Positions 1 to 34,615 of a DNA stretch of 34,615 nucleotides are shown piece after piece (position 1 is the first letter of the stretch; the number at the start of each line of letters is the position of its first letter). Made by a program: the position numbers and the translations under genes. The DNA is taken from contig JAISCQ010000034.1 of assembly GCA_031265445.1 (NCBI GenBank), positions 1-34,615 on the forward strand, written 5' to 3'. Source of the DNA: Bacteroidales bacterium (lineage in GTDB: Bacteria > Bacteroidota > Bacteroidia > Bacteroidales > UBA4181). A model generated the notes under the pieces. The model ran no database searches, had not been told where the DNA came from, and saw nothing but the letters and a program-made list of their open reading frames with translations.

Positions 1-786
1 GAAACGATGACTTCTCAGTGGATGAACTACCTGGGATTAATATTGCCATCCGAAGAACAGAAAAAAGCAGACAAGACGCTTACTCAAAAACTTGTATCTG
101 TAGCTTTGCTGCCTCTTGATGTATTAATAAAAATATGGGGAAGCGGAACTGATGAAAAAATACTTCCATGGATGAACGTTGCTATTGATGAAGCAAAAAC
201 GATGAATGGAATATCGGAATGTGATGAACCCCTGTATTCCAAAGGTAAGGAATATCACAAGAATGGTGGACATGTCAATTATTGTCCTTGTGGTATCAGC
301 GGGAACGCGAATTATTGTGATCCCAGTGCATGGTGTGCAAGTTTTGCCAACTGGTGTTTGCGTCAAAGCGAAACGGGGTATACACAAAGTGCCGGTTCAC
401 AAACATTTTTAAATCATGCTGATTTTGTTCAGATTTCCGAACCGATCTTTGGTGCTATAGCAATATTTACTAACTTAGATGGCAATGCAGATTTCAAAAC
501 AACAGGACATGTCGCATTTGTGGTAGGAAAAATAGGAAATGATCAGATATTATGCTTGGGAGGTAATCAGTCCAATACAATAAAAGTGTCTCAATATTCT
601 TTAAGTCAAAATAAAGAAAAATTAGCAGGAAAGTTGTTTTTTCGAGGATATTATATTCCCAAGTCCTATTTTGACGAATTAAAAAATTATAAAACATCAA
701 TAGACGATTATACTGATGCAAAAGAGGCTAATCAACAAATTATAAATTTAAATATAAACTCGACAAAAAATGAAAACACTCGTTAA
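1..786 (+). CDS. C-terminal part of a toxin-like protein with a TIGR02594/CHAP-like amidase domain (5' end outside window)
   Basis: The frame is open to the first base, and the only nearby ATG (base 7) has no clear ribosome binding site, so this is probably the 3' end of a longer gene. The domain is a papain-like NlpC/P60-CHAP fold of the TIGR02594 type. Numbered from the ATG, the likely catalytic residues are Cys110 in WCASFANWC, His168 in GHVAFVVG and Asn187 in GGNQSN. Enzymes of this fold cleave peptidoglycan peptides. The first ~75 residues have no recognisable domain and look like a linker. The next gene starts 17 nt before this stop and encodes an exported protein, the usual toxin-immunity layout. 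The domain assignment is fairly sure; the toxin role is inferred from neighbours. A housekeeping cell-wall hydrolase is the alternative. Confidence 0.72.
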   Translation, partial: ETMTSQWMNYLGLILPSEEQKKADKTLTQKLVSVALLPLDVLIKIWGSGTDEKILPWMNVAIDEAKTMNGISECDEPLYSKGKEYHKNGGHVNYCPCGISGNANYCDPSAWCASFANWCLRQSETGYTQSAGSQTFLNHADFVQISEPIFGAIAIFTNLDGNADFKTTGHVAFVVGKIGNDQILCLGGNQSNTIKVSQYSLSQNKEKLAGKLFFRGYYIPKSYFDELKNYKTSIDDYTDAKEANQQIINLNINSTKNENTR

Positions 787-1534
787 TTTCTCAAGGTATG
801 TAAATGTTATTTTTTTGTGTATATTCTGTACAAATATAACAATGGCACAAATTCAAAAAAAGTTTAATCCGTTTAAGAAGAATCCTATTCCTATTGTAAA
901 TAATAATTTAGGACTAGAATATATAACGAATCTGTATGAAACAACAAAATTAGATTACCATGATTTTAAAATACAAGGAGAAGATGCTTTTGCTGTTGCA
1001 GCAATTAGAGGAAACTGGTATCTGAAATATAAAAAAATGTTCGATTTCAGATGTAAAGAGCCATTCTTAGGAGGTGGTCCAAAATATACAGAAAATGACT
1101 ATCGAAAAATTAGTTATCAATTTAGATTGGTGGATAATCAAGGAATAGAAGACTCCATTCAATTCTTATTGGATAAGTACCTCCTCAACAATGCAGATAC
1201 TCTAAAAAAATGGAATCTACCCTCAAGCAGAGATAATAAAAGGACAGAAAAAATCATCGAACGACTTGGATTAGAGCATTTCAAATTTATAATAACTGTT
1301 TTTGACAGTAAAAAAAACAGCTATTTTATTGATGTCCCGGAAGCGGAGCAAGCTAATGATGAAATGGTCATAATGCGTGTATTCAAATACCCTGCGGATG
1401 TTGATATATTCTTATACAATGCTAAAATTGACAATTGGGAATATGTGGAAAGTATTAGTGTAGCAGGTGATCATGAATTAGAATTGTACGTGTTGCAAAA
1501 GTTTGAACCAAGGTATTTAAAAGATTGTAAGTAA
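770..1534 (+). CDS. Exported putative immunity protein for the upstream amidase
   Basis: A 254-residue protein of no family I recognise. The N-terminus has a basic start, a hydrophobic stretch at about residues 11-24 and a plausible signal peptidase I site after TMA at about residue 26, so it should be exported. The rest is soluble, charged and AT-rich in its coding. The ATG overlaps the end of the upstream toxin-like ORF by 17 nt, which implies translational coupling. A periplasmic partner fits a peptidoglycan-cleaving toxin, because such toxins act outside the inner membrane. The immunity role is inferred from position and export only. Confidence 0.6.
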   Translation: MKTLVNFSRYVNVIFLCIFCTNITMAQIQKKFNPFKKNPIPIVNNNLGLEYITNLYETTKLDYHDFKIQGEDAFAVAAIRGNWYLKYKKMFDFRCKEPFLGGGPKYTENDYRKISYQFRLVDNQGIEDSIQFLLDKYLLNNADTLKKWNLPSSRDNKRTEKIIERLGLEHFKFIITVFDSKKNSYFIDVPEAEQANDEMVIMRVFKYPADVDIFLYNAKIDNWEYVESISVAGDHELELYVLQKFEPRYLKDCK

Positions 1535-1563
1535 AATAATTATTTTATCGGATAAAAAATGCA

Positions 1564-1809
1564 CGGAGTTTCATCCAAACTCCACCCTCGCCGGAAGGGA
1601 TATATCCGGCATAAAACAAGGCAGTTAACGGCAAAAGTGCAGCACAACCATGTGACTGACCGCGGCGAAGCCGTGAAAAAGAGATAATGAATTAAAGATG
1701 TAAGATAATGATATGATGACAGTTGGCATTGTCAATAATTTACGTCGGTTTAGGAACCGCTTACCGCAGGGCAACTTAGCGAAGCAACCCCGTGATAAAC
1801 GGAATATCG
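1564..1809 (+). repeat. Copy 1 of a ~246-bp direct repeat (second copy 4779-5025)
   Basis: This segment is about 95% identical to 4779-5025, with about a dozen differences clustered near 1688-1702 and one single-base gap. It starts 30 nt after the stop of the first immunity gene, and identity ends abruptly at GGAATATCG. It contains small inverted repeats: GGAGTTT/AAACTCC with a 5-nt loop, GCCGGA/TCCGGC, and CGGC-GAA-GCCG. It also carries an ATG at 1713 that opens a ~31-codon reading frame also open in the other copy, and the 14-mer CAACTTAGCGAAGC. No transposase is present. It may be a recombination boundary of toxin cassettes or a non-autonomous repeat. Confidence 0.85.
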
Positions 1810-2942
1810 CGCCCGGCATAACGGTGACTTTCCCCGGCGGGCAGATGACGCATGGCGGCAGCAACGCCGTGAGCGTCTATAACGCCGACCAGAAAACTGT
1901 GATCAAAGCCTTCGGTACAATGGAAAAAGATGCTTTGTATCTGTTTTTTGTGGAGAACGTAAAAGGCAAGGATGGCGACATCGGCGGTTACATGCCCCTG
2001 CAGCGGCAGGCGGGATTTATCTACGACCTGCCCCATAACGAGCTGATTGCGCACGAGCTGGCGCACGGCGCGTTCAACCTGCGGCATACGTTCAGCAGCG
2101 AAGAGTTTGCAGCGGCGCAGGGTACCACGGATAATCTGATGGATTACAAAGGGAATAGCGAACTGTGGCGCCATCAGTGGAAGAAGATACAGGATCCGGA
2201 GAGGATATTGCTGGCGTTTCTGGAGGATGAGGAAGAAGGGGAAATGCGGGTTAAGGAAGGCATTACCGACCAGCAGTTGAGAGACCTCTGTTATTCGTAT
2301 AATTTACAGGAACAGGTTCTTTCACAGTCCAAATACAATCACCCGTACGCCATTGCTTCTACCGAACATATTCTGCAATATGTTGCAGGCAGTCAACAGG
2401 AAACATATATTTTCCCGTCTCGGGAAGTCGCAGACAAAGTAAGAAATGGATCCAATCCATTAAATTACAGCGCTTATTCGGATGATATGTATACAGGCGA
2501 AGGGCTTTACAACAGGATAATCACAACGTTAAAAACCGGTGAAACGGACGCCTGTCCTGCGGTATTTGACCGACAGGACGAGAACGACTTTGTTTTGGAA
2601 TTTCTAAGAGCATTACGGTTATCGCACAGGAACAATCAACCATTTAAGCACGACTTTGGCGATAATGTAAGTATTTCATTGAGCAGCCTCACACTTCCCG
2701 ACGTAAAGGACAGTGCGAACATCAAAAAGGGAGGGAAATTGACGGATGTTGAGATGATGGTTGATGTCCAAAGCCTGTCGGATATTAATATCAATGAATA
2801 TGAATTACAGGAAGAAAGAAATTATCTGAGTAAAAATGACAAATATTTGTGTCTGGGGAAAAATGGTGATAAATACGCTATGAAAATCAAAACAAACGAA
2901 GACTGCTTTGATGTATTGTTCGAGTATATATATATGGAATAG
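1713..2942 (+). CDS. Orphan polymorphic-toxin fragment with HExxH metallopeptidase-like domain; frameshifted at its 3' end
   Basis: The first ~31 codons lie inside the 246-bp repeat; toxin-like sequence starts at the repeat edge (1810). Residues 114-125 carry HELAHG followed by NLRH, a zinc-metallopeptidase HExxH motif with a third His (H114, E115, H118, H125). A following NLMDY segment resembles a metzincin Met-turn. This arrangement is known to me from large Bacteroidota secreted proteins, where such a domain sits before the variable toxin tip. The ORF ends at a stop just after a TA dinucleotide tract (2925-2935); removing one TA joins it in frame to the 3077-3649 ORF. No promoter or strong start is visible, so this is probably a displaced cassette or pseudogene fused to repeat DNA. 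Confidence 0.6.
   Translation: MMTVGIVNNLRRFRNRLPQGNLAKQPRDKRNIAPGITVTFPGGQMTHGGSNAVSVYNADQKTVIKAFGTMEKDALYLFFVENVKGKDGDIGGYMPLQRQAGFIYDLPHNELIAHELAHGAFNLRHTFSSEEFAAAQGTTDNLMDYKGNSELWRHQWKKIQDPERILLAFLEDEEEGEMRVKEGITDQQLRDLCYSYNLQEQVLSQSKYNHPYAIASTEHILQYVAGSQQETYIFPSREVADKVRNGSNPLNYSAYSDDMYTGEGLYNRIITTLKTGETDACPAVFDRQDENDFVLEFLRALRLSHRNNQPFKHDFGDNVSISLSSLTLPDVKDSANIKKGGKLTDVEMMVDVQSLSDININEYELQEERNYLSKNDKYLCLGKNGDKYAMKIKTNEDCFDVLFEYIYME
2925..2935 (+). repeat. TA dinucleotide tract at the frameshift point of the orphan toxin
   Basis: TATATATATAT (5.5 TA units) lies nine bases before the stop of the upstream ORF. The other frame is open from 2912 through 3649. Deleting exactly one TA unit fuses the two ORFs without a stop, reading through EYIYGIEAPEII. 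This is a typical slipped-strand site. Whether it is biological or an assembly or base-calling error cannot be told from the sequence. Confidence 0.7.
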
Positions 2943-3076
2943 AAGCTCCTGAGATTATAACAAAGGATGAGGTTATTGCGAAATTTGAACAATCGACCGT
3001 ACAATCCATATCTAATGCAATATCCTTTGTAAAAAAGGAAGAAAATGCGGCATGTAATATTTGTACACGGGCAGCA

Positions 3077-3649
3077 TTGTATTACTTAACTGATGATCCT
3101 GTTTTATTTCCTGCGATCGGTTCATCCATTGACGGAAAAACGCCTGATATTAAGGGGCAAATATCCGGGAACGGTTCTGCTCAATATGTCGTGAGCGATT
3201 TGAATGATTATCAAAACAATGCATTAAAAGACTATTTTGTTTGCGAAGTAAAAAATGATACCGAATCGTATGAAGAATTTTGGGAAAGACTGCAAAATGA
3301 AGTTGACAGGGGAGAAATCATTATTGGGACATATAGTACTAATCACGTATTTATGATTGTTCCTGGGGGAATGATTGATGTTGTTGATAATACAGAAATT
3401 GTTGAAAGTGACAATGGTACAAAAAGTAGAATATTTAAAAACAAAAACTATGTATCCGATCCTAAAATATTTGAAGGCGATAAGTGGGGCTATTCATTTC
3501 TCAATAAGGGAGTTGAAAATATTTATCGTGTTCCAAGAATATTGGAATGTGGCGTAAATGTAAAATCCTCAAACGCACCCATATATGCTAATATGGACTA
3601 TAAAGGAAGCAAAGCAATAAAATGGTTTAAATATATTAAAAACAAATAA
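3077..3649 (+). CDS. Putative toxin tip with papain-like Cys/His arrangement (continuation of 1713 ORF after frameshift)
   Basis: The nominal start is a TTG at 3077, but the frame is open back to 2912 and encodes natural-looking protein upstream (EAPEIITKDEV, then CNICTRAAL). This is therefore better read as the C-terminus of the ORF starting at 1713, separated by a TA-tract slip. Cysteines at 3053 and 3062 precede a helix-like stretch, and about 95 residues later comes NHVFMIVPG with a His at 3344 followed by an Asp-rich segment. That order resembles papain-like amidases or peptidases, but I cannot place it in a named family. The next gene starts 4 nt downstream and encodes an exported protein, its likely immunity partner. 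Confidence 0.5.
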   Translation: MYYLTDDPVLFPAIGSSIDGKTPDIKGQISGNGSAQYVVSDLNDYQNNALKDYFVCEVKNDTESYEEFWERLQNEVDRGEIIIGTYSTNHVFMIVPGGMIDVVDNTEIVESDNGTKSRIFKNKNYVSDPKIFEGDKWGYSFLNKGVENIYRVPRILECGVNVKSSNAPIYANMDYKGSKAIKWFKYIKNK

Positions 3650-3653
3650 TAAT

Positions 3654-4739
3654 ATGAAAAAAGTAATTATTATGACCGTAGTAATGAGTATTATGACATT
3701 GAATTTCTGTAAAAGCCAAAAGCGATACTCGTTTGAATTGGTAAAAGAAGTTATTGTACTAAAAGGATTATACTGGTATGAATTTCCATTTTACTATGGA
3801 AATTCAATATTAAGAGGCGTAGCAAATCCACTGGGTAATTCTTTGAAATTTTGGGAATATAATAAGAAACCTGAAAAAAATAATGTTGTTGATTCTTTAA
3901 TACTTAGGAATCAAAAATCTGTTGGAGGCATGAAAATAGATAATATGTTCATTCTTAATGGATACTTTAACATATCCGATGAATATGTGACAATACCCGT
4001 TGATTCTTTACCCTATAGCAAATTCCAGAATCAGGATACATGGACATATTTTAATGGGAAAAGTACTTTAATCAAATCCTTCCCTGTCTCCTACAGCGAT
4101 AAGAATATTGTACAACGAATATCTACAGACAAACGGTATTTAATTTTTAATCCATATTATGCTGGTATAGATATTCAAGCAGAACCTGATGACAATTTTA
4201 TCTATTTGTATGATTTGAAGAAAATACGACAGGGAATTGTTGAAGAAAATAAAATCTCATGTGATCGTTGTTATAATACATATGAGATGAATGACACTCT
4301 GATCTTTGGTAAAGAGTTTATTGTGGAAGAAAGAAGTATCGAATTTACATATAGTAATATTTATAAAGCGCCTATGAATAATATCAACGATACGACACTT
4401 CTAGCCAGAAATATGGAATTACTTAATATCACTCCTGATGGTAAATATATTTTAGGAAAACAATATTTATACGGAAAGAGTCTAACTATAATTTTAGATG
4501 TTGCATTGAAAAAATATCAATATATCATCGGAAGAAATTATCATTTAGAAGGAAATTTTTATTCATACCAAATGCAAAAATTTGCTTTTGATTTCGGGAC
4601 ACATTTTGTATATGTTGAATTTCCAGATGCCTACCCTTATGATGCCATGATACCATACAAAATAGACTGGTATTCGGATGCTGATGATAGGGCATTTTGG
4701 GAAAAGCATATATTGGAAGAACATCAACCCTTAAAATAA
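3654..4739 (+). CDS. Exported putative immunity protein for the orphan toxin tip
   Basis: A 361-residue protein with an N-terminal signal peptide: MKK, a hydrophobic run to about residue 17, then CKSQ. The Cys may be a lipidation site, but the context is not a classical lipobox. The body is rich in aromatic and beta-forming segments. Recurrent patterns such as KRYLIFNPYY, NFIYLYDLKK and DGKYILGKQY suggest a WD40-like or other beta-propeller. It starts 4 nt after the toxin-tip ORF and is the last gene before the second 246-bp repeat. It is unrelated in sequence to the first immunity candidate, as expected for a different toxin tip. The propeller assignment is a visual impression. Confidence 0.55.
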   Translation: MKKVIIMTVVMSIMTLNFCKSQKRYSFELVKEVIVLKGLYWYEFPFYYGNSILRGVANPLGNSLKFWEYNKKPEKNNVVDSLILRNQKSVGGMKIDNMFILNGYFNISDEYVTIPVDSLPYSKFQNQDTWTYFNGKSTLIKSFPVSYSDKNIVQRISTDKRYLIFNPYYAGIDIQAEPDDNFIYLYDLKKIRQGIVEENKISCDRCYNTYEMNDTLIFGKEFIVEERSIEFTYSNIYKAPMNNINDTTLLARNMELLNITPDGKYILGKQYLYGKSLTIILDVALKKYQYIIGRNYHLEGNFYSYQMQKFAFDFGTHFVYVEFPDAYPYDAMIPYKIDWYSDADDRAFWEKHILEEHQPLK

Positions 4740-4778
4740 AATATAAATAAGTCAGGATAAAAATACGATTTTCCATTT

Positions 4779-5025
4779 CGGAGCTTCATCCAAACTCCAC
4801 CGCTCGCCGGAAGGGATATATCCGGCATAAAACAAGGCAGTTAACGGGAAAAGTGCAGCACAACCATGTGACTGACCGCGGCGAAGCCGTGAAAAAGAGA
4901 TAACAAATGAAAGGTGTAAGATAATGATATGATGACAGTTGGTGTTGTCAATAATTTACGTCGGTTCAGGAACCGCTTACCGCAGGGCAACTTAGCGAAG
5001 CAACCCCGTGATAAGCGGAATATCG
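4779..5025 (+). repeat. Copy 2 of the ~246-bp direct repeat
   Basis: This is about 95% identical to 1564-1809, including the same internal ATG-started reading frame and the 14-mer CAACTTAGCGAAGC (4988-5001). It begins 40 nt after the stop of the second immunity gene, the same relative position as copy 1. After identity ends at 5025 the sequence runs into the 21-bp minisatellite instead of a toxin fragment. The two copies bracket a ~2.97-kb toxin-immunity cassette (1810-4778). Confidence 0.85.
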
Positions 5026-5071
5026 GCGGCATAAGGGAGTATACTGGCCCTGTCAGTGGTCTGGATCCTGA

Positions 5072-5506
5072 CAGATACAAATGCTCGGATGTAAGATGCA
5101 AATGCATGGATGTAAGATGCAAATGCATGGATGTAAGATACGAATTCTCGAATGTAAGATTCGAATTCCCGGATGTAAGATACAAATTCCCGGATGTAAG
5201 ATGCGAATTCCCGAATGTAAGATGCGAATTCCCGAATGTAAGATACAAATTCCCGAATGTAAGATGCGAATTCTCAAATGTAAGATGCAAATTCCCGGAT
5301 GTAAGATGCGAATTCTCGAATGTAAGATGCGAATTCTCGAATGTAAGATTCGAATTCTCGAATGTAAGATACGAATTCTCGGATGTAAGATACGAATTCC
5401 CGGATGTAAGATACAAATTCTCGAATGTAAGATTCGAATTCTCGAATGTAAGATACAAATTCCCGGATGTAAGATGCGAAATTGCCGAATGTTAAAATAC
5501 AAATTG
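5072..5506 (+). repeat. 21-bp minisatellite, about 19 tandem units
   Basis: The unit is 21 bp: [GA]ATGTAAGAT, then one variable base, C[AG], then AATTC and [CT]CG. About 19 contiguous copies start with the ATGTAAG at 5089. A half unit precedes them and one or two decayed units end the array near 5506. The first two units carry AATGCATG in place of the AATTC part, and unit 19 has a 1-bp insertion. A 21-bp period keeps all frames open, so heptad-like ORFs appear on both strands; I do not call them genes. Variation is limited to a few alternating positions, which suggests ongoing homogenisation. There are no spacers, so it is not a CRISPR. Confidence 0.93.
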
Positions 5507-5578
5507 CCACGCGGATAGTCGTTTTTACTTATAAAATTGAAATCATCTGAATTACAGTCAAATATAAATTAAAAAAAC

Positions 5579-7399
5579 ATGAAAACTTTATCATTCCTAA
5601 AACATTGTTTGCCGGCCATATTAGCGGTGTCGGTGGTATTAGCGTCCTGTAAAAAGGATGATCCCGTATCGCCGGAACGTGCAGAAGAGGCAGTTTCTTC
5701 GATTCGCTTGAACGCTGCCATCACGGCAACGAGCAACGGACCACTGTATGCATACTCTACCATAGAGTTGATACTGGATGAGGATCACGTTATGTTTGCG
5801 CACTTAAGAGGCGTATATCTTATGTGGACTTACGACAGCATTTCGGTGGAGATTGAGGGAGTGCGGACGAAAATTACATACGATATAGACATCGAAAATA
5901 ACCGGGCAACCATCGCTCCCGATCCTTATTTCGCCATAACAGGCACGCTGACGCTCACCCTGCACATGAGCATTTTATACTCGCCCACGCCCGATGCCCT
6001 GCCTGTCGACAATAGTGACTGGAGACTGTTGCGTACGGAAACGGAAACAGTTCAATATCGGGTATTTAACAGTTTACCCAGACAGGCATTGAAACAGCCG
6101 GCACAGGGTACGGTCAATGCTACGATATATTATGTGCCTTCGGTGGGAGTACGGATGTCTCCCGATAACTACAAATACGAAATTACCCCGTCGCTGAGCC
6201 TGAATGGGACGCCCAAACCGCTCATCGCCGATCGAGCCAACGACTCGCTGTATTATTTCAATTATACAGGTACGCTGGAAAGCGGGCGAACATACGCTTT
6301 CTCGGTAACGGCAAAATGGTATCACAAAACCGGCGAGACATGGGCGCCATGTGATGCGCATTTTGACGAAACCGTAACATGGTTGATAAACACTACGGAA
6401 AACGCCTCGATAACGCTTTCTGCCGAAGACTTTGAATTCTCCTACCCATCAGACAGACAGGTGAATTTCCTGCGCAAAGAATACGGGAAAGGTTATTTCC
6501 GTCTGTACGATCGCGAAAAGATGAAGATGATGGACCATCACCGAAGTTACATCAGGATAAAAGATGTGAAATATGAGGATTTTATGGCGGGGCAGGAAGA
6601 AATCGTTTTCAACAGCACTTTGAACGTATTGGAGTACGTGATGCCGAACATACTGGAACCACAACGGGTTTATAAAGCCGAAATCATGGAAGTAGCTACC
6701 GGACAAGCCCTCTGTGCCTATTTTTTCAGAACCGGCAAGTTCGATAATTTTACGGAAAAATGGACTGCGCTTCAAACTTCTTTCATACCTGCGGAAAAAT
6801 GGAGAGATTTGCAAACAATAGACGGCTATTGGGTACATATCCAGAAATTTAACATAAAAAATCCCGAAGAAATATTGGATTGGTACGAGGCAGATGGTCA
6901 TCATCCGGAAATCATGCCGCTGATACAGTTTGAAACCCATGTGGACGAATGGTGGAAAACCACTTCGGACTGGTTAATTTACGGTCAGCCTTCCCTGTCG
7001 TTCAACAGGCGTAACGACGGGTACAAAAAGTTCGGATTTCCTCCGGTGAGAGCTATCGTGTTCGAAGCCAGTCCCGTTTTATTGTCTGATGAACAATGTG
7101 TAAGCGGAAATGTCACATTGCCGGCATATCCGGAATATAAATCGGTTTTTTCATGGTATGTTCAGACAATGACATACTGGGACAGCTTTTCGGCGCGTGA
7201 TAATGCGCAAAAAATACCGAAAGCGCAACGAACGAAATGGCAAATCATTGCCGCCGAGGATTATAAAGATATGCCTTATCTGAATTTGGATTTTGTATTT
7301 GGCGACCCGCCGGACAGTTATCCTTTAATGGATGCTTTCTATGTATTGCCGGGCATTAATGTAGAAACTACGGTCATTAGAAATATTCAGCTACCATGA
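5579..7399 (+). CDS. Large lipoprotein, first gene of a lipoprotein-FN3-barrel operon
   Basis: A 606-residue protein with a clear lipoprotein signal: a hydrophobic stretch ending VVLASC, followed by KKDDP. The Cys is at about residue 24. The mature part is beta-rich with repeated Ig-like strand patterns at about residues 40-300, which include several threonine-rich strands. I recognise no catalytic motif and cannot name a family. Its stop overlaps the start of the next gene in an ATGA, and that gene likewise overlaps the third. The protein is therefore likely co-made with an FN3 protein and an outer-membrane barrel, and may be a surface or periplasmic-face component of the same assembly. The upstream region up to 5507 shows no convincing promoter. 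Confidence 0.75.
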   Translation: MKTLSFLKHCLPAILAVSVVLASCKKDDPVSPERAEEAVSSIRLNAAITATSNGPLYAYSTIELILDEDHVMFAHLRGVYLMWTYDSISVEIEGVRTKITYDIDIENNRATIAPDPYFAITGTLTLTLHMSILYSPTPDALPVDNSDWRLLRTETETVQYRVFNSLPRQALKQPAQGTVNATIYYVPSVGVRMSPDNYKYEITPSLSLNGTPKPLIADRANDSLYYFNYTGTLESGRTYAFSVTAKWYHKTGETWAPCDAHFDETVTWLINTTENASITLSAEDFEFSYPSDRQVNFLRKEYGKGYFRLYDREKMKMMDHHRSYIRIKDVKYEDFMAGQEEIVFNSTLNVLEYVMPNILEPQRVYKAEIMEVATGQALCAYFFRTGKFDNFTEKWTALQTSFIPAEKWRDLQTIDGYWVHIQKFNIKNPEEILDWYEADGHHPEIMPLIQFETHVDEWWKTTSDWLIYGQPSLSFNRRNDGYKKFGFPPVRAIVFEASPVLLSDEQCVSGNVTLPAYPEYKSVFSWYVQTMTYWDSFSARDNAQKIPKAQRTKWQIIAAEDYKDMPYLNLDFVFGDPPDSYPLMDAFYVLPGINVETTVIRNIQLP

Positions 7400-9576
7400 A
7401 AACGATGATAGAACAGTACAGTATCAAAGTGGAAAGTTTTAAAACAGACAGGATACGAACGGATGCCGGGCGGCAGACGACGTTCCGCAATGCGGCGGGC
7501 ATTTTGCCGCAACGGGGCGGCGCGGAACTAATGCCGGCGCTGTTTGTGTTTGCCGTTTTGGTATCGTTTTGTATGTCGGTGCGGGCGCAGCGCAACGTAG
7601 CCCTGCTGTGCAGTCCCCGTCCCGATTCCATCCTGTTGCGGTGGGCTCCGGCTGATCCCGAAACATGGCTGCTGGGCAACCGCTACGGCTACGTGGTAAC
7701 GCGGCATACTATTCTCCGCGACGGAGCGCCTGCCGGCGACATTGAAGAAGCCGTCCTCTCCCCGCAGCCGCTGGCGCCCCGTCCTCCGGAAGAATGGGAG
7801 CGCCATGAAGCGGACAGGTATGTATCCATTGCCGCCGAATGTATCTTTACCCGCGATTCGATACCGGCTGCCGGTAATCCGCATCTGGTGGCGCGCCGTT
7901 ACCGCGGGGAGCAGAACCGCTTCGCCTTTGCCCTCTACGCCGCCGACCATTCCGTTACAGCCGCCCGTCTTTCAGGGCTGTACACGGCCGACCGGTCGGC
8001 AAAAAAGAACGAAAAATACCTCTACAGGGTATATATTCCCGTCCCGGCAACCGACACGCTCGCCATCCCAAGCGATACGGCGTATGCCTTCACGGGCATT
8101 TCGGAGTATCGACCTCTTCCGCCCCCGCTGGACTTGAAAGCTCACTGGAACGACCGCAAGGCGGAACTTTCGTGGGACATTCTTTATCTCGGGCACATCT
8201 ACAACAGCTATATTGTGGAAAAGTCCACAGACGGGAAGCGCTTCCTGCCGCTGGGTGACAATGCCGTCGTACAGCTTGCCGACGAAGGTATTACGCCGCA
8301 GAGAGGCTACAAAACCGATACGCTGGACAACAACACGGCAACTTACCATTACCGCGTCCGGGGCATCAATGCCTTCGGTGAAACGGGACCTCCAGGCGAC
8401 ACGGTTTCGGGCAGGGGGCGCATCCCCCTGTCAGGCGCTCCGGTAATAACGGGCAGCGAGGTACGGAACAACAGCCGTGTGTATCTGCGGTGGACATATC
8501 CCGAAACAATGAACGACTACATTTCCGGATTCAGGATATACCGTTCCCACAAGCCGGAAGGCGTAAAAGATCTGCTGTACGGGACGGATAACCCTGCCGG
8601 CCGCGATTTTACGGATGAAAAACCGGGACTGACGAATTACTATACCATATCCGTTTTTAATTCCGCCGGCGAAGAAGCCCTTTCGCCGTTAGTTACCTAT
8701 GCCGAGCTGATCGACAGCATCCCGCCCGCGCCGCCTGCAGGGTTAACGGGCAGCATCGACAGCGCGGGGCGCGTACTCGTCCGCTGGAAGCGCAATACGG
8801 AGGCGGATATGGAAGGCTACCGCGTGTATCGCGCCAACCGTCCCGGGTTCGAGTTTGTGTCGGCGCATCCGGCCGCGCTCGGGGATACCGTTTTTACCGA
8901 TTCGGTCAATATCCGTGTGCTGGATGCGAAAATTTTTTACAGGGTACGCGCCATCGACCTGCGGCAAAACCAGTCCGCCTTTTCGGAAATACTCGCACTG
9001 GACAAACCGGACGTTATTCCCCCGGCAAGCCCTGTTATCAAAGGAATTGAAGCGCAGGGAAAAACGATTGTGCTGACGTGGATCAACAGCCCCAGCGCGG
9101 ACGTGGCGCGACATCACGTATTCAGGCAAGCGGCGGGCGATACCGCTTATATGCCGCTTGCCGCCGTGGAACACAGCGGCGACCATTTTTCTGCGTTTAC
9201 GGACAACGCCGCGCAGCCCGGCGTAACATACCGTTACAGGGTTGCCGCCGAAGACCGCAGCGGATTGTTTTCCGCGCCGTCCAAGCCCGTACAGGGAAAA
9301 ACGCCGTCCGCCTCCAAAGAAAGTATTACCTTGAAAGTACGGCGAACGGCGGACAGGGTAACGCTCAGCTGGACCATCGCCACGGACAGGAATGTAAAAC
9401 GCATCCTGGTGTACCGCAAAACCGGCGACGCTCCGATGCAGCTGCTGGATAACGTTACCGGCGACAGCTATAGCGACACGGGACTGCATCTCGAAACGCG
9501 CTACATGTATTGTATCAAAGCCGTTTATGACGACGATACCGTGTCGACATTCAGTAATTCGGAATCAGCCAGATGA
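7396..9576 (+). CDS. Exported multi-domain fibronectin type III protein
   Basis: A 726-residue protein with about five FN3-like domains at residues 240-340, 345-440, 443-540, 541-635 and 640-726. They show repeated cues of strand B tryptophan (LSW, LRW, VRW, LTW) and strand F YRVRAI/YRYRVAA patterns. The hydrophobic signal peptide (PALFVFAVLVSFCM, then VRAQ) is at residues 47-66. Either the 45-residue leader is real or translation starts at the ATG at 7531. I keep 7396 because it makes a 4-bp ATGA overlap with the upstream stop. No catalytic domain is visible; a scaffold or adhesin role is likely. Coding is markedly GC-richer than in the toxin region. Confidence 0.82.
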   Translation: MKTMIEQYSIKVESFKTDRIRTDAGRQTTFRNAAGILPQRGGAELMPALFVFAVLVSFCMSVRAQRNVALLCSPRPDSILLRWAPADPETWLLGNRYGYVVTRHTILRDGAPAGDIEEAVLSPQPLAPRPPEEWERHEADRYVSIAAECIFTRDSIPAAGNPHLVARRYRGEQNRFAFALYAADHSVTAARLSGLYTADRSAKKNEKYLYRVYIPVPATDTLAIPSDTAYAFTGISEYRPLPPPLDLKAHWNDRKAELSWDILYLGHIYNSYIVEKSTDGKRFLPLGDNAVVQLADEGITPQRGYKTDTLDNNTATYHYRVRGINAFGETGPPGDTVSGRGRIPLSGAPVITGSEVRNNSRVYLRWTYPETMNDYISGFRIYRSHKPEGVKDLLYGTDNPAGRDFTDEKPGLTNYYTISVFNSAGEEALSPLVTYAELIDSIPPAPPAGLTGSIDSAGRVLVRWKRNTEADMEGYRVYRANRPGFEFVSAHPAALGDTVFTDSVNIRVLDAKIFYRVRAIDLRQNQSAFSEILALDKPDVIPPASPVIKGIEAQGKTIVLTWINSPSADVARHHVFRQAAGDTAYMPLAAVEHSGDHFSAFTDNAAQPGVTYRYRVAAEDRSGLFSAPSKPVQGKTPSASKESITLKVRRTADRVTLSWTIATDRNVKRILVYRKTGDAPMQLLDNVTGDSYSDTGLHLETRYMYCIKAVYDDDTVSTFSNSESAR

Positions 9577-11303
9577 AACCAGCCAGTTTCCTTTATATGA
9601 TGCGTTCGCGGGTAATCCCGTTCCTGATGGCCATAACAGTAATACCCCGTTTGCTGCATGGTCAGGATGTGGAAGCGGTTATCAAAGCGCCGCCGCTGAC
9701 CGCAAACGGCGGTATTGCGTTCAGCCAGATTGTTCAGGCGGCAGACAGGGGAAAAGCGCAAAGCCCGTATTCGTATTATCTCACGGGCAATCTCAACTTT
9801 AACTTCTTTGGCGCAGCGAATGTTCCGCTGTCGTTTGCCTTCAGCAACCAGCAATTCAGCGGCCGCGCATCGCTTCCGTTCAACCGTTTTTCCATCGCGC
9901 CATCCTGCAAGTGGATCAAAGCGTATGCCGGATATGCATCGTTACAATTTTCACCCTATACGCTTGCCGGGCACGAAATTTTCGGCGGAGGGGCAGAACT
10001 GTCGCCTCCCGGACGGTTCAAGTTTACCGCCATTTATGGACGCCTGAAAAAAGCGATATACGGGCAGGAGGGCGAACCGGCCTATCGACGTATGGGCGGA
10101 GGTTTCAAAGCAGAATATGCGGACGAACATTTTGATGCGGGCGTTAATATTTTCAAGGCGAAAGATATATCCGATCCGTCTGTTTTCCTGAACCCTGACA
10201 GCATCACGGTATTGCCGCAGGACAATCTTTCGGGCAGCGTTTACCTGAACGTCAGGCTTGCAGGGAAAGTACGCTATGGCGCTGAATACGGCGTCAGCGC
10301 AATGAACCGCGACATGAGAGGCAGCAAGGGCAACGCGCTGTTCGACAACAGCGGCGACGTTTCCGTTTACCATGCCATGCGCCATAACATAACCTGTACG
10401 TTGTCTGCGGGCGCTGTCGGAGCGTCGTATGAGCGCGTTGCGCCCAACTACGCCACGCTGGGCGCATATTATATGCTGAGCGACTTTGAAAACATCACGG
10501 CAAATTTTTCCACGGTCATCAAAGACGTAAACATCGCAGTGGACGGAGGTTATCAGCATGATAATCTGAAAAATCAGAAAAGCGCCGCTACTTCGCGCAT
10601 GATTTTTTCGGGCAGTGTATCCACCGCTATCGGGCAGAAATGGAATCTGGGAGCAAACGTGTCCAACGTACAGTCATACATGCACATCCGCGACATATAC
10701 AGGCAACTGTCGCAAACCAACGAATTTCAAAATCTGGACACGCTGGAATATACGCAAGTAAACCTGACTTCTTCGGCGAATGTCGCTTACCTGCTGCAAA
10801 ATACGGAACAGCAGCGACAGAGCATCTCTGCAGGTTTTATGTACCAGCGGGCGGCAGAGCAACAGGAATACACCGCTTACCGGGGTAACAACATCTACAA
10901 TGGCTCGCTTGTTTACCAGTTTTCGCATATCCCTGCAAAATGGAGCGTATCTGCATTTGTGAACTACAACCATAACCTGACGCCGGATATGTACACGGGC
11001 ACGGCAAGTTACAGCCTGTCCGCGCAGAAGAGCTTTACGGAAAAGCTACAGGGTGCGTTTGCCGCCACCTACAGCAACATGTCAGGTAACGGAGAAAACA
11101 TGGCAAATGTGTTGAACGTAAGGATTACAGGCGGATATGCTCTGCTGAAAAAACACAATTTCAGTCTTAGCGCGGCGGCTGTCCGCACCGGAAGTAAAAC
11201 TCAAAAGAACGTACAATACTCTATCAACCTTGCCTATGGCTATTCCTTCGGGATGACCGTTGCACGAAAAGATAAGAAGGTAGCGGTTTCAGGCAGTTTT
11301 TGA
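9573..11303 (+). CDS. Outer-membrane beta-barrel protein
   Basis: A 576-residue protein with a signal peptide (MRSRVIPFLMAIT to LLHGQ, about residue 30). The rest is amphipathic alternating beta strands rich in Tyr, Ser and Gly, ending with Phe, as in outer-membrane barrels. A conserved-looking segment, YTLAGHEIFGGGAELSPPG followed by FKFTAIYGRL, is one I associate with a recurrent Bacteroidota barrel type of unknown function. There is no TonB plug or carboxypeptidase-like domain, so it is not a SusC. It starts in a 4-bp ATGA overlap with the FN3 gene and is the last gene of the operon. It could be the membrane pore or anchor for the other two proteins. Confidence 0.8.
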   Translation: MKPASFLYMMRSRVIPFLMAITVIPRLLHGQDVEAVIKAPPLTANGGIAFSQIVQAADRGKAQSPYSYYLTGNLNFNFFGAANVPLSFAFSNQQFSGRASLPFNRFSIAPSCKWIKAYAGYASLQFSPYTLAGHEIFGGGAELSPPGRFKFTAIYGRLKKAIYGQEGEPAYRRMGGGFKAEYADEHFDAGVNIFKAKDISDPSVFLNPDSITVLPQDNLSGSVYLNVRLAGKVRYGAEYGVSAMNRDMRGSKGNALFDNSGDVSVYHAMRHNITCTLSAGAVGASYERVAPNYATLGAYYMLSDFENITANFSTVIKDVNIAVDGGYQHDNLKNQKSAATSRMIFSGSVSTAIGQKWNLGANVSNVQSYMHIRDIYRQLSQTNEFQNLDTLEYTQVNLTSSANVAYLLQNTEQQRQSISAGFMYQRAAEQQEYTAYRGNNIYNGSLVYQFSHIPAKWSVSAFVNYNHNLTPDMYTGTASYSLSAQKSFTEKLQGAFAATYSNMSGNGENMANVLNVRITGGYALLKKHNFSLSAAAVRTGSKTQKNVQYSINLAYGYSFGMTVARKDKKVAVSGSF

Positions 11304-11379
11304 AAACCGCCGGAACAGACAGTTTTGTCAGAAAAAATATGGATGATTCGTATTCCAGATTAATTTTCGACAAATATTT

Positions 11380-11410
11380 TTTGTTTTTGTTCAAAAAGAA
11401 TTTATATTTG
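11380..11410 (+). promoter_or_regulatory. Bacteroidota-type promoter for the AG-repeat ORF
   Basis: TTTG (11380-11383), a 19-nt spacer and TATATTTG (11403-11410) match the known Bacteroides consensus TTTG-N19-21-TAnnTTTG. The ATG of the small repeat-containing ORF lies 33 nt downstream. Transcription from here would carry the AG tract in the message ahead of the sigma factor gene. Confidence 0.6.
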
Positions 11411-11443
11411 CCGCTGATTTTTCGCTTTAAAAACATCCTGATC

Positions 11444-11668
<225 letters not shown>

Positions 11669-11674
11669 CAGGTT

Positions 11675-11706
11675 TTTGTAAAATTTGCGCGTATTGCGTA
11701 CTTTTG
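11675..11706 (+). promoter_or_regulatory. Bacteroidota-type promoter for the ECF sigma factor
   Basis: TTTG (11675-11678), a 20-nt spacer and TACTTTTG (11699-11706) give a full match to the Bacteroides -33/-7 consensus. The sigma factor ATG lies 20 nt downstream, so the leader would be very short. Confidence 0.72.
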
Positions 11707-11726
11707 TAGCCTGAAAAAATGCAACA

Positions 11727-12329
11727 ATGATTTACGATAAAACATCTGAAAAAGAATTAGTTTCATTGATTATTCTGGGAGACGAGAAAGCTTTCAGATT
11801 TGTTTTTGACAGGTACTACCAGGGATTGGTACGCTTTTCCTGTTCGTATACACATGATACCTTTGTTGCCGAAAACATTGTACAGGAATCGTATGTGCTG
11901 TTATGGGAAAAAAAGCACGAACTGGACATTGATTCCAACCTGCATGCTTTTCTGACTAAAATTGTGAAATTAAAAACGTGGAATCATATTGAGAAGCAGC
12001 GTCGCAGAATGGATATAGAAAAAGATTTATATGACGATTTTTCGAGAGAGTTGAATTTGAAGTTATATTCCCTTGAATCGATGAATGTATCGGGTATTTA
12101 CATCTCTGAAATTGAAAAGATTGTACAGGAAACGCTGCAAACTTTACCGGAACAGACACAGATGATCTTTAAACTGAGCCGGGACGAATTTCTGCCTAAT
12201 CGGAAAATTGCCGAACAGATGAATCTTTCCGAAAAAAGTATTGAGTATCACATCTCCAAAGTATTAAAGGTGCTTCGTTTGGAATTATCCGATTATTTAA
12301 AAATAATTATTCTGATCAATAGTTTGTAA
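11727..12329 (+). CDS. ECF RNA polymerase sigma factor, FecI-like (SusCD-linked)
   Basis: A 200-residue sigma-70 family protein. Region 2 covers about residues 15-90, with the typical FRFVFDRYYQGLVRFSCSY and AENIVQESYVLLWE helices. Region 4 covers about residues 130-190, with a helix-turn-helix around NRKIAEQMNLSEKSIEYHISKV (read in part). It is followed by a FecR gene and then susC with an STN domain, the standard Bacteroidota trans-envelope signalling order. The sigma factor probably activates the downstream susCD genes when FecR relays substrate binding by SusC. It has its own promoter at 11675-11706. Length is normal for the family. Confidence 0.93.
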   Translation: MIYDKTSEKELVSLIILGDEKAFRFVFDRYYQGLVRFSCSYTHDTFVAENIVQESYVLLWEKKHELDIDSNLHAFLTKIVKLKTWNHIEKQRRRMDIEKDLYDDFSRELNLKLYSLESMNVSGIYISEIEKIVQETLQTLPEQTQMIFKLSRDEFLPNRKIAEQMNLSEKSIEYHISKVLKVLRLELSDYLKIIILINSL

Positions 12330-12418
12330 AACAACGGCTTACTTTATTTTTATTCTTCATGCTGCAAAAAAAATGGAATTGTTTTTAGGGATACCTGCCT
12401 GATGCGAAATATGTATAC

Positions 12419-13411
12419 ATGGAAGAAGAAAAAGTCACAGGCTTTATAAAAGGGGAATTATCTCCCGAAGACAAACGTAGTTTCCTGGATTGGATTGATG
12501 AAACGCCGGAAAATAGGGAACATTATGGTAAATTGCGTCAATTGTGGGATCTTGCTGTCCTTTCGGGGAAATATGACGTTTCCGGAAACAAAAGCGCTTA
12601 TGCCCGGGTAAAAAGGAAGATTTCGGAGAAAAGGAAAACCGGAGCCTCCAAACCGGATACCTGTCGTATCGCAGTGGACATCATGAAATATGCTGCTGTC
12701 ATCCTGATCACTTTCGGCATTTCCCGGGTTATTTTCAACCATCCTGATCCTGGATCGGCGGTTGGGTACCATCATATTGAAGTCCCAACGGGGCAACGGG
12801 TAAAACTAAGCCTTTCGGATGGATCTACCGTATGGCTGAATGCCGGAACCAAATTTACCTATCCGGAGAAATTCTCTGATACCAACCGTATGGTCAGCCT
12901 GAACGGGGAAGCTTTATTCGATGTGCGGCATCATGAAAAACACCCGTTTACGGTACAAACTTCAACTTACTCCGTAAAAGTTTTAGGAACCAAATTCAAC
13001 GTATATGCTTACGATGGGAGTTCAAAGCTTGAAACAACATTGTTCAACGGCTCCGTTTTAATGCAAAAGGATCATAATGTTCAAAATGATATTGTTCTGC
13101 GCCCCGGACAACAGGCTGTTTTTGACAAAAACAGGACAGCGATGGCCATATATTCCGGGATGGATACCACCGAGATCAATTCCTGGATTTATGGATGCCA
13201 TGTTTTTAACAAAACGCCGTTCCGCGACATGATTGAGCGGCTTTCCCATTACTATGAAAAGAAAATAACGGTAACATTACCGGAGATTCTCGATTATGAA
13301 TGTACCGGTAAATTCCGCCACGAAGAAAGCCTGGAACATGTTCTCAATGTGGTAAAAATAAGCAAACCCTTCCGGTATAAGGAAACAAACAATGAAATAA
13401 TCATTTATTAG
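12419..13411 (+). CDS. FecR-family anti-sigma factor
   Basis: A 330-residue inner-membrane anti-sigma factor. A cytoplasmic N-terminal part (1-85) should bind the sigma factor. A single transmembrane segment lies at about 90-106 (YAAVILITFGISRVIF). A periplasmic FecR domain follows at about 120-215, with the characteristic VPTGQRVKLSLSDGSTVWLN and LNGEALFDV patterns. A C-terminal DUF4974-type domain (258-330) contains the CHVFNKTPFRDMIERLSHYY segment and is expected to contact the STN domain of SusC. It lies 89 nt after the sigma gene with no obvious separate promoter. Confidence 0.94.
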   Translation: MEEEKVTGFIKGELSPEDKRSFLDWIDETPENREHYGKLRQLWDLAVLSGKYDVSGNKSAYARVKRKISEKRKTGASKPDTCRIAVDIMKYAAVILITFGISRVIFNHPDPGSAVGYHHIEVPTGQRVKLSLSDGSTVWLNAGTKFTYPEKFSDTNRMVSLNGEALFDVRHHEKHPFTVQTSTYSVKVLGTKFNVYAYDGSSKLETTLFNGSVLMQKDHNVQNDIVLRPGQQAVFDKNRTAMAIYSGMDTTEINSWIYGCHVFNKTPFRDMIERLSHYYEKKITVTLPEILDYECTGKFRHEESLEHVLNVVKISKPFRYKETNNEIIIY

Positions 13412-13542
13412 GTGTTTACAGTAAAAAATAAATATCAAAGTCGAAACCGTGTCCTCCTCCACCCCTTTTTTGGGGGAAATCGGGAAGGGTCTCTAAAAAT
13501 TGGATTGCCTATGGAAAAATAAAAGGAATTTTTTACAAAAGA

Positions 13543-13571
13543 GGCAGATGATGTTTGTACCATCACCTGCC
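13543..13571 (+). promoter_or_regulatory. Hairpin in the susC leader
   Basis: GGCAG-A-TGATG pairs with CATCA-C-CTGCC around a 7-nt loop, giving 10 base pairs with a single A/C mismatch, 50 nt before the susC start. It is followed by an A-rich stretch, not a T run, so it is more likely a leader structure or protein site than a terminator. A second small inverted repeat, CCCC-TTTTTT-GGGG, lies at 13462-13475. No convincing -7 box was found in the 210-nt gap, as expected if this promoter is read by the ECF sigma factor. Confidence 0.5.
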
Positions 13572-13620
13572 AATAAAAAACTTAAAAAACTGAATAATTT
13601 TTCAAATTAAAACCAAAGAT

Positions 13621-16600
13621 ATGAATATTTTATATATTTTTTATATTTTTTTTAATCGAGTTACCTTAAATTTTATATTGTTTATGAAGCTTTTTGTGAT
13701 TTTGATCTTTTGCACGGCGCTTTTTCTACATGCCGAACCGGGTTATTCGCAGGCAGAACGGATACATTTAACCGTTAATAATGTTAAAGTATCCGATGTC
13801 CTTAAAGAAATTGAGAGCCAAACCAATTATCTCTTTTTCTATAATCATACGGAAATAGGTTCCGAAAGGACCGTTTCGTTAGACGTTGCCGATGTGCCCC
13901 TCAACAGACTGTTGAACCGGATGTTCAAAAATACGGATGTCAATTATGTAATTGTAGATAAGCATATTGTGCTGACAAAAAATAGAGAGTTGGCAAACAT
14001 GGCGGTAGCAGTACAGGGCATCACTGTCACCGGTACAGTTACCGACGAAGCGGGCGAACCCACGCCGGGGGTGAATGTAGTGATCAAAGGCACTGCTACC
14101 GGAGTAGTTACCGGATTTGACGGAAAGTACTCCATTAATGTGCCAAACAGGGATGCCGCACTGGTGTTTTCCTTTATGGGCTATGCCACGCAAGAGTTGG
14201 TTGTTGGCAATCGAACCGACATTGATATTGTGATGAGTGAAGATGTCCAGGAAATCGAAGAAGTGGTGGTTATTGGTTACGGATCGGTAAAGAAACAAAA
14301 CTTAACCACTTCGGTATCGAAGATCGACAGCAAAGCATTGGAGAACAGGCCTATTTCAAATCTGGGAGAAGCTTTCCAGGGACAATTGGCAGGTATACGG
14401 GCACAATCGTCCAGTGGAGTACCGGGCGAGGACCTGGTAATACGTATCAGGGGTGTTAACACTATAAACGGGGACAGTAGCCCGCTTTATATTATTGACG
14501 GCGTACCGCGCGACAATATGAGCGACCTGAATCCATCGGATATAGCATCCATACAGGTTTTGAAAGATGCTGCCGCCACTTCCATTTACGGAGCGAGAGG
14601 TGGAAACGGAACCATTGTGATAGAAACGAAAACGGGAACAGGAAAGCCCACTGTTACTTTAGATGCGTATTATGGAATGCAGGTTAGCGAAAAAGCCATT
14701 GACATGATGAGTCCCAAGCAATGGATCACCTACAATGCCTGGAGGCGAAATGTGGAATGGCTGGATAGCGGCGGGTCGATGAGCGATCCTATGGAAATGA
14801 GACCGGCAGATTTGCAGATTCCCGACACATGGTTTACTCTTGAGGGTACAGACTGGCAGGATGTGATTACCCAACGGGGCTCCATACGAAATTATCAACT
14901 GTCGGCGTCAGGGAAAAACGACTTGGGCAGTATTTTCTTCTCCGGCGGTTATTTCGATCAGGAAGGAATTATAAGAGAAACCTATTTCAAAAGATTCAAC
15001 TTCAGATTGAATGCCTCGTTAAATATCGGCAAAAAGGTAAAGGTGGGAGTAAATATTGCTCCGTCCTTTGCAAACCAGGACAAAAGGGAGTCGGAAGGAA
15101 AGGAGATGGTGATACATCAGGCATTGCTTATTTCCCCTCTGGTGGGCATAGATCAGGCAACCGTAGAATGGGGGTTTCCCACAGGACTGGGAAGTACCTA
15201 TGTTAACCCGATCGAACGGTTGAAACATACCACCGACCGTACCAAAACAAGCCGCATCCTGTCTTCGGTCTGGGGAGAAGCCGAACTGTTGGAAGGATTA
15301 AAATTCAGAACCCAGTTCAGTTATAATCAGGATGTAAAGAATTATGAATATTTCCAGCCGAAAAATAACAACAATAATACGACATTTGGAAATAGCAATT
15401 CGGGAACATGGAGCGGTTGGATCATTCAAAATACATTAACCTATGATGTAAATATCAAAAAGGACCATCATATCAATCTGCTTGCAGGGCAAAGCGCCGA
15501 AGAAAATAACATATACAGGATTTATGCCACAAATTCGGGTTGGGAATTCGAATCTTTGGAAACGCTTAATCTGGCTACAAATCCGACAAGGGCGGAAACA
15601 ACCCGGGATACATACAGTTCTGCTTCCTTTTTCGGACGGGCCACCTACGAGTATAAAGACAAATATCTGTTAACTGCAAGCATGCGTTACGACGGATCGT
15701 CGAGGTTTGGCGCGAATAATAAGTGGGGTGCATTTCCATCGGTTTCCGCAGGATGGAAATTAAACGAGGAAACATTCCTTAACAGCGTAAATTGGATCTC
15801 TCTGCTGAAAATCCGTGCATCATGGGGAACTTCGGGGAACGACAGGATAGGGTATTATGATTACATGGCTAAATTAGGAAAGTATAATACTTCCTGGAAC
15901 AATGGTATCATTTTAGGGATGGCGCCCAGTAATATTGAAAACCCGGATCTGCAATGGGAATCGACCCAAACCACCAACTTGGGTTTCGACTTTTCCGGAT
16001 TCAATAACAGGGTTCAGTTAAATTTTGATTACTATGTCAATAAAACAGACCATTTACTGTTTAGTATACCGGTTCCCCGCACATCGGGTTTTACTTCCTA
16101 CAGGACAAACTTGGGATCTGTGAAAAACAGGGGTTGGGAGATAGATTTAACCACCCATAATATAACCGGAGGATTTAAATGGGCCACATCAATCAACCTT
16201 TCCGGCAATAAAAACGAAGTGACGGATATGGGAGGGCTTACACAGTCAGTCAGCGGAAATTATGACGGACAGTTTCTTACTAAAGTAGGCGAGCCTGTTT
16301 CAACTTTTTATTTGTACCATACAAACGGCCTGTTAACCGGAGACGATTTTGTACTGGATGGAAATGACAGGGTTGTGTCGGCTAAGGTGCCGATTCTGGC
16401 AGGACAGCGTCCCGGAAACCAGAGGTTTGTCGACCAGCCTACCGAAGAACATCCTGATGGAGACGGCATTATTAATTCGAGCGATTTGGCGCCTTATGGC
16501 TCCAACCTCCCGGATTTAATGTACGGAATCACCAACAGGTTTTCGTGGAAAGGTTTTGAGTTAAGCATATTGCTTCAGGGCCAAATAGGAGGTAAAGTTC

Positions 16601-17058
16601 TCTTTTTAATGCAACGGCAGGTAGATGTCGGCGCCGGGGGAATCAACCAAACTACAAGGTGGCTGCGCCAATGGAAACCGGATTACGAGAAATATTACGG
16701 AGGCCGTGGCAATCCCGTACCCGACTATTATGGCATAGACATGTCCTGGGACGGCGAAACGTATGGAGTATACGGAACCAATAACAACAATACCGACTGG
16801 CGTGTATATGATGCCACATTCCTGAGGATAAAAAACGTAACCCTTTCGTATGCCATACCCAATAGCTTTTTGGGAAAAATAAGGATCAAAGGAATGAGGG
16901 TTTACTTTTCAGCCGATAATTTAAAAACATTCACCGATTATCCCGGCGCAAACCCTGAGACCAATACCGGAGGGAACAACAACACCCAAATGGGTGTGGA
17001 TTATAGCACCTATCCGTTAAGTAAAAGGTATACCCTTGGTTTAAATTTGACTTTTTAA
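13621..17058 (+). CDS. susC: SusC-family TonB-dependent outer-membrane transporter with STN domain
   Basis: 1145 residues. The signal region is at 1-44 (hydrophobic MKLFVILIFCTALFLHA, then GYSQ). A secretin/TonB short N-terminal (STN) domain covers about 46-118. A carboxypeptidase-regulatory-like domain lies at about 136-215 (GTVTDEAGEPTPGVNVVIKG). A Ton-box-like EEVVVIGYG is at about 218. The plug follows at 240-350 with LYIIDGVPRDN and ATSIYGARGGNG, then the 22-strand barrel to a terminal Phe. The STN domain marks it as a signalling transporter paired with the adjacent FecR and sigma factor. Translation may start at 13621 or at the ATG at 13684; the longer form matches many relatives with an upstream extension. 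It imports glycan oligosaccharides together with SusD. Confidence 0.96.
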   Translation: MNILYIFYIFFNRVTLNFILFMKLFVILIFCTALFLHAEPGYSQAERIHLTVNNVKVSDVLKEIESQTNYLFFYNHTEIGSERTVSLDVADVPLNRLLNRMFKNTDVNYVIVDKHIVLTKNRELANMAVAVQGITVTGTVTDEAGEPTPGVNVVIKGTATGVVTGFDGKYSINVPNRDAALVFSFMGYATQELVVGNRTDIDIVMSEDVQEIEEVVVIGYGSVKKQNLTTSVSKIDSKALENRPISNLGEAFQGQLAGIRAQSSSGVPGEDLVIRIRGVNTINGDSSPLYIIDGVPRDNMSDLNPSDIASIQVLKDAAATSIYGARGGNGTIVIETKTGTGKPTVTLDAYYGMQVSEKAIDMMSPKQWITYNAWRRNVEWLDSGGSMSDPMEMRPADLQIPDTWFTLEGTDWQDVITQRGSIRNYQLSASGKNDLGSIFFSGGYFDQEGIIRETYFKRFNFRLNASLNIGKKVKVGVNIAPSFANQDKRESEGKEMVIHQALLISPLVGIDQATVEWGFPTGLGSTYVNPIERLKHTTDRTKTSRILSSVWGEAELLEGLKFRTQFSYNQDVKNYEYFQPKNNNNNTTFGNSNSGTWSGWIIQNTLTYDVNIKKDHHINLLAGQSAEENNIYRIYATNSGWEFESLETLNLATNPTRAETTRDTYSSASFFGRATYEYKDKYLLTASMRYDGSSRFGANNKWGAFPSVSAGWKLNEETFLNSVNWISLLKIRASWGTSGNDRIGYYDYMAKLGKYNTSWNNGIILGMAPSNIENPDLQWESTQTTNLGFDFSGFNNRVQLNFDYYVNKTDHLLFSIPVPRTSGFTSYRTNLGSVKNRGWEIDLTTHNITGGFKWATSINLSGNKNEVTDMGGLTQSVSGNYDGQFLTKVGEPVSTFYLYHTNGLLTGDDFVLDGNDRVVSAKVPILAGQRPGNQRFVDQPTEEHPDGDGIINSSDLAPYGSNLPDLMYGITNRFSWKGFELSILLQGQIGGKVLFLMQRQVDVGAGGINQTTRWLRQWKPDYEKYYGGRGNPVPDYYGIDMSWDGETYGVYGTNNNNTDWRVYDATFLRIKNVTLSYAIPNSFLGKIRIKGMRVYFSADNLKTFTDYPGANPETNTGGNNNTQMGVDYSTYPLSKRYTLGLNLTF

Positions 17059-17079
17059 AAAAATAATAATTTTATACGC

Positions 17080-18543
17080 ATGAAAAGGATAATTAATTGT
17101 TTGATCGTGATTTTTTGTATTGCAACCACCGGTTGTGAGGACTTCCTTACCGTATTGCCCCAGTCGGAATATAGTTTGGATGGCTTTTATAAGTCACAAA
17201 ATGATTTCGACGCAGCTATCGCTGCCGTATATGCCGAACAGCAGGAGTTGTACCGTGAAACCAATAACTGGTGGAGGGCAATCACTGTCAGGAGCGATGA
17301 GATGCTTGGCGGAGAACCATATACAAATGGGTTCGACCGTTTTATCGACGGCGATAATGTTTCCCAACTGCTCGGTGCATGGGACCGTTACTGGAAAATG
17401 ATCTTCCGCTGCAATATGATCATTGACAAAATTGACAAAGTCGACTTTAAAGACAGCGATTTGAAAGATCATGTCAAAGGAGAAGCATACATGTTGCGCG
17501 GATACGCATATTGGAGCTTAGCCAGCCAGTTCGGAGGGATGCCGATCGTTAAAAAACCGCTCACAGTAGAGGAAATAAGAATCATACCTCGCTCAACACA
17601 AGCGGAGACCTATGCATTGGCTGAAGAGGATATGAAGACCGGACACCAGCTGCTTCCGGAAAAATGGACCGGCGAAAAGCTTGGAAGGGTTACCAAATAT
17701 GCCGCAGCGGGCGCCTTGGGCAGGATGTTGCTGTACCGGTCGAGATTCTCTGACGCTAAACCATATCTGAAAGAAATCATTGACTCCGAGTTTTTTGAGA
17801 TGGAAGAGAAGTATGAAGACTGCTTTATAGATTCGAAAGATAATGGGCCCGAAAGAGTATGGGATGTTCAATTTGGCGAAGGGCAGCTTGGCGAAGGAAC
17901 GCGGTTTATTTCCGGACTGCTGCCTGAAGGCACAAGTACCGATTTGATGCCATTCTACGGAGACGCGGCAGCAGTAGCGGTGTCCGAACAATTTGTGAGT
18001 AAATACGAACCCGGGGATTTGCGAAAGGATATCTCCGTTGTAACGGATCTGCTTATCAATGGGGTGATCTCAAATCGACATTATATTTCAAAATTTATAC
18101 GATATTCCTATACCCCCAAGGATATGTACGACTGGGCTAATAATTTCCCCCTGATCAGGTATACCGACGTAAAGATGATGTATGCCGAAGTTTTAAATGA
18201 AGAGGGATATGTTGCCGATGGCGAAGCATTCGATATTATCAACGAGGTGCGTAACAGAGCCGGATTAGCAGCTTTGACTTCTGCCGAACTGCCCAATCAG
18301 GCTTCTTTAAGGGAAGCAATCATTCATGAACGAAACATAGAATTTGCTTTTGAAGGATTGCGGTGGTTTGATCTTGTTCGTTGGGGAATAGCAAAAGAGG
18401 TAATGGATGAATTTTTCTTAGACCCGGCGGAAGGAGGCGGCATTTATTCAATGGATGAATTCCGTACAATTTTTGCCATCCCTGCCGACGAAATGACCCG
18501 GTATAACAATAAGGAAATCATGTGGCAAAACACTGGATATTAA
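17080..18543 (+). CDS. susD: SusD/RagB-family glycan-binding lipoprotein
   Basis: 487 residues with lipobox ATTGC (Cys19). SusD/RagB helical repeats follow, including AYMLRGYAYWSLASQFGGMP, the family's TPR-type core, and a C-terminal IIHERNIEFAFEGLRWFDLVRWG segment diagnostic of the family. It is a surface lipoprotein that lids the SusC barrel and captures oligosaccharide. It starts 21 nt after susC and is followed by a strong terminator, so susCD form the end of this transcription unit. Length is typical. Confidence 0.96.
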   Translation: MKRIINCLIVIFCIATTGCEDFLTVLPQSEYSLDGFYKSQNDFDAAIAAVYAEQQELYRETNNWWRAITVRSDEMLGGEPYTNGFDRFIDGDNVSQLLGAWDRYWKMIFRCNMIIDKIDKVDFKDSDLKDHVKGEAYMLRGYAYWSLASQFGGMPIVKKPLTVEEIRIIPRSTQAETYALAEEDMKTGHQLLPEKWTGEKLGRVTKYAAAGALGRMLLYRSRFSDAKPYLKEIIDSEFFEMEEKYEDCFIDSKDNGPERVWDVQFGEGQLGEGTRFISGLLPEGTSTDLMPFYGDAAAVAVSEQFVSKYEPGDLRKDISVVTDLLINGVISNRHYISKFIRYSYTPKDMYDWANNFPLIRYTDVKMMYAEVLNEEGYVADGEAFDIINEVRNRAGLAALTSAELPNQASLREAIIHERNIEFAFEGLRWFDLVRWGIAKEVMDEFFLDPAEGGGIYSMDEFRTIFAIPADEMTRYNNKEIMWQNTGY

Positions 18544-18551
18544 TATAGTGT

Positions 18552-18592
18552 AAAGATCCGCAAGCCAAGCGTTCACTTGCGGATCTTTTTTA
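18552..18592 (+). terminator. Rho-independent terminator after susD
   Basis: A perfect 13-bp stem, AAAGATCCGCAAG (18552-18564) with CTTGCGGATCTTT (18576-18588), around an 11-nt loop and running into T residues. It lies 8 nt after the susD stop and separates the transport genes from the glycoside hydrolase genes. Confidence 0.92.
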
Positions 18593-18617
18593 TTCAAAAA
18601 CAGATTAAATTTTTGAG

Positions 18618-18625
18618 TACATTTG
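18618..18625 (+). promoter_or_regulatory. Putative -7 box for the glycoside hydrolase operon
   Basis: TACATTTG matches TAnnTTTG and sits 26 nt after the terminator and 65 nt before the first hydrolase start. No clear TTTG lies 19-21 nt upstream (the region is ATTCAAAAA), so it is a half-match that might need an activator. Confidence 0.45.
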
Positions 18626-18689
18626 CGCATGAAAAAATTTAAACGCCATCAAGATTACGGATTTTGGGATCAGGTTCATTGTGAAAAGC

Positions 18690-21600
18690 ATGAAAAAACG
18701 AGCATATATTGTATTAATTTCCCTCAGCATCTTCCTTTGCAGTTATCATCACAACAACACATCAACCGGCGGACAGATTCCGGTAGCGCCGTCAAGCAAA
18801 GAGTTGAACCGGTCTTTTGGAAAACATGATGAAGAAGCATTTCGGTTGCCGCCGCGAGTTTATCGCCCCGGGACATATTTCTTATTTATAGGAGGAAATG
18901 TCGGTATCAGAGGAATTACCGCCGATCTGGAAGCGATTGCCGAAGCGGGGATTTCAGATGTTTTATTTTTTCATGGACAGTTTGGCGCCCCCTGGCCCGG
19001 CGTAACACCCCAGATACCCTGCCTTAGCGACTTGTGGGATGATGCTGTGAGACATACTGCTGAAGAATGTCGACGACTGGGTTTACGCTTCACGATGCTG
19101 AATTGCCCCGGTTGGGCTATGTCCGGCGGCCCCTGGATCGAACCTTCCAATGCAATGCGTCACCTTGTGTGGAGCCGTACCGATGTAACAGGTGGAGCGG
19201 CCGGTATATCTTTGGCGCAGCCGCAGCCGGGTGAAGAACCGTGGCGCGATTATAAAGACATTACCGTACTCGCCTTTCCAACGCCTCTTGACGATAGCGG
19301 CGAACCGCTCAAGCCACGATCTGTAAAGAGTAACCGTCCGGAGTTACCGTGGATGGATTGTTTGGCAGGAGATCCAAAAGGAAGACTTTCGCTTTCTCCT
19401 GTGCAGGAAGACAATCCCAACTGGATAGAAGTAACCTTTCCCGAGGCGGCTACTGTCCGTACGGTTGAGTTTTCGAGTATCAGAAGTTTCAACCACGGGT
19501 GGAATCGCGAACCGGGTGTTACAGTGAAGGTACAGGCCATACTGCCGGACGGCACGGCACGGGAAGCGTTGCATGTCGCCTTGCCGAAGAGCAGCCACGG
19601 GGACGACCGCCCGATTTCGCTTGCCTGTTCCGAAATAAATGATGCGAAAACTTACCGTATTTCCATTGTAAACAGGCACAGCATGGCGCTTGGTTCGCTC
19701 CGGCTGTTTTCCGCCGCCCGTAAAAATAACTGGGAATCGGAAGCCGGATGGACATTGCGCAGCATGATCCGGCAAAATGAGAATCCCGAACAGTCGCAGG
19801 CCGCTTTTATTGATCCGGCCCAAATACGGGATGTCACTACCATGATGGACGGGCAGGGCAGCTTGAAATGGGATGTACCCGCCGGCGCATGGACAATCCT
19901 GCGCATCGGACATGTGAATACGGGGATGCGTAATGGCCCGGCTCCTCCCGAGGGAACAGGCTGGGAATGCGACAAACTTTCGGAAGCAGGTACCGATGCA
20001 CAGTTTGCCGGTTACATCGGGCGTCTTTCAGGCGGGAACGGCCCGCTTGCCGGCGGCTTATTGAATGGGATGCATTTAGACAGCTGGGAATGCGGAACTC
20101 AGACATGGACGGATGAGATGGAAACCGAATTCAGGCGTATTGCCGGTTATTCGCTTCGCAGCCGGATGCCGGCTATTTTCGGCTATGTGGTAGGCGACCA
20201 TGAAACAAGCGCCCGCTTTCTACGTGACTGGCGTGCCGCCATTAGCGATCTTTTCACCAATAAATTTTATGGCCGTATGGCAAAACTTGCGGAAGATAAC
20301 GGTTTGGCCGTATCATACGAAACTGCTGCAGGTGATGCCTTTCCCGCAGATATTCTCGAATATTACAAGTATGCCGACATACCCATGTGCGAATTTTGGC
20401 AACCCTTTACCGACGAAAAAATTCAGCGTTCCCATACCGGTAATCTGAATTACAAACCAATCAAGCCCACTGCCTCTGCCGCCCGTATTTACGGCAAGCC
20501 GCGTATCGCCGCCGAAGCGTTCACTTCCTTTAACCTGACATGGGATGAACACTGGGATATGCTGAAAGAAGCGGCCAATATCAACTTTGTTGAAGGTGTG
20601 ACGCATTTGGTATTGCATACTTATACGCATAACCCGCGAACGGATTTCCTGCCTCCCGGCGCCTCGTTCGGTTCAAACATCGGGACGCCATTCCTGCGTG
20701 GACAGACCTGGTGGAAACACATGCCGGAGTTTACCGCTTATTTTTCGCGTTGCACTTATTTGCTTGAACGCGGGAAACCGGTTTCGGACGTGCTTTGGTA
20801 TCTCGGCGACGAAATCGACCACATACCCGATCAGGAAGCTCCTTTTCCCGCAGGATTCAAGTATGACTACTGTAACCCCGACGTCCTGCTGAACAGGCTC
20901 ACGGTGCGCAACGGAATGTTAACCACGCCCGAAGGCATCAGCTACCGCGTGTTGTGGTTGCCCGACAGTCCGCGCATGTTGCCGCAAACATTAGAAAAGT
21001 TGTATGCGCTTGTACGCGACGGCGCCACTGTCATTGGCGATGCGCCGCGCGGACTTGCCACGCTGTCGGATGCAGCAGCGGCGCAACAGCGCTTTGAGAC
21101 TTTTGTGGAAAACATCTGGGGAAAAACTCCGGAACGCGGAGTTCGGAAACTGGGAAAAGGCGCCGTAATTTCGGGGATGACGCTCGACGAGGCTTTGAAC
21201 GAATTGAAAATCAGGCCTGACGTAACGGGTGGCGATGCGTTATGGCTGCACCGCCGCATTGACGGCGCCGACTGGTACTATGTGTGTGCGCCCAAAGGTA
21301 AAGGTTTTGTGGGTACGCTTGACTTTCACAGCAATGGGAGCGTCGAAATATGGGATCCCTTAACCGGCACCATAACGGCAGCGGAAGCCTGTCGCAGCGG
21401 CGACCGTACTTCGGTGACGCTTGACTTGCCGCAATCCGGTTCCTGTTTTGTCGTTTTCCGGAAAAAAGGAAAATCGCCAAAGGCTGTAAAAAGCGCTGAA
21501 AATAAAAATGTATCGCGTACCATATCCCTTGCTGCACCGTGGACGCTCGCTTTTCCGGACGGGTGGGGAGCGCCTTCCTCACTCCGTGTTGCAGAGCTGA

Positions 21601-22001
21601 AAGCATGGAAAGACCTCGATATACCGGACGAAGCAAAGGCGTTTTCGGGTACTGCCACTTACTCCACGACATTCGATGCCGGCGAAATAAAGCCGGGAAT
21701 GTATTTTTCGCTTGATCTTGGACGTGTCGAAATGATTGCCGTGGTTTCACTCAACGGCAAGCCGCTCCGTACCCTGTGGACGCCGCCCTGTCGCGTCGAC
21801 CTGACAGAGGGTGTCCGGCCGGGTTCCAATGTGCTGACCGTTGAAGTAACAAGCAGCTGGTTCAACCGTCTCGTCTATGACGCCGGTCAACCGGAAGAAG
21901 AGCGTAAGACATGGACTGTCAGTGGCCCTGCAAAAGATCAGCCGCTGAGGGAAAGCGGACTGCTTGGCCCTGTTGTGCTTACGATGCGGGAAAATATGTG
22001 A
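18690..22001 (+). CDS. GH106-family glycoside hydrolase (putative alpha-L-rhamnosidase), paralog 1
   Basis: I start at ATG 18690 (MKKRAYIVLISLSIFLC), because the hydrophobic signal follows directly; a GTG at 18681 is possible. The catalytic GH106 region opens with GGNVGIRGITADLEAIAEAG and a CPGWAMSGGPW segment, both typical. Glu467 in LDSWECG and Glu609 in EAFTS match by motif and spacing the two essential glutamates I recall for the characterised GH106 enzyme BT0986; that correspondence is inferred. A CEFW motif has Glu568. The C-terminal ~150 residues form a GH2-like sugar-binding beta-sandwich. It is exported, possibly lipidated. It is the first gene after the terminator and probably heads the hydrolase operon. 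Confidence 0.85.
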   Translation: MKKRAYIVLISLSIFLCSYHHNNTSTGGQIPVAPSSKELNRSFGKHDEEAFRLPPRVYRPGTYFLFIGGNVGIRGITADLEAIAEAGISDVLFFHGQFGAPWPGVTPQIPCLSDLWDDAVRHTAEECRRLGLRFTMLNCPGWAMSGGPWIEPSNAMRHLVWSRTDVTGGAAGISLAQPQPGEEPWRDYKDITVLAFPTPLDDSGEPLKPRSVKSNRPELPWMDCLAGDPKGRLSLSPVQEDNPNWIEVTFPEAATVRTVEFSSIRSFNHGWNREPGVTVKVQAILPDGTAREALHVALPKSSHGDDRPISLACSEINDAKTYRISIVNRHSMALGSLRLFSAARKNNWESEAGWTLRSMIRQNENPEQSQAAFIDPAQIRDVTTMMDGQGSLKWDVPAGAWTILRIGHVNTGMRNGPAPPEGTGWECDKLSEAGTDAQFAGYIGRLSGGNGPLAGGLLNGMHLDSWECGTQTWTDEMETEFRRIAGYSLRSRMPAIFGYVVGDHETSARFLRDWRAAISDLFTNKFYGRMAKLAEDNGLAVSYETAAGDAFPADILEYYKYADIPMCEFWQPFTDEKIQRSHTGNLNYKPIKPTASAARIYGKPRIAAEAFTSFNLTWDEHWDMLKEAANINFVEGVTHLVLHTYTHNPRTDFLPPGASFGSNIGTPFLRGQTWWKHMPEFTAYFSRCTYLLERGKPVSDVLWYLGDEIDHIPDQEAPFPAGFKYDYCNPDVLLNRLTVRNGMLTTPEGISYRVLWLPDSPRMLPQTLEKLYALVRDGATVIGDAPRGLATLSDAAAAQQRFETFVENIWGKTPERGVRKLGKGAVISGMTLDEALNELKIRPDVTGGDALWLHRRIDGADWYYVCAPKGKGFVGTLDFHSNGSVEIWDPLTGTITAAEACRSGDRTSVTLDLPQSGSCFVVFRKKGKSPKAVKSAENKNVSRTISLAAPWTLAFPDGWGAPSSLRVAELKAWKDLDIPDEAKAFSGTATYSTTFDAGEIKPGMYFSLDLGRVEMIAVVSLNGKPLRTLWTPPCRVDLTEGVRPGSNVLTVEVTSSWFNRLVYDAGQPEEERKTWTVSGPAKDQPLRESGLLGPVVLTMRENM

Positions 22002-22022
22002 AATTATAATCAATTTATACGG

Positions 22023-24116
22023 ATGAAGAATAATGTTATTGTTTTAGTATTCACTGCCCTGGTATCACAATCCTGTGCCTGTAGCAACCATGCCGGGATC
22101 AACAGGGAAGCCCTGGTTAAACGGCATACCGTAGTACTCGACAGTCTTTCGGGTACCGAATCGGTACAGGTTGGAAATGGCGAGATAGCATTTGGAATCG
22201 ATGCTACGGGATTACAGACATTCTATGGTAATACCATGTCCCAATGGGGATGGCATTCCGTACCATGCCCTGTCGAAGGGAAACATTCCGCACTGATACC
22301 GGAAGAATGGGATTTTCACGGGCAAAAATTACCTTACCGTTCTTCGGCCAAAGGACAGGAATCCCTGTACAGGTGGATGCGTGAAAATCCACACAGAATA
22401 TGTCTCGGACAGTTGCGTTTCCTGATTAAAAAGGCCAATGGACAGGCCATTGCTCCGGATGACGTGAAAGAGATCCGGCAGTCGCTGGATATGTGGACAG
22501 GTATTGTCGAGAGCAATTATACGGTTGAAGGTGCACCGGTGCGCGTTATTACATGTGTTGATCCGGAAACGGGCAGTTTGGCTGTTGAAGTTCGTTCCTC
22601 GCTGGTACAGAGCGGAAAGTTACAGGTCGAATGGACATTCCCGTATGGTCACCATGGGGTTACAGGCGCGGACTGGACAAAAGCGGAAAGGCACAAAACC
22701 ACGCTCATTTCTACTGATGCAAATCGTGCGGATCTTCTCCGGAATATGGATGAAACAGTTTATTATGCCTCTATGCTTTGGGACGGCCCTGTAGATTTCA
22801 GCGAGACGGAACCGCATAAATTTCTCTTAAAACCGGGCGCAAAAACAAAAACAATGGCTTTCGCCGTATGTTATAGCCCCCATAAAATAAACGGTCTTCC
22901 TTCATCTTTGGCAGCAATGGAGTCGTCAAAAAAAAGCTGGCCTGCTTTCTGGGGATCCGGAGGAGCAGTTGATCTTTCCAAAAGCCTTGATCCCCGCTGG
23001 AAAGAATTGGAACGTCGTACAGTTCTTTCCCAATACCTGCTGGCGGTTAACGGGGCGGGGTCTTTACCCCCTCAGGAAAGCGGGCTTTTCAATAATAGCG
23101 GATGGTATGGTAAATTTCATCTGGAAATGCACTGGTGGCATGGCGCACATTACGCGCTTTGGAACCGCTGGCCGATGATGGAGAAAAGCTTACGGTTTTA
23201 TCATGATGTTTTACCCAAAGCGCAGGCATTAGCAAAATCCCAGGGTTTTAAAGGTGCGCGCTGGCCCAAGATGACAGGGCCTGATGCGGAAGATTCCCCG
23301 TCGGGTACCGGCCCGTTACTGATTTGGCAGCAGCCTCATCCGATTTTCTATGCCGAATTGGAATACCGGCAAAATCCGACAAAATCCGTACTTGAAAAAT
23401 GGTTGGAAATTGTGCAGGAATCAGCAGCATTTATGGCGGATTTTGCCGTATTTGACGAAAAACGTCAACATTATGTATTGGGGCCGCCTCTCGCTACTGT
23501 TCCTGAAAATTCAAACTATGCGCAGTCCTGCAATCCTGCTTTCGAACTCTCTTACTGGCGGACAGGTCTGCGTTGGGCACAGGTCTGGCGTGAGCGTCTT
23601 GGGTTATCCCGGGAAAAAAACTGGGATGATGTGATTGAAAAGCTTGCACCGTTACCCGTATCGGACGGCGTTTACCTGTCGCAGGAAGACATGCCGGACA
23701 CCTATACAAAAATGAACTGGGAGCATCCTTCCCTCGTCGGGCCGGGAGGCATGCTGCCCGGAGACGGTACAGACCCCGGTATTATTAAGCAAACAGTAGA
23801 AAAGGTTTGGGAAACATGGCAATGGGATAAATGCTGGGGATGGGATTTCCCAATGATGGCAATGGCTGCGGCGCGAAACGGCAATCCGCAGATGGCAATA
23901 GATGCATTATTGCATCCTTCATACAAAAATTCGTATAACAAAGCGGGTTTGAGTACAGGAGGCCCGTTCCCGTATTTCCCTTCCAACGGAGGACTGCTGT
24001 ATGCCATCGCCATGATGGCTGCGGGGTGGGATGGAGCGCCGCCCATAGAAGCGCCCGGATTTCCCAAAAACGGAAAATGGACGGTAAAATACGAGGGGCT
24101 TCATAAAACGCCCTGA
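22023..24116 (+). CDS. Lipoprotein resembling six-hairpin (alpha/alpha)6 glycosidases, family unassigned
   Basis: 697 residues with a lipoprotein-like signal (LVSQSC, Cys at about 18). The N-terminal ~270 residues look like the beta-sandwich found before (alpha/alpha)6 barrels, with VGNGEIAFGIDATGLQTF near its start. The C-terminal ~400 residues are helical and aromatic-rich, with motifs GKFHLEMHWWHGAHYALW (Glu368), NPAFELSYW and WDKCWGWDFPMMAMAAARNG. Similar overall plans occur in GH65 and GH95 clans, but I cannot place it in a numbered family. It starts 21 nt after the first GH106 gene. Candidate catalytic residues are Glu368 and acidic residues near the ELSYW motif; this is a guess. Exported hydrolase is likely. 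Confidence 0.68.
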   Translation: MKNNVIVLVFTALVSQSCACSNHAGINREALVKRHTVVLDSLSGTESVQVGNGEIAFGIDATGLQTFYGNTMSQWGWHSVPCPVEGKHSALIPEEWDFHGQKLPYRSSAKGQESLYRWMRENPHRICLGQLRFLIKKANGQAIAPDDVKEIRQSLDMWTGIVESNYTVEGAPVRVITCVDPETGSLAVEVRSSLVQSGKLQVEWTFPYGHHGVTGADWTKAERHKTTLISTDANRADLLRNMDETVYYASMLWDGPVDFSETEPHKFLLKPGAKTKTMAFAVCYSPHKINGLPSSLAAMESSKKSWPAFWGSGGAVDLSKSLDPRWKELERRTVLSQYLLAVNGAGSLPPQESGLFNNSGWYGKFHLEMHWWHGAHYALWNRWPMMEKSLRFYHDVLPKAQALAKSQGFKGARWPKMTGPDAEDSPSGTGPLLIWQQPHPIFYAELEYRQNPTKSVLEKWLEIVQESAAFMADFAVFDEKRQHYVLGPPLATVPENSNYAQSCNPAFELSYWRTGLRWAQVWRERLGLSREKNWDDVIEKLAPLPVSDGVYLSQEDMPDTYTKMNWEHPSLVGPGGMLPGDGTDPGIIKQTVEKVWETWQWDKCWGWDFPMMAMAAARNGNPQMAIDALLHPSYKNSYNKAGLSTGGPFPYFPSNGGLLYAIAMMAAGWDGAPPIEAPGFPKNGKWTVKYEGLHKTP

Positions 24117-24229
24117 AAATATATATCCAACCCGGAACACACCTCTTCATAGCAGGCACGCGAACAAACAGTATGGACTTACCTGCCAATTGGCGGCATT
24201 AGACAAATAATTCTCAAAAATATATTAAA

Positions 24230-27151
24230 ATGAAAATGACAAAAATCTTATTCCCGATATTTATCGGGCTGTTGCTGACCTGTTGCAGCAAATCTCCCAA
24301 TCTTAAAAACGAATCCGATTGGCCGGCAGTAGGCTACGGGTATTTATCCGAAAACTTTAAGTCGCCGGATGCATTATACGGTGTGGATTGCTGGTGGTGG
24401 TGGCTTAACGGGAATGTTACCAAAGAAGCTATTACTAAAGACCTGGAAGCTATGAAATCGCGGAATTTCTTTGGCGCCATGATTTTCGACGCCGGCGGGC
24501 ACGATCAGGGCGGGCATAAAGATATCATCCCGGCCGGCCCCCTTTTCGGATCCAAAGAGTGGAACGACTTATTTGTTTTCGCTCTCGACGAAGCAAAAAG
24601 GCTGGGGCTGGAAATCGGATTCAACATACAAAGCGGCTGGAACCTGGGTGGCCCCCGTGTCACTGTGGAGCATGCCGCCAAACAGCTTACTTTTTCGGAA
24701 ACGAAAATTACGGGAGGTAACGGGGTAAATATTTCGTTGAAAACGCCACATAAGAACTATGATTTTTATAAAGACCTTGCGGTTTTGGCCTTCCCTTTAA
24801 AAGAGGAAAATATTTTGCAGGAGAGAATAACATTTTTGAGTTACAAACTCGGGCTGCACGAATTGGGCGGTTCCGCTCCCGATTGCCGTTTTTTACTTGA
24901 CAATAACCGTCCGGACAGGAACAGCGCCGGCACGGCTTATGTGTTAAAAAGAAGCGAGATTGTCGATATTACCGGAAATATGGATACGGACGGCAATCTG
25001 GCGTGGCAGGCCCCTGCGGGAGAATGGGGTATAATGAGGATCGGATATACCTGCACGCTGGCCGGGGTGTCGACCTCCAGCGAAGGGTGGAAGGGGAAAG
25101 TCCTGGATTACATGAGTAAAGAAGCCTTTGATTTCTATTGGAACGATGTCGTCAAGCCTGTTCTGCAGGCGGCGGGAGATCATGCCGGCACAACGCTTAA
25201 ATATATGGAAACCGATAGCTGGGAGTGCGGCGGAATGAACTGGACAGGCAATTTCCCAAATGAGTTCAAGTCCTTCTGCGGATATGATCTGCTGAAATAT
25301 TTGCCGGTAATCGGAGGATATGTGGTGGAGGATATCGGCACGTCGAACGCCTTTTTAGCCGACTTCAGGAAAACGATAGCCGAGCTGGTTGCAGTCAATC
25401 ATTACGGAGAGTTTGCAAACTGTGCCCACAAATATAATATGGGCATACAGCCCGAATCGGCAGGGCCTCACGCAGGGCCGCTCGACGGAATCAAGAATTA
25501 CGGATATAGCGATATCGTGATGAGTGAATTTTGGTCGCCCTCGCCTCACCGCCCTGCTCCCGGGAACCGGTTTTTCCTGAAACAGGCCTCTTCTGCGGCG
25601 CATATTTACGGTAAAAGAATTGTCGGTGCGGAATCATTCACTACCATAGGCCCGCACTGGAACGACGAGTTGTGGCGCAACCAGAAATCTTCGTTCGACC
25701 ATGAGATCTGTGCAGGGCTTAACCGTATGTATTTCCACACGTTTACCAGTTCTCCCGGGGAGATGGGGCTTCCGGGGCAGGAATATTTCGCCGGAACGCA
25801 CGTAAACCCGCAGGTTACGTGGTGGAACGAGTCAGGCCCTTTTATTGATTATATTCGTCGTACGCAGACTGTCGTTCAGAATGGAACATTTGTCGGCGAT
25901 GTTCTTTATTACTACGGAGACCATGTTCCCAATGTCTTTCCCTTCAAACATTCCGATCCCGCCGGTGTTATGCCCGGGTTCGATTATGACGTAACCAGCG
26001 AGGATATACTTTTGAAGCTTCAAGTGGAAAAGGGTAAAATATACGTTCCCGGCGGTATCCGGTACGAAGTTTTAGTCCTTCCGGATCATAGGGTATTATC
26101 TCTCCGGGCATTGGAAAAAGTCGAAACCCTGTTAAAAGACGGCGCCTGCATTACAGGATACAAGCCCGAACGCTGTATAAGTTTGTCGGGAGGCGAAAAA
26201 GCCCAAAGCCGCTTCCATGAGCTTGCAGATAAAATATGGGGGCCTGCATCCGAAAAAGGAGAGAACAAATACGGCAAAGGCTTGGTAACCTGGGGAATTT
26301 CCGCCCGCGAGTATCTTTTAAATAAAGGAATCGGGGCCGATTTTCAAATTGCAGGCAACAGCGATGTGGACACATACGACTACATTCATTATGTCGTAGC
26401 GGAGAAAGACGTCTACTTTGTAAGTAACCAGACCGGGGAGCGGGTAGATATGAACTGCACTTTCCGCATCTCCGGCTTCAGGCCCGAATTATGGGACGCT
26501 CTTTCAGGAGAGATAAGAATAGCCGGCGCTTTTACCCAAAAAGAAGGAACCACTACCGTACCGTTGACACTGGAGCCTTACGGGGCTGTATTTGTCGTTT
26601 TTAACGAGCCGGTAAGCAAAGACCTGCAGGGAACAGCGCAAGGAAATTATCCGGATTATGTAGCCGTAAAAGATATAAACGGTCCGTGGGTTGTCAATTT
26701 CGACCCCGCATGGGGAGGCCCCCAATCGGTCGAATTTGCCGGACTCACAGACTGGACACAGCATCCCGACCAGGGTATCAAATATTATTCGGGAGCTGCT
26801 GTGTATCACAGTACATTCACCATAGACTTTACTCCGGAGAAAGGAAAATCATACGTTCTTCAGCTGGAAAATGTAAAGGACGTGGGGATAGCCGCTGTAA
26901 CGATCAATGGAAAATACAGGGGAGTGGCGTGGACAAAACCTTTCAGGGTTGATATAACCGGCGACTTGAAGAGTGGAGACAATACGCTCGGAATAAAAGT
27001 AGTGAACTCGTGGTACAACCGGGTTCTCGGCGATGAGATCGGCATCGGCGAAAAACGCTTTACTTCCACCAACATCGTATTGAGAAAAACAACCCCGGAA
27101 CCCTCCGGTTTAATTGGGCCTGTAAGAATTATGGAGGAAAAATGGAATTAA
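24230..27151 (+). CDS. GH106-family glycoside hydrolase, paralog 2
   Basis: 973 residues with lipobox LLLTCC (Cys about 18). The start of the mature domain has the textbook CWWWWLNGNVTKEAITKDLE. SGWNLGGPRVTVEHAAKQL replaces the usual PGW...GGPWV segment, a visible divergence. Putative catalytic Glu332 lies in METDSWECGG and Glu468 in ESFTT; SEFW has Glu433. A GH2-like C-terminal sandwich contains NFDPAWGGP, DWTQHPDQGIKYYSG and NSWYNRVLGDE. A 113-nt gap with a GCCAATTGGC palindrome (24185-24194) precedes it and might hold a regulatory site. Its stop overlaps by 10 nt the start of a truncated duplicate of the next GH106 gene. Confidence 0.87.
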   Translation: MKMTKILFPIFIGLLLTCCSKSPNLKNESDWPAVGYGYLSENFKSPDALYGVDCWWWWLNGNVTKEAITKDLEAMKSRNFFGAMIFDAGGHDQGGHKDIIPAGPLFGSKEWNDLFVFALDEAKRLGLEIGFNIQSGWNLGGPRVTVEHAAKQLTFSETKITGGNGVNISLKTPHKNYDFYKDLAVLAFPLKEENILQERITFLSYKLGLHELGGSAPDCRFLLDNNRPDRNSAGTAYVLKRSEIVDITGNMDTDGNLAWQAPAGEWGIMRIGYTCTLAGVSTSSEGWKGKVLDYMSKEAFDFYWNDVVKPVLQAAGDHAGTTLKYMETDSWECGGMNWTGNFPNEFKSFCGYDLLKYLPVIGGYVVEDIGTSNAFLADFRKTIAELVAVNHYGEFANCAHKYNMGIQPESAGPHAGPLDGIKNYGYSDIVMSEFWSPSPHRPAPGNRFFLKQASSAAHIYGKRIVGAESFTTIGPHWNDELWRNQKSSFDHEICAGLNRMYFHTFTSSPGEMGLPGQEYFAGTHVNPQVTWWNESGPFIDYIRRTQTVVQNGTFVGDVLYYYGDHVPNVFPFKHSDPAGVMPGFDYDVTSEDILLKLQVEKGKIYVPGGIRYEVLVLPDHRVLSLRALEKVETLLKDGACITGYKPERCISLSGGEKAQSRFHELADKIWGPASEKGENKYGKGLVTWGISAREYLLNKGIGADFQIAGNSDVDTYDYIHYVVAEKDVYFVSNQTGERVDMNCTFRISGFRPELWDALSGEIRIAGAFTQKEGTTTVPLTLEPYGAVFVVFNEPVSKDLQGTAQGNYPDYVAVKDINGPWVVNFDPAWGGPQSVEFAGLTDWTQHPDQGIKYYSGAAVYHSTFTIDFTPEKGKSYVLQLENVKDVGIAAVTINGKYRGVAWTKPFRVDITGDLKSGDNTLGIKVVNSWYNRVLGDEIGIGEKRFTSTNIVLRKTTPEPSGLIGPVRIMEEKWN

Positions 27152-27333
27152 ACTTAAAAACCTGTATAAACATGCATTATATACTTAAAATCTCAGCTTT
27201 ATCTGTTTTGATATTTGCGTCCTGCACGCAGTCAGCAGAATTTTCCGTCCTGGAGGAAGCATTCCTGAATCCTCCTGATGCTGCACGTCCCGGTGTATAC
27301 TGGTACTTCATGGATGGTTCCTGGAAGTATTAA
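27142..27333 (+). pseudogene. Truncated 5' duplicate of GH106 paralog 3
   Basis: It keeps the start, lipoprotein signal (LIFASC) and first ~35 mature residues of the gene at 28038, then diverges after YWYFMDG and stops five codons later. Bases 27146-27318 match 28045-28217 with only 2 mismatches. Its ATG overlaps the upstream hydrolase stop, which looks like the original operon junction. This suggests an insertion of ~726 bp split or duplicated the gene start. It may still be translated into a 63-residue lipopeptide. Confidence 0.85.
27146..27318 (+). repeat. 173-bp direct repeat, copy A
   Basis: 173 bp with 171 matches to 28045-28217 at an exact offset of 899 bp. It covers the signal-peptide coding part of the third GH106 gene. 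Near-identity indicates a recent duplication or gene conversion. Confidence 0.93.
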
Positions 27334-27337
27334 AATG

Positions 27338-27640
27338 AGATTTTCGACAATGTCAACAATTTGCGGACGACCGTCGGGAAGGTTTCGACAATGTCAACGG
27401 CTTGCGGACGACCGTCGGGAAGGTTTCGACAATGTCAACGGCTTGCGGACGACCGTCGGGGACGTTTCGACAAATTCGATAGACTGCGGACGACCGTCGG
27501 GAACGTTTCGACAATGTCAACGGCTTGCGGACGACCGTCGGGAAGATTTCGACAATGTCGACGGACTGCGGACGACCGTCGGGAAGATTTCGACAATGTC
27601 GACGGACCGCGGACGACCGTCGGGAACGTTTCTACAATGT
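27338..27640 (+). repeat. 41-bp minisatellite, 7-8 units
   Basis: The phase marker TTTCGAC (TTTCTAC in the last unit) recurs at 27342, 27383, 27424, 27465, 27506, 27547, 27588 and 27629, exactly 41 bp apart. The most conserved core is GCGGACGACCGTCGGGAA, which contains the small inverted repeat GACG-AC-CGTC. Because 41 is not a multiple of three, each unit changes frame, yet no + strand stop occurs in any frame. I treat the ORFs across it as spurious. There are no spacers, so it is not a CRISPR. Confidence 0.93.
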
Positions 27641-27695
27641 AGAAGCCGAAGTGTGAAGAAAAAATGATTGTTATAAAAATAAAATTTAAAAATAG

Positions 27696-28031
27696 ATGAT
27701 GATGAGTAAGGAAATTTTAACTTACAAAGGAGTATTTCAGCGTTTGACCGTTTCGCAGAATTTGCAGATACTGCATGCTATCCATACGGATGTTCAAGCT
27801 TATGCGATGAGAGCGCCGAACATTCAGCCCGTATTTGAGACCTTCGGTACGGAACTTTCGAATCTCGACAGCTTTTTCAGGAAAAATTCAAAAGCCTTTG
27901 AAACGGAAAATACTGTTAAAAAGGATGCCGCCCGCGACTTCACTGTTCGCGCCGTCATTGCCAAAGCGCAGTATCACTGCGATTTTGCCATGACCGGCGG
28001 AAAAGACGGGGAAACGGAAACACAGGAGTAA
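27696..28031 (+). CDS. Small protein resembling the N-terminal half of DUF6261 proteins
   Basis: A 111-residue cytoplasmic-looking, helical and charged protein. There are three consecutive ATGs (27696, 27699, 27702). The pattern YKGVFQRLTVSQNL, then VFETFGTELSNLDSFFR, then DAARDFTVRAVI resembles the helical DUF6261 family, multi-copy in Bacteroidales and usually about twice as long. That match is from memory and weak. It lies between the 41-bp minisatellite and the third GH106 gene, whose ATG is 6 nt after this stop. It is unlike its neighbours (not exported, no hydrolase motif), consistent with having arrived with the minisatellite. Confidence 0.5.
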   Translation: MMMSKEILTYKGVFQRLTVSQNLQILHAIHTDVQAYAMRAPNIQPVFETFGTELSNLDSFFRKNSKAFETENTVKKDAARDFTVRAVIAKAQYHCDFAMTGGKDGETETQE

Positions 28032-28037
28032 AATCAG

Positions 28038-31000
28038 ATGAAAAAATTAAACTTAAAAACCTGTATACACATGCATTATATACTTAAAATCTCAGCTTTA
28101 TCTGTTTTGATATTTGCGTCCTGCACGCAGTCGGCAGAATTTTCCGTCCTGGAGGAAGCATTCCTGAATCCTCCTGATGCTGCACGTCCCGGTGTATACT
28201 GGTACTTCATGGATGGTAATCTGTCGAAGGACGGGATGACAAAAGACCTCGAATCGATGCAGAAAGCCGGAATCGGTAATCTGGTATATCTGGAAATCAA
28301 TGGAGGCATACCACGTGGAAAAGTAGATTTCCTGACTGATGAATGGAATGATCTGTTTGGGTATGCCGTGTCGGAGAGCGAGCGGTTAGGAATAGACATT
28401 ACCCTGGGTGTCGGCCCGGGATGGACAGGCAGTGGAGGCCCATGGGTGAACGCCGCAGCCTCCATGCAGCACCTGGTATTTTCATCAACAACTGTTAACG
28501 GAGGTAAAAAACAACACATCCGGCTGTCAAAACCCGAGCCCAAACTTCCGTTTTTTGGTGAAAGGGCATTCACACCCCAGGTAAAAGAACAGTGGGAAGG
28601 TTTTTATGAAGACGTTGCCGTCCTTGCTTTTCCGGCAGGAAGATCGGAAATAGGCCGGGAAAAAACCGAAGGCAAACAGTACATGGAGCTGACCCGTATC
28701 GAAGAAGAGGCGCTGTATTACCGCAAGCCATACAGCTCGGTTCCCCATGTAAAAGCATACCTTCCTACCATAATAAACTATGCCGCTCAGCCCGGCGACA
28801 AGCCGGTGGCTAAAAGCGAAATCATTGACCTTACCGCCCGTTTGCAGGCCGACGGATCGCTCGAGTGGGATGTACCTCCCGGAAAATATACCGTTATGCG
28901 CTTCGGCAGCCGGAACAATGGCGCGGTATCACGTCCTGCGCCACTGCCTGGAGTTGGCCTGGAATGTGACAAATTCGATACTGTCGCCCTGAATGCACAC
29001 CTCGATTATTTTCCCGGAAATTTATTGAAACATATAGGCTTCACAAAGGCAAAACCATCAGGCGGCCTGCGTATGTTGCATATGGACAGTTGGGAAATGG
29101 GCGCACAAAACTGGACTCAGCGCTTTCGCGAGGAATTTGCCAGCCGGCGGGGATACGATCCTCTGCCGTTCTACCCCGTATATGCGGGAAAAATGGTGGA
29201 AAGCCGGGAAATAAGCGAACGCTTTCTCTGGGACTTGCGGCAAACAGCACAGGAACTCGTACTGGAAAACCATGCAGGACACATCAAACGTTACGCACAT
29301 AGACGCGGCCTGGGGCTTTCCATCGAACCCTACGATATGAATCCCACATCCGACCTCGAACTGGCCGCCGTAGCCGATATGCCGATGTGTGAATTCTGGG
29401 GTGCAGGCGGGCACAATACATCATTCAGCGTCATGGAAGGAACCTCGGCCGCACATATCACCGGCCAGCCTGTTGTACCTGCCGAAGCTTTTACATCGCG
29501 CGACAGGTGGGAGCAGCATCCTGCTTCCATGAAAAACCGGAACGACTGGGCTTTTGCTTCCGGGATCAACCGACTGGTTTACCATACCTTCCAGCATCAG
29601 CCATTAGATGACAAATATCGCCCGGGGATGACCATGGGACCCTATGGCGTTCAATGGAACAGGCATCAGACCTGGTGGCCTATGGCCGATGCCTATCACC
29701 GGTATGTATCGCGCAGCCAGTTCATGCTACAGCAGGGACGAACCGTTGCCGATATACTCTACCTTATCCCCGAAGGAGCGCCTCATGTATTCCGTGCTCC
29801 TGCTTCTGCTCTTGACGGCGAACTCCCTGAACTGCCCGACCGTAAAGGATATAACTTTGATGCCTGTCCTACAAGCCTGTTATATTCGGCAACAGTAAAA
29901 GATGATTGTATTGTATTTCCCGGTGGAGCTACATACCGGATGATGGTACTTCCCGATATCGAAACCATGACTCCGCAGTTATTGGGAAAAATAAAGGAAC
30001 TGATATACAGCGGTGCAACAGTTGTCGGGGTTCCGCCGAAAAAATCACCCAGTTTAGTCGATTATCCGGCCTGTGACGAACAGTTAAAAAAACTTGTGAA
30101 TGAAATATGGGGTGGTTTTGATGCTCCCGAAAGGCAGGAAAGTCGTACATCGGGCAAAGGTAAAATTATCTGGAGCGCCGATATGCGCACCAATGCGGAA
30201 AACCTGTACCCCAGCTACAGTATCACGGCAAATATCCTTTCGGGGATGGGTATTCCCGAAGATTTCCGTACTGATGCACCGGTACGGTATACCCACCGTA
30301 CAATGGACGGTTGCGATATTTATTTTGCAGCCAGCCGGAGCGCCGAAAACATAACAGCCGGCTGTACATTCCGTATTTCGGGGAAAAAGCCGGAACTGTG
30401 GGATCCCATCAGCGGAACAGTCAGGGAAATGCCCGAATATACCGCCGGCAACGGACAGGTCAATCTCATGATTCCTTTTGAACCGCACCAGAGCTACTTT
30501 ATCGTATTCCGCAAAAAAGGCAGTCCCTCTTCCGGAGGTAAAAACTTCCCCGGGAAAAAAAAGGTAGCAACACTGGAAGCGCCCTGGCAGGTATCTTTCG
30601 ATCCGGCATGGGGCGGGCCCGAAAAAATTACTTTCGATCGTTTAACCGACTGGTCGCAGCACCCCGATCAGGGCATTAAATACTATTCGGGAACGGCTGT
30701 TTACCGGCAACAGTTTGACAAACCCGATACCAAAGCAAAAAGACTGATCCTCGATCTGGGTAATGTAAAGAACATGGCTCGCGTATCGCTCAACGGCAAA
30801 GAGCTTGGCGTGGTGTGGACGGCGCCCTGGCAGGTGGACATCACAGAAGCTGTTAAGAAAAAGGGAAATGAACTGAAAATAGAAGTAGTGAACCTATGGG
30901 CTAACCGGCTGATCGGCGATGAACAGTTACCCTGCGACGGAATAGAGGATGGCCGGTGGCCGGAATGGCTGCTCAACGGAATGCCGCGTACCGGCGGAAG

Positions 31001-31100
31001 GTATACATTTACCACCTGGCGCCATTATACCAAAGATTCGCCTTTACTGGAATCAGGATTACTGGGGCCGGTAACCATACTTGAATCAGCCGGCCGCTGA
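28038..31100 (+). CDS. GH106-family glycoside hydrolase, paralog 3
   Basis: 1020 residues with lipobox LIFASC. YWYFMDGNLSKDGMTKDLE and GPGWTGSGGPWV mark the GH106 N-terminal region. Putative catalytic Glu353 lies in MDSWEMGAQNW and Glu483 in EAFTS; CEFW has Glu452. The C-terminal GH2-like sandwich has SFDPAWGGP, DWSQHPDQGIKYYSG, LNGKELGVVWTAPWQ and NLWANRLIGDE, ending in SGLLGPVTI. The C-terminal layout (an insert before GRYTFTTW) is shared with the next gene, so these two look like the closest pair. Its first ~60 codons are duplicated upstream at 27142. It lacks its own visible promoter. Confidence 0.89.
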   Translation: MKKLNLKTCIHMHYILKISALSVLIFASCTQSAEFSVLEEAFLNPPDAARPGVYWYFMDGNLSKDGMTKDLESMQKAGIGNLVYLEINGGIPRGKVDFLTDEWNDLFGYAVSESERLGIDITLGVGPGWTGSGGPWVNAAASMQHLVFSSTTVNGGKKQHIRLSKPEPKLPFFGERAFTPQVKEQWEGFYEDVAVLAFPAGRSEIGREKTEGKQYMELTRIEEEALYYRKPYSSVPHVKAYLPTIINYAAQPGDKPVAKSEIIDLTARLQADGSLEWDVPPGKYTVMRFGSRNNGAVSRPAPLPGVGLECDKFDTVALNAHLDYFPGNLLKHIGFTKAKPSGGLRMLHMDSWEMGAQNWTQRFREEFASRRGYDPLPFYPVYAGKMVESREISERFLWDLRQTAQELVLENHAGHIKRYAHRRGLGLSIEPYDMNPTSDLELAAVADMPMCEFWGAGGHNTSFSVMEGTSAAHITGQPVVPAEAFTSRDRWEQHPASMKNRNDWAFASGINRLVYHTFQHQPLDDKYRPGMTMGPYGVQWNRHQTWWPMADAYHRYVSRSQFMLQQGRTVADILYLIPEGAPHVFRAPASALDGELPELPDRKGYNFDACPTSLLYSATVKDDCIVFPGGATYRMMVLPDIETMTPQLLGKIKELIYSGATVVGVPPKKSPSLVDYPACDEQLKKLVNEIWGGFDAPERQESRTSGKGKIIWSADMRTNAENLYPSYSITANILSGMGIPEDFRTDAPVRYTHRTMDGCDIYFAASRSAENITAGCTFRISGKKPELWDPISGTVREMPEYTAGNGQVNLMIPFEPHQSYFIVFRKKGSPSSGGKNFPGKKKVATLEAPWQVSFDPAWGGPEKITFDRLTDWSQHPDQGIKYYSGTAVYRQQFDKPDTKAKRLILDLGNVKNMARVSLNGKELGVVWTAPWQVDITEAVKKKGNELKIEVVNLWANRLIGDEQLPCDGIEDGRWPEWLLNGMPRTGGRYTFTTWRHYTKDSPLLESGLLGPVTILESAGR
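28045..28217 (+). repeat. 173-bp direct repeat, copy B
   Basis: Second copy of the signal-peptide-coding duplication (see 27146-27318), here continuous with the full gene body. Confidence 0.93.
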
Positions 31101-31140
31101 CAGGTTATTGTTATATGTCAAACACATCAATATAGATGAA

Positions 31141-34110
31141 ATGAAAAGTATCACATCCGGAATCTTCATATTTTTAATAAGCCTTTTGTGTTGCAGCGGA
31201 GCGTATGCATCATTCACACAAAAGCAGGACATACCGTCTGAAAAACGGAAGAGATTCTTCATCAATCCCCCGGCTGAATGCCGTCCGCATGTCCTTTGGC
31301 AATGGATGGGCGGAATGGTGAGCCGCGAAGGAATTGCCAAAGACCTGGAAGCTATGGCAGCGCAGGGGATCGGAGGGGCCATGATTATGGTAATGTCCGA
31401 CCAGCAGCCATGGCCCTACGTATATTCATTCCGCGATTACCCCGGAAAAGTAAAAGTATTGAGTGATGAATGGTTTGAACTCATGAATTTTGCCATTGGC
31501 GAGGCGGATCGGCTGGGCCTTGAAATAAGGATATTTGCCTGTACGGGTTGGAGTCACACAGGCGGTATATGGGTGCCGGCTGAAAAAAGCCTGAAACGGC
31601 TTTCATATTCTAAAAAAGAGGTAGAAGGCCCTGTTACATTCAATTCCGTATTGGAAAACGCATATATTCATCCTCCATACTACAAAATACCCGAATGGAG
31701 TAAAGACAACCGGAAAAAACCGGATCTGGGCGCTTATCACAGGGATATATCCGTATTGGCCGTACCGGTTACTCAACCCGGAGAAGCTGTCGACCCCGGT
31801 AAGATCGTCAATCTTACCGATAAAATGGATTCAAACGGCAGGCTGGTATGGAATGTTCCGGAAGGCAAATGGAATATATGGCGGATGGCTCTTGTAGCAT
31901 CCAACAGTCTTAATCATCCGGCAGATATAGAAACAGTGGGGCATGAAGTCGACCGGATGGATCCGGAAGCGATCAGGCTGGTTTTCGACAGTTTCGTCGG
32001 CAGAATCAGCCGCGAGGCCAAAGCCAAAGGATACGCCTCTTTCAGGGGTTTTGAAAACGACAGTTATGAAGCCGCCTATCAGGACTTTGGACATGACTTC
32101 ATTCCGGAATTTAAAAAAAGGCGCGGCTATGACTGTATGCTGTGGTTGCCCGCCTGGAAAGATCCACAGATGATTATAAAGAACAGGGAACTTACAGACC
32201 GGTTCCGGCAGGATATGCGCAAAACTGTCTCCGAACTGTATCAGGAGCGGTTTCATGGAAGCTTGCGGAAAATAGCCGATGAGAATAATCTGGAATGGTT
32301 GCTGGAGCCTTATTTCAGTATTCCTGTCGACTGGCAGTCCATTGCAGGCGTATCAAAATACCCGGGTGTAGAGTTCTGGGTAAAGTCACACCTTGATCAA
32401 TACGGCAAGGTACAGGGAACACCTTCCGAAATAATAGGAACCTCAATGGAAGCATCTTCCCTGTACGGCCGTAATGTAACCTGGGCTGAGGCTTTTACTG
32501 CCGAGGCTTTTCAGAGCGCATGGAGGAACGACCCGTGGGTGCTCAAATATGAAGCCGATTTTGCCTTGGCCAAAGGAGTAAATCAGTTTTACATTCATGG
32601 ATTCTACCACAATGCCTTTTCAGACGAATATCAGCCGGGTTTCACCATGGGTTACTTCGGTACGCAGTATTGCAGGCATCTTACATGGTGGCCCTTTGCC
32701 GGAGCATGGCACAGCTATCTGGCAAGGTGCGCTTACATGATGCAGGAAGGACTTCCGGTTGTCGACGCGCTGGTCTATCCTGCAAAAATGTCTGCAACGC
32801 CGATACTTATAGAAGGGCGTTATCGACAGATATACCTTACGGACGATGTGCTGATGGAAACACTCGGCGTTCGCGACGGTAAACTGGTATTGCCGCATGG
32901 CGCCGAATTTCATGCCCTGATATTAAATCAGGAAGAACGTTTAAGACCCGAGGCGCTGGAAAAAATACGCGACCTTGTTTCTCAGGGAGCAACCCTGATC
33001 GGTAATCCTGCACCCGTTCAATCTTCAAGTATGGAAAATTATCCGGAGAGTGACGTTAAGTTACGAAAACTCGTTTCCGAATTATGGAATGGACTGACTT
33101 CAAATGTTGCTTCCAGCGCTCAGTTCGGCAAAGGCAGGGTAATTTCCGGAATGTCGGTGGATATGGCTATGGAAATGATCATGGGGCTTCCCCAGCTCTG
33201 CTTTCAGTCGGCAGGGGACTCGTGGGACGTAAAAGATATGCTTTACCGGCAGCGCAAGCTCGCCAGCGGAGAAAGCTATTTCGTATGCCATCGCGGCGAT
33301 AAAAAGATAAAAGCAAATATTAACATCGGCTGGAACGGCCTTCAGCCGGAATGGTGGGATGCAGTAAGGGGAACAACACGCGACCTGGCTGAATATACGA
33401 TTACGGACGGACGTATTGTGATCCCCGTTGAAATGAATCCCCGCGAAAGTGGATTTATTGTTTTTACAGAACCTGTTTCACAGAAAAAAGTAAGGACGCC
33501 TGATTTCCCGGAAGAAAAAATCGTACAGCAAATTGAGGGATCATGGGAAGTTAATTTTGATCCGCGCTGGGGAGGCCCTGCCCGTGTTATTTTCGATAAA
33601 CTGCATGACTGGGCCGAAAATCCCGACCAGGGAATTAGATATTATTCCGGAACGGCTAAATATAAAATCTCATTTGATGCCGCAGATATTTCTGCATCCC
33701 TGCTCGACCTGGGTACGGTAAGGAATATGGCACGGATAACGCTTAATGGTAAAGACCTGGGAGTTGTATGGTGTGCTCCGTGGCAGGCCTCTATTCCCAA
33801 AGGCGTGCTCAAAAAGAAGGGAAATATCCTCGAAATAGAAGCTGTCAATACCTGGGCAAACAGAATGATTGGTGATGAACAGCAACCCGATGATGCCGAA
33901 TACATAAATCCGGGCACTCCGGCAAATCGTCCGGGTGGATACGATACGCATACAAAGGGTTACGGGCTCAAAGATTTGCCGGACTGGTTTGTCAACAGCG
34001 AACAGCGTCCGTCGAAGGGCAGGTATACATTTACGTCCTGGAAATTCTATGACAAAGAATCACCTTTACAGCAATCGGGTCTGATCGGGCCGGTTACCCT
34101 GAAAAAATAA
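31141..34110 (+). CDS. GH106-family glycoside hydrolase, paralog 4
   Basis: I start at ATG 31141 (or the in-frame ATG 31135) because a signal peptide follows at once (GIFIFLISLLCCSGAYAS). An in-frame TTG at 31081 would add an unlikely leader overlapping the previous gene. 989 residues. GH106 features are WQWMGGMVSREGIAKDLEAM and CTGWSHTGGIWVP. The first putative catalytic site reads NDSYE (Glu310), with Tyr in place of the Trp found in the other three. The second is EAFTA (Glu450), and VEFW has Glu411. Residues ~397-450 (VEFWVKSHLDQYG to WAEAFT) diverge most from the paralogs. The C-terminal GH2-like domain has WANRMIGDE. It ends the operon. Confidence 0.86.
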   Translation: MKSITSGIFIFLISLLCCSGAYASFTQKQDIPSEKRKRFFINPPAECRPHVLWQWMGGMVSREGIAKDLEAMAAQGIGGAMIMVMSDQQPWPYVYSFRDYPGKVKVLSDEWFELMNFAIGEADRLGLEIRIFACTGWSHTGGIWVPAEKSLKRLSYSKKEVEGPVTFNSVLENAYIHPPYYKIPEWSKDNRKKPDLGAYHRDISVLAVPVTQPGEAVDPGKIVNLTDKMDSNGRLVWNVPEGKWNIWRMALVASNSLNHPADIETVGHEVDRMDPEAIRLVFDSFVGRISREAKAKGYASFRGFENDSYEAAYQDFGHDFIPEFKKRRGYDCMLWLPAWKDPQMIIKNRELTDRFRQDMRKTVSELYQERFHGSLRKIADENNLEWLLEPYFSIPVDWQSIAGVSKYPGVEFWVKSHLDQYGKVQGTPSEIIGTSMEASSLYGRNVTWAEAFTAEAFQSAWRNDPWVLKYEADFALAKGVNQFYIHGFYHNAFSDEYQPGFTMGYFGTQYCRHLTWWPFAGAWHSYLARCAYMMQEGLPVVDALVYPAKMSATPILIEGRYRQIYLTDDVLMETLGVRDGKLVLPHGAEFHALILNQEERLRPEALEKIRDLVSQGATLIGNPAPVQSSSMENYPESDVKLRKLVSELWNGLTSNVASSAQFGKGRVISGMSVDMAMEMIMGLPQLCFQSAGDSWDVKDMLYRQRKLASGESYFVCHRGDKKIKANINIGWNGLQPEWWDAVRGTTRDLAEYTITDGRIVIPVEMNPRESGFIVFTEPVSQKKVRTPDFPEEKIVQQIEGSWEVNFDPRWGGPARVIFDKLHDWAENPDQGIRYYSGTAKYKISFDAADISASLLDLGTVRNMARITLNGKDLGVVWCAPWQASIPKGVLKKKGNILEIEAVNTWANRMIGDEQQPDDAEYINPGTPANRPGGYDTHTKGYGLKDLPDWFVNSEQRPSKGRYTFTSWKFYDKESPLQQSGLIGPVTLKK

Positions 34111-34615
34111 CTAACTTTAATAACACCGTCGACCTGTCAGGTCGCGTCGATCGCGCCGTTGAGCCGAATTTTCATAACCGCAGGTCGCGACCTGCGGAAA
34201 GGAGATGTCTCGCGGAGGAGAGACGCGTCTTCCGCAAGCTTCGCTTCGCTTGCATGCGCCGTTGAGCCCCGTTGAGCGGCATTTACCTTACGGTGAGATC
34301 GCTTCGCTAAGTTGTAATGCCGCTCGGAACACGAGGCAATTTGTAATTGCCTGCGGTGAGAACGCGTGGGAATAGCGCCCGACCTGACAGGGTCGGCAGA
34401 CCTGTCAGGGTCAAAAGGGTCGTCAGGGTCAAATCCGCAATTGAACGCTGTTGATGCACGCGGATTTCAGGCAAAGATGCAGGGTTTCGTCCATATATGC
34501 AGGGTTAAGCGGCAATTCCCCTACGATTAGAAATCGTTGATTAAATGAATTTAACTGATACGTGCTACAACCGTTTCTAATGAACTTGTTTTTACGAAAA
34601 ATATGGTTGTAATAA
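34111..34615 (+). repeat. Gene-free zone dense in inverted repeats
   Basis: No ORF with coding character. Palindromes seen: GACCTG-T-CAGGTC (34131-34143), the perfect CCGCAGGTCG/CGACCTGCGG (34178-34197), GCGGCATT/AATGCCGC (34276-34283 with 34316-34323), AGGCAATT-TGT-AATTGCCT (34334-34352) and AAATCCGC/GCGGATTT (34431-34438 with 34460-34467). Others are ACGATT-AGA-AATCGT and TACAACC/GGTTGTA near the end. Short direct motifs GTCAGGGTC and ATGCAGGGTT recur. GCTTCGCTAAGTTG at 34301-34314 is the reverse complement of a 14-mer in both 246-bp repeats. It resembles composite REP-type intergenic repeats. No T-rich terminator is obvious. Confidence 0.75.

Follow-up and report, generated by a model that had tools for sequence, protein, structure and literature searches.

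Comparison with described systems

REP/BIME elements are dispersed palindromic repeats linked to RAYT genes, with a Y1 transposase. The module that recurs in the sequences studied here is similar in that dispersed palindromic repeats are tied to a gene family, DUF6261, but it differs in that its repeats are tandem units with a fixed 41/42-bp period and its protein is predicted to be a helical bundle. No match between DUF6261 and the Y1 HUH transposase (RAYT) was found by sequence, and the predicted fold is all-helical. The family itself is defined as PF19775 (DUF6261), to which a sister copy on contig C242 belongs; the gene at the present locus is 95% identical to that copy over the shared part. 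The upstream array is absent from the descriptions of PF19775 that were found.

Duplicated stretches beside an insert, with short shared sequence at the junctions, have likewise been described for homology-facilitated illegitimate recombination or single crossover (PMC3240628) and for template switching (PMC3161906). Those events were seen in laboratory E. coli, whereas the one discussed below is deduced from one assembly.

Duplicated start of a GH106 gene

The window, meaning the whole stretch of 34,615 nucleotides that was analysed (contig JAISCQ010000034.1 of assembly GCA_031265445.1, from a Bacteroidales bacterium), includes a SusC/SusD locus with four GH106 genes. Two of these, in the same operon and on the forward strand, border the rearrangement. 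The upstream GH106 (alpha-L-rhamnosidase) gene occupies 24230 to 27151 (PF17132, E 1.5e-151), and its C-terminus could be aligned to a paralogue on contig C43. The second, at 28038 to 31100 (PF17132, E 7.7e-185), is intact, with 1,020 codons and a lipoprotein-type signal peptide; contig C92 and other genomes carry homologues that are 62 to 68% identical.

A first-pass annotation of the window had reported a 173-bp direct repeat with an offset of 899 bp and 2 mismatches, and this was reproduced exactly by sequence comparison. Copy 1 (27146 to 27318, forward strand) is a truncated start of the second GH106 gene, and copy 2 (28045 to 28217, forward strand) is contiguous with the intact gene. The copies are 98.8% identical, differing at 27169 (A/C) and 27234 (A/G). 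The pairing is far beyond chance, with an E value of 3e-83 compared with 1e-4 for the next match, a paralogous enzyme gene, and no third copy of the 173-bp stretch was found in the genome assembly. As had been described, a 41-bp array and a foreign-looking small gene lie between the copies, and copy 1 is contiguous with the end of the preceding GH106 gene, whose TAA stop (27149 to 27151) lies in the first bases of the copy. The assignment of copy 2 as the start of the real gene also held: five homologues read through YFMDGN, a continuation which among the copies is found only in copy 2, while the frame of copy 1 breaks after YFMDG and reaches a stop four codons on. Copy 2 is therefore the gene and copy 1 a fragment.

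The description thus proved accurate overall, except for the start codon. The longer start at 28038 (MKKLNLK...) is in part junction sequence, and the likely start codon of the second GH106 gene is ATG 28071 (MHYILKISALSVLIFASC), within the duplicated stretch. Foreign-looking DNA has been inserted at the head of this gene, with the lipoprotein-type signal peptide kept via copy 2. That the insertion is recent finds rough support in the near identity of the two 173-bp copies and in the module gene parts, which are ~95% identical between the window and two sister copies. The uninterrupted operon, which the annotation had proposed to look for in relatives, was sought in nine genomes of the genus and was not found; these genomes contained only the 62 to 68% identical GH106 homologues, in other contexts. 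The empty site, an operon without the insert, is one that we infer.

The insert and its sister copies

Between the duplicated stretches, all on the forward strand, lie a left remnant of a module leader (TCCTGGAAGTATTAAAATGAGAT, 27319 to 27341), delimited by comparison with the copies L010 and L118; a 41-bp tandem array of 7.3 copies (27342 to 27640); an internally deleted DUF6261 (PF19775) gene of 111 codons (27696 to 28031); and the right junction (28032 to 28044) after the stop of this small gene. The array ends 56 bp ahead of the first ATG of the small gene. Its units hold CGACCGTCG palindromes, with CGACAATGTCG palindromes in some copies. At the point of the right junction, two sister copies have GGAGTAAAATGTT in common.

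A full-length sister gene of 265 codons is found on contig C242 of genome G000 (locus L009), and the window gene is 94.9% identical to it over 292 bp. The C242 copy is a PF19775 member (77.4 bits against a cut-off of 27). The window protein gave no match to the PF19775 model, because the domain is deleted: the middle of the gene and most of the domain are gone, GACCG is found at both ends of the deletion, and an 11-bp direct repeat marks the site of another, small deletion. A second deleted sister gene is present on contig C223. The three gene-bearing copies in the genome all follow an array of one 41-bp unit, and in both the window copy and L010 the internal deletions fall at short shared sequences.

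The window array family occurs at six other places, giving seven contexts in three genomes, and its ends vary. L010 and L118 keep the leader, while the window copy and L009 are cut near the array; compared with L010, the window copy is cut inside the leader, next to GGT, and retains just the 23 bp of it that adjoin the array. The L010 leader reaches further left, with 128 bp at 73% identity in common with L118 from another species, and part of this leader is also present at L119. At L119 and L120 the array stands alone, with no gene. These comparisons show that the insert represents a dispersed module composed of leader, 41-bp palindromic array, and DUF6261 gene, in a copy that has been truncated and has decayed.

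The full-length module in L009 adjoins a leucine-rich-repeat gene with 63-bp units (3582 to 5381), and a second array of these units begins at 5782.

Arrays upstream of DUF6261 genes

The association was examined at 89 DUF6261 loci with at least 300 bp of upstream sequence, a count that includes related copies, so that the loci are not independent. An array was scored when it had a period of 39 to 44 bp (or double), lay on the same strand, and fell within 450 bp upstream of the start codon; the module in the window is of this kind. Arrays were found upstream of DUF6261 in 67 of the 89 loci, at a median distance of 85 bp and with periods that were nearly all 41 or 42 (array-then-DUF6261 order seen among loci L046, L049, L102, L108, L121-L160, L178-L220, and L230-L237). 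These 67 arrays lie in 41 kb of upstream DNA, compared with 13 arrays of the 41-42-bp type or double in the remaining 448 kb of the same loci, and several of the 13 lie just past the 450-bp limit or 1.1 to 1.5 kb downstream of other DUF6261 starts. Modules made of a minisatellite and a small gene recur in the genome, where the first-pass annotation had suggested looking for them, and far beyond it.

DUF6261 is strongly expanded in the genus (20 matches each in genomes G000 and G006) and patchy in the order, with matches in 5 of 52 genera. The hosts are mostly Bacteroidales metagenome bins, whose isolate codes we take to denote termite-gut samples, and also include Fibrobacterota and the type strain FH5T of Draconibacterium orientale. 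In the closed D. orientale genome (NZ_CP007451), an array is present at 8 of the 10 DUF6261 genes, every one with a different unit, which rules out an assembly peculiarity. The signature of DUF6261 is a repeat period that is kept, at about four turns of the DNA helix, with a sequence that is not, and a single closed genome holds 10 copies of the gene.

A divergent DUF6261 branch in Tannerellaceae (L221-L223, L226, and L227) is without the upstream array; 42-bp arrays occur there ~1.1 to 1.5 kb downstream of the start codon.

Rfam and a plasmid search gave no match, and a phage collection yielded two unannotated fecal scaffolds with distant matches and without a 41/42-bp array. A search of full-text literature on DUF6261, PF19775, and such arrays, in which most subscription journals lay outside the coverage, returned nothing relevant. 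The combination of DUF6261 and array is seemingly undescribed.

Array units and the predicted protein

Units from close loci resemble one another in sequence, and those from distant loci are unrelated. A palindrome with an arm of at least 6 bp is present in 52% of units, compared with 5% of shuffled units. Among 62 less-related units, a second palindrome center was enriched ~10 to 11 and 15 to 16 bp from the first (z about 3 to 4, in a test devised after the data had been inspected), and another unit test gave its highest value at 21 bp; the enriched spacings are multiples of half a helical turn. Because 41 bp cannot be divided evenly into codons, the constraint is not a coding one. From these properties we infer that the array consists of protein sites on DNA, and the candidate binder is perhaps DUF6261 itself. 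RNA hairpins are the alternative; the window unit, folded as RNA, showed nothing unusual in its foldability (z 0.3).

The predicted model of a 244-residue DUF6261 member is wholly helical with a mean pLDDT of 95.3. Foldseek against PDB and viral models gave no match below E 0.001, the best VIA-align Z scores of 9 to 10 are such as unrelated helical bundles also reach, and a sequence search gave no convincing relative of solved structure. DUF6261 is therefore predicted, with high confidence, to be an all-helical bundle with no clear structural relative. The Avd protein of diversity-generating retroelements (DGR) and similar four-helix bundles are also small helical bundles, and Avd chain 8ube_D aligned with the DUF6261 model over 90 residues (Z 9.0). 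However, this Z score is typical of any helical bundle, there is no sequence match, and DUF6261 is about twice as long; the Avd match serves as a lead only. In a DGR, a reverse transcriptase with template and variable repeats accompanies Avd.

Taken together, the module could be an undescribed self-spreading one in Bacteroidota and Fibrobacterota, whose protein would recognize its own array while the array sequence diverges and the helical spacing is kept; the window would then hold a truncated offspring. We consider this possible but rather doubtful. The 173-bp duplication alone is an unusual yet explicable rearrangement, and it is the module that merits further study: it offers a tractable route to the role of DUF6261 and to the spread of small non-transposon modules in bacteria.

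Origin of the duplication

The first-pass annotation had stated that ordinary transposition does not fit, and this was upheld by the lack of constant or inverted ends, of a recognized transposase, and of any second duplication of such length. Insertion sequences and transposons are marked by short target-site duplications of fixed length (2 to 14 bp), compared with 173 bp in the window. No long abutting duplications were found at sister loci, where duplications of a few base pairs would be visible only against empty sites. Constant ends or terminal inverted repeats are a further mark; here the left ends differ between copies, and no inverted pair was found at the ends of the insert. The module protein matched no transposase or integrase family and had no clear fold match, although it may be an enzyme of an undescribed kind; the full-length copies carry DUF6261 only. 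Duplication of a target site by a transposase is an improbable origin of the 173-bp repeat, and we favor a join by template switching or recombination over transposition.

A test proposed in the first-pass annotation, whether each such insert is flanked by a duplicated gene start, came out negative. The comparison of left and right flanks covered 66 loci, each with an array upstream and no less than 150 bp of sequence to either side; a flanking direct repeat of any kind was present in 3 of them (the window, L010, and L148). The L148 repeat lies within a multi-copy repeat region. The L010 repeat was considered as a second target duplication, a reading that was rejected because the repeat is dispersed through the genome in more than 30 substantial copies. 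An abutting, gene-derived long duplication was thus seen at 1 of the 66 loci, the window, and flanking duplications were seen at 0 of the 8 array-bearing loci of the closed D. orientale genome. Target-site duplication as a general property of the module was rejected on these counts, and the long duplication is taken as an accident of the event in the window.

For that event we tentatively prefer homology-poor copying, most simply a template switch, although our confidence in it falls somewhat short of even. Replication of the operon would have left the enzyme gene 173 bp in, at a shared GGT; the module would then have been copied from elsewhere before synthesis resumed where the enzyme gene begins, giving the first 173 bp of that gene a second time. 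The signal peptide of the intact gene would be retained together with 26 bp of native upstream sequence, and the module would become the upstream neighbor of the gene, all in one event. Template-switch junctions in E. coli with a few base pairs of microhomology do yield duplications (PMC3161906). Further support comes from the identity of the module and its sister copies, the varied ends within the family, the internal deletions at short shared sequences, the restriction of the long duplication to one locus, and the missing match to a transposase, an integrase, or a clear fold. Against the template switch, the left junction in the window and the leader of L010 have only 3 bp (GGT) in common. 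At the right junction there is a resemblance to the 3' end of the gene before it (GGAG-AAAA), which was rejected as proof of template switching, as 5 to 12% of random sites score equally and the resemblance is not significant. The 85%-complete assembly also yielded no donor copy close to 99% identity, the nearest being ~95% identical in the gene part. A clock argument, setting the identity of the 173-bp copies against that of the module genes, was dropped because the differences were too few to decide.

Allelic recombination is a less likely source. In another lineage, the module would already have stood immediately before the enzyme gene, and DNA of that lineage would have entered either by a crossover through the enzyme gene on one side with an illegitimate join at GGT on the other, or as an 899-bp circle, carrying gene start and module, that integrated through one crossover. 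In either case recipient and donor would each have contributed one allele of the 173-bp stretch. A single crossover naturally leaves a homologous segment on both sides, and conjugation events in E. coli gave duplications of 109 to 950 bp (PMC3240628). The copies are allele-like in differing at 2 of 173 bases and in the changed junction. Against this, a filled allele must have existed beforehand, and none was observed. Direct repeats likewise flank the sister copy L010, but that dispersed repeat is so numerous in the genome that finding it to the left and right may be a matter of chance.

It is improbable that machinery of the module's own, or borrowed machinery, produced a 173-bp target duplication through a very wide staggered break or through reverse-transcription-like copying with left truncation. 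Variable left ends and a long duplication do recall target-primed retrocopies, the right ends of the three gene-bearing copies in the genome fall within a few bases of each other, and the genome has two partial reverse-transcriptase matches, at contig starts and off the contigs that carry the module. Such duplications are, however, absent at other loci, no inverted terminal repeats were found, the right ends in other families lie at varied distances from the stop (+20, +67, and +150), and the DUF6261 protein has no enzyme-like match.

An assembly artefact joining two strain variants, conceivable in a metagenome-type assembly of 309 contigs that is 84.8% complete, is very unlikely, since the copies are identical over no more than 84 bp at a stretch, below the k of 119 given in the contig names of sister assemblies and presumably used for GCA_031265445.1 as well, and the left junction runs on into real module leader that is also present at L010.

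Other repeats in the window and related genomes

Elsewhere in the window, a 21-bp array of 20.5 copies (also readable as 42-bp) occupies 5073 to 5505, ending ~70 bp before a 606-codon gene at 5579. It is without a DUF6261 gene and may be an orphan array or belong to a related system. Long, pure dinucleotide runs, unusual for bacteria, were observed at window positions 11512 to 11578, as (AG)33, and at 10808 to 10877 of contig C223 in G000, as (TC)35, where the run sits at the contig end.

A dispersed repeat of ~82 bp that begins with the palindrome CCGCAGGTCGCGACCTGCGG is present at 2239 to 2332 and 3115 to 3208 of L010 and at 34162 to 34197 of the window; of its more than 30 copies in the genome, several are near contig ends. 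Genome G006 has a dispersed repeat of 115 to 119 bp, noted for L121, L128, L130, and L136, which abuts the left side of the DUF6261 modules in L130 and L136 and lies on both sides of the module in L121. This repeat perhaps provides a path for recombination between modules.
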